Of a stretch of DNA of 64,000 nucleotides, positions 1 through 64,000 are shown piece by piece (position 1 is the stretch's first letter; each line of letters begins with the position of its first letter). Source of the DNA: Methanobacteriota archaeon (GTDB lineage Archaea; Thermoplasmatota; Thermoplasmata; RBG-16-68-12; JAJISG01). Below the pieces are notes generated by a model. The model was not told where the DNA came from. It saw only the letters and a program-made list of their open reading frames with translations, and searched no databases. The position numbers and the translations under genes are program-made. The stretch covers positions 41,538 through 105,537 of the forward strand of contig JAUVFR010000002.1 of the NCBI GenBank assembly GCA_030594205.1, given 5' to 3'.

Positions 1-22
1 CTCCTTTGGGCTGAGACGCCTG

Positions 23-655
23 GTGGAGTGCGGCGAGTGCGGCGCTTTCATTCCCGAGTCCAGCGAATCGTGTCCCAAGTGCGGCACCGAATTCGAGAAC
101 GAGATGGCGAAGTGCAGCAGCTGCCATGCCTGGATCCCGGCGGACGTGAAGAAGTGCCCCGAGTGCGACGTGGAGTTCACCACGGGCAAGTCCAAGTCCT
201 TGGACGTCAAGGACCGGATGCGGAAGCAGTACGAGAACGTCGTCACCAAGTACCGGTCGGAGGCGGGCCGCGCCCTGGGCCACCCGCCCTCGGAGAAGGA
301 GTTCCAGGAGTGGTGGCGGCGGCAGCCCACCTACGTTACGTTTGACCAATGGCTCAAAGAGGAAGAGGAGATGCGGAAGATGGGCTCCAAGCCCTGCCCG
401 CGCTGTAACAACCTCAACTCCCTCACGGCCAGGATCTGTCACCGCTGCGGGACACCGATGACCGGAGAAGCCAAGCCACCTCGCGGTGGCCCGCCACCCG
501 GACCGGACGGTCTCCCGGGCGGAGGGGTCCCTCCTCGTCCGCCTGCAGCGCCTCCCGTGGAAGGCACTCCGGCCCGACCGCCGGAGAAGAAGAGGAGAGC
601 GGTCCTGAAGAAGATTGTCAAGAAGCCCTTCGCCAAGCGGAAGACGAAGAAGTAG
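23..655 (+). CDS. Multi zinc-ribbon protein with Pro-rich/basic tail; frame is open to the window edge, so probably truncated at the 5' end
   Basis: Several CxxC pairs (CGECG, CPKCG, CSSC, CPECD, CPRCN, CHRCG); in-frame codons continue upstream of the GTG at 23. Confidence 0.7.
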   Translation: MECGECGAFIPESSESCPKCGTEFENEMAKCSSCHAWIPADVKKCPECDVEFTTGKSKSLDVKDRMRKQYENVVTKYRSEAGRALGHPPSEKEFQEWWRRQPTYVTFDQWLKEEEEMRKMGSKPCPRCNNLNSLTARICHRCGTPMTGEAKPPRGGPPPGPDGLPGGGVPPRPPAAPPVEGTPARPPEKKRRAVLKKIVKKPFAKRKTKK

Positions 656-773
656 GATGGGCTTCCCGCCACTCGCGGGAGTCTTGGCACTCGTCCGTCA
701 AAAGAGCTATTCACTTCCTCAAGAGAGGGAAAGGAGCGGGAACCCCGACGAGGTCACCCCGCACGATTGACGC

Positions 774-2459
774 CTATTCCTCAGAGAGTTCGGCCCGGAC
801 GATTCCTATCATCTCCTCCGGGTCCTTGTAGTAGGCGGAGGCGATGCGAGCCACGTCTCGGTAGCTCTTGACGCCCGTGCGCTCCATGTATTGGAAGAGC
901 TCCAGCCGCCGCTTGACCTCCTGTTCCATCCGTTTGGGGGTCCAGTTGCGGGCCGTCTGAATCTTCTCGTACACGTAGCTGTGGCCGCTGAAAGAGAAGG
1001 AATCCTCCGCAGGGTTCCAGGTGTAAGCGGAGTTCGTGATGAGCTCATCGGACTCCGGGTCGACTCCGATGATTTCCGTCAGAGACTTCACCCGCCGGGT
1101 CATCTCGGCCCCCACCTTGACCTGACCCTGAAGAAGCACAATGTCCAGGGCGGCCACGAGGGCCCGCGGCAGGTTGATGGGGTCGTTTTCCAGCCGGTGG
1201 ACCATGGACTGCACGTCGTCGGCGTGGAAGGTCGTATACGCACTCTTGCCCGTGGCCATCGCCTGGAAGACCACGTACGACTCCTCACCGCGCACCTCGC
1301 CAATCATGAGGTACTGCGGTCGCTGTCGGAGGGCGGCCGACAGGAGGTCGAACATGTCGATCTCTCCCGCCCGTCGCCCGTCCGGGGCCATGTCGCCGAA
1401 GCCGTGGCGCGTGACGGTGGCCACCCAGTTCTCATGCGGCAGGTTCAGCTCCCGCGTGTCCTCGATGCTGACAATCTTCATCTGGGGTGGCACGAACAGA
1501 AGCATGGCGTTGAGGGTGGTGGTCTTCCCGCTCGCCGTTCCTCCGCAGATGAGCATGGACTGCCCGTTCTCGATGGCCAGCCACAGATAGACCATCATCT
1601 CCGGGCTCATGGTGCGGCCCTCGACGAGATCCATGGGAGTGAAGGGGTTCTCTCGGAACCGTCGGATCGTGAAGCTGGATCCCTTCTTCGTGACGTGCTT
1701 TCCGAGCGTGGCCTGCAATCGTGAGCCGTCGGGGATCGAGGCGTCCAGCATAGGCTGGGCCACGGAGATGTGCTTGCCGCACTTCTGGGCCAGCCAGATC
1801 ACGTAGCTGTCCAACTCCGTCTCGGAGTCGAACTTGATGTTCGAGGGAATGGACCCGTACTTCCGGTGGTAGATGTAGAAGGGAACGCCGACCCCGTCGC
1901 ACGAGATGTCCTCCACCTGGGGATCGACCATCACAGGGTCGATGGCCCCGTAGCGGACGAAGTCTCGGACGATGTAGTACATGATACGCTCCTTGGGGAG
2001 CGGATGGAGGGTGATGCCCAGGTCCCGAAGGAGGCCCTCCACTTTGCTGCGGAGCCAGCTCTCCCGCTGCTTGTCCTCCATATGGGCCGTCATCTCGAGG
2101 TTCTCGATGATGAGGTCCTTCAGCACGCCCAGAAGTTCCTGCTCCTCGCCCGTGAGCTGGGGTTCCAGGACCTCGTAGAAGTGCTGGTTCGCCTGCTCGT
2201 CGTACAGGATGCGGACGTAAGAGTAGTTGTCCACGACGGGCTGAAGCTCGACCTCCCGCATGTTGGGGTTCGTCACGGGGGGGATGGGGGTGATGGCTCC
2301 GGCGATGACCTCCTGGCGGCCCCCGCCCTTGGGCGCCTTCACCTTGAGGACCTTCTCCCCGAGCATGCGCTGGTAGGCTCGGCGCTTCGCCTTCTGGAAG
2401 GCGCTCAGGCGCTTGCCGACGTGCTTCTTATTGTCGTACAGGATGGAAGGGATACCCAT
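774..2459 (-). CDS. Type II/IV secretion (GspE/TadA/VirB11-like) ATPase, second ATPase of the pilus-like operon
   Basis: Walker A GGTASGKTTTLNA, Walker B region LMIGEVRGEES, His box TTFHADD. Confidence 0.9.
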   Translation of the reverse strand: MGIPSILYDNKKHVGKRLSAFQKAKRRAYQRMLGEKVLKVKAPKGGGRQEVIAGAITPIPPVTNPNMREVELQPVVDNYSYVRILYDEQANQHFYEVLEPQLTGEEQELLGVLKDLIIENLEMTAHMEDKQRESWLRSKVEGLLRDLGITLHPLPKERIMYYIVRDFVRYGAIDPVMVDPQVEDISCDGVGVPFYIYHRKYGSIPSNIKFDSETELDSYVIWLAQKCGKHISVAQPMLDASIPDGSRLQATLGKHVTKKGSSFTIRRFRENPFTPMDLVEGRTMSPEMMVYLWLAIENGQSMLICGGTASGKTTTLNAMLLFVPPQMKIVSIEDTRELNLPHENWVATVTRHGFGDMAPDGRRAGEIDMFDLLSAALRQRPQYLMIGEVRGEESYVVFQAMATGKSAYTTFHADDVQSMVHRLENDPINLPRALVAALDIVLLQGQVKVGAEMTRRVKSLTEIIGVDPESDELITNSAYTWNPAEDSFSFSGHSYVYEKIQTARNWTPKRMEQEVKRRLELFQYMERTGVKSYRDVARIASAYYKDPEEMIGIVRAELSEE

Positions 2460-2468
2460 CGGTCCACC

Positions 2469-3443
2469 TCAGAGGAGTTGGAAGCCGGCCACAGCGATGA
2501 TCAGCATGATGAAGGAATGCCGGAAGCCGTTGGCGATCTTCCCGCTATCCAAGACGCCCGCCAAGATGCCGTCTCCCATCGCGTGGACGAGGACCGCGAT
2601 GAAGAAGGCGGTCTCGATTTGGAAGATGATCTCGGGGAGATTCTGGGGCAACGGGCTGGCCGAGATGATGCTCGTGTCCCCCTCTCCGATCTGCCCCGAG
2701 GCCTCCAGCATCTTCGGGAGGAAGGTCGCGCCGAGGATGAAAATCGTGACGAGGAAGACGCCGAAGGAGATGTAGATGACCGCGATGTACGTAGACATTT
2801 CAATCCGCCGCTCGTCCTCGGTGAGTTGGGTTTCCTTGGCGTCGTGGCTGACCATGGTGAGGACGTCCGCCACCTCGCCTCCCGCGTCGCTGGCCTTGAC
2901 GACAATGGCCACGACTCGCTCGACGAGGGGGGTCTTCACCCGCTCGGCGAAGAGTCGCAGGGCGTCCGTTGCGGGGACTCCCCACTGGATTTGCCCTGCC
3001 ATCCGTTGGATCTCATCCGTGAGGACCCCGTATCGGCCTTGGGCGGCCACGACGATGGCCTCCGAGAGGGTCATGCCGAAGCGTCCGGCCTCGGCCACAT
3101 CCCGGAGGAAGTCCGGCAGGCGCTTCTCGATGGCCTTGATGCGCTTGTGCTGCTTGGCCGTGTAGAAGCCGTAAGGCCCGATGAACGCCATTAGGGCGAG
3201 GGCCAGCATGTTCAGGAAGCGTTTGGTGGGATGCTCGCTCTCAGGGACGCCGTCCCCGTCCGTGTCCGCCGGCGGCGTGAAAGAGAGATCGATCATGTCC
3301 ATGAGATTCATCACGGCGACGGCCAGGAGGGCCCCGCCCAGGAGGATGCTGACCATCTTGACAGTGCGCGAGCTGTCCTTCGCCACATAGATGGCCTCCA
3401 CGGCCTCTTGCAGATCCTTGGAAATCCGCTTCGCCTTGGCCAC
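2469..3443 (-). CDS. Type II secretion system F-domain (TadC/ArlJ-like) membrane protein
   Basis: Hydrophobic segments around a T2SF-like cytoplasmic domain (DFLRDVAEAGRFGMTLSEAI); operon context. Confidence 0.8.
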   Translation of the reverse strand: MAKAKRISKDLQEAVEAIYVAKDSSRTVKMVSILLGGALLAVAVMNLMDMIDLSFTPPADTDGDGVPESEHPTKRFLNMLALALMAFIGPYGFYTAKQHKRIKAIEKRLPDFLRDVAEAGRFGMTLSEAIVVAAQGRYGVLTDEIQRMAGQIQWGVPATDALRLFAERVKTPLVERVVAIVVKASDAGGEVADVLTMVSHDAKETQLTEDERRIEMSTYIAVIYISFGVFLVTIFILGATFLPKMLEASGQIGEGDTSIISASPLPQNLPEIIFQIETAFFIAVLVHAMGDGILAGVLDSGKIANGFRHSFIMLIIAVAGFQLL

Positions 3444-4496
3444 CTACTTCGCCTCCTGCTCCTGGTTCCAGATGACAAAGATGAAACCGAACTGGGAGAT
3501 GGGAATCATGAGACCCACGATGACGTAGAGGAGCGTCACCACGAACCCGGAGGAGCCCTTGCTGATGAGAGCCATGATCGCCATGATGACGACCAGGAAG
3601 AGGGGGAAGGCGACGACGACCGTGACGAAACTCTCGGCGAGGAGGCCGAGGCTCTCCATTCGCTTCTTCATCTCTAGCTTGTCTTCCTTCTCGAATTGCT
3701 CGGCCTTCATGAGGAAGTAGGGCTTCATCTGGCCCCCCGAGGTGGCCGTCGTGACGACGCCCTGGAGGAACTCCTGGAACTTCGCGCTCGGAGTCCGCCG
3801 GGCCCCCCGCCTCAGGGCAGTGAGGATGTCCGTCCCCAGGAGCTCGGTGTCCCGTGTAATCCACTCCGCTTCTTCGCGGATTTCCCCGTAGATCTGCTGC
3901 CGGGCAAGCTCCCGAAAGATGACATCGACGGGCACGTTTGCCGAGGCCATGGCCGAGATGAAGGACATGACGCCCGTCAGCTTTCGGTCGATCTTGCGGG
4001 CCCGCCGCTTGGCGCGCCCCGCCGGGATCCCCTTGGTGAACCCCATCCCCAAGAAGACCCCCCGCACCATGACCGTGGGGACCACGGCCAACAGAGCCGG
4101 GATGATGATCAAAGGGAAGAGAGCCCCGCCCATGATCACGAGCAGGAAGAAGCCGAGGCCCAGCGCGGCGATGATGGTTGTCAGGGCCGTGAGGAAGGTC
4201 GCGGTGTAGCTCACGGCCAGGTATTCCTCCGGCCGCAGCCGCATGTGGGCCTTGAGGAGGTTCTCCTCCAGGTCCTCGTTGATCTCCTTGTCCTTCACGG
4301 CGCTGCCCATCAGCCGCCAGGCGAACCGCTGAAAGGGGGTCAGGCCGATGTGGCCCGGCTGCGACCCGGCCGGGAGCTTGATCATGTGGGGCTCGTTGGG
4401 GTCCAGGAACGGGTGTTCGGCCGCCTGGACCTCGGCGCGCCCGCGGGCTTCGAGGCTATCCAGCAGGCTTCTTGCCTCACCCGCCAAGGAGCTCAC
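3444..4496 (-). CDS. Type II secretion system F-domain (TadB/ArlJ-like) membrane protein
   Basis: T2SF-like segment (LTGVMSFISAMASANVPVDVIFRELARQ) with TM helices; overlaps the upstream ATPase gene. Confidence 0.8.
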   Translation of the reverse strand: MSSLAGEARSLLDSLEARGRAEVQAAEHPFLDPNEPHMIKLPAGSQPGHIGLTPFQRFAWRLMGSAVKDKEINEDLEENLLKAHMRLRPEEYLAVSYTATFLTALTTIIAALGLGFFLLVIMGGALFPLIIIPALLAVVPTVMVRGVFLGMGFTKGIPAGRAKRRARKIDRKLTGVMSFISAMASANVPVDVIFRELARQQIYGEIREEAEWITRDTELLGTDILTALRRGARRTPSAKFQEFLQGVVTTATSGGQMKPYFLMKAEQFEKEDKLEMKKRMESLGLLAESFVTVVVAFPLFLVVIMAIMALISKGSSGFVVTLLYVIVGLMIPISQFGFIFVIWNQEQEAK

Positions 4497-6135
4497 CTCC
4501 GACTTCCAACGGGCCCTCGTCGGCCTCCCAGCCCATCTCTTTGCGGATTCGGTTCACCGTGGCGTCGGGGTACTGGTAGTAGCTCACGATGACCTGGGAG
4601 ATTTCCTGGTAGTCTCGGATGTCCTTCTCCACGAGGTACTTGAGGACGGTGATCCGGTTCTGGACCTCGACCTCCATCTCTTCGTGGGTCAGATTCCTCA
4701 GCTCCATGATCTCGTCGAAGAGGAAGGAATGGCCCTTGAACGCGAACGTGTCCGTCGCCTGGTCCCACTCGTAGACCGTGTTCGTGATGAGTTCGTTCGT
4801 CTCGGGTTCGAATCCCACCAGCTCTACGATCTGTCGGATGCGCCGGACGCTCTCCGTCCCAGTGCGGGCCTGCGTCTGGATGATCACGAAGTTCAGGGCG
4901 GTGAGGAGAATCCGCGGCGTGTTGATGGGGGGGTTCTCGAGCCGGTTCACCATGGACTTCACACTGTCCGCGTGCATGGTGCTCATGGTCGGGTGTCCGG
5001 TGGCCATGGCCTGGAACATGGTGTACGTCTCCTTCCCCCGGACCTCGCCCACGAGGATGTAGTTGGGGCGCTGCCGCAAGGCGGCTCGCACGAGATCGTA
5101 CATGTCGATTTCCCCGGGGGCCTTCCCGTCGGCCTGCCGCTCCCCACTCCCGCTGCGGGTGGTCCCGGGAATCCAGTTCTCGTGAGGCAGGTTGATTTCT
5201 CGGGTGTCCTCGATGGAGACGATCTTGGCTCCGGGCCGAATGAAGAGGGCGGAGCTGTTGAGCGTCGCCGTCTTTCCGGCGGCCGTCCCCCCGCAGACCA
5301 TCATGGACTTCCCGTGCTCGACGGCCAGCCAGAGGTAGGCGATCATCTCGGTGGAGGCCGTGTTGAAGGCGATGAGCTCCACCGGGGTGAAGGGCTTCTC
5401 CTTGAAGCGCCGGATAGTGAAACTGGAGCCCCGCGTGGTGACCTCCCGGGCGTAGGTGGCCTGGACCCGGTGGCCCTCCACGGTCGTCCCGTCCAGGATG
5501 GGGCTCGACACGGAGATGGTCTTGCCGCAACGCTGCCCCAGCCTGACAACGAAGGAGTTCAGGGTCTCATCGTCCAGAAAGACCACGTTGGTCTTGATGG
5601 ACTCGTACTTCTCGTGGAACAGGAAGAGGGGGACCTTGACCCCGTCGCAGCTGACATCCTCGACGGCGGGGTCGCTGATGAGCCCGTCACAGATGTCGAA
5701 CCCGACGAAGTCACGCACGATGTAGTAAATGATCTTCTCGTTGGAACGGCTCTCCAGGTCGATGTCCCGAGAGGTGACGAAACTGGTCACAGCCTCCTTG
5801 AGGAACTGCTCTTTCTCTTGGATGGACCGGACGTGGAAGCTGTAGGAGAGGGTCCGCACGAGGGAGTCCTTAATCCGATCCAGGAGCTCCTTCTCCCGCT
5901 GGTTGAGCCGGGGCTCCCACATCTCGTACACGTACTCCGAGTCTTCCTTGTAGAGGAGGACTCGGGCGTAGGAGAAGGGAGCCCTGATTGGGTAGATCTC
6001 AATCTCTTCCACGTTGTGGTCCGAGACGGGCGGGATGGGGGTGAGCTGCGACCCCCGGCCGGGGGTCCAGACGTGGCCCTTTTCCAGGGCCCGTCGGGGC
6101 ATCTTCACCTTTACCCGTCGTTCAAGGAGCTTCAC
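4477..6135 (-). CDS. Type II/IV secretion (GspE/TadA-like) ATPase, first ATPase of the operon
   Basis: Walker A GGTAAGKTATLNS, Walker B region ILVGEVRGKET, STMHADS; paralogous to 774..2459. Confidence 0.9.
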   Translation of the reverse strand: MKLLERRVKVKMPRRALEKGHVWTPGRGSQLTPIPPVSDHNVEEIEIYPIRAPFSYARVLLYKEDSEYVYEMWEPRLNQREKELLDRIKDSLVRTLSYSFHVRSIQEKEQFLKEAVTSFVTSRDIDLESRSNEKIIYYIVRDFVGFDICDGLISDPAVEDVSCDGVKVPLFLFHEKYESIKTNVVFLDDETLNSFVVRLGQRCGKTISVSSPILDGTTVEGHRVQATYAREVTTRGSSFTIRRFKEKPFTPVELIAFNTASTEMIAYLWLAVEHGKSMMVCGGTAAGKTATLNSSALFIRPGAKIVSIEDTREINLPHENWIPGTTRSGSGERQADGKAPGEIDMYDLVRAALRQRPNYILVGEVRGKETYTMFQAMATGHPTMSTMHADSVKSMVNRLENPPINTPRILLTALNFVIIQTQARTGTESVRRIRQIVELVGFEPETNELITNTVYEWDQATDTFAFKGHSFLFDEIMELRNLTHEEMEVEVQNRITVLKYLVEKDIRDYQEISQVIVSYYQYPDATVNRIRKEMGWEADEGPLEVGGELLGG

Positions 6136-6137
6136 TT

Positions 6138-7139
6138 CTACACCTCCGGCGTCGAGCCCTCTCGCCCGACCGCGATGCTCACGAAGGCCTGATTCAGGGT
6201 GAAGCCGTTGATAGGGGCGCCGCCTACCGGATCGTGCACGATCTCCAGGCTCACCGTGTGCGTGAGGTTGACCTCAGATCGGCTCAGTACGTAGAAGGGG
6301 GTTGTCACGGTCTGGCCCCCGGGGGACTCGACGTAGGTGTAGCCGGGAAGGCCAAAGTCCGCACTCAGAATTCCGAACGCCAGGGAGAGGGTGGTGTTGA
6401 AGTGCGTGTACCAGGCGCCGCCGTATCGAGTCGTATGGTTGATCCAGACGGAGCTCTGGAGTGAGTCGTAATCCTGCATGTCGAGACTGAGGAGTTTGCT
6501 CCGGATCCCCTCTGTGCCGTGTCCGGCGGCGTTCCCCGACCCGATGAGCTGGACGAGGGCGAAGCCCAGGTTCACGCCATTGCTCCCGTTGAGCGCTGTG
6601 AACTGGGGGCTGATGCGCACGGTGGATCCTACGGCCTGGCTGAGGATGACCGCGCCGCTCTCGTACGCGAGGTCGAAGGGCACGTTGTAGCGGTCCGCCA
6701 CGTGCAATACCACGCTCCCGGAGCTGGACTGGTTCACCACGTAGGGCGTGCCATCGATGGTGTAAGTGAACTGGACGGACCATGGGGCGGCGTCGCCGTC
6801 TCCGGTCAGGGTCCCGACGGTGGGGGTGGAGAAGATGGGCACGCCGTCAATGCCCATGCTGATGGGGCTGTACGTCTCGATCGGGAGGTAGGTGGTGCCC
6901 CCCACATTTGTCACCTGGGCCGAGACGATCTGGGCGTCGATGGCGCTCTTCAGGTTGGCGAAGTCACCGAGGACGGCATTCATGTGGGCCGCCTCAGACT
7001 CCTTCTGCCACACGGGCACGTACTGGTTGACGATGAGGGCCAGGAACGTCATGGCGACCATGAGGGCCATGACGGTACCTACGGTCGACGCGACGGCCTC
7101 GTCGTTCTGCCTCAAGTGCCTGCGGGTCCGGAACAGCAT
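6138..7139 (-). CDS. Archaeal type IV pilin-like / secreted protein with N-terminal hydrophobic helix
   Basis: N-terminus NDEAVASTVGTVMALMVAMTFLALIV resembles archaeal pilin N-termini; first gene of the operon. Confidence 0.65.
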   Translation of the reverse strand: MLFRTRRHLRQNDEAVASTVGTVMALMVAMTFLALIVNQYVPVWQKESEAAHMNAVLGDFANLKSAIDAQIVSAQVTNVGGTTYLPIETYSPISMGIDGVPIFSTPTVGTLTGDGDAAPWSVQFTYTIDGTPYVVNQSSSGSVVLHVADRYNVPFDLAYESGAVILSQAVGSTVRISPQFTALNGSNGVNLGFALVQLIGSGNAAGHGTEGIRSKLLSLDMQDYDSLQSSVWINHTTRYGGAWYTHFNTTLSLAFGILSADFGLPGYTYVESPGGQTVTTPFYVLSRSEVNLTHTVSLEIVHDPVGGAPINGFTLNQAFVSIAVGREGSTPEV

Positions 7140-7193
7140 GTCGCCTCCGGGCGTTACCCCTCATTCATCCTGGCTTCCGATTTCTGGGAAGTT

Positions 7194-7204
7194 TCTATAA
7201 AAGG
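7194..7204 (-). promoter_or_regulatory. Putative TATA box for the pilus-like operon
   Basis: CTTTTATAGAA on the minus strand about 55-65 nt upstream of the pilin-like ATG at 7139. Confidence 0.5.
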
Positions 7205-7291
7205 GTGCCGACCCTAGATTCATGCCTGAGAACCGGAGCGAGACGGGTTCCCGGAAGGGTTTTATTCCCCCCTCTGGTTAGCTCGCGCGCC

Positions 7292-7377
7292 GCCGCGGTA
7301 ACTCAGTTGGGAGAGTGCCAGACTGAAGCCGTCTGGCAGACATCTGGAAGTCGCCGGTTCGAGCCCGGCCCGCGGCA
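7292..7377 (+). tRNA. tRNA-Phe(GAA) with a 13-nt intron (7329-7341) after position 37
   Basis: Acceptor GCCGCGG/CCGCGGC, T-arm GCCGG-TTCGAGC-CCGGC; removing ccgtctggcagac restores a 7-nt anticodon loop CTGAAGA on stem CCAGA/TCTGG. Confidence 0.93.
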
Positions 7378-7424
7378 TTTCAGGCGGGTTAAGCCTCTAA
7401 TAACCCCCGACGATTCCCCCCCGT

Positions 7425-7537
7425 CCCGCCTTAGCTCAGTTTGGCGAGAGCGGCTGACTGTAGTGGGTTCCCGGAGCGCGGGCTCCGGTTCGGCCGCTGA
7501 GATCAGCAGGTCCCCGGTTCAAATCCGGGAGGCGGGA
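7425..7537 (+). tRNA. tRNA-Tyr(GTA) with a 38-nt intron (7464-7501) after position 37
   Basis: Acceptor CCCGCCT/AGGCGGG, T-arm CCCGG-TTCAAAT-CCGGG; splicing gives stem GCTGA/TCAGC with loop CTGTAGA. Confidence 0.93.
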
Positions 7538-7796
7538 CTCTTTCCCCTGGTTTTGATGAACCAAGACGACTGGCCATGGCCGGAAATCCTCCCTGGTTCT
7601 GATTCTGCGGACCTTTCTCGGAGGCCATAAAAGGCCTCCGCTCCTCTTCTTTTTCCCATCTGCTCATGTCACCCAAGATGCCCACATGAACCGCGTGCAG
7701 GCCGAACTCGCCCGGGTGACCGGCTCTGCCAATCTCAACCTGAGCGTCGATTTCGGAACCCCTGCGCGCCCCCTCTATTGACGACAGGGGCCCTTC

Positions 7797-8192
7797 CTAC
7801 CGAGCCACGAGTGCCATCAGATCCCGGACCTGTTCACTCGCGTGCACCTGCGGCTTGAAGGCGCTTCGCAGCGCGACCTGCATCTCCCTCTCGGAGAGCA
7901 CCCGTCCATCGTCCTTGATCACACGGCAGATCGCCAGGAGCAGCAGCAGCCCATCGAAGGGGGAGTAGCCCGGGTCCTCCCGAACGGCCCGAAAGATCGT
8001 CGAAAGATGAGCCTGTTTCCGCCGCAAATCGATGACCAGCTCCTCCAGACCCTCGAGGTCGTAGTACCGTGGCAGCTGCCGATACCGCTCCACGGTCCTG
8101 ACGGTCACATCGAATTTCGCCGCGATCTCGTCGTCGGAGAGCCCGTTCTCGAACGCGGTGAAGTAATCGTACAGCCGATGGCCCCTTCGAAT
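7797..8192 (-). CDS. Small helix-turn-helix protein; true start uncertain (GTG at 8108 would remove most of the HTH)
   Basis: Open frame ...IRRGHRLYDYFTAFENGLSDDEIAAKFDVTVRTVERYRQ...; SD-like GGAGG 8 nt before ATT at 8192. Confidence 0.55.
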   Translation of the reverse strand: MRRGHRLYDYFTAFENGLSDDEIAAKFDVTVRTVERYRQLPRYYDLEGLEELVIDLRRKQAHLSTIFRAVREDPGYSPFDGLLLLLAICRVIKDDGRVLSEREMQVALRSAFKPQVHASEQVRDLMALVAR

Positions 8193-8313
8193 GCGCCTCT
8201 CCTCCCGGGCCTCACAGCGAGGCAGTCGTGTATAGGCGCCATCTGGCTAAAAGCCGTTTCGCTGGCTTTGGGATTTGGGATCACGTCGGCCGCCCGAGCG
8301 GCCGCCAAAACAC

Positions 8314-8324
8314 TTTTATAAGCA
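8314..8324. promoter_or_regulatory. Putative shared divergent TATA element
   Basis: ACTTTTATAAGC reads as TATA-like on both strands between divergent genes. Confidence 0.45.
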
Positions 8325-8365
8325 ACCGGGCCTACCCCGGGTTCCGGCTTCGCCGGAGGGAAGGG

Positions 8366-9364
8366 ATGGGAATGGTCTTCAGCCGAGGGCAGGCTGGCTA
8401 TGGTGTCCCCGGGGCGACCTGGCCCCAACCGTCAACGCTAACCCTACGCGACGATCGGCGTGGTGTCTATCGATTCGACCCGCGCTTGGAAGACTTCGCC
8501 TCACTCCGAAGGAAGGGGCCCTATTCGTTCTGGGGCTCCATGAAGTACACCTTCCTCCTCTCCCTCATGCTGTGGTGGATCCCCCTCTTTGGCCCCATGA
8601 TCGCCGGCTACGTCGGCGGTCGAAAGGCCGGGAACCAGTGGAGGGGGGCCCTGGCCGCCGTCATCCCGGTGGTGGCCATCTGGATCATCTCCCTGATCGT
8701 CATCAGCTCCGCGGAGTTCCCCGAGCTGCAGAACCTCTTCACCCTGCCGGCCTTCATCCTATACGGCTTCGGGACGATCATTCCTCCCATCGCCCCGTAC
8801 ATGCACTTCCTGGTGGACTACCTCACGGCCTTCGTGGTGGCCCTCCAGCAGACCGCCGTGATGGGCTTCAACGGCTACCTTGTCACGATCATCTTCGCCT
8901 ACATCGGTGGTCTCGTGGCCGCCCAGGTGTACCAGGAGCGCAAGGTCCAGGCGGAGGAGGAGCCCGTCCCGGTGACTTACCAGGTGAACGCGCCCCCCGT
9001 GGCCGCTGTGCAACCGGTGCAGCAGGTCCCGTTGATGCCCGCCGTCGCCCCGGCCTGGTACGGCGTCCATGGCGAGCAGTACGACCAATACCGGCGCATC
9101 CCTCTCGTTTCGCCCTACGAGCGGGAGGAGGAGTATTACGAGCCTCCCCGTCGCGCCCCACGGACGCCTCGCTGGTTCCGTCGGCAGCCGCCGCCGCCAC
9201 CCGAGGAGGCCTACGAGCCCCGAGAGCCCTACGAGCCGGAGGCCGAGACCCGTCCGAGGCAGGAGTCCCCCTCCCGCCGTCGCGGGCGCCGGTTGCGGCA
9301 GGAGGACCTTATTCGCCGATTGGTGGACCGGGCCCTCCGCGACTTCAACCAGGCCACACGTTGA
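8366..9364 (+). CDS. Membrane protein with Pro/Arg/Glu-rich cytoplasmic tail
   Basis: Several hydrophobic segments, then a low-complexity tail; ATG at 8366 preceded by GGAGGGAAGGG. Confidence 0.7.
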   Translation: MGMVFSRGQAGYGVPGATWPQPSTLTLRDDRRGVYRFDPRLEDFASLRRKGPYSFWGSMKYTFLLSLMLWWIPLFGPMIAGYVGGRKAGNQWRGALAAVIPVVAIWIISLIVISSAEFPELQNLFTLPAFILYGFGTIIPPIAPYMHFLVDYLTAFVVALQQTAVMGFNGYLVTIIFAYIGGLVAAQVYQERKVQAEEEPVPVTYQVNAPPVAAVQPVQQVPLMPAVAPAWYGVHGEQYDQYRRIPLVSPYEREEEYYEPPRRAPRTPRWFRRQPPPPPEEAYEPREPYEPEAETRPRQESPSRRRGRRLRQEDLIRRLVDRALRDFNQATR

Positions 9365-9425
9365 TTATCATGGAACGGGACCCAGTGGGAAAGTTTCTTA
9401 CCCGAGCCTCTCGTGGCATCCGCCG

Positions 9426-9743
9426 ATGTTCTGCCCGAAATGCGGCTCGCTGATGTACCCCCACGGGGGCAAACTCGTCTGTCACAAGGAGGGCTGTGGC
9501 TTCGAACGCGGCATGACCGCAAAGGACAGCGCGATGTCCCGGGTCCTGACCGAGGCCCTGGAGCCGCCGGAACCGCTGGTGTTGGACGAGATCGCAGGGG
9601 CCCTCCCCCGAACCCGCATCGAGTGTCCGAAGTGTGGGAATTTCGAGGCGATGTGGTACATGCGGCAGACCCGATCCTCGGACGAACCGGAGACGCGGAT
9701 TTACCGATGCACCAGCTGTAGTCACACCTGGCGGGAGTACTGA
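9426..9743 (+). CDS. tfs: Transcription factor S (TFIIS/RPB9-like)
   Basis: MFCPKCGSLMYP N-terminal Zn ribbon and C-terminal CPKCGNFEAMWYMRQTRSSDEPETRIYRCTSCSHTWREY. Confidence 0.95.
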   Translation: MFCPKCGSLMYPHGGKLVCHKEGCGFERGMTAKDSAMSRVLTEALEPPEPLVLDEIAGALPRTRIECPKCGNFEAMWYMRQTRSSDEPETRIYRCTSCSHTWREY

Positions 9744-9838
9744 GGAAGACCCGCCCGGCGCGTTTTCCTGCGTCTCTTGGGGCGCCCCGCCATAGGTTTA
9801 ATATCGCCGTGGGTTTAGGAAGGCGACTGGGGGAGCCG

Positions 9839-10576
9839 ATGTTCAGCGCCAAGATTCGTTCCGAGGTTCTCAAGGAGATCACCGACGTCATTTCTACCCT
9901 CGTCGACGAGGCCAAGTTCAACCTGGCGGCCGACTCCCTCACCGTCCGGGCGGTTGACCCCGCCCACGTGGCCATGGTAGACATGACTATCGGGAAGGAC
10001 GCCTTCGAGGACTTCAAGGCGGACGAGGGCGAGCTGGGGTTGGACCTAGACAAGATCAAGGAGGTTCTCCGCCTCGCCCGCGCGGGGGACGTCATCAGCC
10101 TGGAGCACGACGAGGACCGGAACCGTCTCGTGGTCCGGGTTGGGAACATCACCCGCCACATGGCCCTGGTGGATACGGCGGGCATGTCCGACCCGAAGGT
10201 CCCCAACCTCGACCTGCCGGCCAAGCTCGTCGTGCGGACGGACGAGCTGCGTCAGGGCATCAAGGCGTCGGAGAGCGTGTCGGACCACATCGCCCTCTTG
10301 GCCACCCCCGACGGCTTCGAGATGGTCTCTGAGGGGGATGCGGATTCGGTGCGTCTGGATCTCCCCAAGGATCTCCTAGACGAGCTGCAGTCCAAGGAAA
10401 AGGTCCGGTCCCTCTTCCCACTGGATTACTTCTCCAACATGGTGAAGGCGCTGAGCAGCGCCAAGACGGTCACGATCTTCCTCGGCAACGACTACCCCGT
10501 CCGCATCGAGTTTGGGCTGGCGGGGGATGCTGGCAATGCTACTTTCCTCTTGGCTCCCCGCATCGAGAGTGAATAG
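9839..10576 (+). CDS. pcn: DNA polymerase sliding clamp PCNA
   Basis: MFSAKIRSEVLKEITDVISTLVDEAKFNL...AMVDMTI...FLLAPRIESE. Confidence 0.96.
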   Translation: MFSAKIRSEVLKEITDVISTLVDEAKFNLAADSLTVRAVDPAHVAMVDMTIGKDAFEDFKADEGELGLDLDKIKEVLRLARAGDVISLEHDEDRNRLVVRVGNITRHMALVDTAGMSDPKVPNLDLPAKLVVRTDELRQGIKASESVSDHIALLATPDGFEMVSEGDADSVRLDLPKDLLDELQSKEKVRSLFPLDYFSNMVKALSSAKTVTIFLGNDYPVRIEFGLAGDAGNATFLLAPRIESE

Positions 10577-10657
10577 AGATAGCACGTATCACGGTTGCTA
10601 GACGCAGTGTGCGTACAGCGAGAACCCACTTCATGAGGAATTGAGCGTGTTATCTTC

Positions 10658-11659
10658 GTGGAAGAGGAGGAGGTTCATGCCTATGCCGCAGGTGTCCTCG
10701 ATAGTGACGGATACTTCACGATCGTGAGGGACGCGTCCTTCAATCCATTTTCCCCCTACTATCGAGTGAAGATGGGGATTAAACAGCTGTGGCCGGGGCA
10801 GAGCTTGCGCTTCATCTCCGGTGTCCTCGGAGGGCGCGTTGCCATTGAGAGACGAGCCCCGGGACAGAGGACCATGGCAAGGTGGGAGCTGTACAATGAA
10901 GATGCGAGGGCTGCTATTGTTCGTGTTGTGGGTTGTCTTCTGGTGAAGAGAAGGCAAGCCATCCTGCTCCTTTGGACTCAGAATCTGTTGGCCGACGGGA
11001 GCGCGCCATATGGGACCACTCGGGATCGCGTAGAGCTGTATCGAAACGCGGTCCAGATGCTGAATCGCGGCCGCCATCCAACGTCGACCATGACCACGAG
11101 AGGAGGAGCGTCTCTCCAGCAGGCTCACAGCACTGCGGAAGACCAGCGGAACCCACCACGGATTGCATACCTTGCAGGAGTGATGGACAGCGATGGTTAT
11201 TTCAAGATGGAGAAACGGCGAGTGAAGGGCATGATCAATCCATTCTATCGCATCAAAATCGGAGCAGGACAGGTGGCACCGTCTCCCGCCATCGATCTCC
11301 TCGCGGAGACCTTTGGTGGCAGGATTCGCGTTCGTGGTGACGGGCGCAAGGGGCATCGTCCGATAGCCCATTGGGGCCTCTTCGATAAGTCGGCCGTCCC
11401 TGCCCTCGAGGCTCTCCTCCCCTACCTCGTCATCAAGGCCCCGCAGGCTCGCCTTCTTCTCCAGCTGCGGGAACTCAAGGCCCGAGGCAAGCTCGGTATC
11501 ACTGAGTGGACCCACAAGACCCGCTGGCACCGTCCCATCAAGATGCGCAAGCGCTGTTACTCGAAGGCACAGGTCCGCGCCTTCGACCGCCTTTATCGCA
11601 CCGTGAAGGCCCTGCACGCGGACAGTCCGCCGTTGACCCTACCTCAGCCCCCGGACTAG
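10658..11659 (+). CDS. Free-standing double-motif LAGLIDADG protein (homing-endonuclease-like)
   Basis: Two motifs, HAYAAGVLDSDGYF and IAYLAGVMDSDGYF, about 165 aa apart. Confidence 0.85.
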   Translation: MEEEEVHAYAAGVLDSDGYFTIVRDASFNPFSPYYRVKMGIKQLWPGQSLRFISGVLGGRVAIERRAPGQRTMARWELYNEDARAAIVRVVGCLLVKRRQAILLLWTQNLLADGSAPYGTTRDRVELYRNAVQMLNRGRHPTSTMTTRGGASLQQAHSTAEDQRNPPRIAYLAGVMDSDGYFKMEKRRVKGMINPFYRIKIGAGQVAPSPAIDLLAETFGGRIRVRGDGRKGHRPIAHWGLFDKSAVPALEALLPYLVIKAPQARLLLQLRELKARGKLGITEWTHKTRWHRPIKMRKRCYSKAQVRAFDRLYRTVKALHADSPPLTLPQPPD

Positions 11660-11674
11660 ACACGCGCCCCCTCC

Positions 11675-12313
11675 TCACCGGTTCTTCGCCACGATGTCGC
11701 TGAGGATGTCCGCCACGTCCTCGCAGTAGTCCGTGGCCTCCTCCATCTTCTCGTAGATCTCCTTGAGCTTGATGACCCGGATCGCGTCGCCCGATTCGAA
11801 GAGGGCGGCCACGGCCTCGTTCATCACCTCGTCCGCCTGGTTCTCCAGGTCGTTGACCTCCACGGCGAGTTGTTCCACCTCCGATCCCCGGGCGGGGTCC
11901 TCCACCCGGTCCAGCGCCTCCCGCAGCTTCCCCGTGGACGCCACGATGATGTCCGCCAGCCGCCGCATGGCGTCGTCGGCCGCCTCCACCCCGTAGAGAT
12001 CCAAGCGGCGGATCGTGGCATAGAGCATGTCGATGACGTCGTCCAGCCGGCTGGCCAGTCCTCGCAGGTCCTCGCGCTCGATGGGGGTCACGAAGGTGTC
12101 GTTGAGCGCCTCGTGGAGCGCGTGGACGATGGCGTCTGCCTTGTGCTCCAGGTCCTCCATGGTCGCCCGGCGGCCGGTCAGGTCCTCGAACTCCTCCATG
12201 AGGCCCTGCAGGGCCTCCGCCATCGCCTGGGCGATGCCCGCCTCCTCCTGAAGGAGGCTGAAGAATCCCTGCTCCTCCTGCCGGGGCACCCCCTCACCTC
12301 CCCCCCAGGACAA
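11675..12313 (-). CDS. DUF47/PhoU-like protein
   Basis: DLTGRRATMEDLEHKADAIVHALHEALNDTFVTPIEREDLRGLASRLDDVID is typical of the DUF47 family. Confidence 0.85.
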   Translation of the reverse strand: MSWGGGEGVPRQEEQGFFSLLQEEAGIAQAMAEALQGLMEEFEDLTGRRATMEDLEHKADAIVHALHEALNDTFVTPIEREDLRGLASRLDDVIDMLYATIRRLDLYGVEAADDAMRRLADIIVASTGKLREALDRVEDPARGSEVEQLAVEVNDLENQADEVMNEAVAALFESGDAIRVIKLKEIYEKMEEATDYCEDVADILSDIVAKNR

Positions 12314-12965
12314 GGATCAGAAGCTGGTCCGCCGCCTCCTTGGCGGTGTCCGCCGCCGCCTCGATCCCGTTTACGATGTCCATGAGGAGGGCCATGGCGC
12401 GGGGGTCCGGAGAGGAGCGGATGAGCTTCCGCTTGAGCTCAAAGTACTCCCCGTCGATCTTGTGCTCCAGCCGGTTGACTTCCTCCCGTCGGTCCAGGAC
12501 CACCTTCTCCTCCTGCCCGAAGGCGTCCACCGCGCCCTTCAGCGCCCGGGTCGTGTCCACCAGGTCCTTCGTCATCTCCTTCAGTCCCACCCAGAAGGGC
12601 TGGGGGACGCGGCGTTGCCACTCTAGGAGGAGCTGCAGGTTCAGCCCCGCCTGCTTCACGTAGTCCGAGATGTCGTCTACCCGACGCACGAGGAGGAGGA
12701 GGTCCTCCCGCTGCTTCGGCTCGAGGTCCCCCCGGGCCAGGGTCCGGAAGAGATCCACCTCCAGGTTGTCCGCCGCTTTCTCGTTCATGTCCAACCGGGC
12801 CAGGGCCCGGCGGATGCGGGTCCGGTCGTTCCGGAGGCAATGGCCCAGGGCGGCGTCTAGGTCCTGCGTGGAGTCCAGGACCTTCGTGAGGTGCTCCCTC
12901 ACCTGCTTCGCCGCGGTGGACTCCCGCCGTCGGAGGAGCCACCCGGTCAACGGCCTCTCACTCAA
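12294..12965 (-). CDS. DUF47/PhoU-like protein, divergent paralogue of the neighbour
   Basis: Helical; VDLFRTLARGDLEPKQREDLLLLVRRVDDISDYVKQAGLNLQLL. Confidence 0.75.
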   Translation of the reverse strand: MSERPLTGWLLRRRESTAAKQVREHLTKVLDSTQDLDAALGHCLRNDRTRIRRALARLDMNEKAADNLEVDLFRTLARGDLEPKQREDLLLLVRRVDDISDYVKQAGLNLQLLLEWQRRVPQPFWVGLKEMTKDLVDTTRALKGAVDAFGQEEKVVLDRREEVNRLEHKIDGEYFELKRKLIRSSPDPRAMALLMDIVNGIEAAADTAKEAADQLLILVLGGR

Positions 12966-14058
12966 GCTTCAACGCCTCCCCCAGACCCTCGTACGGTCTC
13001 CCGTAGAGGAGCATGTTGTCGGGATTGAATTCCACGATAGCATCCTCCGATACCTTAAACCTTTCATGGGCGAGGGGCAGGTCCACGAAGATCCGGTCCC
13101 CGGTGGCTAGGCGGACGACGTAGCGGAGTTCGGAACCCAGGAAGATCTCCCCCTCCACCCGTCCCGGCAGGGTGTTCGTGGCGGTGGGGTCGCGGCCCAG
13201 TTCGAGGTACTCGGGCCGCCAGGCCAGCACCACGGGGTCCTCGGGCGCGTACCCTCCGTCCGGCACCCAGAGGTACTGCTCCCCTCGCAGGGCGACCTGT
13301 ATCAGCCCCTCCCGTCTGCGCGTCACGACGCCTTCGAGGAAGTTGTTCTCCCCCACGAAGTTGGAGGTGAAGATCTCCTTCGGTGCCTCGTACAGCTGGC
13401 GTGGGGTTCCGTCCTCGACGATGCGGCCAGCCCGCATGACCACCACACGGTCGGCGACGCTCAGGGCCTCCTCCTGGTCGTGGGTCACGTGGACGGCCGT
13501 GAGGCCGAGTTCCCTCACCAGACGCCGGAGCTGGTAGCGTAACTCCACCCGGACGCGCGAGTCCAGGGCGGACAGGGGCTCGTCCAGGATGAGGAGGTCG
13601 GCCTGGTTGGCCAGGGCCCGGGCCAGGGCCGCTTTCTGCTGCGCCCCCCCGCTGAGTTCTCCGGGGAAGAACCCCGCTTGATTCAGGAGGTCCACGAGCT
13701 CCAGCACCTCCCGCCCCACGCGTTCCATCTCCTGGGGGGGCCGACCCCGCACCCAGGGGCCGTATGTGGCGTTCTGCTTCACGGTCAGGTGGGGGAAGAG
13801 GACGATGTTCTGGAAGACGTAGCCCAGCTCCCGATCCTCTAGGGCGATGGGAAGGACGTCGCGCCCGTCGACCAAGACCTGCCCGGAGGTGGGGGGCCAG
13901 ATCCCGGCGATGATCTTGATGAGGGTGGTCTTGCCGCAGCCACTGGGACCGAGAATGGCCAGGTACTCGCCGGCCGCGACCTCCAGGTCGACGCGGTCGA
14001 CGGCGAGGATGTCCCCGAACCGCTTCGTGACCTGGCGCAGTTCAATCCGGGGCATCAT
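12958..14058 (-). CDS. ABC transporter ATPase with C-terminal TOBE-like domain
   Basis: Walker A GPSGCGKTTLI, signature LSGGAQQKAALARAL, DEPLSALD; start set at MMPRIEL. Confidence 0.9.
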   Translation of the reverse strand: MMPRIELRQVTKRFGDILAVDRVDLEVAAGEYLAILGPSGCGKTTLIKIIAGIWPPTSGQVLVDGRDVLPIALEDRELGYVFQNIVLFPHLTVKQNATYGPWVRGRPPQEMERVGREVLELVDLLNQAGFFPGELSGGAQQKAALARALANQADLLILDEPLSALDSRVRVELRYQLRRLVRELGLTAVHVTHDQEEALSVADRVVVMRAGRIVEDGTPRQLYEAPKEIFTSNFVGENNFLEGVVTRRREGLIQVALRGEQYLWVPDGGYAPEDPVVLAWRPEYLELGRDPTATNTLPGRVEGEIFLGSELRYVVRLATGDRIFVDLPLAHERFKVSEDAIVEFNPDNMLLYGRPYEGLGEALKLE

Positions 14059-15158
14059 TCCACCTCCAGGGCCGGGGCCAGCCCTCCCGGCGGGTGCGGG
14101 TAGAGGCGGCCGTACCCGCGCGGGAAGGAGAAGGTGACGCGCTGCCCCTCCTGGAACGCCGCGGCGTCGACGGAAGACACTTTCACCTTCGCCTCGTCCA
14201 GTCCCTCCAGAGTGACCTCCAAGGTCGTCCGCTTGCCTCCGAACAGGATGCGTTGCACGACCGCAGGGATGGCGTTCTCCCCGTCCCCGTTGAGGGAGAG
14301 ACCACACCGGTCAATCTTGACGCCCACCAAGACGGCCTCCCCCACGTCCCCGTCGACGCGATCCACGGCCAGACGGCGACCATTCCGGAGCTGGACGGTG
14401 GTGGTCTGCTCCGCCCTTTCCACGACCGTCCCCTCGAAGAAGTTGGCCTCCCCCACAAAGTGGGCGACGAACGGATCCGCCGCCTCCTCGTACACGGCCC
14501 GAGGTCGATCGTGCTGGCGCACGCGGCCCTTTCGAAGGACGAGGATGCGATCCGCGACGCTCAGGGCTTCCTCCTGGTCGTGGGTCACGTGCAGGGTGGT
14601 GATGCCCAGCTGCGTGGCCAGGTCCTTCAGCTCCCGACGCAGCTCGATGCGCAGGCGGGCGTCCAGGGCGCGGAGGGGCTCGTCGAGTAGGAGAACCCCC
14701 GCATTCGTCGCCAGGGCGCGCGAGAGGGCGGCTCGTTGCTGCATGCCCCCGCTGAGTTCCCGGGGGTAGGAGGCGCGCCGTTCGAAGAGGCGCACCAGGT
14801 CCAGCATTTCCCGTCCCACGGTCTCGATGCGATCGGGGGGCCACCCCCGGACGCTCGGGCCGAAGGTCGCGTTCTCCCAGACGGTGAGATGGTTGAACAG
14901 GGAGTAGGTCTGGGGCAGATAGGCGATGCCTCGGTCCTCCGGAGCGATGCGGTCCAGGGAGCGACCGTCGAGGGAGAGATGGCCTCGGTCGGGGCGCAGG
15001 AGCCCGGCGATCACCCGGAGGAGGGTGGTCTTCCCGGCCCCGGTGGGTCCGAGGATGACGAGGTACTCCCCGTCCTCCACCTCCAGGTTCACCTCGTCGA
15101 GGGCCACGAGGTCCCCGAAGGTTTTGCGGATGCCCTGGAGCTCCAGACGGGGCATCAC
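14055..15158 (-). CDS. ABC transporter ATPase with C-terminal TOBE-like domain
   Basis: Walker A GPTGAGKTTLL, signature LSGGMQQRAALSRAL, DEPLRALD. Confidence 0.9.
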   Translation of the reverse strand: MMPRLELQGIRKTFGDLVALDEVNLEVEDGEYLVILGPTGAGKTTLLRVIAGLLRPDRGHLSLDGRSLDRIAPEDRGIAYLPQTYSLFNHLTVWENATFGPSVRGWPPDRIETVGREMLDLVRLFERRASYPRELSGGMQQRAALSRALATNAGVLLLDEPLRALDARLRIELRRELKDLATQLGITTLHVTHDQEEALSVADRILVLRKGRVRQHDRPRAVYEEAADPFVAHFVGEANFFEGTVVERAEQTTTVQLRNGRRLAVDRVDGDVGEAVLVGVKIDRCGLSLNGDGENAIPAVVQRILFGGKRTTLEVTLEGLDEAKVKVSSVDAAAFQEGQRVTFSFPRGYGRLYPHPPGGLAPALEVE

Positions 15159-16888
15159 CGCGCCCTCCAGGCCAGGTACCGCATGAGGAGCATGGCCGTC
15201 GCCGAGACCGCCATGAGGATCACGGTCGCGAGGGCGGCGGCGTAATAGTTGGGATTCGCGGGATCAAGAAGGCTCACGATGAACACAGGGGCCGTGACGA
15301 TCGCGGTCCCCGCGACGGCCAGGGTGGCGCCGGTCTCCCCGACGCTCCGGGTGAAGGCCATGATGGCCCCGGCCAAAATGGCCGGCTTGATCAGGGGGAA
15401 GGTTACGCGGCGGAAGCCCTGCAGGGGCTTCGCTCCGAGGCTCCGTGCCGTCTCCTCCAGGGCGGGGTCCAGACCCTCCAGGGCGCCCACGACGTTCCGG
15501 ACGATGAAGGGGAAGGTGAAGGCTACGTGCGCGAGGGTGACCAGGAAGAGCAGATTCGGCACCGGGGCAAACCGCAGTTGGTCAAAGAAGAGGAAGAGAG
15601 AGATGCCGAGTGCAGCGCTGGGCACCACGTAGGGGACGCTCACGAGGACGTCCAGGATGCGCTTGACGCGCGGGGAACCCCGGCGGACGATGAGAATAGC
15701 CATGGGGACGCCGAGGGCAAGGTCGATGGCCGTCGCTATCCCCGCGATGAGGAAAGAGAGGGCGATGCTGAGGTAAAAGACGCCGAAATCCGTCGGCTGG
15801 GGCGCGGTAATGACGAGGAAGCCGATGAGGAAGAAGGAGGGGATGAGGACGGCCAGGATCAGGAAGGCGAAGGAGGAGAGGTCCCGGATCTTCGGGACCG
15901 CGCCTCGACTCAGACGCCGTTCCCAGATAGGGAAGATTCTCCGAAAGGGGATGTGGGCCCGTGTGGAGAGCAGTTTCACAACCGCAAGGAGGCCGAGGGC
16001 GGAGATGATCATGATGACAGCCACGAGGGCCAGGCCGGCCGTAAGCTCCGCCGCCACGTCCTGGCATGCCGCCATCCCGCGGAGGGCGCTCCAGGCCCCG
16101 ATGAGGGCCGTGCCGGAGAGATCGCCTGATGCTGTACAGGTCGCCGGGTCGGTGCTGAAGCGCCCAATCGTGGTCAGGGCAGCCACGACGCCACCCGTGT
16201 CGCTAAGGGCCTTGGCCAGGACGAGGATGGCCCCGGTGGCGATGCCCGATCGGAAGAGGGGGAGAGTCACGGTCCGGGCGGCCGTGAGGCGGCTCGCCCC
16301 GGAGGCCCGGGCGGCCGTCTCGTACTCGATGTCGATTTCCTCCAGGATTGCGGCCAGGGAGCGGACCATGTACGGGAAGGTGGTTGTGAAGTGAAGGAGG
16401 ACGAGGATGACGAACCCGGTCGAGACGAGACCGAGGGCGCCGAAGGGTTTGTCGGCCGCCATAAGGAAAGGCGTCACCCCCCAGAAGAGGGCCACCGAGA
16501 ACCCCAAGCCGGCCGTAGGAACGGCCAACGGGAGGTCGATCAGCGTGTTAACGAAGCTCTTCCCGGGGACCCGTCGTCGCACGAGGAACCAAGCGAGGGG
16601 GAGTCCGAAGACCAGGTCCACGAGGGTGACGATGATGGCCACCTGGTAGGAGAGAAGAACCGCACCGCCGATCTGGCCCAGGGCCCCCGGCTGGATCCGG
16701 AGAAGGCTCAGGATGTCGGGGAACCCGGTGAAGATATAGGTCAGGACGAAGAGGGTGGGGAGCAGGACGAAAATGAAGAAGTAGGTGAGGACGCCACCGT
16801 ACCAACCTGCGATGACGGGCCGCCGAGAGAGGAAGTTCAGGGCGCGCCTTCGGAGTGGAGTCCCCCCCTCTTGCCCTTCCCCCAACAT
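15155..16888 (-). CDS. ABC transporter permease, two permease domains fused (FbpB/ThiP-like)
   Basis: Two EAA-type loops (ETAARASGASRLTAARTVTLP; ETARSLGAKPLQGFRRVTFP) in one 577-aa chain. Confidence 0.88.
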   Translation of the reverse strand: MLGEGQEGGTPLRRRALNFLSRRPVIAGWYGGVLTYFFIFVLLPTLFVLTYIFTGFPDILSLLRIQPGALGQIGGAVLLSYQVAIIVTLVDLVFGLPLAWFLVRRRVPGKSFVNTLIDLPLAVPTAGLGFSVALFWGVTPFLMAADKPFGALGLVSTGFVILVLLHFTTTFPYMVRSLAAILEEIDIEYETAARASGASRLTAARTVTLPLFRSGIATGAILVLAKALSDTGGVVAALTTIGRFSTDPATCTASGDLSGTALIGAWSALRGMAACQDVAAELTAGLALVAVIMIISALGLLAVVKLLSTRAHIPFRRIFPIWERRLSRGAVPKIRDLSSFAFLILAVLIPSFFLIGFLVITAPQPTDFGVFYLSIALSFLIAGIATAIDLALGVPMAILIVRRGSPRVKRILDVLVSVPYVVPSAALGISLFLFFDQLRFAPVPNLLFLVTLAHVAFTFPFIVRNVVGALEGLDPALEETARSLGAKPLQGFRRVTFPLIKPAILAGAIMAFTRSVGETGATLAVAGTAIVTAPVFIVSLLDPANPNYYAAALATVILMAVSATAMLLMRYLAWRAR

Positions 16889-16936
16889 CCGTTTCCGGTG
16901 GTCCGCAACTGGCAGGGGCGTTAAAGGGTTTGCCCG

Positions 16937-18280
16937 CTACCCGCCGAGGCGGCCGAGGTCGAAGCCCCCGGCCTGAAGCTGCTTCATCAGCTGCCGCCGC
17001 ATCTTTCGGTTGCCGGCGAGGCCGCGGATGGCCTTGCGGGAGGTGTTGTAGTACTTCACCAGTTCCTTCACCTCCTTTGGATCCGTCCCGCTCCCTTGGG
17101 CGATGCGGAGAATCCGAGAGGACTTCAGCAGCTTCGGGTTCTCCTGTTCCTCCTCCGTCATCGAGTCCATGATGAAGCGGAAGCGTCGGAGGCGGTCCTG
17201 AGTCTCCTCCAGCTGCTCCTCCGTCAGCGCGGCGGGCACGCCGGGGAGCATGCTGAAGATCTTGGAGAGGGGGCCCATCTTGCTGAGGGCCTCCATCTGC
17301 TCGTACATCTCCTTGAGGGTGAAGCGCCCCGAGAGGAGCTTTCTGGCCGTCTCCTCCATGGATTCTTGGTCTAAGGCCTCTTGGGCCCGCTCGAGGAGGG
17401 TCTCCAGGTCCCCCATGCCAAGGAGGCGGGAGATGTACCGTGGTGGCTCAAACTTCTCCAGGTCTTCGATCTTCTCGCCCACACCGATGAAGGCGATGGA
17501 CGCGCCCGTTTCCGCCACGGCCCCCAGGGCTCCGCCGCCTTTGGCCGTGCCGTCGAGTTTCGTGATGACTACGGCGGTCACCCCCACGGCCTCGTGGAAG
17601 GCCTTTGCCTGGGGACCCGCCTGCTGCCCGGTTGAGGCATCGAGGATCAGGACCTTCTCGTCCGGCCTCACCAACTTGGAGAGGGCCTTGATTTCCTGGA
17701 TGAGGTCCTTCTCGAGAGCGTGGCGGCCGCTGGAGTCCACGATGAGGACATCCTGGTCCGCTAGCGCCTTCAAGCCCGCCCGGGCGACTTTGAGGGCGTC
17801 CCGCTCCTTGCGGTCGCCGTAGAATGGGGCCCCGAGTTGCTCCGAAAGCTGCTTCAGCTGGTCGTAAGCGGCAGGACGGTGGGTGTCGGCCTGGATGAGG
17901 CCCACGCGGAGCCCCTTCCGCTGGAACCACTTGCCCAGCTTGGCCGCCGTGGTGGTCTTGCCATTGCCGTAGAGGCCAACGAGGAGGACCCGTTGCGGCC
18001 CTAGCTTGAAGTCCCCGGGCTGGCCCAGGATGGCCACGAGTTCCTCGTAGATGATCCGGATGACGTGTTCCCTTCCGCTCATGCCGGCGGAAGGCTTCTC
18101 GGCCAGGGCCCGTCGTTCCACCGTCCGGCTTAGCTCGAGGGCCATCTCCACGAGCACGTCCGCTTGGAGGAGGGCACGCTGGAGGTCGCGCACCACCTCC
18201 TTCACGAGCTTTTCATCGACGTGGGATGCCCGTGCGACCTTGCGGAGGACGTTCTTCAGGGCTTGGCCGAGGCTGTCCAT
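16937..18280 (-). CDS. srp54: Signal recognition particle GTPase SRP54
   Basis: G-domain GLYGNGKTTTAAKL, DSSGRH, TKLDGTAKGGGAL and Met-rich M domain. Confidence 0.96.
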   Translation of the reverse strand: MDSLGQALKNVLRKVARASHVDEKLVKEVVRDLQRALLQADVLVEMALELSRTVERRALAEKPSAGMSGREHVIRIIYEELVAILGQPGDFKLGPQRVLLVGLYGNGKTTTAAKLGKWFQRKGLRVGLIQADTHRPAAYDQLKQLSEQLGAPFYGDRKERDALKVARAGLKALADQDVLIVDSSGRHALEKDLIQEIKALSKLVRPDEKVLILDASTGQQAGPQAKAFHEAVGVTAVVITKLDGTAKGGGALGAVAETGASIAFIGVGEKIEDLEKFEPPRYISRLLGMGDLETLLERAQEALDQESMEETARKLLSGRFTLKEMYEQMEALSKMGPLSKIFSMLPGVPAALTEEQLEETQDRLRRFRFIMDSMTEEEQENPKLLKSSRILRIAQGSGTDPKEVKELVKYYNTSRKAIRGLAGNRKMRRQLMKQLQAGGFDLGRLGG

Positions 18281-18521
18281 AGACCTCCTCGTTCCATCGG
18301 AGCGGGGGCTATTTGAAGGTGACGCGGCGGGACTCGCAGGCAGAACTCACCCGTCGGGGCAGGCGAGTGCCAGGGGTTACTTAAGAAAACAGGGAGAGGG
18401 CCAGCCTTGTCAGAAGGGATGGGATGCACTCTAACTAGCCAGCCCACTCTCCCCTCTCGCGCTAGGCGGTAGGGTTATTTAACAATTTCCCGAGACCCGA
18501 GTCCGCCCGAGAATGACCCAA

Positions 18522-19388
18522 CTAGAGGTAGCCGGACTTCTGGAGAACCATCAGGTCCTCTGTGCTGAGCTTCTCCCCATTCTTGAACCGCTCGTAGATC
18601 AGCTGGGCCTCCTCCTTCGTGCTGACCTCCTTCCCCCCCTTGGAGCGGCGTGCCTTCGCCCGCATGCCATGGATGATTTTGTCGTAGTCGTGGACCTCGT
18701 GGATGAAGTCGATGTGCTTCAGGTGCTCCTTGTCGGCCATCATCTTCGTCTTGATGAACTGCTCCTGGGCCTTGTCGGCCTCCAGTCGAGCGGCGTCGGC
18801 CTGCTCGTACAGGCTCACCATGGCATCGTGGTGGACCTGAGCCTCGTCCGCCAGGCGAGTGACCTCCTGGTGATGGTGCTCAGCCATCTCCTTCGTCTCG
18901 TTCACGGTCACCTGGAGTGCCTGCACTTCCTCATCCTCCTCCAGGATCTTCTCGCGCCCCTTGATTTCGGCCCGCAGGCGGGCGATCTGTTCGATGAGGT
19001 CCCGCTCCTTGTCCACCGCGAGCACGGAGGTCTGCTGACGGAACTCCAACCCGTGTAGGTCCCGCTTCAGCTTCTCCAGGGGCACGCCTCCCTTCGGGGT
19101 CTTGCGTCGTCGAAGCCGGTTCAGCTCGTCGAGCAGCTCGGAAACCTTGCGATTCCACGTCTCCCGCTCGGTCTTCGCCCCTTGAACCGCCTCGTTCAGC
19201 GAGTCCCGTTGCGTCCGGTGCTCCGCCGCCTCCTCGATATGTTGCCGGACCTGGGCGTTGAGGCTGTCGCGCTTCTCGATCCACTCCTTGGTCTTCGCGT
19301 TCAGTTCGTCTCTTCGGTGGCGATGTCGGTCGGCCTCGATGTTGGCGTCGTCGCGTCTCGTCTCGAGGTCTGGGAGCAGTTCGCTCAT
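18522..19388 (-). CDS. Archaeal coiled-coil protein (COG1340-like)
   Basis: Nearly all heptad-rich; C-terminus KGGKEVSTKEEAQLIYERFKNGEKLSTEDLMVLQKSGYL. Confidence 0.75.
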   Translation of the reverse strand: MSELLPDLETRRDDANIEADRHRHRRDELNAKTKEWIEKRDSLNAQVRQHIEEAAEHRTQRDSLNEAVQGAKTERETWNRKVSELLDELNRLRRRKTPKGGVPLEKLKRDLHGLEFRQQTSVLAVDKERDLIEQIARLRAEIKGREKILEEDEEVQALQVTVNETKEMAEHHHQEVTRLADEAQVHHDAMVSLYEQADAARLEADKAQEQFIKTKMMADKEHLKHIDFIHEVHDYDKIIHGMRAKARRSKGGKEVSTKEEAQLIYERFKNGEKLSTEDLMVLQKSGYL

Positions 19389-19437
19389 GCGGCTGGCTCT
19401 CAGTTAAGATTTACCGGGGCCTTAAAGCATTTCTGGA

Positions 19438-20037
19438 ATGGTGTCTGACGGGTCGGAGGGAGTCGAAATGGGTCGGCGGAGGCGGGAACGGATGACCTCG
19501 GAAGGAGGCCCGGGCTCTTGGGCCACCGTCTTGGCACTCCTCGCCCTCCTCGTCTTCGGTGCCGGGGGACCCCTCCTCTCGGGCGTCCATGGTAGCCCTT
19601 CCGAGCCATCCGACCCGGCCGCGTGGCGCGGAGCCCCCGATCTCCACGGCCCCACCATCCGGGACGTACGGTCGATTCCCCCTCTGGCCCGACCGGGGGA
19701 AGGCGTGAGCCTGGGTGCGGTCATCACCGACCCCGATGGGGTCCAGGCCGCGTGGGTCCTCATCGAAGCCCCCGATGTGGACCTCAATATTACGCTGGTC
19801 CCCTTCGGCGACACATGGTACCTTAACCGAAGCTGGCAGACGCTCGGGGTCTATGGGTTCCAGATCTGGGCGCAGGACGGGGAGGGACACCTCAGCATGG
19901 CCCCCGGGAGCTTCCAGGTCCAGGCGTCCCTCGCCCGCACCTTCGCCCTGGTCCTCCTCTTGGGAACCCTCTTTGCGGTCGGGGCGGGGGCCGCCCTGGT
20001 TCTCCTGATCCACCGTGGCTCAGGACGGAGGGGCTAG
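19438..20037 (+). CDS. Secreted, C-terminally membrane-anchored protein (start uncertain)
   Basis: N-terminal signal-like helix and C-terminal TM helix LVLLLGTLFAVGAGAALVLLI. Confidence 0.6.
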   Translation: MVSDGSEGVEMGRRRRERMTSEGGPGSWATVLALLALLVFGAGGPLLSGVHGSPSEPSDPAAWRGAPDLHGPTIRDVRSIPPLARPGEGVSLGAVITDPDGVQAAWVLIEAPDVDLNITLVPFGDTWYLNRSWQTLGVYGFQIWAQDGEGHLSMAPGSFQVQASLARTFALVLLLGTLFAVGAGAALVLLIHRGSGRRG

Positions 20038-20149
20038 GCGATCGACGGCGGGGCCCTTCATCCGGTATTCGTTTGGGACTGACCTCAGGTACAACCGCCG
20101 AGCCGACGTTCGCGCCGGCGAACTCCCTCCTCGCGGGCGAGGGGGAGAG

Positions 20150-21433
20150 TCACGGGCTGACGAGCACGTGGCGGCGGTAGGCGTTCGTCTCCGGATGGAA
20201 GGAGTACCTGACCTTCCGGAACTGAGCCGCCAGCTCGGCGACGTCCCGGGCTACCGCCGCAGGCTTCTCCTTCTTCACCGCGACGCGAGCGATGAGATCG
20301 GCCACCTGCTCCATCTCGGCGGGTCCCATGCCGAGCCGCGTCAGCTCCTGGCTCCCGAGGCGGAGCCCGCTCGGGTTCACGGGGCTCTTGTCCCCGGAGA
20401 TGAGGTTCTTGTTGGTGATGACGTTGGCTCGCTCCAGATCGAGGGCCACCTGAGCGCCACCCCCTTCCTGGGAGACATCCAGGGCCAGGGCGTGGGACGC
20501 CGTGAAACCGAGATGCTCCCCGAGAACCCGCATCCCGCGCTCGTGTAGCGCCTGCCCGAGAGCCTGGGCGTTCCGAACCACCTGGGCGGCATACTCGTCC
20601 CCGAAAGCTTCCGACTCGGCAAGCGCGATGCCCAGCGCGGCCATGGCGTGGAGGTGATGATTGCTCACGACGCCCGGGAAGATGCTTCGGCGGAGGGCCT
20701 TCTCCATGCCCTCGTCCTTCGGGTTGGCCAGGACGACGCCGTGCTGAGGCCCCGGGAGGGTCTTGTGGGTGCTCGCGGAGATGATGTGAGCCCCCTCCCG
20801 CAAGGGGTCCTGAAACTGCCCTCCCGCGATGAGCCCGAGGACGTGGGCCGCGTCGTACCAGACTGGGCAGTCCACCTCCCGGAAGGCGTCTTTGAGCTCG
20901 CGGAGTGGCGTGGGGAACAGGAAGACCGATTGGCCAAAGAGGGCCACCTTGGGGCGGACCTCGCGAATGAGCTTCGCCGCTCCGTCAGGGTCAATGTTCA
21001 TGTTCTCTTCGTCCCAGGGGTAGGTCATCGTCTTCACCCCCCGAACCCCCACCGCCCCGAACTTGGCCGTGCTGATGTGGGCCCCGTCCGAAAGCGCGAC
21101 CGTCGTAATCGTGTCCCCCGGCTTCGTGAGGCCAAAGAGGACCGACAGGTTGGCCACCGTGCCTGAGATGGGGCGGGGATCGGCCAGCTCGCAGCGGAAA
21201 ATCCGCTGAAGCATCTCCGTGATCCGGATCTCGACCTGGTCCACGTACCTGTTGCCCTGGTAGTATCGCTTCCCGGGCAAACCCTCCGCGTATCGGTGTC
21301 CGAAGTCTGAGAGGTACATCTCCAGGGCCAGCGGGCTCATGACATTCTCGGAGGCAATGAGGCAGAGGGATTCCTGGAACCAGGCGTGGTGGCGGTCCAC
21401 CTGGTCCACGATAAAAGCGGCATCCTCGTTCAT
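20150..21433 (-). CDS. glyA: Serine hydroxymethyltransferase
   Basis: SLCLIASENVMSPLA...GHRYAEGLPGKRYYQGNRYVD...STHKTLPGPQHG. Confidence 0.92.
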   Translation of the reverse strand: MNEDAAFIVDQVDRHHAWFQESLCLIASENVMSPLALEMYLSDFGHRYAEGLPGKRYYQGNRYVDQVEIRITEMLQRIFRCELADPRPISGTVANLSVLFGLTKPGDTITTVALSDGAHISTAKFGAVGVRGVKTMTYPWDEENMNIDPDGAAKLIREVRPKVALFGQSVFLFPTPLRELKDAFREVDCPVWYDAAHVLGLIAGGQFQDPLREGAHIISASTHKTLPGPQHGVVLANPKDEGMEKALRRSIFPGVVSNHHLHAMAALGIALAESEAFGDEYAAQVVRNAQALGQALHERGMRVLGEHLGFTASHALALDVSQEGGGAQVALDLERANVITNKNLISGDKSPVNPSGLRLGSQELTRLGMGPAEMEQVADLIARVAVKKEKPAAVARDVAELAAQFRKVRYSFHPETNAYRRHVLVSP

Positions 21434-21521
21434 GGTCTCCCTGGTGGGTAGAGGGCGTTCCGCTAAAAACCTCCGACTGGGTTTGGCGAAGCCTTTTCTC
21501 CCCTCCGACCCCTCGAAGCGT

Positions 21522-22214
21522 GTGGAGACCCCGTCCCTCGCGGACCTGCGGGAGCGCGTGATAACGTGCACCGGGTGTCCCCGACTCGTCGATTTCAGGC
21601 AGGAGGTCTCCGAGAAGAAGAAACGGGCCTTCGAGGACTGGACCTATTGGGGACGGCCCGTGCCCGGGTTCGGGGATCCGGAGGCCGATCTGGCCATCGT
21701 CGGTTTGGCGCCCGCCGCCCACGGGGGAAACCGGACCGGGCGCATCTTCACGGGAGACCCCAGCGCCGCCTTTCTCATGCGGGGCCTCCACGAGGCAGGA
21801 TTCGCGAGTCAGCGCACCTCCGAGGACCGAGAGGACGGCCTCCGACTGCATAACGCGTACATGACGGCGGCCGTGCGGTGCGTCCCCCCAGACAATCGCC
21901 CCACGGCCAGGGAGGTCCACAACTGCGCGCCCTTCCTCCGGGAGGAGATGGACCTGGTCCGTCCGCGGACGATTCTTGCCTTGGGACATCTCGCCTTCAA
22001 CGCCTCCACTCGCTTCCTCGAACACCGGTTCGGCATTCGTCGAAGCGGGCTGAAGTTCCGGCACGGAGGGGTCTATGAGTTCAAGTCAGACATGCCGATC
22101 CTCGTCGCCTCCTATCACCCGAGTCCCCGCAACACGAATACGGGGCTCCTGAGCGAGGAATCATTCCGCAACGTTCTGGTCAAGGTCCGTGAGGTGCTTG
22201 AGGTGTCCCCTTAG
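21522..22214 (+). CDS. Uracil-DNA glycosylase family 5 (UDGb)
   Basis: ITCTGCPRL; GLAPAAHGGNRTGRIFTGD; SYHPSPRNTNTG. Confidence 0.88.
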   Translation: METPSLADLRERVITCTGCPRLVDFRQEVSEKKKRAFEDWTYWGRPVPGFGDPEADLAIVGLAPAAHGGNRTGRIFTGDPSAAFLMRGLHEAGFASQRTSEDREDGLRLHNAYMTAAVRCVPPDNRPTAREVHNCAPFLREEMDLVRPRTILALGHLAFNASTRFLEHRFGIRRSGLKFRHGGVYEFKSDMPILVASYHPSPRNTNTGLLSEESFRNVLVKVREVLEVSP

Positions 22215-22232
22215 CAGCGGGGGCCTGAGGGC

Positions 22233-23429
22233 TCAGTAGACTCTGATTTCCCCCTTCACGAAGCGCATGGTGAGGTCCGAGATTCGACTCAACCCCTCAT
22301 CGATGAGTCGCTCCGTGTCGTCCTTCACCTTGGCGACGTGCACCCCATCAGCCATGAGAAGCTGAGCCGTCGCCGCCTGGGGGTAGTCGATGGGCTTCCC
22401 GATCTGGGAGACGATACGAAGGTGGACTTCCTCGATGTTTCCTCCCGCCTCCTCGTAGATCTGCTGGGCCAGCTCCCGGGCCAGGACGTTGTAGAGTTTG
22501 CCCACGTGGGTCACGGGGTTCTTGCCCGCCACCGCCTCCAAGCTCATGGGCCGATAGGGGGTGATGAGGCCGTTGACGCGGTTCCCGCGCCCCACGGACC
22601 CGTCGTCCCCGTTCTCCATGGAAAGGCCCGTGACGGTCAGGTAGAACCGTCCGGCGTCGTAGTCGTCTCCCGTGTTCACGCTTACGGTCACGTTCTTGTC
22701 CGTGATCTGGGGCGCGTGGTTCTGGACGCGGTCCGTCAACTCTTCAACGGCGCTGACGTAGTGGTCCTGGTCGGGAATGTGTCGATCCACCATGGCGGCG
22801 GCGATGGTGAGTCGGATGCTGTCGCCCCGTCGGACGCCCATGACTTTGATGTCGTGGCCCACTTCGGGAAGCTCTTCCTTGAAGGGCCCGTTGATAAACT
22901 CCTCCGTCCCCATGACGAGACGCTCCGTGGCGCTGAGCGGAGCATAGCTCACCCCGAAGGAGGTGTCGTTCGCGAGATGTTTCTGCGTGTCGTACAGCCC
23001 CTGCAGATCCACCGAGCCGCGGCCGATCAGGCAGTCGATCGTGACGTCGGTGTCGACATCTAGCTGCGTGCAGTGCCGGCGAAGGTACTCCTTGGCCGCC
23101 CTCACCGCAGTGGAACGGAAGGGCAGCCGCTCGCCGTTCACCTCCGTGGTGGCCCGGCCCACGAGGATGATCTTGGCGGGTTCCAAGACGACTCCGCCGC
23201 CGAAGGCGGGCGCGGATTGGCCACCCACGATTTGCACTTCGTCGGTGTTGTGATGGAGGATCCGTCCGAACCGATCCAGGTACATCAGGGAGAGGGATCG
23301 GGAGACGGCCTCCGCGATGGCGTCGGAGATCGTGTCCGGGTGGCCGATGCCCTTGCGCTCTACGATCTCGCTGTACTGACGCTCGACGGGGGTGTGGCTG
23401 ATGTCCTCGACGATGATGGTCCTACCCAC
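22233..23429 (-). CDS. mat: S-adenosylmethionine synthetase, archaeal type
   Basis: ERKGIGHPDTISDAIAEAVSRSL...NTDEVQIVGGQSAP; GTG start at 23429. Confidence 0.95.
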   Translation of the reverse strand: MGRTIIVEDISHTPVERQYSEIVERKGIGHPDTISDAIAEAVSRSLSLMYLDRFGRILHHNTDEVQIVGGQSAPAFGGGVVLEPAKIILVGRATTEVNGERLPFRSTAVRAAKEYLRRHCTQLDVDTDVTIDCLIGRGSVDLQGLYDTQKHLANDTSFGVSYAPLSATERLVMGTEEFINGPFKEELPEVGHDIKVMGVRRGDSIRLTIAAAMVDRHIPDQDHYVSAVEELTDRVQNHAPQITDKNVTVSVNTGDDYDAGRFYLTVTGLSMENGDDGSVGRGNRVNGLITPYRPMSLEAVAGKNPVTHVGKLYNVLARELAQQIYEEAGGNIEEVHLRIVSQIGKPIDYPQAATAQLLMADGVHVAKVKDDTERLIDEGLSRISDLTMRFVKGEIRVY

Positions 23430-23473
23430 GGAGAACCCCCCCAAGGAGGTCAGGCGACCTAGGTAGGGGATTC

Positions 23474-24409
23474 TTATAGCTCTTTCTGAGGGCCAGGCTC
23501 CCCGTCGGGGAGGGGCACCTTGTACTCGAAAAAGTCTCGGGCCACGTGGGAATTCGGGAAGACGGCCTTCGCGTCCGCCTCGATGGCCTCGGGGTCTCCG
23601 TACCGCGGGCTGATGTGCGTCAGGAAGAGGACCGCAGCGCCAGTGCGCTTTGCGATCCCTGCTGCCTGGCGGGCGGAGGAGTGCCCGTACTTGTTGGCCT
23701 GCTCCTCCAGTGTGGACTCCGTCGTGGCGTCGTGGATGAGGACGTCGCAATTGCGGGCGAAAGGGACGAGACCCTCGTTGGGACGGGTGTCACCCGTATA
23801 GACAATCTTGCGGCCTCGGCGAGGCGGGCCCACGATATCCTCGGGGGCAATGCGCTTTCCTTCCCAATCCACCGCGTGTCCCTGTTGCAGCTTCCGGTAG
23901 AGGGGTCCCTCCGGGACGCCGAGGGCCTGGACCTTCTCCAGGTTGAATCGGCCGGGTCGGAGCTTCTCCTCGAGGGCAAAGGCGAGGCACGGGACCTGGT
24001 GCGGGGAATCGGTCACCTTGAGCCAGTATTCGCCGCAGTCCACCTCGTCCCCTGGCTCGAGGTCCCGTACGCGGGTCTCGAACGTGGGTTTGAACAGGTT
24101 GATGTCCAGGAGGGACTGAACCGTCCGTACCGTCCCCGTGGGTCCGTAGATTTCCAAGGGTTCGGTTCGATCGTTCAGGGACATGGTCATGACGAGGCCC
24201 GGAAGGCCGAGAAAGTGGTCCCCGTGGAAGTGGCTGATGAGGATCCGCGACACCTGCATGAAGGAGAGCTTGCTGAGCATGAACTGGCGCTGGGTCCCCT
24301 CCCCGCAGTCCATGAGGATAATCTCCCCCCCTCGCTTGATCGCGATCGCGGAGACGTTGCGGTGGGGCGAGGGCATGCTGCCGGAGGTGCCCAGAAAGAC
24401 AATTTCCAT
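23474..24409 (-). CDS. rnz: Ribonuclease Z (tRNA 3' processing endonuclease)
   Basis: MEIVFLGTSGSMPSPHRN...DCGEGTQRQ...SHFHGDHFLGLPG...TGDTRP...HSSARQAA. Confidence 0.95.
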   Translation of the reverse strand: MEIVFLGTSGSMPSPHRNVSAIAIKRGGEIILMDCGEGTQRQFMLSKLSFMQVSRILISHFHGDHFLGLPGLVMTMSLNDRTEPLEIYGPTGTVRTVQSLLDINLFKPTFETRVRDLEPGDEVDCGEYWLKVTDSPHQVPCLAFALEEKLRPGRFNLEKVQALGVPEGPLYRKLQQGHAVDWEGKRIAPEDIVGPPRRGRKIVYTGDTRPNEGLVPFARNCDVLIHDATTESTLEEQANKYGHSSARQAAGIAKRTGAAVLFLTHISPRYGDPEAIEADAKAVFPNSHVARDFFEYKVPLPDGEPGPQKEL

Positions 24410-24737
24410 GGGAGGTCCCTCAACGCCGGGCGAGATATACGTTTTCACGTAGAGCCTAGAGGGGGAAACCTGTCTTTACATACGAGGCGGAGTCGGACCT
24501 CATTCCCGAGGTCAACTCGGATCGTAGGACCGGGGTCCGTCTCCCTCGTCGGAGGTCAGAGACCATCCGGGGGTTGGGAAATCCCGGCCGTAGTGTGATC
24601 GAGACCCTCTCTCCAGCGGCCTGAGGGCCAGGGACGAACGAGAGCCCTAGGGGGAGGAAGTGCGCCACCAGCAGTGCGGCGGATCGAACGTCCTTGGCGT
24701 TCGTAACAGCGCCCTCGGCCGCTGCCGTCCCGCCCGA

Positions 24738-25907
24738 TTAGGGAGCCTGCCGGCTTCTACGACCCCACAGGATCAGCGCGACGGCCACGACGACGAGGAG
24801 GACGACAAGTGCGATCGTGGTGCCGGCGAAGACAACAGGGTCAATTCCTGCGGATGGCTGCGCAGGTGCAGCGACGTTCACCGTCACCTCATCACCGACT
24901 TCGGGAGACAAGGCGCTATGATCATTGTTGTGTAGGGAGACGCTGATGGTGTGCTGGCCTTCTGTCAAGTCCTTCACGGCATAGATGAGCCCCGTGACCA
25001 TGAAGTCGATCGTTGACCCGTCGACGGCGACGTGGTAGTGGCCCCGTCCGGGGACGCTTGCCTGCCCGATGCTTTCAGCGTCGATGATGAAGCCCGCAAT
25101 CTGTACTTGCAGGAACACGACCATCCCAACGGTCGTGCCAGCCGTCGGCTCCACGATCGAAATGCTGGGGTTGGCCGCCGTCGCCGTCGGGGTGGCTGAG
25201 GCCTCGTTGGATTGCAAACCCTCCCCGATGGTGTTTTCGGCGCTCACCTGGTAGTAGTACGTCTGGCCGGCCATCACGGCCGTGTCCGTGTAGGAGAGGG
25301 AGGTGCCAGCATCGACCAGGAATATGGCCATACCCCGGGCCGTGTCCCGGTAGACCTTGTAGTTCGTGATCGGGGATCCGCCGTCGGAGAGGGGCGCCTG
25401 CCACGTAAGGCCGACCTGGACGACCCCCGCTGCCGCCTGGAGGTTCTGGGGGACGGTGGGCGCGGTCGGCGCCGTCGGCGCCGTCGGCGTGGCTGAAGCC
25501 TCGTTCGACCGCGGACCCTCGCCGAGCCCCACGGCACTCACCTGGTAGTAGTACAGGACGCCGTTCGTCAGGCCCGTGTCCGTATGGGAGAGGACGTTGC
25601 CAGCATCGACTAGGAATATGGCCATACCCGGGGCCGTGCCCCGGTAGACCTTGTAGTTCGTGATCGGGTACCCGGGATCAATGGAAGAGGGCGCCTGCCA
25701 CGTAAGGCCGACCTGGACGACTCCCGCGGTCGCCATGAGGTTCATCGGTGCCGAGGGGGCCAGGGGATGAGGCGGATCGGGGGGGATCCCCTTCGAACCG
25801 GAAGGAGGACCGCCTGCCTCGATAAGGCCAATGCCAGCAGATAAGAGCAAAGAGATGGCGACGACCAGAGCAACGCTTCGCAAAGGCGGTCCTCCTGTTT
25901 CCCTCAA
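24738..25907 (-). CDS. Surface protein: signal peptide, two FN3 domains, Ig-like domain, C-terminal TM anchor
   Basis: Two very similar FN3 units (GVVQVGLTWQAP...ITNYKVYR...YYYQVSA...SNEASATPT) and terminal TM helix with RRSRQAP. Confidence 0.85.
   Translation of the reverse strand: MRETGGPPLRSVALVVAISLLLSAGIGLIEAGGPPSGSKGIPPDPPHPLAPSAPMNLMATAGVVQVGLTWQAPSSIDPGYPITNYKVYRGTAPGMAIFLVDAGNVLSHTDTGLTNGVLYYYQVSAVGLGEGPRSNEASATPTAPTAPTAPTVPQNLQAAAGVVQVGLTWQAPLSDGGSPITNYKVYRDTARGMAIFLVDAGTSLSYTDTAVMAGQTYYYQVSAENTIGEGLQSNEASATPTATAANPSISIVEPTAGTTVGMVVFLQVQIAGFIIDAESIGQASVPGRGHYHVAVDGSTIDFMVTGLIYAVKDLTEGQHTISVSLHNNDHSALSPEVGDEVTVNVAAPAQPSAGIDPVVFAGTTIALVVLLVVVAVALILWGRRSRQAP
25273..25733 (-). repeat. 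Two near-identical direct copies (about 25273-25432 and 25571-25733) inside the FN3 gene, plus a 9-bp GTCGGCGCC tract near 25464-25494
   Basis: e.g. gccagcatcga[c/t][c/t]aggaatatggccatacc...gtagaccttgtagttcgtgatcggg appears twice. Confidence 0.8.
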
Positions 25908-26112
25908 GGAGCCCTGGCAGGCGGCGATGAGGTTGCTCTGGCAATTGAGGCCTCCAGCCTTTTAAGATCTGTCCCAGACGTGGCGAGAAGACGGGCGGCT
26001 TACGGGTGCGATTTCGACAACGATTGTCCTCCTTTACCCTTGTCGAAGCGTCATTTGAACACCACTTTCTCGAGTATATTAACCCAACCGGCCATCGGAT
26101 GGCGGTGGTCGG

Positions 26113-27639
26113 ATGGTGGTTCTGGACGGAGAAAGCCTCACGCCCGAGGCCGTCGCGAGGATTGCTAGGGAATATGGGGAGGTCACGATTTCGCCCTCAG
26201 CGATCCAAAAGATGGAAGCCTCTCGACAGCTGGTTGAGGAAATCGGAAGTGAGGGCCGCGTGGCGTACGGCGTCACGACAGGCATTGGCGAATTGGCCAA
26301 CGTGAGCATCCCATCAGATGACCTGCGCCAACTGCAGCGTAACATCGCGCGCAGTCACGCGGCGGGCACGGGAGAGCCCCTGCTAGAAGACGTGGTGCGG
26401 GCGATGATGGTTCTTCGGGCCAACGGACTCGCCAAGGGCCATTCGGGTGTCCGGCCCGCTCTCGTGGAGGTCCTCTGTCAAATGCTCAACCAGGGCGTCC
26501 ATCCTGTCGTCCCCCAAAAGGGGTCGGTGGGTGCCAGCGGGGACCTGGCCCCCCTTGCGCACATGACGCTGGTCATGATCGGGGAGGGGGAGGCCACCTA
26601 CCGAGGGCAACGGCTCTCCGGAACCGAAGCGTTGGCGGGGGCCGGCATTGAACCTGTCGAGCTGCAGCCAAAGGAAGGTCTTGCTCTCATAAATGGGACC
26701 TCGCTCATGGCCGCGTACGGATGTCTGGCGGTCCACGATGGCCTCGCTCTACTCAAGGATGCCCTGATTGCCGGTTCCATCAGCTTCGAGGCCCTGAAGG
26801 GATCACCCGTGCCCTTCGACTCGCGGATTCACGCGCTTCGAGCTCACCCGGGGCAGGCGACCACAGCGAGGAATCTCCTTCAATCCCTGGAGGATAGCGA
26901 AATCATACCCTCTCATCCGGGCCCTCACAAGGTGCAGGACCCCTACACGCTGCGTTGCATGCCTCAGGTCTTTGGGGCCGTCTTGGATGTACTGCGACAG
27001 GCGGAGACCGTCTTCAGCGTGGAGGCGAACTCGGCCACGGACAACCCCCTCCTGTTTCCGGAAGAGGGCGAGTTCCTCTCGGGTGGAAACTTCCATGGTC
27101 AACCCCTCGCCTTCATGATGGACTTCCTCGCCATCGCGTTGAGCGCCTTGGGCACCTTCTCGGAACGACGGGTCGCCCGCCTCGTGGATGGCAACGTGAG
27201 CGGACTCCCCCCCTTCTTGACACCGAAGTCCGGCCTCCATTCGGGGTTGATGCTGATGCAATACACCGCAGCCGCCCTGGCCTCGGAGAACAAGGTGTTC
27301 GCGCACCCCGCGTCGGTGGACTCCATTCCTACCTCCGCCAACCAGGAGGACTTTGTCCCGATGGGTCCCGCTGCCGGGGAAAAGCTCTTCCACATCATCC
27401 GGAACGTTCGGACCCTCTTAGGAATCGAATACCTCTGTGCATCGCAGGGGTTGGAATTCGAGAAGTCCCTGGATCCCGGAAAGGGACCCCTTACGGCCTA
27501 TCGGTTCCTTCGCCAACACGTCGCTCCCCTCGAGGAAGATCGCCCCCTTTCTCCCGACCTCGAGGTCATCACCTCCCTCCTTGAGGGGGGAAAGATCGTG
27601 GAAGCCGTTGAGGCCGAGATCGGCCCCATCCTCGCTTGA
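26113..27639 (+). CDS. hutH: Histidine ammonia-lyase family (MIO enzyme)
   Basis: YGVTTGIGELANV...GSVGASGDLAPLAH (ASG motif)...NSATDNPL. Confidence 0.93.
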   Translation: MVVLDGESLTPEAVARIAREYGEVTISPSAIQKMEASRQLVEEIGSEGRVAYGVTTGIGELANVSIPSDDLRQLQRNIARSHAAGTGEPLLEDVVRAMMVLRANGLAKGHSGVRPALVEVLCQMLNQGVHPVVPQKGSVGASGDLAPLAHMTLVMIGEGEATYRGQRLSGTEALAGAGIEPVELQPKEGLALINGTSLMAAYGCLAVHDGLALLKDALIAGSISFEALKGSPVPFDSRIHALRAHPGQATTARNLLQSLEDSEIIPSHPGPHKVQDPYTLRCMPQVFGAVLDVLRQAETVFSVEANSATDNPLLFPEEGEFLSGGNFHGQPLAFMMDFLAIALSALGTFSERRVARLVDGNVSGLPPFLTPKSGLHSGLMLMQYTAAALASENKVFAHPASVDSIPTSANQEDFVPMGPAAGEKLFHIIRNVRTLLGIEYLCASQGLEFEKSLDPGKGPLTAYRFLRQHVAPLEEDRPLSPDLEVITSLLEGGKIVEAVEAEIGPILA

Positions 27640-27676
27640 TTCTGGGAACGTGCAGGCTCGGCATCAAGCGGGGCCC

Positions 27677-30600
27677 TTACGGCGCCTTCACTTTGATCTG
27701 GAAGACCTGCTCCCAATCGTAGTCCTGTTCGTCGATGAGGCGTCGGGCCTTGGCCTTCACCATGACAGGCACCTCGCCCGAGGAGGCGAACACCAGGGTG
27801 AAGGGCAGGGACACTTCGTCGTTCGCGCGGACCGAAGGGGGCACTTCCAACCCCTTGACCTCGAGCTCCCCAAGCACCTCGACCTCTAGATCCTTGGCCA
27901 GCGCCTTGCTCGTGTTCTGAATCCGGAGGGTCGCCTCCACGTCCTTCCCGACGGTGGCGCCGGATACGTCCAAGTGCCAATCCAAGGTCGGGGTGAAGGC
28001 ATCCAGGGCCTCTCGGACCTGTTCGAGACTCCGCTCCGCATTTTCCAGGGCGGCGACCGGATTGGATTCGTGCAACGCCATGGCCTGATCGAGGGAATCC
28101 TCCGCCGTTCCCACATTGATGCCGAACTTCTTCGCGGTCGTGATGATGGATCGTGCCTGGGCTGTCGCTTCGACGAACCGCTTGGCCGTGTCCTCGAGGG
28201 AATCCAACGACTCCCTGGCTTGCTGGGCGAGCCGCACGGCCTTCTCGTAGACCTTCTGCTTCAAGGCCTCCTTGGCCTCCGCGATCTGGCCCCGGGCTTC
28301 GTTTACTTCCACGGACAATTCTGCCGCGTGGTCCAGGGCTCCCTCCGCCTCCTTGACGACTTCCTCCACCTTCGCCTGCATCGCATTCTGGACCTCGACC
28401 AGGGAGCCGGAGAGCACTTGGTGGGCGCTGACGAATTGATCTTGCTCGAGGTAGGCGAGGCCCTCCGACAGGCGGTCCTCCAGGCCTTCGACCTGACAGT
28501 CGAGGAGGCTGCTTAGGACTCGGGCATTACGCAGCTGGCCATGGAGGTCAGTGAGGTAGCTGGACACCATCCCGGATGCCTCCGTGGCCAACCGGTCGTA
28601 CGCTTCCTTGGCCCCTTCCATGTCGGCGTTCTTGGCGGCCGTCTTTCCCTCGTCCAGGATCAAGGACAACTGCGAGCAGTCCATGCCCAGCGTGTCGGCG
28701 ACATTGAAGTTCCGGAGGGCGACCTCCTCGGAAATGTGCATGACCTCCCACTCTTCCTTGATGTGGCCGAGTTCGTCACTCGCGTTGATTGCCACCTCGA
28801 GGGACTTCACATAGTCGCCCGCCTCGAAGGCATCTTCCGCCTCTTTGAGGAGCCGCTGCAGGAGATCCACCTCCGTGGGCAGGGCGTGGATCCGCTCCCG
28901 AGCCGTCTCGAGGGAGTTCTGAGCGATCTCCCACTGAAGCCCCATCTTCTCCAGAAGCGCCTCGCTCTGCATCGCGGAGGCGAGGGATTGCTGATACTGG
29001 CCCTCGTCCATCTCCTTCCGGGCCTGCACTAGGAGGGCATCCGCCTCTGCGGTGGCGACTCCCTCCTTTTTCGCCTTTGCGGCCGAGGCCTCGAACCCCT
29101 TGATCATTCGCTCGATGCTGTCCTTGCGGTCTCGTGCCAGTTGGCCTAGGGCCTCGCCCGTGAGTTGCCTGGCGACGGAGAGACGCCCGTCGTTCAGGGC
29201 CTTCGCGGCCTTGTTCAGCAGTTTCTCTGAACCGCCGACCTTGATGCTTAGGGCCTGCAGGTCTGCGAGGAGGGTTTCCGCCTCCTTTCGGTCCCGCAGG
29301 ATTTCCTCGTAAGTCTCGGCCAGGGTTTCCGACTGGGTCAGAATCTCCTGCGAGCGCTCGGCGGCCTCCTTGAGCTTGCGTTCCTCCAGGAAGCCCTTAA
29401 TCTCCTTCACCGCCGCCTGGAGTTCACCGATCTCCGGGGCGGGGACCTGGACCTTCTCCAGCATGTTCTCGGACCGGGCGACGCGACCGTTCACGCTGTT
29501 CAGCATGCCGGCCTGAGTCTGGGCCTCCACCTCCATGGCGAGCTCCACGGCCTCCCGGAAGTCGCCATGGTCGAGGGCCCGCTTGGACCGGGCCAGCAGG
29601 CTGACCCAAGGCTCAACGTCGACCTCGAGGGTCTCCGCGAGGGCCAGGCTCGCCTTGGCCGCATTCAGCCGGTCGTTGACGTTGAGAACACTGATGGCCT
29701 TCTCCGCCTCCGACCGAGCGTCTCGAGCGATCTCCACGGCTCGCTCGATCTCTCCTTCCTCGAAGGCCGTCTTGCCTTGGAGCAGCAGTTCCACGGCTCG
29801 GGCCATGTTGATGTCCTTTTTCTTGCCCTCCGCCACGAGGACCGCGGCGGCCCCCATGGTGTCGCGAACCTTCTGAAAGGCGTCCAGGTGGGTTTTGGCC
29901 GAGGTGTCGCAGTCGCGGAGCTTGATGAGACCCTGAGGAATGTCGCCGCCTGTGATGGTCGTCTTGGCGGCCTTCAGAAGCTCCATCTCCTCCGCGATGT
30001 CGATGCCGGCATTTCGGGCTTCGATGACCCGTGCCTTCACTTCGTCAAAGGCACGCTGGGTGAGGTGAACCAGGACGCTACGGAGGCTCTCGACCTGCTG
30101 GAAGAGCTTGGGGAGCTCCCCCTTCTCGAGGGCCTCCTTCGCCGAAAGGTGGGTTTCTCGGAGCCCATCGATCTTCAGATCGTGTTCCGTAGCGAGTTCC
30201 TGCGCGGCCTGGAGTCCTTCGACCACCAGGATGCCGAAGGATTCGGAGAGGTCGCCGGCCTTCTCCTCTGCGTCCTCCGCCAAGCGGGCCGCGGTGCTGA
30301 AGTCGCGCATGTCGAGGGCCGTTTCCACCTTCAGGAGAAGCTCGGACACCTCTTGGGCGGCCGGGGTGGGCGGCAGGGTGTCTTTCAAGGTTTCGACCTT
30401 GGCGTGGAAGTGGGAGGTGAGACGGGCCTCCGTCTTCTGCTGAAGCTTGGTCGCCTCGGTGAGGGCCTTGCTCACTTCCTTCGATCCAAGGAGCTGGGTG
30501 CACTCTTGAATCCCCGCGTTGGCCTCGTCGAGATCGAGGTCAATGTTCTCTGCCAGCGTGACAATAGACTGGACCTCGTCCAACATTTCTCTGCACAGGT

Positions 30601-32029
30601 CGGTTCGGGCCTTCTCGAGTCCCTTCTCGACCTTCTTGACTTGCGCATTCCAGCCCTTCATATCGCCAGAGGCGAGCTTGTCCTCTGCCTCCGCTAGGAG
30701 CCCTCGCACCGAGGTCAGTTCGAGACCCTGATCCGCGAAAGTGGCGATTTCACTCTTGAGCTGTTGGGTTCGCTCGGCGGCCTCATCGAGCTCGCCCACG
30801 AGCCTGTCCAGTTCTTCATTCCCCTTATCCGCGTAGTAGAGGGCGTCGGTGTGCTTGCCCTCCTGCAACTTCTCTCGGGCCTTGTTGAAGATCGCCATGG
30901 TCGCTTCAATGTTGACGTTCATCTCCTTGGCCCGGAGGAACTTCGGCCTCGAGTTGGAGATTGTATCTAGGACCAGCTTGAACTTGGCATTCTCGAGTCC
31001 TTGGATGGCCTTTCGAAGCAGTTCGGAGGCCCGATCATAGCCCTCCGCCTTCGCGGCCTCCAAGGCTTCCTCGCCGAGGGACTCGGCCAGGGTGACGTCG
31101 ATACCCAGCTTCTTGGCCTCCTCAAGCGGCTCTTGGAGGTTCGCCTTGCCGGATTCGAAGCCCTTCTGCAGCTGGCGCTCTGCTTCGACGCGGGCCTGTT
31201 TCAGGTAATTGAACGATTTCTGGTAGTCTCCCCCCTCCAACTCGGTCTTGGATTTCTTGAGGTATCCGTCCGCCTTCGCAATGTCCGCCTTGAGCGCGCG
31301 GCCGACCTCGATAAGCTCCCGGACGACCTTTTCCTCGGTCTCGAGCTCATAGCCCAATTCGCGACCGAGGATATCGAGCGCCTCTTCGGTGTGGGTGAGG
31401 GCGTCCTCGTACTCCGATTCTTCCAGGGAAGACCGAGCGCGGGAAAGGAGATCCTCCGCCATCGTCGTATCCTTCTCCATGGCCTTCGCGGCGAGGACTC
31501 GGGTCTGAACGGCGGAGAAGGAGGCGGAAAGATGCTCGTTCAGGGCCTTCTCGAGCTTCGTCCAATTGCGTCGGGCGGTCTCTACGCCCTCTCGGAAGCT
31601 CCCCTTTTCGAGGGCCTCTCGGGCGCTTCCCAGGAGCGCCTCGAATTCGGTGGAGGCGACCTCGGCCCGTTGAAGGAGGGCAACGAACCCCTCCGACGCC
31701 TCGAGGATCGAGCTGGCCTCTTGGATGAACGCCGCTTTGGCCTTGTCCTCCCCCTCCTGCGTCTTCTGGAGGGCGAGTCTGAAGTCCTTGGCCGCCATGG
31801 CGCTGTTCGCCTGGGCGAGAAAGTCCTCCGACTCCGCAACTTGGCAGTCGACCTTCTTGGCGTCGTCGATGAGGCCTTCCAGCTGCTGGATTCGCTCGTC
31901 GGCGAGCTTCCGATTCTGCGAAGCCTCTTTGGCCTTCTTCTCGAGCTGTCGCGAGAGTTCGATGTGTCGGAGGTAGCCACTCAACGGGTGTCGCCCCGAT
32001 ATGGTTTGCCAAGTCCCCCAGGCTTCCAA
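27677..32029 (-). CDS. Giant (1450 aa) helical repeat/coiled-coil protein with C-terminal beta-sandwich-like domain
   Basis: Recurring pattern (A..LL..A..AL..GD...A...A..A...L) through nearly all of the protein; C-terminal about 110 aa differ in character (WHLDVSGATVGKDVEATLRIQNTSK...). Confidence 0.85.
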   Translation of the reverse strand: MEAWGTWQTISGRHPLSGYLRHIELSRQLEKKAKEASQNRKLADERIQQLEGLIDDAKKVDCQVAESEDFLAQANSAMAAKDFRLALQKTQEGEDKAKAAFIQEASSILEASEGFVALLQRAEVASTEFEALLGSAREALEKGSFREGVETARRNWTKLEKALNEHLSASFSAVQTRVLAAKAMEKDTTMAEDLLSRARSSLEESEYEDALTHTEEALDILGRELGYELETEEKVVRELIEVGRALKADIAKADGYLKKSKTELEGGDYQKSFNYLKQARVEAERQLQKGFESGKANLQEPLEEAKKLGIDVTLAESLGEEALEAAKAEGYDRASELLRKAIQGLENAKFKLVLDTISNSRPKFLRAKEMNVNIEATMAIFNKAREKLQEGKHTDALYYADKGNEELDRLVGELDEAAERTQQLKSEIATFADQGLELTSVRGLLAEAEDKLASGDMKGWNAQVKKVEKGLEKARTDLCREMLDEVQSIVTLAENIDLDLDEANAGIQECTQLLGSKEVSKALTEATKLQQKTEARLTSHFHAKVETLKDTLPPTPAAQEVSELLLKVETALDMRDFSTAARLAEDAEEKAGDLSESFGILVVEGLQAAQELATEHDLKIDGLRETHLSAKEALEKGELPKLFQQVESLRSVLVHLTQRAFDEVKARVIEARNAGIDIAEEMELLKAAKTTITGGDIPQGLIKLRDCDTSAKTHLDAFQKVRDTMGAAAVLVAEGKKKDINMARAVELLLQGKTAFEEGEIERAVEIARDARSEAEKAISVLNVNDRLNAAKASLALAETLEVDVEPWVSLLARSKRALDHGDFREAVELAMEVEAQTQAGMLNSVNGRVARSENMLEKVQVPAPEIGELQAAVKEIKGFLEERKLKEAAERSQEILTQSETLAETYEEILRDRKEAETLLADLQALSIKVGGSEKLLNKAAKALNDGRLSVARQLTGEALGQLARDRKDSIERMIKGFEASAAKAKKEGVATAEADALLVQARKEMDEGQYQQSLASAMQSEALLEKMGLQWEIAQNSLETARERIHALPTEVDLLQRLLKEAEDAFEAGDYVKSLEVAINASDELGHIKEEWEVMHISEEVALRNFNVADTLGMDCSQLSLILDEGKTAAKNADMEGAKEAYDRLATEASGMVSSYLTDLHGQLRNARVLSSLLDCQVEGLEDRLSEGLAYLEQDQFVSAHQVLSGSLVEVQNAMQAKVEEVVKEAEGALDHAAELSVEVNEARGQIAEAKEALKQKVYEKAVRLAQQARESLDSLEDTAKRFVEATAQARSIITTAKKFGINVGTAEDSLDQAMALHESNPVAALENAERSLEQVREALDAFTPTLDWHLDVSGATVGKDVEATLRIQNTSKALAKDLEVEVLGELEVKGLEVPPSVRANDEVSLPFTLVFASSGEVPVMVKAKARRLIDEQDYDWEQVFQIKVKAP

Positions 32030-32070
32030 TCCCTCGCGGAGGATGCTATAAATACGTTAGGCCGTCGTTA

Positions 32071-32595
32071 TCAAATGGCCAGGTCACTGGCCCTGCCTCT
32101 CTCCCCGACCCGCGACGCCATGAGACGGCGGAGATCCTCGCGTCCCCGCACGTCGAGGCCGAAGAACTCGGGAAATCTGCCCGTCGTGGACAACAGAAGG
32201 GTGCGGCCCTGAGGTCGGGCCGCGATAAGCCCCCGCTCGCGGAGCCGTCGCACGTGGTCGTACGCCCGGTATCCCACCAGGTTGGCCAAGTGGCTCTGCT
32301 TCACGGGCTGGTGATAGGCGATGAGAGCGGCGGTCTTGAGGACGCCGGGAGGCAGAGTCGCGGGAGCCATGTCGGAGGTTTCCCGGCGGTATGGTTCGCG
32401 GACCTGGAGGATCCATCGGCGGCCGTGGCGGGCCACCGCGATGGCGCTGTCCCGATCGTTGTATTCTTGGGCGAGGAGCGTGAGCAGGCGTCTCACGGTG
32501 GGGAGGCTCATCCCCGTGGCCTCGGCCAGTTGTCGCTCGGTCAAGGCTCGGGAGGTCAGGAAGAGGACGGCCTCCAGGAGCCCCCGTTTTCGCAT
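32071..32595 (-). CDS. scpB: Segregation and condensation protein ScpB
   Basis: Winged-helix protein (LLEAVLFLTSRALTERQLAEATG...KTAALIAYHQPV...YDHVRRLRERGLI) downstream of smc-scpA. Confidence 0.85.
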   Translation of the reverse strand: MRKRGLLEAVLFLTSRALTERQLAEATGMSLPTVRRLLTLLAQEYNDRDSAIAVARHGRRWILQVREPYRRETSDMAPATLPPGVLKTAALIAYHQPVKQSHLANLVGYRAYDHVRRLRERGLIAARPQGRTLLLSTTGRFPEFFGLDVRGREDLRRLMASRVGERGRASDLAI

Positions 32596-33476
32596 TAGGC
32601 CACCTCCGGTGCCGGGAGGGCCCCCGGGGTGATGGTTTCGTCTTCATGCAGGGGACGGAGGTAGACCTCGCCATGGGGCAGTTTCTTCTGCCACACCTCG
32701 AGCCATCCCATGTCGGCTAGGAACAGAACAGAAAGAAACAGGGTCGCTCGGTCCCACGGATCCCCGTGGTTGAGTTCGCCGAGGCGGGTGACCTCTTCCC
32801 CTCGGGCCCGAATGCGGTCCCAGGCCCATTGCAGGTCCTCCGCCAGGTCCTCGCGGTGGAGCTTGTCTCGCAGGCCCTCCACGGCGGGCGTGGATTCGAG
32901 GTTCGACGGTGTGGAGACCGCCCCCGACGTCTCGTGGAAGGCCTGGTCCAAAGCCTCGAGGAGATCAACGAGACTCACGGGTCGCTGGATCTCGCGATGG
33001 AAGCCCTCTTTCAGGGGGGGCTCCTCCCCATGGAGGATCTGGTGAGTCAGGTCCACCTGCTCGGGGGCCTGATAGAAGCCGGGCATGACGTCCCACCCGT
33101 CGTCGATTTCCTCCGGGGGAGGATTGACCGTCTCCGCCGTCGAGAGGATCATCTCCGATTGAAGCTTGAGGACCGACCAGGCAAGGAGGACGAGTCGTCC
33201 TGCGGCGACGAAGTTGACGGTCCCCAGCCGCCGGAGCCGCTTCACGTATTCTCTGGAAAAATGGGCGAGGTCGATGTCCCAGGGGTCGAACGAGTCCTCG
33301 AGGACGAGCTCGAAGGCCGTGACCACGCTGTCCTCGTAGCGGTTCGCGGTGGGAACGATCCTTCCCTCCTGGACCCGGTTGAGGAGCTGCACGTACCGCG
33401 CCATTTTCTCCGGTTCTTCCTCCTCTAAGGCCTGGTGGAAGAGCAGGTGATCCATCACCTTCTCGTATCCTGGCAT
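32595..33476 (-). CDS. scpA: Segregation and condensation protein ScpA (kleisin)
   Basis: DPWDIDLAHFSREYVKRLRR...FVAAGRLVLLAWSVLKLQSEMIL; adjacent to smc. Confidence 0.88.
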   Translation of the reverse strand: MPGYEKVMDHLLFHQALEEEEPEKMARYVQLLNRVQEGRIVPTANRYEDSVVTAFELVLEDSFDPWDIDLAHFSREYVKRLRRLGTVNFVAAGRLVLLAWSVLKLQSEMILSTAETVNPPPEEIDDGWDVMPGFYQAPEQVDLTHQILHGEEPPLKEGFHREIQRPVSLVDLLEALDQAFHETSGAVSTPSNLESTPAVEGLRDKLHREDLAEDLQWAWDRIRARGEEVTRLGELNHGDPWDRATLFLSVLFLADMGWLEVWQKKLPHGEVYLRPLHEDETITPGALPAPEVA

Positions 33477-36400
33477 CAGGCCGCCGCCTCCGCCGTCTCG
33501 GCCTGGGGGATCTCCTCCTCCAAGACCTCGTCCAGGTTGACCTGCATGATGACCTTCGAGAGGCCATTGTGTCCCATGGTGACTCCCACGATGTGGTCCG
33601 CTTCCTTCAGGCTCACCTTGCGAAGGGAGATCTGGATGAATTGGGCCGACGCGGCGTTCATGCGGACCATCCGGGCCACTCTCTCGGCATTCACCGCATC
33701 GAGGTTCTGGTCAACCTCGTCGAGGAGGTAGAAGGGCGAAGGATCGTGACGCTGGAGGGCGAAGATGAAGGCCATGGAAACCAGGCTCTTCTCCCCGCCG
33801 GAAAGGGCCTCCAGGCGGTGAAAGCGTTTTTCGGGGGGCCGCGCCCGGATGAGAAGCCCGCCTGCGAAAGGATCTTCCCCGTTCTCCAACTCAAGACTCG
33901 CCTCGCCTCCTTCGCTGATTTCGGCATACACGGTCGCGAAGTTGGGCTGTAAGGCATGAATGACCTCCAGCAGCCCTTGCTTCTTCTTGGTCTCCAGCTC
34001 TCCGACGAGGCGAAGGAGGTCACGGCGCTCCTTCCGCATCCGGCTAAGCTCCGCCTTGAGCTCATGGTGACGGGTCTCCTGGGCCTCGTAGTCCTCCAGG
34101 GCCCGGAGGTTCACGGCCCCAATCCGGTTCAGCGCCTTCTCGCACCGGGCCACCTCTCCGTCGATCTCTTTCATGGATGGGAGGGGTTCAGTCGGCGCCT
34201 CGAATTCCTGAGCCCGGGCTTCGGCGTCCTGGATTTGCCTCTGAAGACCCGCCATCTGCGTCTCTAGGCCCACCAAGAAGTCATCCGTGGTCTCTTGCTT
34301 GCTCTCCGCCTTCGCAATCTCCGCCTCCAGACGCGTCTTCTCCTGAAACGCCCGATCCCGCTTGCCCTGGACATCATGTGCCTGGGAGAGCGTGTTCGCC
34401 TGGAGCTTCTCCAAGGCCAAGATCTCTTCCTGGAGTTGCGTGCAGGTCTCATCGAGCTCTTGGAGCCGAACCTGCTCCTCGGCCGTCTTGTCTCTGTCCT
34501 GGGCCAACTGCGCCTCGAGTTCGCCTCGCCGCTCCTCTTGAAGCGCGAGTTGATTCTTCCGGATCTCTCGCTCGGATTCCAGCCTGTTAGCGCGTTCCAA
34601 TAGGTTGAGCCGCTCGCCCTGGAGCTTGCGGAGCTGTTGGGAGATGCGAGCCGGCGTGACCTTCCCCATGGCAAGGCGAACCTCCTTCCTGCGTTCTTGG
34701 GCGGCGGCGAGTTTCTTCTCCTCGTCCTCAAGCCGTTCTTGGACGGCCTCCGCCTCTTGGATCACCTGGTCTCGGTCCTCCGTCTTCTCCGCGATGCCGG
34801 CGGCCGTGACTTCCAAACGTCCCTGCAACTGCTCCTTCTGGCCCCTGAGGAGGTCGCGTTTCGACCCCTCCCGATCCTCGGTCACCTGAGCCTCTCTGAG
34901 GCTCTTTCCCAGCTCCTCGAGTTCCGCCTCGACCCTGATCAGGCGTTCCCGGAGCTTCTTCAACTCCTTCGAGGCCTTCCGGAGCTGGTCCGCGAGCCGG
35001 TCGCGGCCCTCTGCCGATCCCTTGCCGAAGCGGAGGATAGGGTCCTCCATGTGTCCTCCCACCATGGCCCCACTCGCCTCGATGAGCTGTCCATCGAGGG
35101 TCACCAGGCGAACACCGCCCATGAGCTTCCGGGCTCGGTCTAGGTTCTCCACGACTACGGTGTCCCCGAAGACGAACCAGAAGGCGTTCCGGTACTTCTC
35201 GTCGAACGAGACCAGATCGAGGGCGAACCCGGCGGCCTCCTTGACCGCCATCATGGCTTTGCCCCTCGGCCGCCCCGGCAGCATCTTGGAGAGGGGGAGG
35301 AAGATGGCCCGGCCATGCTTCTTGCGTTTGAGGTGCTCGATGGCCTCGGCCGCAACCGCGTCGTCATCGACCACGATGGCCTGGAGACGACCTCCGGCCG
35401 CCACCTGAAGCGCACGTTCGAACTTCGCTTCCACCCGGCCCAAATCGGCGACCGTCCCGTGGATCCCTTCGATCTTCCCCGCATCCCGGGCTTCTAGGAC
35501 CGACGAGACCGCGCGGTTGTAGCCCTTCCGGATGTTCTCGGCGGCTTCCGCCTCGGCCCGGGCGTGACTGAGCTCACGTGAAAGGTTCCGGACTGCGCTC
35601 TCCAGCTCGGCGGATTGTTGGACGAGCTCCCCGCGTTCCCGCTCAAGGTCCTTGACGCGCTCGTGCAATTGACGCAATTCCTTCGTCTTACGTCGAGAAC
35701 CCGATGCCGACTCTTCGGTCTGCCAATTGGCGTCTTCGACGTCGAGCTCCCGGGCCTTCTGTTCCTCGCCGAGCTGTGTCAAGTGCTCGCGAAGCTGCAC
35801 CAGTCGCTGGGCGAGCTTCTCTCTCTCGAGGACCAGGTCCCGGCAGACCGCATCCTGGGCATCGATTTCCTGATCGAGGGCGACGGCGGCCTTTTGAAGT
35901 TTCAGAATACGCGTATCGGACTCAGAAGCACCCCTCTCCAGTTCGGCGATTTGCGATTCCTTCGACGCCGCCGCGTCCGCAAGCCTCTGAAGTTCCGTCT
36001 CTGCTTCCTGTGCTTGCCCTCGCAGTGTCTCCATCTCGCCGCGGATCTTCTTGAGGTTGCGGCGGAGGCGAGCTATCTCGGCCCGGAGTTCCTTCTGTCT
36101 CTCCTTCCCCCGCTCCATCCCGTCCTGGCCACGCGCCCGCTCGATGCGGAGATCGTCCAGCTTGGCTCGGAGGGCTTGAAACTCCTCTCCGCCCTCCTCT
36201 GCGAGGCGGTCTTCGAGGGCCTGGTGGCGTTCTTCCTCCTTCCCGAGCGTCTTCCGGAGGCGAGCCACCTCCGCCTTCCACCGCGCCCGCTCCGACTCAT
36301 AGCGCCGGACCTGCTCGGCGGCTGAACCGAGCTGGGCGTCCAGGAGCTGAATCTCCTTGTGGGCCTTCTGGCCCCGTACGGTCTCCAGGGCCTCCTGCAA

Positions 36401-37063
36401 CTCCCGGTAGCGCAGGGCCCCTTCGCGATCTCGCTCGAGCTGTCCGAGCAGACGGCGGATTTCCTTGAGGATGATCTCGATGCGATCCAGGTCCTGCTCG
36501 ACCCCCCCACGTTTGCGCTCTGCACGCTGGATGTCTTCATCGAACCGGGAGATGCCGGCGATGTCCTCTAGGACCCGACGACGCTCCAAGGGGGTCATGT
36601 CGACGATGCCTTGGACGTCCCCTTGCTGCACGATGTTGTAGCCCTCGGCCGAGATCCTGGCGTTCGCCAGGAGGGTGTCGAAGTCCGCCAGGGCCGCCTT
36701 TCGGCCGTTCACGTAGAAATAGGAATTGTACCCGTCTTTCACGCCCTTCGAGCGTCCCACGTAACGGGTGAGACGGACCTCACCGGCTTCCAGAGGAATC
36801 GTTCGGTCCTCGTTGTCGAAGACAAGGGAAACGCGGCAGTAGTCGGCGGGCTTCCCCCCTTGCCCCCCGTCGTAGATGAGGTCCGTTAGCCGCCCGGCCC
36901 GGATCACCCGAGAACTCTTGGGGCCGAGCACGAAGATGACGGCATCGCTAATGTTGCTCTTGCCGCCCCCGTTGGGGCCTGTAATCGCTGTATAGCCGGA
37001 GAGGATGGGCAGTCGGAGGCGTCGGCCGAAGGACTTGAAGTTCTCCAGCTCGATCTCTTTCAA
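33476..37063 (-). CDS. smc: Chromosome segregation protein Smc
   Basis: GPNGGGKSNISDAVIFVLG, long coiled coils with hinge, LSGGEKSLVSMAFIFALQ...LLDEVDQNLD. Confidence 0.97.
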   Translation of the reverse strand: MKEIELENFKSFGRRLRLPILSGYTAITGPNGGGKSNISDAVIFVLGPKSSRVIRAGRLTDLIYDGGQGGKPADYCRVSLVFDNEDRTIPLEAGEVRLTRYVGRSKGVKDGYNSYFYVNGRKAALADFDTLLANARISAEGYNIVQQGDVQGIVDMTPLERRRVLEDIAGISRFDEDIQRAERKRGGVEQDLDRIEIILKEIRRLLGQLERDREGALRYRELQEALETVRGQKAHKEIQLLDAQLGSAAEQVRRYESERARWKAEVARLRKTLGKEEERHQALEDRLAEEGGEEFQALRAKLDDLRIERARGQDGMERGKERQKELRAEIARLRRNLKKIRGEMETLRGQAQEAETELQRLADAAASKESQIAELERGASESDTRILKLQKAAVALDQEIDAQDAVCRDLVLEREKLAQRLVQLREHLTQLGEEQKARELDVEDANWQTEESASGSRRKTKELRQLHERVKDLERERGELVQQSAELESAVRNLSRELSHARAEAEAAENIRKGYNRAVSSVLEARDAGKIEGIHGTVADLGRVEAKFERALQVAAGGRLQAIVVDDDAVAAEAIEHLKRKKHGRAIFLPLSKMLPGRPRGKAMMAVKEAAGFALDLVSFDEKYRNAFWFVFGDTVVVENLDRARKLMGGVRLVTLDGQLIEASGAMVGGHMEDPILRFGKGSAEGRDRLADQLRKASKELKKLRERLIRVEAELEELGKSLREAQVTEDREGSKRDLLRGQKEQLQGRLEVTAAGIAEKTEDRDQVIQEAEAVQERLEDEEKKLAAAQERRKEVRLAMGKVTPARISQQLRKLQGERLNLLERANRLESEREIRKNQLALQEERRGELEAQLAQDRDKTAEEQVRLQELDETCTQLQEEILALEKLQANTLSQAHDVQGKRDRAFQEKTRLEAEIAKAESKQETTDDFLVGLETQMAGLQRQIQDAEARAQEFEAPTEPLPSMKEIDGEVARCEKALNRIGAVNLRALEDYEAQETRHHELKAELSRMRKERRDLLRLVGELETKKKQGLLEVIHALQPNFATVYAEISEGGEASLELENGEDPFAGGLLIRARPPEKRFHRLEALSGGEKSLVSMAFIFALQRHDPSPFYLLDEVDQNLDAVNAERVARMVRMNAASAQFIQISLRKVSLKEADHIVGVTMGHNGLSKVIMQVNLDEVLEEEIPQAETAEAAA

Positions 37064-37194
37064 AAACAGGAAGCGACCCCCTGACGATAGCTACGCCTTC
37101 GTCGCGTCGCACGCATCCCATCCATCCCATCCGACAAGGCCCCTTGCGGAGCGGCCCGTAGTTTACATTTCCCTATAAAAGCGTTTCCGAGGTC

Positions 37195-38316
37195 TTAGAT
37201 GGCACCCTTCCGCCCCAGCGGCCCGGGTCCCTTGGCCAGGGCTTCCTGGACGAGGGCAGCGATCTGGGCGCCGCTGGTTCCGTCTCCGTACGGGCTGGGC
37301 GCGGATGGGGGCACCGGGTCATCTAGGTACTCCCGCATGGCCGTGATCACGCCCTCGGCGGTCGTACCGACGACCTTCGCATACCCTGCCGCCACGGCCT
37401 CGGGGCGCTCGGTGCTTCGGCGGAAGACGAAGACTTTCTTCCGGAGGACCGGGGACGTCGCTTCCTCCTGAACCCCACCGGAGTCCGTGACGATGCAGCT
37501 CGCGTGCTTCATGAGGACCAAGAAGTCGAAATAGCCCAGGGGAGGGAGGAGCAGGACGTTCTCCGACTCACGGACTCTCTCGTAGAGTCCCGCCTCCTCC
37601 ATTCGCGTCTTGGATCGCGGGTGGACTGGGTACACCACCGGGAGCGGCGCGTGTCGGAGGAAATCCACCAGCTCCCGGAGGGTGTCCGGGTCGTCGACGT
37701 TCTCGGCCCGGTGGGCGGTCGCAAGGCAGAACCGGTCGTAGGGAACGAGATCCATTACGCCGGATCGAGCCTCCGCAAGGGGGAGGTACCGGAGGCTGGC
37801 GTCGATGACGGTGTTTCCCGTAACCCAAACGGCGCCCCAGACCGCCTCCTGACGGAGGTTCAATGACGCGAGGTCCGTGGGGGCGTAAAGGTAGGAGGAG
37901 AGGTGGTCCGTCAACCGCCGATTGTGCTCCTCTGGCATCCGCAAATCGTGACTGCGGAGACCCGCCTCCACGTGCCCGACATCCACGCCGAGCTTGGCCC
38001 CCGCAAGCGCGGCGGCGAGAACCGTATTCGTGTCCCCTTCGACCAGGATCAGCCTGGGCGGGTCCTCGGCGAAATGCTTTTCCAGCCGGATGAGCGCCTC
38101 CGCCGTCTGCTTCGCATGCGACCCCGAGCCCACGTCGAGCACGGCATCGGGCGATCCCAGCCCCAGCTCTTCCAGGAACACCTCCGATAACGTGTGGTCG
38201 TAATGCTGGCCCGTGTGGACCAACGAGAAGGAGACCTCCTCCTCCCGGAGGGCCAGGACGACCGGTGCCATCTTCACGATTTCCGGCCGCGTCCCGACGA
38301 CGACGGTGAGGTCCAC
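37195..38316 (-). CDS. wecB: UDP-N-acetylglucosamine 2-epimerase
   Basis: VVGTRPEIVKMAPVVLAL...TGQHYDHTLSEVFLEEL...VEGDTNTVLAAAL...HVEAGLRS. Confidence 0.93.
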   Translation of the reverse strand: MDLTVVVGTRPEIVKMAPVVLALREEEVSFSLVHTGQHYDHTLSEVFLEELGLGSPDAVLDVGSGSHAKQTAEALIRLEKHFAEDPPRLILVEGDTNTVLAAALAGAKLGVDVGHVEAGLRSHDLRMPEEHNRRLTDHLSSYLYAPTDLASLNLRQEAVWGAVWVTGNTVIDASLRYLPLAEARSGVMDLVPYDRFCLATAHRAENVDDPDTLRELVDFLRHAPLPVVYPVHPRSKTRMEEAGLYERVRESENVLLLPPLGYFDFLVLMKHASCIVTDSGGVQEEATSPVLRKKVFVFRRSTERPEAVAAGYAKVVGTTAEGVITAMREYLDDPVPPSAPSPYGDGTSGAQIAALVQEALAKGPGPLGRKGAI

Positions 38317-38362
38317 GGGGGCCGGACCAGGCTCTCAGTGGATAAAGCCTCCCCAGTGAGTC

Positions 38363-39229
38363 ATGACCCCGATTCTCAGGCACGGAAAAGACAGAGGAAA
38401 GGTCATAACACGTCTCGGGCTTCGAGAGACCGTGCTCGTCAGTGTTCTGGTGACCGCGCGGAACGAGGAGCACAATATCGCAGACCTCCTCGACAGCCTC
38501 GTGACGCAGGAGGCCCCCGTCGAGATCATCGTGGTGGACTCGAGCAGCGAGGACCGGACGAGGGACATTGTGGGCGAGTACGCGTCCCGGTACGGCTTCA
38601 TCCGGCTCGCGAGCCACGGCGGGACAAGAGGGGAGAGTCGGAATTACGGGATCCGGATGGCCGGCGGGGAGGCAGTGGCCTTCATCGACGCCGATTGCAT
38701 CGCCAACCCGTTTTGGCTGAAATACATCCGACAGGGGCTGGAGCAGTCTACCGTCGTGGCCGGCCGGACGATCCAGATCGGATACAGACCCTTCGAGGAG
38801 CTCGAGCGAGTAGAGCTCATCTACCGTGGGTTTGACATCACCCATCCCAGTGCCAACCTCGCCTACCGGATGGAGGCTCTCCAGCAGGTCGGAGGTTTCG
38901 ATGCCTGGTTCATCACGGCGGAGGACATCGACATGAACCTCCGGGCGGTGAAGGAGGGCCATTCCATCCTGTACGACCCCCGAGCGATCGTGTATCACCG
39001 CACCCGCGCCTCCGTGTACGACTTTTTTCGGCAGGCCTTCTGGAACGGCGCGGGGCGGAAGCAGCTGACCCTCAAGCATGGCAGCCTGTGGAGTCGGTAC
39101 AGTCCGCTGGAGATGGCCCGCCAGCGCATGACCTTCTGGGCGCTCTCACGACTCGTGCTGGCCCTCCTGGGATACGTCGGGTACAAGCTGTTCGGCGTCC
39201 TCCCCCGACGCCGGATAGCGGGAGGGTAA
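38363..39229 (+). CDS. Glycosyltransferase family 2 (start may be GTG at 38432)
   Basis: VSVLVTARNEEHNIADLLDSL...VVDSSSEDRT...FIDADC. Confidence 0.88.
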   Translation: MTPILRHGKDRGKVITRLGLRETVLVSVLVTARNEEHNIADLLDSLVTQEAPVEIIVVDSSSEDRTRDIVGEYASRYGFIRLASHGGTRGESRNYGIRMAGGEAVAFIDADCIANPFWLKYIRQGLEQSTVVAGRTIQIGYRPFEELERVELIYRGFDITHPSANLAYRMEALQQVGGFDAWFITAEDIDMNLRAVKEGHSILYDPRAIVYHRTRASVYDFFRQAFWNGAGRKQLTLKHGSLWSRYSPLEMARQRMTFWALSRLVLALLGYVGYKLFGVLPRRRIAGG

Positions 39230-39269
39230 GCTCTTTATCGCGCCCGCTGGGTAGGCTCGCCCGGCCTGC

Positions 39270-39956
39270 ATGGTCGACATCTCGGTTGTCATTCCAACGC
39301 GGAACGAGGAAGCTTCCATCGGCCGCGTTCTGGACGAGGTCCGTGAGGCGTTCGAGGGTACCCCCATGACGTACGAGATTCTCCTCGTGGACACCCTCTC
39401 GGAGGACCGAACCGTGGCCATTGCCCAAGAAAAGGGGGCCCATGTAATCCCGGAGGATCGTCGCGGGTACGGTCGCGCCTACAAGACGGGCTTCGCGGCG
39501 GCCAAGGGGGACCTGATCGCGACCCTCGACGCGGACTGGACCTATCCTGCCCGCGAGATTCCCCGGATCGCCGCTCTCCTCGAGGAGGAGGCATGGGACT
39601 TCGTCTCCGGCGACCGGTTGACGTACTTGGAACCCCACGCCATGGAGGTCCATCACCGTCTCGGGAACAAGCTCCTGAACCTGACGGCCTCCCTCCTCCA
39701 CGGGGTCCGTCTCCGGGATTCCCAGTCGGGGATGTGGGTCTTCCGACGCGGAATCCTGGACCGGCTCACCTTGGAGAGCGAGGGCATGCCTTTCTCCGAG
39801 GAGCTGAAGCTCGAGGTCGTGGAGAAAGGGCTGCGGTTTACCGAGGTCCCGATCCACTATCGTCCACGGATTGGGGAGGCGAAAATCCGGTCCCTCGCCG
39901 ATGGCTGGGGAAACATCCGCTTCCTCATCAAGAGGAGGCTCACGCCTTCGGCGTAG
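39270..39956 (+). CDS. Glycosyltransferase family 2 (dolichyl-phosphate hexose synthase-like)
   Basis: DISVVIPTRNEEASIGRVLDEV...GRAYKTGFAAAKGDLIATLDADWTYP...DSQSGMWVFRR. Confidence 0.9.
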   Translation: MVDISVVIPTRNEEASIGRVLDEVREAFEGTPMTYEILLVDTLSEDRTVAIAQEKGAHVIPEDRRGYGRAYKTGFAAAKGDLIATLDADWTYPAREIPRIAALLEEEAWDFVSGDRLTYLEPHAMEVHHRLGNKLLNLTASLLHGVRLRDSQSGMWVFRRGILDRLTLESEGMPFSEELKLEVVEKGLRFTEVPIHYRPRIGEAKIRSLADGWGNIRFLIKRRLTPSA

Positions 39957-40881
39957 TGGCCAGAAGCCGATCGACCATCCATCCGGGGTCGAAGGGGACC
40001 AAGTCGCCGTACTTCTGCCCCTCCCCCAGATAGAGGACGGGCCGACCCACCGCCCGCGCGATACTCAGGGCAGCGCCCCCCTTGGCGTCGGCGTCGACCT
40101 TGGTGAGGATGACTCCGTCGATCCCGACGGCCTCCTCGAAGCCTTTCGCCTGCATTACCGCGTCGTTCCCCGTTAGGGCATCCGCCACCAAGAGGACTAA
40201 ATCGGGCTTGGAGACCCGCTTGATCTTCTTCATCTGTTCCATGAGGTTGGCTTTCGTTTGAACCCTCCCCGCCGTGTCGATTAACACGACATCCCGGTGG
40301 CGCGCTCGGGCATGCTCCACGGCGTCGAAGGCCACGGCAGCGGGATCGCTTCCGGCCTCATGGGCGATAAGCTTCACCTGCAAACGTTCGGCGTGGACGG
40401 CTAGCTGTTCAATCGCGCCGGCCCGGAACGTGTCGCTGGCGGCCAGGACGCAGACCAGCCCCTCGCTCTGGAAGAGGTGGGTCAGCTTCGCGATGACCGT
40501 GGTCTTCCCGGTCCCGTTGACTCCAACGAACATCAGGACCACGGGCTTCTCCCGCTCTCGCACGAAGGCAACGAGGTCGATGGTGGGAACCGTCAAGGCG
40601 CGTTGGACTGCCCGGCGGAGGGCCTCCCAGAGTCCCGTCCGAAAGTCCGTCTCCCGGGAGATGCGCTTCCCCAGAAGTTCCTCCTCCATCGACTGGGTGA
40701 TCTCGGAGACGACGCCCAAGGCGACATCGGATTCCAGGAGGACGATCTCCAAGTCGGCGAGGTGGCGATCAAGGACCGCGCGTTTCACTTTGCGGCCGGA
40801 CGTCTCCGAAACGAGCTCCTCTAACTCATCCGGGGCCTTGTCCTTCCACCCCAGGAGCTTCTTACGGAGGGACTCAAACAC
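39940..40881 (-). CDS. ftsY: Signal recognition particle receptor FtsY
   Basis: FVGVNGTGKTTVIAKLTHLF...ASDTFRAGAIEQL...DTAGRVQTKANLM...TKVDADAKGGAAL. Confidence 0.95.
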   Translation of the reverse strand: MFESLRKKLLGWKDKAPDELEELVSETSGRKVKRAVLDRHLADLEIVLLESDVALGVVSEITQSMEEELLGKRISRETDFRTGLWEALRRAVQRALTVPTIDLVAFVREREKPVVLMFVGVNGTGKTTVIAKLTHLFQSEGLVCVLAASDTFRAGAIEQLAVHAERLQVKLIAHEAGSDPAAVAFDAVEHARARHRDVVLIDTAGRVQTKANLMEQMKKIKRVSKPDLVLLVADALTGNDAVMQAKGFEEAVGIDGVILTKVDADAKGGAALSIARAVGRPVLYLGEGQKYGDLVPFDPGWMVDRLLATTPKA

Positions 40882-41317
40882 CTTCTCCCTCCCCCGGCTC
40901 CCCCTGGGCCCTTTCGTAGGTCTCCTGGACCAAGGCGGCCTGGTCGTTGGCCTGGCCCTCCATGGCCGCGATGCGTCGCAGGAGATCCTCTTGGACCGTC
41001 GTGAGCTGGCGGATGCGGTTGTCGAGGCGCTCTATGGCCGACTCGATGCCGTCATCCAGGGCCACCTCCGCCCCGAGGCCAACGATGCATCGCTCCACGT
41101 CCGAAATCTGAGCGAAGAGAAAGGAGTTCGCGCCGATGGGGACGAGGATCTCGGTCCCGATGGAGGTGTCCTTGTACTCCACCATGGTATTTCGGGCGCT
41201 GGTGTATTCCTGGAGCGAGAATCGGAGGGCCTCCTCCCGCCTGGCGAGGGCGTCCAGCTGGGCCCGGGTGGCCTCGAGGGCGTCAACTGCCTGCCGGAGC
41301 CCGACCTCCTCGGCCAC
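40874..41317 (-). CDS. pfdA: Prefoldin alpha subunit
   Basis: Coiled coil-beta-coiled coil; ILVPIGANSFLFAQISDVERCIVGLGAEVALD. Confidence 0.9.
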   Translation of the reverse strand: MAEEVGLRQAVDALEATRAQLDALARREEALRFSLQEYTSARNTMVEYKDTSIGTEILVPIGANSFLFAQISDVERCIVGLGAEVALDDGIESAIERLDNRIRQLTTVQEDLLRRIAAMEGQANDQAALVQETYERAQGEPGEGEGV

Positions 41318-41319
41318 GT

Positions 41320-41547
41320 TTAGCCTCCGCTCAGCCGATAGATGACCACGGAATTCTCCACCTCCTCCCGCGGCACTTCCACAACCTCTTCCACGGCGAT
41401 GTCCGGACGCTTGACCCGATGTCTGCTCCCCAGCTCGGAGAGGACCCGCTGCACGGCTTCCTCCTGGGTCTCGGCAGCCACCTCTTGGGTAAAGGACTGT
41501 CGATTGCGGCCCATACGGAACGTGCCGCGGATGCGAAAGGCCTTCAC
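41320..41547 (-). CDS. Ribosomal protein eL20/LX
   Basis: MKAFRIRGTFRMGRNRQSFTQEVAAETQEEAVQRVLSELGSRHRVKR; usual LX-pfdA-ftsY order. Confidence 0.93.
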   Translation of the reverse strand: MKAFRIRGTFRMGRNRQSFTQEVAAETQEEAVQRVLSELGSRHRVKRPDIAVEEVVEVPREEVENSVVIYRLSGG

Positions 41548-41578
41548 GGTCGCTACCAGACGCGGTTCCGCTAAAAAC

Positions 41579-43705
41579 CTATCTTCCGCTCCGAATGCGA
41601 CGAAGGACTGCCTTCGCGTCGGCCTCCTGGACCCCCTCCAAAGACGCGAGGGACTTGAGCTTCGCTCGTTTCAGCTTTCGCAGGCTACGATACTCTTCCG
41701 TGATGGTCTCCACGGCCTCGGGGGAGAGCCCTTCGACCTCCCGCAATGCCTTCTCGAGGTCGATCTGGTCCTGGGCTTTCCTCTGCAGGCCCTCCAACCG
41801 CCTCGCCGATTCCTGATCCTCGGGGTCCAGCTTGGTGGCCCGTCGAAGGCTGGCGATGGCCGGTCCCTGAAGGTTCAGATCCTGCTCCAGGACCCCTTTC
41901 AGGGCCCACAGCTCGGCGCTGTCGGACGCGAGACCCGATGCCTCCTCACACAGCCGCAGGGCCTCCTCGAGGTTGCCCGCCCGGGCCGAGGCCCTTGCTT
42001 TCTTGAGCAAGAACTCCGGACTCTCAGGATTCATCGTGGCGCCCTGATTCGCTTCCAGGGACTGGATCTTCTCCTGCAGCTCCACGTCGTCGGGGGCAAG
42101 ACGCTGCGCCTCGGAATAGGTCTCCCATGCCAACTCCGGTTCACCGAGGCGCGCCATCAGGTCCCCCTTCCGAACGAGGGCCATGAGGACGGCGGGACTG
42201 CCCTGGAGGATGGCGTTGTAGCACTCCAGCGCATGGTCGTGCCTCTCTTCCGCTTCCAAGAGGTCCGCCTTCTCCAAGAGGGCCCGCTGATGCCACGGGT
42301 CGACATCGAGGACGCGGTCCAGCGCATCCAGCGCATCGGCGGGACGATGCACACGTCGAAGGAGCTCGGTCATCTTCAAGAGCGCCGGCATGTTGCGTCT
42401 GTCGACGCTCAGGATGGTCTCGTAGTCCTGCAGAGCCTCCTGAAACTCCCCCATCGCCATGCGGTCCTCTGCCTTGTCGAGGAGTCCGCCAATGTCGGCC
42501 CCCGCGGACTTGAGTGCAGCCCGATCGGGGTCCTCGACCGCCTCGGAGAGGGGAGGGGGGCTTGCCTTGACCTCATAGGGTTCTACCTGGTCCGGTGGCG
42601 GAGGAAGTTCCTCTTCCTCTCGGGGCACGGGGACCTGGGCCTTGGGGGGGAGTTCGTCCTTCCCTTCCGGTGCCGGAATCGGGAGAGGCGGGGGCGCGCG
42701 CCTTGGAACGGGCTGGGGACGCGGGTACGGGGACCGGGCATAGTTGGGATAGGGTCCGTAGGCGGGGTTCCACCCACGAGGAATGGGATACCGCGGGGGC
42801 TGCCCGGTCTGCCATGGCCATTGCCAGGCCACGGGGCGTCGGGCGTAGGCGGGCTGGCGTCGAGGCCACCCCTGCACCGGGCGGGGCCGTCGGACGGGCC
42901 GGCGACGACGCATCGCCGAAGGCATGGCCTTGAGACCGGCCTCGCGAAGGGGTCGCAGGTATACAATCCATGCCAGGTTCGAGACCGCCACGACTCCCAT
43001 GAGGAGGGCAGCGAGATTGATGAAGCCGGTGGGGAGGGCCAGATTCACCTTGTATGTGAAGGTGGTCGTCGTCCCGACCAGATTCTCAAACGTGACGGTG
43101 TATGGGACGAACTCGGTTGCCGTGAGGCTGAAGGTACGCTGCTGGCCCGCACCGAGGGTCGCGTTCCTGCTGGGCGGCCCGGTGCCCTCCTGAATCTGGA
43201 CGCGGAGAGAACCGCTCTCGACAACCACTTGGAGGCTCTCCGCGTGACTGATTCCCAGCACACCTTGGCTGTTGAAGGTCAGCGGAAAGGTCCCCCCCGC
43301 CTCCAGGCCTCGCTGGGAGGTGGGGGAGAGGAGATTCAAGGTCAGGGCCTTCACCGGGGGGACGAGGAGGAGCACGGCCAGGAGGAGGGCGATGGCAAAC
43401 GCCTTCTTGGCGTTCCGCCAGCTGATGTCCACGAGGATGTACTTCTGGCCCTCCCGCGGGGCGTGGCGGATTTCCAAGAACCGGAGGGCGATGAGCTCGA
43501 GTGAGATCACCGCAAGAGCAATCACTAGGAGGGGCAGGGCCGCCAGCAGCGGTACGTGGGGCGGGGTCGATCGTATTCCTGCGTTGACCACGAGGAACGC
43601 CGCAAAGGCGAGGACGGCGATGATCTGCAAGGGCAGGAGAAGCTCCTTGAAAAGTCGAATCTGGGCGAGCCTGCGGGCATCCCTAGGTGGGCCCTTCGGT
43701 TGCAT
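41579..43705 (-). CDS. Membrane protein with Pro-rich linker, TPR domain and HhH-like C-terminus
   Basis: N-terminal TM helices, PYPRPQPVPRRAPPP linker, TPR-like helices, LASLEGVQEADAKAVLRRI end. Confidence 0.75.
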   Translation of the reverse strand: MQPKGPPRDARRLAQIRLFKELLLPLQIIAVLAFAAFLVVNAGIRSTPPHVPLLAALPLLVIALAVISLELIALRFLEIRHAPREGQKYILVDISWRNAKKAFAIALLLAVLLLVPPVKALTLNLLSPTSQRGLEAGGTFPLTFNSQGVLGISHAESLQVVVESGSLRVQIQEGTGPPSRNATLGAGQQRTFSLTATEFVPYTVTFENLVGTTTTFTYKVNLALPTGFINLAALLMGVVAVSNLAWIVYLRPLREAGLKAMPSAMRRRRPVRRPRPVQGWPRRQPAYARRPVAWQWPWQTGQPPRYPIPRGWNPAYGPYPNYARSPYPRPQPVPRRAPPPLPIPAPEGKDELPPKAQVPVPREEEELPPPPDQVEPYEVKASPPPLSEAVEDPDRAALKSAGADIGGLLDKAEDRMAMGEFQEALQDYETILSVDRRNMPALLKMTELLRRVHRPADALDALDRVLDVDPWHQRALLEKADLLEAEERHDHALECYNAILQGSPAVLMALVRKGDLMARLGEPELAWETYSEAQRLAPDDVELQEKIQSLEANQGATMNPESPEFLLKKARASARAGNLEEALRLCEEASGLASDSAELWALKGVLEQDLNLQGPAIASLRRATKLDPEDQESARRLEGLQRKAQDQIDLEKALREVEGLSPEAVETITEEYRSLRKLKRAKLKSLASLEGVQEADAKAVLRRIRSGR

Positions 43706-44918
43706 CGCCAGCCATCCCCGAAGCCAAGGTGGCCATTCCTCGACACATGAGGAAGATGGCCAGGTATTCGGGGACGCTGTTCTGCCCGGGTTCCAAATTA
43801 AAGGTTTCGCCCATCATATCAGTAACAATAGCCTGGGGAGTCTCGACGCGTATCTTCTCGTGCTCGTAAAGCGCAGGGACGGCGTCGGTGAGGGGGTCGA
43901 AGGCGTCCAGCTCTTCGCGGGTCAGCGGCACCACGGAGAACCCAGTCTTGCCGTGAAGACTGCCCATCAGGCGAATAAGACGCTTCGTGTCGGAGCTCAC
44001 GGGCTCGTCCGTGGCGCCCTTCGCGTACTCGACCCCCTGGGCCACCAGGGAGGCCCCGCTGCCCGGGGGAAAGAACTCGAGGTGGCCGGTTTCGACCCGC
44101 GCCCGCGTGCCGTCCGTCCCTAGCCGCTGAAGGGTACCGTAGATCTTCTGCGCCCGCTTGGGTCCCACCCCTTCGAGTTGCCGGAGGGCTTCGATCGCCT
44201 GCTCCTCCGGAAGTTCGGAGAGAGTCTCTAGCCATTGACTGATGCCACGGGTCGTACGCCCTCGCCAGCCGGGGTCGGAAGCCATGGGGATGCGAAATCG
44301 CTTCAGGGTCCTCGTTTGGCCCCCGAAGGTGCGTTCCTCGAAGGGCTCCCTTCGCCCGACGAGCTGGAGGTCCAGTCCTGTCCCCGTGATGTAGTCGACA
44401 ATCTCGCGCCGCTCATGGCTCTCGAGCGTGAAGACGCGAGGGTCGCGGATGTGGATGTGATAGCCCCGCGCGCCGGAGAAGGCGATTCGAAGGTCGTCCT
44501 CCCGAAAGCCCAAATCGCCCACGAGGAAGTCATCAATGAGACGGATGACCTGCCCCTTTACCGCCTCGAGCATGCCCGGGTAACCCATCTTCTGCCACCC
44601 GGGGATGTGGTCTGCGTCGAGGTCGAAGATGAGATCCGCGCCCATCCACCCCTTCTCCGCCATCGTGGGCGCACCGGGGGTCTCATAGTAGGCGGCGGAG
44701 TGATAGACGTGGGCCGGTGACTTGGAACGGATGTAACGGTACAGTGTCGCCTCCTTGGGAAAGCCCAGATGACGCAGCACGAAGCCACCCTCGAAGAGGA
44801 TGAAGCCAAACTCACGGCGGCCAAAGCGAGGGGGAAGATGCAGGGGACGCGTCTGGTAGTATTGTGCAAACTTGGACCGGAGATACCGGAGGGTGGCCTC
44901 GCGCTTCTCCTCACCCAC
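43683..44918 (-). CDS. priS: DNA primase small catalytic subunit
   Basis: FGRREFGFILFEGGFVLRHLGF...DLIFDLDADHIPG...IAFSGARGYHIHI. Confidence 0.95.
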   Translation of the reverse strand: MGEEKREATLRYLRSKFAQYYQTRPLHLPPRFGRREFGFILFEGGFVLRHLGFPKEATLYRYIRSKSPAHVYHSAAYYETPGAPTMAEKGWMGADLIFDLDADHIPGWQKMGYPGMLEAVKGQVIRLIDDFLVGDLGFREDDLRIAFSGARGYHIHIRDPRVFTLESHERREIVDYITGTGLDLQLVGRREPFEERTFGGQTRTLKRFRIPMASDPGWRGRTTRGISQWLETLSELPEEQAIEALRQLEGVGPKRAQKIYGTLQRLGTDGTRARVETGHLEFFPPGSGASLVAQGVEYAKGATDEPVSSDTKRLIRLMGSLHGKTGFSVVPLTREELDAFDPLTDAVPALYEHEKIRVETPQAIVTDMMGETFNLEPGQNSVPEYLAIFLMCRGMATLASGMAGDATEGPT

Positions 44919-44989
44919 AGGTGTTCATTGGAGGCCGCCACTTAAGGATTGACGGGGGAGGGAGCCGAGGATCCCGCCAGCGGGGGCGC

Positions 44990-45670
44990 CTAGGTGTCAC
45001 TAGAGGCGGATTCCGCCTCCGGAGGACGGAGCTCCCAGAGTCGGACGACCTCCAGCTCCCCGTCCCCGAGGAGGGTCGAGAGCCCCTGAACGTGACCGTC
45101 TCCCACGATGGCGACGATGTCCTTGTACGCCTCTTGCAGACCACGTAACTCGTTGGCCATGTGGGCGTTCCGTCGGTCGACGAGGACTTCCTTCACCGCC
45201 GGAAAGTCGCGACCCAAGGCGTCCATGAAACCCGTCGAGTCCTCCTGATAGTGGTGGAGTTCGCGCTCGATCTGTTCTCGCCCGACGAACAAGGATCCGA
45301 AGACGGAGAAGAGAAGTCGAATGAGCTCCAAGGGGCGGAGGGAAGCCCAGAGGGATCGCCAGGTCACGCGTGAGTCGATGTCGATCAGGGCCACTGGGAT
45401 GCCGAGACGCCGCCCGGCGTTCCTGGCCGCCAGCATCTCCTCCCCCACCTCCGCTCCATACTCCTCCGCAATCCGGCGTTGGAAACCGGCCAGAAGGCCA
45501 TAGACCCCGGGAGTCCGACGCACGCGACCCGGCTCCTCCAGCGCCTGCAAACGGGCCGGGTCGAGTTCGAGGGCAATGAGGTCCGGGCGGCGTCTCTCAA
45601 TTTCCTCGTGGATGCGAGGACCCAGTCGGAAGACGTGGCTGACCCCGAAGAGCGTGATCATGTCGACCAT
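44990..45670 (-). CDS. TraB/GumN-like family protein
   Basis: ITLFGVSHVFRLGPRIHEEIERRRPDLIALELDPARL...DIVAIVGDGHVQGL. Confidence 0.8.
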   Translation of the reverse strand: MVDMITLFGVSHVFRLGPRIHEEIERRRPDLIALELDPARLQALEEPGRVRRTPGVYGLLAGFQRRIAEEYGAEVGEEMLAARNAGRRLGIPVALIDIDSRVTWRSLWASLRPLELIRLLFSVFGSLFVGREQIERELHHYQEDSTGFMDALGRDFPAVKEVLVDRRNAHMANELRGLQEAYKDIVAIVGDGHVQGLSTLLGDGELEVVRLWELRPPEAESASSDT

Positions 45671-45717
45671 CGGACCACGAGGGGCGGCTAAAAGGTTGGG
45701 GACCCGGAATCAACTTC

Positions 45718-46374
45718 TCACTCGAAGCCATGTTTGCCGACGAGGGGAACGAACACCACCCCGCCCAGGCTTTCCGTCTCCAGTTCCCCCTCCACCTTCT
45801 TCCCGAGGATCAGGTCTTGGAAGGAGCGGGCTCCCACGGGAACCAGGAGCTTGCCCCCTTCCCGTAGGTCCCGGATGAGGGGAGGGGGGATTTCGGGGGC
45901 CCCGGAGGTGACGAAGATTCGGTCAAAGGGGGCCTTCTCGGGGTACCCTTGGGAGCCGTCCCGGACAAGAACCTCCACTCGCTGCTCCAGACCCAACCTC
46001 TGGAGACGGCCTTGCGCCTTCATTGCGAGGGAGGCAATCCTTTCCAAGGCAAAGACACGGCCCTGAGGGCCCACGACCCGGGCGACGAGTGCAGCATGGT
46101 ATCCCGAGCCGCCGCCGATCTCGAGCACGGAGTGCCCCTCTCGAAGCTCCAGGTATTCCAACATCATCCCCACCATGTGGGGGGCCGAGATGGTCTGGCC
46201 GGAGCCAATGGTCAAGGGCGTGTCGTAGTAGGCGCTCTCTCGCAGAGGACGCGGGACAAAGAGGTGACGGGGCATGGCCCGCATCGCCTCGATGACCCGG
46301 GGGGTCCGGAGCACGCCGTCCCGAACGAGCCGGTCAACCATCCGCTCGCGTCGTGCCTCGTGACGTTCGGCCAT
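45718..46374 (-). CDS. pcm: Protein-L-isoaspartate O-methyltransferase
   Basis: DTPLTIGSGQTISAPHMVGMMLEYLEL...VLEIGGGSGYHAAL. Confidence 0.95.
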   Translation of the reverse strand: MAERHEARRERMVDRLVRDGVLRTPRVIEAMRAMPRHLFVPRPLRESAYYDTPLTIGSGQTISAPHMVGMMLEYLELREGHSVLEIGGGSGYHAALVARVVGPQGRVFALERIASLAMKAQGRLQRLGLEQRVEVLVRDGSQGYPEKAPFDRIFVTSGAPEIPPPLIRDLREGGKLLVPVGARSFQDLILGKKVEGELETESLGGVVFVPLVGKHGFE

Positions 46375-46389
46375 CTATCCTCTCCCGTC

Positions 46390-46995
46390 TCAACGATGCG
46401 AGCGGGGGCGACGGACGGCCTGGCAGTAGACACGGACGATGTCCCGAGCAGGAACGACGCCGTCACGGAGAGTTCCTCGGTGGGTGTTGATCCGGCGAAT
46501 GACGGCCCGCTCGCGGCCGAGTCGCACCTGGTCGCCGATCTGGAATTCCTCATCGGAAGGGGCCCGCAACTCGTAGGGGATGGTCCTTCGGCCCCTGTTC
46601 AGGGAAAACTTGACCGTCACCCGGTCGGCTCGCTGGCTCCACAGGGTGGTAATGGTTTCGACGGGAGCGGCCTGGACCCGCCTCTCCCCCACCTCGATGG
46701 CGGTAATGCGCACCAGCCTTCCCTTCGCCTCCAATGAGTCGCCGACCCGGACCTCCTCGCCGGGAAAGAGATCCACCTCAACCTTCCGGGAGGTGTCTCC
46801 GTCGCTGACAACGAGGGGGACCTGGACAGGCGCCCATTCCCGATGCGTGTCGCGCCGTGTGTGGCCACAGCGAAGGCAGCGAAACACACCCTCCAACACG
46901 AGTTCCTCGCCTTGGGACAGACGACCTCTAAGGACTCGATGGGGTGCTCGTCCGCAGTTGGGGCACTCCAGGTGGAGGGCGCTCGGCGGCTCCAT
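46390..46995 (-). CDS. HVO_0476-type zinc-finger protein
   Basis: LECPNCGRAPHRVLRGRLS...FRCLRCGHTRR; start set at the internal ATG at 46995. Confidence 0.75.
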   Translation of the reverse strand: MEPPSALHLECPNCGRAPHRVLRGRLSQGEELVLEGVFRCLRCGHTRRDTHREWAPVQVPLVVSDGDTSRKVEVDLFPGEEVRVGDSLEAKGRLVRITAIEVGERRVQAAPVETITTLWSQRADRVTVKFSLNRGRRTIPYELRAPSDEEFQIGDQVRLGRERAVIRRINTHRGTLRDGVVPARDIVRVYCQAVRRPRSHR

Positions 46996-47036
46996 CCCAC
47001 GTCCGCTATCCACGCACGGGTATAAGGCGTCGAAGG

Positions 47037-47918
47037 TCAAAGCCGTCGTTCCCAACCACAATCGCTGGTCACGACTTTCCCGGCCCGGGTCAGAGGTCTG
47101 CCGCACGCGGGACACCGGGCTTTCTCGAGGAAGTGATCGATCCAAGCCTCGCGAACTTCCCCAACGCTCTCCGCCTGGATCCGGTCCAGGGTTTCGCGAA
47201 GTGCCTCGGTCGTGGCCAGATCGTCGAGGGCGACGGTCGGAAGCGGGGCTTCTTGATTGGGACGGCGGATGACGGTGGCCAGGAGGATTCCGAAACCGAT
47301 GCCTCCCATGTGGGCCGCATGGGCGATGCCGTCTTGGACGCCGAAGAAGAGAAGGAGGGCTTCCCCGAGGATCACCACGCCCACCGCGAGGTAAACCGAC
47401 ACGCGGGGAAGGATGAGGAACACGAGGATGAAGAAGACACGATCGCGAGGATACAGGGCGAGGAAAGCGCCTGCGATGCCCATGATGGCCCCGGACGCGC
47501 CCAGGGCGGCCACGACGCTCCCCCATTCCACCAGGGCGAAGAGCCCGGAGGCCGCGAGGCCCGCGGTGAGGTAGACTCCCGCAAAGGCTCGACCGCCGAT
47601 TCGATCCTCGAGGGGGAGTCCCAGGAGGTAGAGGAAGAGGATGTTGAAAATCACATGCAACGGGTCCCCATGGAGGAACATGCTCGTGATGAGAGTCCAG
47701 GGGCGGAGTTCCACGAGGTCCTGGGGCTTGAACAGAAGGTTCTCCACGATGAACGCGTTCAGGCCGGGATCGGGGCTAAGGTTGACCAGCAAGATGAAGA
47801 ACATGAACAGACCGAGGTTCGCGAGGACGAGGGGCGGTGTGAAATAGGTCTTCCGGAGGAGGGGGTAGAGGAAACTAGCGGCGGCCACCGCGAGGACGAG
47901 GGCGAGGAGCCAGAGCAC
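47037..47918 (-). CDS. Rhomboid-family intramembrane serine protease with C-terminal Cys-containing domain
   Basis: LHGDPLHVIFNILFLYLLG, GASGAIMG catalytic motif, HAAHMGG; C-terminal CPACGRPL. Confidence 0.9.
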   Translation of the reverse strand: MLWLLALVLAVAAASFLYPLLRKTYFTPPLVLANLGLFMFFILLVNLSPDPGLNAFIVENLLFKPQDLVELRPWTLITSMFLHGDPLHVIFNILFLYLLGLPLEDRIGGRAFAGVYLTAGLAASGLFALVEWGSVVAALGASGAIMGIAGAFLALYPRDRVFFILVFLILPRVSVYLAVGVVILGEALLLFFGVQDGIAHAAHMGGIGFGILLATVIRRPNQEAPLPTVALDDLATTEALRETLDRIQAESVGEVREAWIDHFLEKARCPACGRPLTRAGKVVTSDCGWERRL

Positions 47919-47969
47919 CTCAAAACGAGGGCGAGGAACTGTTATGAACCTTGGCTGGGCTGAAACGCC

Positions 47970-48536
47970 GTGAAACTGGACCCCGAGCTATCGGTCGAGG
48001 AGAACGACCAGGTCTATCGCCCGGCGGAGGACAGCTATCTCCTCCTCCGCGCCCTCGACCTGGGGGAGGCCACGTCCTTTCTGGAGATCGGCACCGGAAC
48101 GGGCCTCATCGCCCTGCACGCGGTCCGGTGGGCGCAGACGGTGGCGACCGACATCAGTCCCTTCGCCACCGCCCTCGCTCGTGGGAATGCACAGAAAAAC
48201 GATGCGGCGTTGGATGTCGTACGGGCGGATCTCTTCCACGGGCTCCGCGGGGCCTTCGACGCCATCGCGTTCAACCCCCCATACTTGCCGCTTCGTCCCC
48301 GTGGCGGATGGCTCGACCGAGCGTGGAGCGGGGGGCAGGGCGGGGACGAGGTGGTCCTCCGGTTCCTTCGGGACGTTCCCCCCTTTCTGGCGGAGGGGGG
48401 TGCCATCTACGTCCTCCTCTCCTCCCGAAACCGCGAGGCCCTGCGGACGGTTCGGACCGACTTTCGTTCCCAGGAGGTGGGAAGGGAGTCCCTTTTCTTC
48501 GACGAGATCCGCGTTTACCGCCTTCGCCCGGCCTGA
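47970..48536 (+). CDS. HemK2/MTQ2-like release-factor glutamine methyltransferase
   Basis: VYRPAEDSYLLLRAL...LEIGTGTGLIALHA...FNPPYLP. Confidence 0.9.
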   Translation: MKLDPELSVEENDQVYRPAEDSYLLLRALDLGEATSFLEIGTGTGLIALHAVRWAQTVATDISPFATALARGNAQKNDAALDVVRADLFHGLRGAFDAIAFNPPYLPLRPRGGWLDRAWSGGQGGDEVVLRFLRDVPPFLAEGGAIYVLLSSRNREALRTVRTDFRSQEVGRESLFFDEIRVYRLRPA

Positions 48537-48601
48537 CTCGGGCCCGCCTCCTCGCGGAAACAACCTATAATTACGAACCCCTACTCCCCATCGGTCGTCC
48601 C

Positions 48602-49456
48602 GTGAAGGTCGTGAGCGGTTCCGCTTCCGTACGCCTGGCGAAAGAGCTGGCCCGAATCCTCCCCGCCGATCTCATCGTCGCCGAGGTGCGGGCCTTTGCG
48701 GATGGGGAGCTCCACGTGCGGGTTTCCGACGGCGTGGCGGGCGAGGACGTCGCTCTGGTCCAAACGACGTATCCCAACGACAAACTCCTCGAACTCTTCC
48801 TCCTGCAAGACGCCCTCGCCGATGCCGCCCCGTCCCGGGTGACCGTGGTCGTGCCGTACTTCGGGTACGGGCGTCAAGACAAGCGGTTCCAACCGGGAGA
48901 GGCCATCAGCTCCCGGGCCATCGCCAAACGGTTAGAGATCGGCGCAGACGCCCTCCTCACCGTGGATGTCCACAACGGGGGGGTAATGGACTACTTCGAC
49001 ATCCCGGCCCTGGACATCACGGGGATGCCCGCCCTCGCGCGCCGCTTTGGGGAACTGGGGGTGGAAATGGTCCTGGCCCCCGACGAGAACGCGGCCCGTC
49101 ACGCCGAGACGGTGGGAGGACTTATCAAGATGCCGTGGGACTACCTGAAGAAGGAACGTCTTGACAGTTGGACCGTGGAGACCGAGGTGAAGGCCCTCCC
49201 CGTGAAGGGTCGTTGCGTCGCGATCGTGGATGACGTGGTCTCCACCGGGGGTACGATGGTCAGCGCCGCCCGCATCGTCCAGGAACAGGGCTCACGGGGT
49301 GTCGTCGCTGGCTGTGTTCACGGACTGTTCGTGGGCGGTGCCAAGGAGCGGTTGCAGGCCTTCGACGAAGTGGTGGCTACGGATACCGTGTCGAGTGACT
49401 ACAGCGTCGTCTCCGTGGCCCCAGAGGTTGCCCAGGGTCTCCAGAAGCTGGGGTAA
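48602..49456 (+). CDS. prs: Ribose-phosphate pyrophosphokinase
   Basis: FADGELHVRVSD...VPYFGYGRQDKRFQPGEAISSRAIAKRLE...VIVDDVVSTGGTM-type PRPP loop; GTG start. Confidence 0.95.
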   Translation: MKVVSGSASVRLAKELARILPADLIVAEVRAFADGELHVRVSDGVAGEDVALVQTTYPNDKLLELFLLQDALADAAPSRVTVVVPYFGYGRQDKRFQPGEAISSRAIAKRLEIGADALLTVDVHNGGVMDYFDIPALDITGMPALARRFGELGVEMVLAPDENAARHAETVGGLIKMPWDYLKKERLDSWTVETEVKALPVKGRCVAIVDDVVSTGGTMVSAARIVQEQGSRGVVAGCVHGLFVGGAKERLQAFDEVVATDTVSSDYSVVSVAPEVAQGLQKLG

Positions 49457-49459
49457 CGA

Positions 49460-50524
49460 CTAGACTTCCTCCGCCACCACGACATGGCACAGGGACGTCG
49501 ACCGCTCCAGGTAGCGATTGATGGCCACGGTCGCGATGGAGTGGGAGTACTCGGCGATCCGCGAGAGGTTGTCGACGATGGTCTTCAGCCCGAGGAGGGT
49601 CGCGGGGTCTCGGACCTCTGCGAATACCTGGGTCATGAAGTTGACGAGACGCATTTCCATCTCGCGGCCTCCCTCCACGGTCCGGTTGGCTAGCTTCAGG
49701 TCCCGCGTGATAAGGGCCGCGAGGCCGTCCCCGTACAGGCCGGCGGCCTCTGTGGCGTGGGTAGCCAAGGCGGTGAGGATTCGAGGAGCCATCTCCGCCT
49801 CCGCGTCTAGGAGAACCAGCACCGCTTCCGCCACGGAATTTCCACAGTCGGCCACCGTCTCGAGCTCTTTGGCGATAAGGCGGTACCCCGCGTTGTTCAG
49901 CCGGTTCTCCATCCCCAACTTGGTGATGAGGGCATCGTCCTGCTGGGCGGACAGAATGAGACGAACGAGGAGCCAGTAGATCATGTCCGCGTCGTCCTCA
50001 CGTTGGCGGGCGTCCTCGGCCAAGGTCCGATCTCGGGTCACGAGCGCCTCGACGGCGTCTTGGAGCATCGTTTTCCCGAGGCTGTAGAGTCGCTTGATCA
50101 AGGAGTCGATGGGGAACTTGGACGGCTCGATGGAGCATTGGAGGACGGCCCTCTGCCCCGTTTCCTCGAGGATGCCTAGGCCCATAAGTCGTCGGACGAC
50201 ATCCCGCAGTTCTTTCAGGTGGGCACTGCTCAGGCGAGAGGGGGATTGAATGATCAGACGCTCCCGCCCCAGAACATAGTTGCCAACGATGACGCGCTCG
50301 AGCATCCCCGGCTCGTCGAGGGCTCGAGCGTCAATGACGTATTCGGGGGTGGGCCTCTCAAGCCTCCGTCGTGCGCCCTCGGGTGCCAGGAGCCGGAGGG
50401 AATCTCCCTCACGCTCGAGGAAGACCTGATCTCCCTTCTGCAGGTCTTGCGCTTCGGTCCACTCTTTCGGGAGCGAAACGGTCAGCGTCGATACGCCCAC
50501 CTTCTGGATTTTTCGGCTTTCCAC
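49460..50524 (-). CDS. PhoU-domain phosphate uptake regulator with N-terminal AbrB-like domain
   Basis: ESRKIQKVGVSTLTVSLPKEWTEAQDLQKGDQVFLE then PhoU-like helices; start set at GTG 50524, short leader from TATA ggtatatacc. Confidence 0.85.
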   Translation of the reverse strand: MESRKIQKVGVSTLTVSLPKEWTEAQDLQKGDQVFLEREGDSLRLLAPEGARRRLERPTPEYVIDARALDEPGMLERVIVGNYVLGRERLIIQSPSRLSSAHLKELRDVVRRLMGLGILEETGQRAVLQCSIEPSKFPIDSLIKRLYSLGKTMLQDAVEALVTRDRTLAEDARQREDDADMIYWLLVRLILSAQQDDALITKLGMENRLNNAGYRLIAKELETVADCGNSVAEAVLVLLDAEAEMAPRILTALATHATEAAGLYGDGLAALITRDLKLANRTVEGGREMEMRLVNFMTQVFAEVRDPATLLGLKTIVDNLSRIAEYSHSIATVAINRYLERSTSLCHVVVAEEV

Positions 50525-50577
50525 GACGAGCCCCGCATGGTATATACCGAAATTGGGGATAAATTGTTCGAATATAC

Positions 50578-50760
50578 TCAGGGCGAATCGAGGGATTCCA
50601 GGGGTCCCCCCGATCGGATGACCCAAACCTTGACGTTGTCGTGGATCAGAATGGCTCCACAGGCGCGACACCGGGAGTACCGGTTCCGACTCGAGTCCTC
50701 CCCCAAGAACTCCACATCCTCGTGAGCACAGAGGGCCTCATCGGGTCGGGACTCCTTCAT
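50578..50760 (-). CDS. Small zinc-ribbon-like protein
   Basis: MKESRPDEALCAHEDVEFLGEDSSRNRYSRCRACGAILIHDNVKVWVIRSG. Confidence 0.55.
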   Translation of the reverse strand: MKESRPDEALCAHEDVEFLGEDSSRNRYSRCRACGAILIHDNVKVWVIRSGGPLESLDSP

Positions 50761-50896
50761 GGCATTCCCGCAACGAGGGGATCGCAGACTTGCGGTCGAG
50801 AGTAAAAGCTTCCCCCCATCCGTCGCCCCTGACGGGCCACCACCCCTGACCAGGTCCCGGAAAAGGGTATTAAGCCACCTCCCCTTCCAAAGGGCG

Positions 50897-51580
50897 TTGG
50901 CCCGGAAGAAGCGGAAGGGGAAGGAGCCGTTCACGTTCAAGGTCCCAGAGTTTGACGAAGTCGGATTCCTGAAGCGGGAGGTAGAAGGCGCCAAGGCCGC
51001 GATGGTCACCCTCGGGTACGCCTTTGCCGTGGCCCTCGCGTCCTGGACCCTCACCCGCGTCGGACTTGCCTCCGTTGGCGGTCTCGTGGGTTTCGTCGCC
51101 CTCTACGGCCTAAGGTACCTCTACCCGCTCTCTGGCATTGACCTGTCCAGGTTTGACTGGAAGCTCTGGGCGGGCAACGGTGCCATCCACCTCTTCGCCT
51201 GGTTCGCATTCTGGGTCCTGCTTCTCAACCCCCCCGTCCTCGACATCTCCCCACCGGTCGTTCACAATGCCGCGGTGCCGGGGGGGACCCCGGTAAACAT
51301 CGGGTTCGGTGGGTCTGTCTCGCTCCCCCTCGGAGGCGCCACCAGTTTCCAGGTCCTCGCCAACGTCACGGACAATCAGCAGCTCGTCGACGTACTGATG
51401 ACCGTCGAGGTCGGCGGGAGTGAGCATCGGACGGGAAGGATGATATTCACGGGTTCGGGAGCAGAGTGGGCCTTCGAGGTCACCGGCGTGGAAACGGGCC
51501 GAGCCTACACCCTGACCATAGAGGCCCAGGACCGGGTGGGCCATCGCAGCAGCTTCAACTTCATCGTGGCGACTTCCTGA
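50897..51580 (+). CDS. Membrane protein with extracytoplasmic Ig-like domain (TTG start proposed)
   Basis: Three hydrophobic segments then beta-rich domain; TATA-like gggtattaagcc about 25 nt upstream of TTG. Confidence 0.6.
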   Translation: MARKKRKGKEPFTFKVPEFDEVGFLKREVEGAKAAMVTLGYAFAVALASWTLTRVGLASVGGLVGFVALYGLRYLYPLSGIDLSRFDWKLWAGNGAIHLFAWFAFWVLLLNPPVLDISPPVVHNAAVPGGTPVNIGFGGSVSLPLGGATSFQVLANVTDNQQLVDVLMTVEVGGSEHRTGRMIFTGSGAEWAFEVTGVETGRAYTLTIEAQDRVGHRSSFNFIVATS

Positions 51581-52916
51581 CCTGCCAAGGAAGCTCGCGT
51601 CGCAGGAATTCCGTCAGGGGCCCGCGGTAGCCGGCGCGGGCGATCTCCTCTCCCTCCAGGACCTCGTAGCCCTCCTTCACGGCGTGGCCGAGGTTCTTCC
51701 CCAGGCTCAACCCCGGCAAGCGCTTCGCGAGAGCCTGCCGGGCCGTCGGTTCCTCCCGTTTCACATCGACCACGAGCCGATCTCCTTCGATGTAGGGACC
51801 CGCCACTCGTTGGGGGGACTCCTCCCACTTCGCCTGAAAGGCCTCCGCGTGGGTGAGCCAGGTGGGAGGACCCACGTGCTTGCGCACGGGGGGGAGTTCA
51901 CCCGACTCCAGCTCGAGAAGCACGAGCCACTGCTTCTCCAAGAGAGAGGGCTGAGACCTGAGCACCTTGAATTCCGCTTCCTTCAGGAACGATCGGATGG
52001 CTTGCTCCGCCTTCCGGAGTTGCGGGTAGACGACGTCCTCGGGCAGGTCGGGCGCGGAGGCGGCGACACCCAGGAGGGCCGTGCCGCGCTCGCGGGCCAC
52101 CTTCCGGAGGGCCGTCAAGGAGAGGGGACGGACAGGCTCCGGGAAGAAGAAGTGACGATCGGCACTCTCTTCGTATGCCTTGGCCGCCAAAATGAACAAG
52201 GCGAGGGCGTGGGAGGAGACGGCCGAGGCGGCGTTCCGGTCGTCATCCACCGGGTCCACGAACACCAGGGGTTCATCGAAGGGCCTCGATGTCCCCGACT
52301 CGAGCGCCAGGCGGATCGGGGGGCGCCATTGCGCGGCCTCCCCCAGGACCGCACGGAAGGTAACGTATCGGAGGACCAGGAGCTCGCTGAGGTATCCCGA
52401 GAACCCCTGGACCCGAGCCTCGGCCCCGTAGGTTCCGGTCCCTTTCAGGAAGCGCTTGAGGAGTCGGACCTGATCCTTCTGCGGCCCGCTCATGTGTTCC
52501 CGCACGTACTCGAAATGGAAGGGCGTGCGATCCACTGCGGTCATGCGGGCGGAAGGTTGATCCAGCTCGTAGCAGGGGACGACGTCGACCTCGAGCCCTT
52601 GGTAGACTCCGCGGGTGTAGGGGTGCTCGGCGTACCGGAGGGTGGGTTCATCGAGCACCCGCCCCAGCCGGAGTCCCCACCGCTCTAGGTCCTCTCGAGA
52701 GGTCTCCGGAGAGAAGGCGACGAAGGCATCGATCTCGGGTTGCTTTAGGAAGGTTCCCTTCGCAACCGAGCCCACGAGCAGCGGCTTTGCGGGAATGCCC
52801 TGCTCGCGAGCCTCTTCGGCCAGGCGTCGAAGCAGGGACTCGGCGATGCGGAAGGTCTCCTCAACCTCCTCACGGGTGGGTTTGATCTCGGCGAGGATGT
52901 CCTGTTCCAAGCTCAT
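51561..52916 (-). CDS. cca: CCA-adding enzyme (archaeal tRNA nucleotidyltransferase)
   Basis: LLVGSVAKGTFLKQPEIDAFVAF...EVDVVPCY...KDQVRLLKRFLKGTGTYGAE. Confidence 0.95.
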   Translation of the reverse strand: MSLEQDILAEIKPTREEVEETFRIAESLLRRLAEEAREQGIPAKPLLVGSVAKGTFLKQPEIDAFVAFSPETSREDLERWGLRLGRVLDEPTLRYAEHPYTRGVYQGLEVDVVPCYELDQPSARMTAVDRTPFHFEYVREHMSGPQKDQVRLLKRFLKGTGTYGAEARVQGFSGYLSELLVLRYVTFRAVLGEAAQWRPPIRLALESGTSRPFDEPLVFVDPVDDDRNAASAVSSHALALFILAAKAYEESADRHFFFPEPVRPLSLTALRKVARERGTALLGVAASAPDLPEDVVYPQLRKAEQAIRSFLKEAEFKVLRSQPSLLEKQWLVLLELESGELPPVRKHVGPPTWLTHAEAFQAKWEESPQRVAGPYIEGDRLVVDVKREEPTARQALAKRLPGLSLGKNLGHAVKEGYEVLEGEEIARAGYRGPLTEFLRRELPWQVRKSPR

Positions 52917-53017
52917 TCGGTTGTCCTCTCACGGGCGGGATTCGAATCGTGCGGTTCATGAGAATTGTGTCGCGCAGTATATAGGCGGCCCTCTGCACCG
53001 GCGGCTAGAGGTTGCCC

Positions 53018-53275
53018 ATGGACGAGCAGGCGGCGGAATACCTTGCGTGCCTGGCCAAACTGCGTGAGGATCCACTCGATCCCGAGGCGCTTTTCGGGCT
53101 GGCCGCCCTCTATGCGGAGGAGGGCCACCGGAAACACGCCGTCTGGTACATGAGAAAGGTGGAATTCCTTGATCGGCACCATCCCGGCCTCTCGCGCCTG
53201 AAGAACCGTCTCCGGCGTTGGAAGGGGCTGAATGGATCTCATGTTCCAAGCTCTCCGGAGAGCGGAGAGAGTTAG
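53018..53275 (+). CDS. Small TPR-like protein
   Basis: MDEQAAEYLACLAKLREDPLDPEALFGLAALYAEEGHRKHAVWYMRKVEFLD. Confidence 0.6.
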   Translation: MDEQAAEYLACLAKLREDPLDPEALFGLAALYAEEGHRKHAVWYMRKVEFLDRHHPGLSRLKNRLRRWKGLNGSHVPSSPESGES

Positions 53276-53292
53276 CGAGCCTCCCGGAAGAG

Positions 53293-53459
53293 TGGGGGCA
53301 GAGGGATTTGAACCCCCGTCAGCGGGTTACGCCTACACAGACGGACAGGCTGTCCATCGGGTCATCGCTCCAGTTATTCATCACCGCTCAGCAAACCCGT
53401 TGCGACTCATTCCCTTGGTAACTGGAGCCCGCCAGGATCCCGGGCTACCCTATGCCCCC
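53293..53459 (-). tRNA. tRNA-Trp(CCA) with a 94-nt intron (53328-53421) after position 37
   Basis: Acceptor GGGGGCA/TGCCCCC, T-arm GGGGG-TTCAAAT-CCCTC; splicing gives stem GCGGG/CCCGC with loop CTCCAGA. Confidence 0.93.
53362..53410 (-). ncRNA. Box C/D guide sRNA inside the tRNA-Trp intron; C=ATGAGTC 53404-53410, D'=CTGA 53388-53391, C'=GTGATGA 53378-53384, D=ATGA 53362-53365
   Basis: Two 12-nt guide spacers and 3-nt D'-C' spacer; CCA..GGG/CCC..TGG flanking stem; guides complementary to the spliced anticodon arm. Confidence 0.85.
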
Positions 53460-53465
53460 ACAGGT

Positions 53466-53573
53466 TTATCGTTGGCGCATCCGCTGCTGGCGCTTCCGGC
53501 GGCGCATCCGCTTTTTGCGCCATTTCCAACGCATCTTCCCGCGCTTCTTCCACGCACGGGAGCCCCGCTTTAT
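53466..53573 (-). CDS. Ribosomal protein eL41; ATG-initiated form is 53466..53534 (22 aa), likely fuller form begins near ATA 53573
   Basis: MRWKWRKKRMRRRKRQQRMRQR, preceded in frame by (I)KRGSRAWKKRGK; very basic, matches the MRxKWxKKRxRRxKR pattern of eL41. Confidence 0.85.
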   Translation of the reverse strand: MKRGSRAWKKRGKMRWKWRKKRMRRRKRQQRMRQR

Positions 53574-53603
53574 GGCATCACCGAGCGTCCCTAAGGGGGG
53601 AAG

Positions 53604-53611
53604 TATATAAG
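53604..53611. promoter_or_regulatory. Putative bidirectional TATA element TATATAAG between eL41/tRNA-Trp (-) and the GNAT leader (+)
   Basis: AGTATATAAG / CTTATATACT reads as a TATA box both ways; divergent genes flank it. Confidence 0.5.
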
Positions 53612-53639
53612 TATCGAGCCGGCTAGGCCGCGACATGGC

Positions 53640-53725
53640 TTGACAGCCCGTCCTCCGCTGCGGGGAAGCCCGCGGCATCCTCGGGGGACGGTCCCCGGGA
53701 GGCGAGGCGGTCGCGCCTTTTCAAG
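53640..53725 (+). ncRNA. Candidate structured leader or small RNA upstream of the GNAT gene
   Basis: GTCCTCC (53650-53656)/GGGGGAC (53683-53689) enclosing GCGGG-GAAG-CCCGC hairpin; about 35 nt downstream of TATATAAG. Confidence 0.3.
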
Positions 53726-53802
53726 ACTTTCTAGGGACCCAAGGACCCGGAGGTGCCTCGCAGGCCCTTCCCGCTGGAGGACGGCAAGGAGGCCTGAACG
53801 AC

Positions 53803-54909
53803 ATGGTTCGCATCAAAGTCGTCTCGTTCGACCCCCAGCGGGCAACGGGAGAGGAATGGGCTCGGTTCCACGCGTACCGGCGAAAGCGGCACGTTGAAAC
53901 CGATCCCAATGACCCCCTGCGAGCGGACGCTACGGTGGAGGCGCAGCAGCGAAAGCCCGATATCGCCTGGAAGGAGCTTAACTTTCCCGTCATCGACATC
54001 GACGGGTCGGATGAGTGGATTGGCTGGCAGACGCTCGAGTTCGCCCGGTCCGACGGGCCCAGCTACGCGGAGAACAAGCGTATCCTATGGGTCTGGATCT
54101 CCCTCCTGCCTTCCTACCGCCGGCAGGGCATCGGTCGGCGACTCCTCCGAGAGGCCGCCAACTTTGCGCGAGAGCGCGGCAAGTCCCGGGTTGTGTCCTA
54201 CGCCGAAGAGGCGTCCGGTCTGGCCTTCTGGAAGGTGGTGGGCGCCCAGGATGCCCAGCGAGATCGTCAGAGTCGGTTGAATTTGGACGAGGTGGACTGG
54301 ACGATGGTGGAGCAATGGGCGGCCGAAGGTCCTGCGCGATCCCCAGACTCGAAACTCGTGTGGTTCACGAATCGCATCGACGACGAAGACATTGAGGAAT
54401 GGTGCGCGGCGTTCACGGAGGTCTGGAACATGATGCCCCGGGACGACCTGGACATCGGGGATGAGGTGTTCACCCCAGAGCGGCGGCGACAGTCCGAGGC
54501 GGGCATCGCCGAAGGGGGCGGGACCACCCTGACGGCGTTGACCCGAGAGGAAGACGGCACAATCTCGGGACTCACGGAGATGGGCTACTTCCCTGAGGAG
54601 GATTGGATGATCAACCAATGGATGACCGGGGTGCGGCGTCCGTACCGGGGGCGAGGACTCGGGAAATGGCTCAAGGCCGCCATGCTGCTGTGGGTTCGCG
54701 AGGAGTTCCCCCAGGTCCGTGTTGTCCGAACGGACAACGCCTTCTCCAACGCCCCGATGCTTTCCATCAACGAACGGCTCGGCTTCAAGCTATATCGAGA
54801 GGGAATGGAGGTCCAGATTGGGCTAGAGGATCTCGAGGCGTACCTCGCCAAGGTTCCCGAGAGTGAGGCGACCCTATTCGAAACGGAGGATGGACTCGCC
54901 GGGATTTGA
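53803..54909 (+). CDS. Tandem GNAT acetyltransferase (two domains)
   Basis: Two acetyl-CoA-binding motifs: LLPSYRRQGIGRRLL and GVRRPYRGRGLGKWLK. Confidence 0.88.
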   Translation: MVRIKVVSFDPQRATGEEWARFHAYRRKRHVETDPNDPLRADATVEAQQRKPDIAWKELNFPVIDIDGSDEWIGWQTLEFARSDGPSYAENKRILWVWISLLPSYRRQGIGRRLLREAANFARERGKSRVVSYAEEASGLAFWKVVGAQDAQRDRQSRLNLDEVDWTMVEQWAAEGPARSPDSKLVWFTNRIDDEDIEEWCAAFTEVWNMMPRDDLDIGDEVFTPERRRQSEAGIAEGGGTTLTALTREEDGTISGLTEMGYFPEEDWMINQWMTGVRRPYRGRGLGKWLKAAMLLWVREEFPQVRVVRTDNAFSNAPMLSINERLGFKLYREGMEVQIGLEDLEAYLAKVPESEATLFETEDGLAGI

Positions 54910-54965
54910 ACCCGGGATCGCCGGCTTAGAAGGCCGGTGCCCTCTCCAGGCTAGGCTACGAGTCC
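54891..54965 (-). tRNA. tRNA-Arg(TCT)
   Basis: Acceptor GGACTCG/CGAGTCC, anticodon arm CCGGC-CTTCTAA-GCCGG, T-arm CCGGG-TTCAAAT-CCCGG; upstream TATA CTTTATAACG. Confidence 0.95.
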
Positions 54966-55014
54966 CCGGCTTCCGAGTCGGAGGTCGTTATAAAGCTTTG
55001 ATGCAGCCTGCAGC

Positions 55015-55368
55015 TCAGCGACCCTCTTCAGGTCCCCGACCATCCCGGGGCAGGAGACCGTCGAGAACTTCGATTAGGTTCCCCGCCACGCGTTCCGCTG
55101 CGAGCTGGCCCGTCTCGTCCACGTAGCTGAGGATGAGCTCGTCTACGATCTTGGTCCCCCCAACCAGGTTGAAACGGCTCGTGTCCGCGTTGCATAGGAT
55201 GGTCCGACCCGGCCCTTGATACTAGGGCAGGAGCTTGCCGCCCGATCGAGCGGGGAGCCGAATCTCCAGCGAGGGACCCACCAATGTGGCCGTTTCGCCC
55301 TCCACGCGGACCGCGCTGATGTGCTGCTGGGGGAGCTGTTTTTCATCCGGGAGTGGGATCTCCAACAT
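55015..55368 (-). pseudogene. Continuous 118-codon frame interrupted by one TAG at 55222-55224; unknown family
   Basis: MLEIPLPDEKQLPQQHISAVRVEGETATLVGPSLEIRLPARSGGKLLP-TAG-YQGPGRTILCNADTSRFNLVGGTKIVDELILSYVDETGQLAAERVAGNLIEVLDG...; SD-like AAGGAG before ATG. Confidence 0.6.
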
Positions 55369-55468
55369 CCGCAACGAGCTCCTTGTGCAGTGGAACCGAT
55401 GGTCTGCCAACGTATTTAGGACAGAAAATCCGTCGAAGCCGTGACCGGGTTCTGGGGAGAACGCCATC

Positions 55469-56299
55469 GTGACGAGTGAGGCGCCCAAGAAGGCAGAGGA
55501 CGCCCTTGACACGCGTCTTCTGGTGGGAACCAGCGGCTGGTCCTACGACTTTTGGGCAGGGACCTTCTACCCGCCAGGGACGCCCTCACGCGATTATCTA
55601 CGCCTTTACAGTTCCGTCTTCGACCTGGTGGAGGTGGACTCCAGCTTCTATCGGATCCCCTCGCAATCCATGGTTGCTGGTTGGCAAAGGGCGACCCCGG
55701 AGAGGTTTGCCTTTACGGCCAAATTCCCCCGCCGCATCACGCATGAGTTGAAGCTTCGGGACATCGAACGCCCTCTCGATCAGTTTTATGCGTCCTTTGA
55801 CGAGCTCGGGTCTAAGCTCCGTGCGTTCGTCGTCCAGTTCCCGCCCTCGTTCAAAGTCGAGAAGGATTTGTCGGCCCTGGAGGAGTTCTTGGGATTGATG
55901 CGAACCGACGTCCCCCACGCCCTCGAGTTTCGCCACAAGTCCTGGTTCCAGGATGACATCTACGACTTGCTTGCGAGCCACAAGGCGACCCAGGCCTGGT
56001 CCACCACCCAGTACCTGGACTCGCCGCCCACAGTCACCTCGGACATGATTTACCTCCGTCTGATTGGAGACCGTTCCTTGAAGAGGCTGGGGGAGCTTCA
56101 GAAGGACCGGACGGAGGAGATGGGCCGATGGGGCAAGCGAATCAAGGATTCCTTCCAGACCGTCCGACAAGCCTACGTCTTCTTCAACAACCACTTCGCC
56201 GGCTTCGGCCCCGGCTCCGTGAACGAGTTCCATCGTCTGGTGGGACTCATCGAACGCGAGTTTCCCCAATCGGGACAGAAGACTCTAGCTGAATTCTGA
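55469..56299 (+). CDS. DUF72 family protein
   Basis: LLVGTSGWSYDFWAGTFYPPGTPSRDYLRLYSSVFDLVEVDSSFYRIPS. Confidence 0.9.
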   Translation: MTSEAPKKAEDALDTRLLVGTSGWSYDFWAGTFYPPGTPSRDYLRLYSSVFDLVEVDSSFYRIPSQSMVAGWQRATPERFAFTAKFPRRITHELKLRDIERPLDQFYASFDELGSKLRAFVVQFPPSFKVEKDLSALEEFLGLMRTDVPHALEFRHKSWFQDDIYDLLASHKATQAWSTTQYLDSPPTVTSDMIYLRLIGDRSLKRLGELQKDRTEEMGRWGKRIKDSFQTVRQAYVFFNNHFAGFGPGSVNEFHRLVGLIEREFPQSGQKTLAEF

Positions 56300-56342
56300 G
56301 GCGAGCGAGTCTTCATATTCGCAGCACTCCATTCTCGGAGGG

Positions 56343-57419
56343 ATGGCCCGGGTCATCATGCACGTCGACATGGACGCCTTCTACGTGTCGGCGGAGCGGC
56401 TGCGGGATTCTTCCCTCGTTGGGAAACCGGTTATCATTGGGGCCGACCCGAAGGGTGGGAAAGGACGGGGCGTCGTCGCCGCTGCCTCCTATGAGGCCCG
56501 GGAGGTGGGGGTTCATTCTGCCCTCCCCATCACCACCGCTTACCGCAAGGCCCCCGACGCGGTCTACCTGCGTCCCGACTTCTCCTACTACGGCCGCGTC
56601 TCCGACGAGGTCATGCGGGTGCTCGAGGAGTTTGCGGACCGTTTCGAGCAGATGAGCATCGACGAGGCCTTCCTCGACGTGACGGACCGGGCGAAGGACT
56701 TCCGAAAGGCCCGAATCTTGGCCCGCGAGATCAAGCGGGCGGTGCGGGAGCGGACGGGACTCACGGCCTCGGTGGGGGTCGCCCCCAACAAGTCCATCGC
56801 GAAGATTGCCTCGGACAAGGAGAAGCCCGATGGGGTCACCGTGGTCAGCCCGCAGCGCGTGGAGGCGTTTCTCCGTCCCCTGCCCGTGTCGGACATCCCC
56901 GGCGTCGGGACGAAGACGAAGGCCGCGCTCAAGCGGATGGGGATCGAGACCATCGGCGAGCTCGCGGACACTCCCCCCCGCGACCTCACGACCGCCTTCG
57001 GGAAGGGGGGTGTATGGCTCTGGGCGGTCGCCCGCGGGGAGGAGGAGGCGCCCGTGGAGGGGCGGGGGGATCCCAAGTCGTTCAGCACGGAACACACCTT
57101 CTCTGAAAACCTGGATGATTGGGAGCGGATTCTGGCCAAGCTGCCACCGCTCGTCGACGACGTCTACTGGCGCGTGCGGGACGACGGCTTTCTCTTCCGC
57201 ACGGTGAGCATCAAGATTCGCTTCGAAGACTTCGAGACCATGACGAGAGGCAAGACGTTGAACACCTACACAGACGACCGGCGGACCATCGAAACCGTGG
57301 CACGGGAGCACTTTGAGGAGTTCCGGAGTTATCCAAAGAAGGTCCGGCTGATCGGGGTGCGGGTCGCGGGTCTGAAGAAGATCGAGGAGGGCCAGGAGAC
57401 GCTCCAGAGGTGGACTTAG
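56343..57419 (+). CDS. dinB: Y-family DNA polymerase IV
   Basis: IMHVDMDAFYVSAERLRD...EQMSIDEAFLDVT...SVGVAPNKSIAKIASDKEKPDG. Confidence 0.96.
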   Translation: MARVIMHVDMDAFYVSAERLRDSSLVGKPVIIGADPKGGKGRGVVAAASYEAREVGVHSALPITTAYRKAPDAVYLRPDFSYYGRVSDEVMRVLEEFADRFEQMSIDEAFLDVTDRAKDFRKARILAREIKRAVRERTGLTASVGVAPNKSIAKIASDKEKPDGVTVVSPQRVEAFLRPLPVSDIPGVGTKTKAALKRMGIETIGELADTPPRDLTTAFGKGGVWLWAVARGEEEAPVEGRGDPKSFSTEHTFSENLDDWERILAKLPPLVDDVYWRVRDDGFLFRTVSIKIRFEDFETMTRGKTLNTYTDDRRTIETVAREHFEEFRSYPKKVRLIGVRVAGLKKIEEGQETLQRWT

Positions 57420-57443
57420 GCCTGACTGTCTGGCCGCGAATTG

Positions 57444-58166
57444 CTAGGGCGCGATGACGTCTCGCGTCTTCATTTGCTTCTCGAAAGTGGAAAACGTGAC
57501 GGGCATCCACTCTTTGGCGAGCTCTAGCATCTGCGTCACCAAGTCGCGAATCTCCCACTGGGCGTCCCCGAAGCTCCGGATGGCGATGATGTGCATAAGG
57601 CTCCTCGCGTTCACCGTCATGGTCCCGTTCACGGGCGTCGCCAAGGGGAAGAGGTAGCGTGCGTCCTCCCGCGGAACCCCACCGTCCACGAGCGTCCTGT
57701 AGGCCTCAATCATCTGGGCGAAGAGCCCCTCGATGAGTTTCTCACGCTCCGAGGGGGAAAGGGTAATCTCCCGGCGTCCCGCCTCCCTGGACACCACCGC
57801 CTCTTCGCGGTAGCTCGGAGGCCAGACGAAGTCCTTGGGCGTGAGGGTCCGTAGGCTCACATACCGACCGCTTTGAATGTCGAAGCTGGCGAGGCGATGT
57901 CGCGTCAGTTGGGCGAGAGTGACCCGACTCATGCCCTCGATTCCGAAGGTGATGGTGGGGTGCTCAAAGGGCCCCCAATGCCCGGCGCTGATGAGTCGCC
58001 GCAGCAGGTTTCCGATCTTCTCCTCAATGTCCGCCCCCTTGATGGGCCCCATGACCTCCTCGAAGCTCTCGTTCCAGGGGGCCTCTTTCATGTAATCCCC
58101 GCGCGCTGCCTGGCAGACGAGTCGTTCGGCGTCGGTCGTGGCGACGATCTGGCGAACTTTCACCAT
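57444..58166 (-). CDS. thyX: Flavin-dependent thymidylate synthase ThyX
   Basis: RHRLASFDIQS matches the RHRx7S motif; EHPTITFGIEGMSR. Confidence 0.95.
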   Translation of the reverse strand: MVKVRQIVATTDAERLVCQAARGDYMKEAPWNESFEEVMGPIKGADIEEKIGNLLRRLISAGHWGPFEHPTITFGIEGMSRVTLAQLTRHRLASFDIQSGRYVSLRTLTPKDFVWPPSYREEAVVSREAGRREITLSPSEREKLIEGLFAQMIEAYRTLVDGGVPREDARYLFPLATPVNGTMTVNARSLMHIIAIRSFGDAQWEIRDLVTQMLELAKEWMPVTFSTFEKQMKTRDVIAP

Positions 58167-58319
58167 TGGCGTTCCTCCCCGCGAGGTGGCTTCTCGCGCA
58201 ATTCGGGAAGAACCCCGTCGCTAGTTAAAGGACGCGGGGAGGGGAGGCCGAACCGTTGCCCATCCCGCATCCTTGATAACCCGGGACTCCGTGCCGTCTC
58301 AGGCGGAGGGGCAGCGTCT

Positions 58320-58973
58320 TTGGGGGGAAGAACTCGGGCGTTTGTGACCTTGGACCGAGTGGGCTCTTCCCTCAAAGGGGTCGACCAACTCCTCTCCCAT
58401 CGCCGGCGTCGTCGGCTCGCCGAGGCCATCCTGTTCGATGTCCTCCAGGCCGTCCGTGACTCTCGCCTCGTCGACGAGACCGTGCTCGTAACCCAGGATC
58501 CCGCTGCCTCGGCCCTCGGACAGAAGGCGGGAATCCCGATCAGCGCTCTCCCCGTGCGGCAAGCCAAAGAGGCCTTTCATGGAGAATCGGCCGGAGCCGT
58601 TGCTCTCCTCCGCGGGGACCTGGTGCTCCTGGAGGCACAGGATCTCGCCTTCTTGTTCGGACGCGTGGCACAGGGCGCGCGCCTCCTCCTCGTCCCAACC
58701 ACCGGGTCTGACGGACTGAGTCTCGTGTTGGGGTCGGGAACTGATGCCTTCATCGCAGACTTTGACGGGGGCACCCTAGCCTCCTGGGAGGAGGCAGCCG
58801 AACAGCGTGGCCTCACGACCGAAATCTACGCCATCCCCGCCGGAAGGAGGCCCTCGAGTCCGATGGATCTTCTCGAGGTCTACACGGCGGCCCGCCCGTC
58901 TCGGGCCAAGGGGCTGTTGAAGGACTGGCGCATCGGACAGAAGCTGAGGAGATTCGGGGGGGAAGAACCGTGA
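58320..58973 (+). CDS. cofC: CofC-like 2-phospho-L-lactate guanylyltransferase (TTG start proposed)
   Basis: TLDRVGSSLKGVDQLLSHRRRRRLAEAILFDVLQAV...; overlaps cofE by 4 nt. Confidence 0.7.
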   Translation: MGGRTRAFVTLDRVGSSLKGVDQLLSHRRRRRLAEAILFDVLQAVRDSRLVDETVLVTQDPAASALGQKAGIPISALPVRQAKEAFHGESAGAVALLRGDLVLLEAQDLAFLFGRVAQGARLLLVPTTGSDGLSLVLGSGTDAFIADFDGGTLASWEEAAEQRGLTTEIYAIPAGRRPSSPMDLLEVYTAARPSRAKGLLKDWRIGQKLRRFGGEEP

Positions 58974-59728
58974 GACGCGTACAGGTGTTCGGTGTCGGGA
59001 ACATCCCAGAGGTGCGGGAGGGCGACAGTCTGGTCTCCCTGATTCGGGAAGGAATCCGGAGCTCGGACCTGGATCTTCTGGATGGAGATATCGTTGTCGT
59101 TAGCCAGAAGATCGTCTCCAAGGCCGAGGGGCAGACGTATCGCACGGCGGACCTTCCCGCCTCCCCCCTCGCGCGGGCATTCGCCGAGGGGCGACCCAAG
59201 TCTCCGGAGCAGGTGGAACTCGTCCTCCGGGAGGCGGCCCGCCTGGTCCGTATGGACCTGCAGCGTGGGATACTCATCGCCGAGACACGACACGGCTTCA
59301 TCTGCGCGAACGCGGGTGTGGACCGGTCCAACGTCGGCGCGGGGGAGGTCTATGCGGCCCTCCCCTTGGACCCCGATGCCTCGGCCCGTCGCCTTCGGGC
59401 GGGGCTGCAGGACTCCTTTTCGGTTCAGATCGGCGTTCTCATTAGTGACAGCTTTGGACGGCCTTGGCGACAGGGATCGACCGATGTGGCCATCGGCGTG
59501 GCGGGTCTCTCTCCGTTGAGGGACTACCGCGGGCTGCGGGACCGGCACGGGTACGAATTGCGTAGCACGGTGGTCGCCCTCGCGGATGAGGTGGCGGCAG
59601 CTGCGGACCTGGCCAAGGGAAAGCTGGATGACGTTCCTGTCGCCATCGTTCGCGGCGTGGATTTCCGACCGGCCGAAGGTTCCATCGCCGAGGCCCTTCG
59701 TCCGACGGCCGAAGACCTCTTTCGCTAG
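58970..59728 (+). CDS. cofE: Coenzyme F420-0:L-glutamate ligase
   Basis: DGDIVVVSQKIVSKAEGQ...RHGFICANAGVDRSNVG...LISDSFGRPWRQGSTDVAIG. Confidence 0.95.
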   Translation: MRRVQVFGVGNIPEVREGDSLVSLIREGIRSSDLDLLDGDIVVVSQKIVSKAEGQTYRTADLPASPLARAFAEGRPKSPEQVELVLREAARLVRMDLQRGILIAETRHGFICANAGVDRSNVGAGEVYAALPLDPDASARRLRAGLQDSFSVQIGVLISDSFGRPWRQGSTDVAIGVAGLSPLRDYRGLRDRHGYELRSTVVALADEVAAAADLAKGKLDDVPVAIVRGVDFRPAEGSIAEALRPTAEDLFR

Positions 59729-59910
59729 GACCCTTCGGGCTCTTCGGGCGGAACCCGCTTCGGTTTCTGATCCACGGCCGTGTAAAACCGCTCCCCGTCA
59801 AAGACGAAGCAGACAGGTACCACGTGCAGCTCTGCCCTCGAGCCTACGCTTGCCAGGTGGGCCACGCGCTGGGCGTCGATAAAGGCCGTATCCGAGTCCG
59901 TCCACCTCAA
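59725..59910 (-). pseudogene. N-terminal fragment of a PPOX-class (pyridoxamine oxidase/F420-dependent) flavoprotein
   Basis: TDSDTAFIDAQRVAHLASVGSRAELHVVPVCFVFDGERFYTAVDQKPKRV then a stop at the cofE end. Confidence 0.65.
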
Positions 59911-60326
59911 GCGGGCCGACGCTCTCTCATCGGTTCCCCCGCGACCATGACAATTCCAGAGACCACCATGAGCCCTCCCAATCCGAACATCGCGAGGGCC
60001 GAGAGGTAGGCCATCTGCATCGCGAAGAGGTTGGTACCCAGCATCAGCCAACCCACGAGGACCATGAGGCCCCCGTAGAAGAGCATGAGGCCGCCTTGAG
60101 GGCGGGCGGCGATTCCCACGCCAACGATGAGGAGGATCCCGTTGCCGAGGACGACTCCGCTGAAGACCAGGAGGAGCCACGCGGGGAGGGGGCCCGCAGG
60201 CAACATCGGGTTCATGGGCATCCCCATGTCGCCGACGGACGGGAAGGAGAGGAGGGCCGCGGCGATTCCCACCGCACCGCTGGTCACGGCCAGTGCCCCA
60301 GCCAGGGGCATCCTCCCGCCGCGCAC
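59907..60326 (-). CDS. Small membrane protein, several predicted TM helices
   Basis: Hydrophobic segments LAVTSGAVGIAAALL, AWLLLVFSGVVLGNGILLIVGVGI, LMLFYGGLMVLVGWLML, LGGLMVVSGIVMV. Confidence 0.65.
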   Translation of the reverse strand: MRGGRMPLAGALAVTSGAVGIAAALLSFPSVGDMGMPMNPMLPAGPLPAWLLLVFSGVVLGNGILLIVGVGIAARPQGGLMLFYGGLMVLVGWLMLGTNLFAMQMAYLSALAMFGLGGLMVVSGIVMVAGEPMRERRPA

Positions 60327-60439
60327 ATCGAGAGCTCTCCGGGAACGTATTTATGACTTCCCCCCATGGTCGGCGCCGCGGAGGAGGACGCCTGGCCCAG
60401 GACCCTTCCACACGATGGAGCCAGCGAGGACCCTGGTCT

Positions 60440-61009
60440 TTGAGCTCCAAGGACATCGCCGGCATGGCCGCCTTGGCCGCGATGGCCTCCGTCCTGGAGA
60501 TCATTCCCTTCGACCTACGCGTTCCGTTCCCCCTTCTCAACTTCCTCACCTTCGACCCGACCGGCATCCCCATTGCGGTGGCCGCCATCCTCTATGGGCC
60601 GGTGGCTGCCTTCGTCACCGCGGGCATTGCGGGCATCACGATAGCGACCCGAAACCCGGTCTCGGCCGCCTTCAAGACGGCAGCCGAGATGTCCACGGCC
60701 GTCCCGCTCGCGCTGACGTTGTGGGGTCTGCGGGGGAGGAGAAGGGAGACGTCCTCTGGGACCTGGGCCTTGCTGGGCCTTGCCGGAGCGGTTGCCATCG
60801 CTTCCCGCGTCACCGTCATGACGGGCTTCAACCTCGTCTTCCTACCGTTGTTGTTGGGCATTCCGGAGGCGGTGGTAGGGGGGCTCCTGTACCCGATCGC
60901 CATCTTCAACGCCGCTCAGGGCGCAATCAACGTGATTCCGGCCTTCCTCATCGTGCGAGGTCTGCCGCCGGACCTTAAACCGTCGTGGCTTACATGGGGG
61001 GCAGGGTGA
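60440..61009 (+). CDS. ECF transporter substrate-specificity (S) component, substrate unknown (start uncertain)
   Basis: Multi-TM protein (FDPTGIPIAVAAILYGPVAAFVTAGIAGI) directly upstream of EcfA/EcfA'/EcfT. Confidence 0.8.
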   Translation: MSSKDIAGMAALAAMASVLEIIPFDLRVPFPLLNFLTFDPTGIPIAVAAILYGPVAAFVTAGIAGITIATRNPVSAAFKTAAEMSTAVPLALTLWGLRGRRRETSSGTWALLGLAGAVAIASRVTVMTGFNLVFLPLLLGIPEAVVGGLLYPIAIFNAAQGAINVIPAFLIVRGLPPDLKPSWLTWGAG

Positions 61010-61015
61010 GTCGGG

Positions 61016-61888
61016 ATGTCTGCAGCCATCGAAGTCCGAGACTTCACCTTCCGATACCGTGGTTCCTCGGTCCCCGCGTTGCGCGATGTCCACCTGGAAG
61101 TCAAGCAGGGTGAGGTGATTCTCGTCACCGGCCCGACGGGATCGGGCAAGTCGACCCTGCTCCGGGCCCTCAACGGCCTCATCCCCGACTTCTACGAGGG
61201 AGAGGCCCACGGAGTCGTGAGGGTGGCGGGCCGGGATGTGCTCTCCCTCCGCCCGAATCGAGTAGCCACATTCGTAGGGAGCGTCTTTCAGTCCCCAGAG
61301 GACCAGATCATCGCAGGGAAGGTAGGAAGAGATGTGGCCTTTGGGTTGGAAAACCTGGGATGGGAAAAGGAAGTCATCGCAGAGGAGGTGGACCGGTCGC
61401 TCGAAGCCGTAGGACTTGGCGATCTCGCGGCGCAGGAGACCTCCGCGTTGAGTGGGGGCCAGATGCAGCGCCTCGCCTTGGCGGGCGTCCTGGCGATGGG
61501 ACCTCAGGTCCTCCTCCTCGACGAGCCTGCCTCGGAGCTCGATCCACGAGGTCGCCAGGAGATTCTCGGAACAATCGAGAACCTGGTCCGAAGCGAGTCG
61601 AAGACGATGATCATCACGGACCACCGCCTCGGCGACCTCCTTGGCGTGGTGGACCGCGTTGTGGTGATGCACCGAGGCCGGATTGCCCTCGATGGGGCAG
61701 CCCGGGAGGTCATGGCCCGGCCCGAGTTGCGGGGCTGGGGGGTCGAGATCCCGACGGCCGTTCGTGTGTGGCGTCGCTTGATCCAACTGGGACTCGACGT
61801 TCCGTGCCCCCTGACCCCCGAGGAGTTGGTCGACAGTCTGGTGCCGAACGGGAGGAACCTCTCCGATGCGCTCGAAGCCGCTGCTTAG
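61016..61888 (+). CDS. ecfA1: ECF transporter ATPase EcfA
   Basis: GPTGSGKSTLLRALNG, LSGGQMQRLALAGVLAMGPQVLLLDEPASELDP. Confidence 0.92.
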   Translation: MSAAIEVRDFTFRYRGSSVPALRDVHLEVKQGEVILVTGPTGSGKSTLLRALNGLIPDFYEGEAHGVVRVAGRDVLSLRPNRVATFVGSVFQSPEDQIIAGKVGRDVAFGLENLGWEKEVIAEEVDRSLEAVGLGDLAAQETSALSGGQMQRLALAGVLAMGPQVLLLDEPASELDPRGRQEILGTIENLVRSESKTMIITDHRLGDLLGVVDRVVVMHRGRIALDGAAREVMARPELRGWGVEIPTAVRVWRRLIQLGLDVPCPLTPEELVDSLVPNGRNLSDALEAAA

Positions 61889-62687
61889 CCTCCGCGACGT
61901 CCACTACGTCTACCCGAACGGGACGCCGGCGATCCGCGGTGTCAGTCTCGACGTTCTGCCCGGACAACGGGTCGCGCTGCTGGGGGAAAACGGGTCGGGC
62001 AAGACGACCCTGGCACGACTTATGGTCGGGCTCGTGCGGCCCTCGAAGGGATCGGTTCGGCTGGGAGACGTGGATTACGAGACCTTGACAACCCATGACA
62101 TTGCCCGAGAGGTCGGGATCGTGTTCCAGAACCCCGACCACCAGATCTTCTTGGAGCGCGTCTGGGATGAAGTCGCCTTTGGGCCCAGGAACTACGGCCT
62201 CTCGCCCGCCCAGGTGGAGGAGCGGGTGGGGACAGCCCTTCACGAATTTGACCTGTGGGAGGACCGGTATCGACTCCCGGTCGCGTTGAGCGGTGGGGAA
62301 CGGAAGAGCGTTGCCTTCGCCTCGAGTTTCGCCCTTCGACCGCGGGTGCTCCTACTCGATGAGCCGACGAAGGGGATGGATTACGGCCGGAAGCGCCGCC
62401 TGGCGACGATGGCGGATCGATTGACGGCCGAAGACAGAACCGTCTTCTTCATCACCCACGACGTGGACTTTGCCTACGCGTCCACCGAGCGCGCCGTCGT
62501 CCTACGACGGGGGCGTGTGCTCCTCGAAGGCCGGACGAGGGACGTCCTGAGCAGGTCAGATCTGGCGGATGCGGGGCTCCATGAGGCGACGGCGCCCCTC
62601 TTGCTTGCAACAATGCGTGAGCGAGGGATCTCGCCGGATTCCGCTCTCTATCGTGAGGTCCAACGGCGAGTGGAGGCGGTCTCGTGA
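61866..62687 (+). CDS. ecfA2: ECF transporter ATPase EcfA'
   Basis: GENGSGKTTLARLMVG, LSGGERKSVAFASSFALRPRVLLLDEPTKGMD. Confidence 0.92.
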   Translation: MRSKPLLSLRDVHYVYPNGTPAIRGVSLDVLPGQRVALLGENGSGKTTLARLMVGLVRPSKGSVRLGDVDYETLTTHDIAREVGIVFQNPDHQIFLERVWDEVAFGPRNYGLSPAQVEERVGTALHEFDLWEDRYRLPVALSGGERKSVAFASSFALRPRVLLLDEPTKGMDYGRKRRLATMADRLTAEDRTVFFITHDVDFAYASTERAVVLRRGRVLLEGRTRDVLSRSDLADAGLHEATAPLLLATMRERGISPDSALYREVQRRVEAVS

Positions 62688-63517
62688 GCACGGCCCTCGA
62701 TGCCTTCCGCTACCAAGAGGAGGACACACCACTTCACCATCTCGATCCTCGTGCGAAGCTGCTCATCGTCGCGTCCCTGATTCTGTTTCTCTGGCTTTGG
62801 TGGGACCTCGCCGTGGTCCTGCTGGCCCTCGTTCCCCTGACCGTCCTGGTCCTCGTTGGCCGCCTAGGTCGCCCCCTCGTGGGCTCTCTTCGTCTCTACG
62901 CGCTCCTCGGCCTCCTGCTGGTGCCGCTGAATGTTCTGCTGCACTCCGCGCTGACCTTTCCGCCCGGCCAGGCAGAGGTCCTGATGACCCTCACCCCGCC
63001 GGAGACACCACTCCTCGGTGGTCTGGCGATCACGAGGGAGGCCCTGATCTTCAGCCTCTTGGTATATGCCCGCCTGGTCCTCATGCTCGTGGCGACGAGC
63101 GTCTTCTTCCTCACAACGAGCCTGGACGATCTCGAGGCCTTGCTCCTCTCCCTCCGGGTGCCGTACTTCTTCGTATTGACCCTCAGCCTCGCCTTCCGGT
63201 TCCTCCCGACGCTGGGGGAGGAGGCAACGCGAATTCGCGAGGCGCAGGTGGCGCGAGGCCTCGACCTCGAGACGGGAGGGCGCCTCCGACGCTTGTGGCG
63301 CGCCGGGATTCCCCTCCTGCTCCCCCTGTTCGTCAGCGTCCTGCGTCGGTCCGTTCGCCTCGGGGAAGCGATGGAGGCGCGAGCGACCTTCGCCTACCCC
63401 ACCCGAACGAACACGGTTGATCTCGTGGTGCGCCCCGGAGATGTGGGCGTGGTGGTCGCAACCCTCGCGTTTCTCGCGTTAGCCTTCGTGTTCCGGGTCA
63501 TCGTCGGGCCGGCCTGA
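62684..63517 (+). CDS. ecfT: ECF transporter transmembrane component EcfT
   Basis: LDPRAKLLIVASLILFLW...EAQVARGLD...RRSVRLGEAMEARAT (AR[GA] coupling motifs). Confidence 0.92.
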   Translation: MSTALDAFRYQEEDTPLHHLDPRAKLLIVASLILFLWLWWDLAVVLLALVPLTVLVLVGRLGRPLVGSLRLYALLGLLLVPLNVLLHSALTFPPGQAEVLMTLTPPETPLLGGLAITREALIFSLLVYARLVLMLVATSVFFLTTSLDDLEALLLSLRVPYFFVLTLSLAFRFLPTLGEEATRIREAQVARGLDLETGGRLRRLWRAGIPLLLPLFVSVLRRSVRLGEAMEARATFAYPTRTNTVDLVVRPGDVGVVVATLAFLALAFVFRVIVGPA

Positions 63518-63548
63518 ACCATGCCGTATCTTCAGAGTCGGCGGGGGG

Positions 63549-63965
63549 TCAGCCCAGTATTACCGCGAGCAAGCCAACGACGAACGCGACCACGGCGAGG
63601 ACATCGATCCGGGTGAACCGCTCGTGTAGAAGGGTTGTGGCCGCCAGGACCGTGACCACGGGATAGGCCCCTGTCAGTGCGGCCACGAGCGAGGCCGGTC
63701 CGCCGACTAGGGCCAGCGTCATAAGGATTACCCCACCGGAACCCATCATGATGGTCAATGTCGGCCAGGCGAGCAGTCGCCGCTTCGCCAGGAAGGGTCC
63801 CGTTGCTCTGGCTCCCACGAAGAGCAGCAGAGGGACACCTACGAGGAGGTTGGAGACACCAAAGTAGAAGAAGGTCGGTCCCTCGCCGACTTCAGTTACG
63901 ACGACCTTTGCGAGGAACCCCCAGACGCCCCACAACAGGAAGGAGAGGAGCACGAGGACCGTCAA
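63549..63965 (-). CDS. EamA/DMT-type transporter, single-repeat (about 138 aa)
   Basis: Hydrophobic EamA-like repeat ending ALTGAYPVVTVLAATTLLHERFTRIDVLAVVAFVVGLLAVIL. Confidence 0.75.
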   Translation of the reverse strand: MTVLVLLSFLLWGVWGFLAKVVVTEVGEGPTFFYFGVSNLLVGVPLLLFVGARATGPFLAKRRLLAWPTLTIMMGSGGVILMTLALVGGPASLVAALTGAYPVVTVLAATTLLHERFTRIDVLAVVAFVVGLLAVILG

Positions 63966-64000
63966 CAGCCTCCCTCCCGTCCTCGCCGTCTGCCCCTCTC

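Follow-up and report, generated by a model that had tools for sequence, protein, structure and literature searches.

The tRNA-Trp intron of a Thermoplasmata archaeon as a very probable dual box C/D guide for nucleotides 34 and 39 of its own tRNA

The 94-nt intron of the tRNA-Trp(CCA) gene on the minus strand of the window, the 64,000-nt stretch of DNA analyzed here, is very probably a dual box C/D guide for C34 and C39 of its own tRNA, with C34 likely to be targeted before splicing. From the gene anatomy, the box and guide geometry, the conservation, the covariation and the machinery genes, all established here, we infer the RNP assembly, the methylations, their order, and the placing of guide and target in one molecule or two. 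L7Ae is expected to recognize both the C/D kink-turn and the C'/D' kink-loop and to be joined by Nop5 and fibrillarin; of the two guides, the one upstream of D would direct 2'-O-methylation of C34 and the one upstream of D' that of C39. Since the C34 guide is complementary to the junction of exon 1 and intron as it stands before splicing, C34 would most likely acquire its methyl group on the precursor, ahead of intron excision by the splicing endonuclease. The genome encodes fibrillarin (222.8 bits) and Nop5 (190.1 bits), as well as two proteins of the L7Ae family, which were not told apart, and a 382-aa protein in which the splicing-endonuclease domain occurs twice. With modest confidence we also lean towards a wider reading, in which both guides have evolved to read unspliced junctions, methylation preceding splicing, as the covariation of guides with introns in Thermoplasmatota and Halobacteriota suggests, and the kink-turn in Thermoplasmata has a U-A or C-G pair swapped in for G-C.

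The genome (1.54 Mb, 69 contigs, about 94% complete) has uncultured members of the class Thermoplasmata as its relatives, and the window lies on a 105.5-kb contig. The pre-tRNA-Trp(CCA) is 167 nt long (minus strand, 53459-53293), with a 38-nt exon 1, the 94-nt intron, and a 35-nt exon 2. Because of the long intron, the gene was not detected by plain ARAGORN or by Rfam at the gathering threshold. ARAGORN with introns allowed found the 94-nt intron, placed it two bases early and misnamed the tRNA Arg(CCT), and the exons joined without the intron are called as tRNA-Trp(CCA). An earlier note, made from the letters of the window, had described a complete dual box C/D guide here, and its strand, coordinates and intron length were correct. 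The features, all on the minus strand, are as follows.

53459-53422, minus: tRNA-Trp(CCA) exon 1, nt 1-37; anticodon CCA at 53425-53423, C34 at 53425
53427-53424, minus: putative splicing-motif central helix, 5' strand, C32-C35, facing 53333-53330; from column counts and the bulge-helix-bulge rule by inspection
53421-53328, minus: 94-nt intron at position 37/38 with the box C/D guide; counterpart in relatives
53414-53412, minus: stem I of the terminal kink-turn, 5' strand GGG; covariation in relatives
53410-53404, minus: box C, ATGAGTC; nt 6 is T, the partner of box D nt 1
53403-53392, minus: guide upstream of D', GCAACGGGTTTG, 12 nt; fifth nt opposite C39
53391-53388, minus: box D', CTGA, canonical
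53384-53378, minus: box C', GTGATGA, canonical, 3 nt after D'
53377-53366, minus: guide upstream of D, ATAACTGGAGCG, 12 nt; fifth nt opposite C34
53365-53362, minus: box D, ATGA; nt 1 is A
53361-53359, minus: stem I, 3' strand CCC; covariation in relatives
53355-53343, minus: short 3' hairpin GGACAGCCTGTCC, at the site of the relatives' conserved T(C/A)GCT-loop hairpin
53333-53330, minus: putative splicing-motif central helix, 3' strand GGCG; column counts in relatives
53327-53293, minus: tRNA-Trp exon 2, A38 to discriminator A; C39 at 53326

Along the intron, box C comes first, then D', C' and D, and each guide is 12 nt long; C' and D' are canonical, and C and D are variants with compensating changes. 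C34 lies opposite the fifth nucleotide upstream of D, and C39 opposite the fifth upstream of D', so that the N+5 geometry of the earlier reading is borne out. The C34 guide pairs with tRNA nt 31-37, as had been claimed, but does not stop there: it continues to intron +1 to +3, making 10 bp, and its duplex is stronger on the unspliced RNA (-17.4 kcal/mol) than on the spliced RNA (-14.0 kcal/mol). The nt-39 guide forms 8 bp with nt 35-42 of the spliced tRNA (-13.6 kcal/mol), as against 6 bp on the precursor, from intron -1 to nt 42 (-10.2 kcal/mol). It includes the one G-U pair reported earlier; the internal mismatch reported with it is absent within CAGACCCG, the first mismatch being A9-C43. 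The earlier reading had overlooked the fit of the guides to the exon-intron junctions of the unspliced RNA. The naked precursor RNA folds with the guide paired to the exon-intron junction.

How readily could such an arrangement arise by accident? With an identical criterion applied to the window intron and to 200,000 shuffles of it, a 10-bp C34 guide beside C and D boxes appeared in 3 shuffles, an 8-bp nt-39 guide in 16, and both in none. The alternative that this is a bulky tRNA intron whose box-like motifs and complementarity are chance or non-functional relics can point to box C, which fits the consensus at just 3 of its last 6 positions (TGA alone matches), and to one genome of family f15 (L196), whose boxes have decayed. 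Against it stand the shuffles, an intron guide that is conserved and covarying in two phyla, and the Watson-Crick kink-turn pair that ATGAGTC and ATGA keep, and we give it almost no credence.

The guide interpretation draws strong support from conservation, guide-target covariation, covariation of stem I and the kink-turn, and the machinery genes. Conservation of the guide spacers in close relatives, which the earlier note had named as a test, was found: of 61 near relatives, 46 were matched by BLAST, including 26 of the 27 good genomes, and the guides covary with their targets. A DNA pattern for a self-targeting C34 guide yielded 118 stretches of named genomes, nearly all from Thermoplasmata, with some from Methanocorpusculum and Geoglobus; the few bacterial records among the matches are chance hits or mislabelled bins. 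A covariance model built on 33 diverse members found matches in 133 of 150 Thermoplasmatota genera (296 of 395 genomes) and in 187 of 299 genomes from the phylum of a Geoglobus genome; most of family f15 has none. Some introns depart from the common form. L147 and L151 (family f12) carry an insertion of 67-70 nt between D' and C', and L201 and L203 (family f35) have a compensatory exon change: nt 37 of tRNA-Trp is A where others have G, and guide nt 8 has gone from C to U. Two model matches occur in each of the genomes G063 (L201 and L202) and G418 (L212 and L213); the two tRNA-Trp genes of G063 differ at nt 37, and the extra copies may be bin contamination.

Covariation between guides and targets was counted in 204 parsed introns out of 211 distinct ones, against shuffled expectations that ignore shared ancestry. 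Members obtained with the pattern were preselected for TGATGA, CTGGAG, and A or C at box D nt 1, and those obtained with the model are free of preselection; such preselection does not by itself create associations, but it partly accounts for all members having a C34 guide. Nucleotides 9, 10, and 11 of the D guide are Watson-Crick partners of intron +1, +2, and +3 in 204, 193, and 196 of the 204 introns, respectively (shuffled 116, 97, and 104), through A-T, G-C, C-G, and T-A pairs. At the next position, nt 12 against intron +4, there is no excess pairing (20/204, shuffled 53). The idea that the C34 guide also pairs with the spliced tRNA past nt 37 was rejected for these introns, since in none of the 204 is guide nt 9 complementary to spliced nt 38. 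Because the guide covaries with intron +1 to +3 and its nt 9 never pairs with spliced nt 38, the C34 guide has most likely evolved to read the unspliced exon 1-intron junction, its evolved target being the precursor.

The same pairing could instead be a cis fold of the precursor, an alternative to target recognition. In one such account the guide acts mainly on spliced tRNA, or in trans through the excised and possibly circular intron, and the match to the intron ends is a by-product of folding. Circular tRNA-Trp introns occur in many archaea (PMC12558985), work on H. volcanii favors action in trans (PMC2584109), and the D' guide of the window favors the spliced tRNA by the energies given above. 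On the other side is the covariation of the three extra nucleotides of the C34 guide with the intron start, the first of them never finding a partner in the spliced tRNA, and we regard this account as unlikely. The preferred reading, recognition of the precursor by the C34 guide, can be extended to the nt-39 guide with more reserve. Nucleotide 3 of the D' guide is Watson-Crick with intron -1 in 188 of 204 introns (shuffled 90). Nucleotide 2 pairs with intron -2 in 158 (shuffled 150), the window providing the one T-T exception, and nt 1 pairs with intron -3 in 7 and matches nt 35 of the spliced tRNA in 142. The associations of the C34 guide, of D' nt 3, and of the box pair persist after thinning to 63 and 22 clusters, that of D' nt 2 with intron -2 is not outstanding in the smaller thinned set, and a separate count on 33 sequences with slid controls had the same outcome. 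These counts suggest that the nt-39 guide reads the unspliced junction at the first intron base, following the same trend, although in the window it pairs better with the spliced tRNA.

Is nt 39 a true target at all? If C34 were the sole one, the D' guide would be residual or structural and nt 39 would receive little or no methylation. Among the marine Poseidoniales, some (L012, L049, L069, L107, L108, and L126) have lost the nt-39 guide and kept the C34 guide, and in some Methanomassiliicoccales the nt-39 guide is weakened, which makes Cm39 less certain than Cm34; L199, with the same intron start as those Poseidoniales, keeps both guides. The pairing at nt 39 in the unspliced window RNA is short, and in P. 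furiosus methylation of C39 was predicted and Cm39 was undetected in the tRNAs analyzed by mass spectrometry (PMC7668247). However, nt 5 of the D' guide and nt 39 are Watson-Crick partners in 198 of 204 introns, guide nt 3 changes in step with intron -1, and in the window the D' guide makes its 8 bp at exact N+5 spacing, so that a residual D' guide seems improbable to us and two targets remain the better reading. The earlier note had singled out a C at position 39; this is no peculiarity of the window gene, as C39 is present in 201 of the 204 introns and a review table already lists "Cm34 and Um39 (or Cm39)" (PMC6313347). A U39 facing A at guide nt 5 was sought among the relatives, and the sole U39 cases, three Poseidoniales introns, have no nt-39 guide.

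The C and D boxes of the window had been called degenerate, but they are more than that, their changes being compensated. In the standard kink-turn scheme nt 6 of box C pairs with nt 1 of box D, so the window boxes, with U-A at these positions, retain the kink-turn pair. This pair is Watson-Crick in 197 of 204 introns (shuffled mean 94), as U-A in 103, G-C in 85, C-G in 8, and A-U in 1. The C-G type is found in several families (L146 in f4; L147 and L151 in f12, with L208 and L209; L168, L172, and L173 in f23), which suggests repeated compensatory change. The corresponding pair of box C' nt 6 with box D' nt 1 is G-C in 203 of 204. The D box of the window, ATGA, is the commonest in the relatives (101/204), and each of the three pairs of stem I has changes on both sides among them, with 93% of cells paired. 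Judged by these counts, the unusual sequences of boxes C and D reflect compensation within the kink-turn pair, a feature common to most of the class Thermoplasmata.

The earlier note had stated that a self-targeting tRNA-Trp intron is known in other euryarchaea such as Haloferax, and the literature agrees. Introns guiding methylation of C34 and U39 are described from Haloferax, Pyrococcus, and others, in "at least 29 archaea" by 2008 (PMC2584109, PMC4090602, PMC7994747). The Haloferax volcanii guide of 103 nt goes back to Clouet d'Orval 2001 and Singh 2004, as cited in PMC2584109 and PMC4090602; the reviews PMC11408192, PMC4090602, and PMC7994747 describe the self-methylation mechanism of the intron as shown in vitro, and deletion of the intron abolishes both methylations without a growth defect (PMC11408192). 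Like that of H. volcanii, the window intron interrupts tRNA-Trp(CCA) and combines a C/D with a C'/D' guide, directed at C34 and nt 39; unlike it, the intron is 94 nt long instead of 103, and nt 39 is C instead of U. The U-A pair of box C nt 6 and box D nt 1 also differs from the canonical G-C, the Haloferax side of this comparison being the consensus and not its own boxes.

Against Rfam sR3 (RF01133), a family of sRNAs that carry this pair of guides, the intron scores 22.3 bits (E 8e-4), under the 41-bit gathering cut-off. The alignment spans the whole model (1-55 of 55), with the box order and the guides CGGGU.UG-CUGA and UGGAGC-.UGA in register, whereas boxes C and D differ and guide nt 9-11 are UAA in the window and CCG in sR3. 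The latter difference tracks the intron start, which is TTA in the window and CGG in Halobacteriota relatives. The window intron would work like sR3 without being counted among the members of that Rfam family. With sR40 (RF01297; 19.5 bits, E 0.09, cut-off 50) it shares the D' guide CGGGUUUG-CUGA and a UGGAG guide, and differs in the distance from D' to C'. The system has been known since 2001, and the window intron is a further clear example in another lineage. The compensated box pair and the junction covariation were not found in the open papers covered, in which the originals of 2001-2008 are represented through reviews, and no priority is claimed. The covariation of guides with intron ends indicates which state of the target is recognized, a point that in the sources covered had rested on in vitro work, and the compensated pair indicates that an intact kink-turn can underlie box C/D motifs called "degenerate". 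If so, guides with a swapped U-A or C-G pair can escape searches based on box consensus.

A splice motif can be drawn with two 3-nt bulges and a 4-nt central helix containing a U33-C mismatch; its 34:-5 pair is mismatched in most relatives. Scans with sigma-70 promoter and terminator models gave no matches, such models not being applicable to archaea. Most long Thermoplasmata introns (e.g. L129, L131, and L133) have, between box D and the 3' splice site, a hairpin with the conserved loop T(C/A)GCT, whose stem has 6 covarying pairs; the hairpin of the window at that place is unrelated. The tRNA-Trp gene is followed on its own strand, some 375 bases further downstream, by a gene for a CCA-adding enzyme (PF09249, PF21133; 51561-52916, minus), and a tRNA-Arg(UCU) is at 54891-54965 of the window. 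Elsewhere in the window, ARAGORN's tRNA-Leu(aag) at 7292-7377 (plus) is better read as a tRNA-Phe(GAA) with a 13-nt intron at 37/38, and a tRNA-Tyr(GUA) at 7425-7537 (plus), with an intron of about 39 nt, was found by Rfam and missed by ARAGORN.
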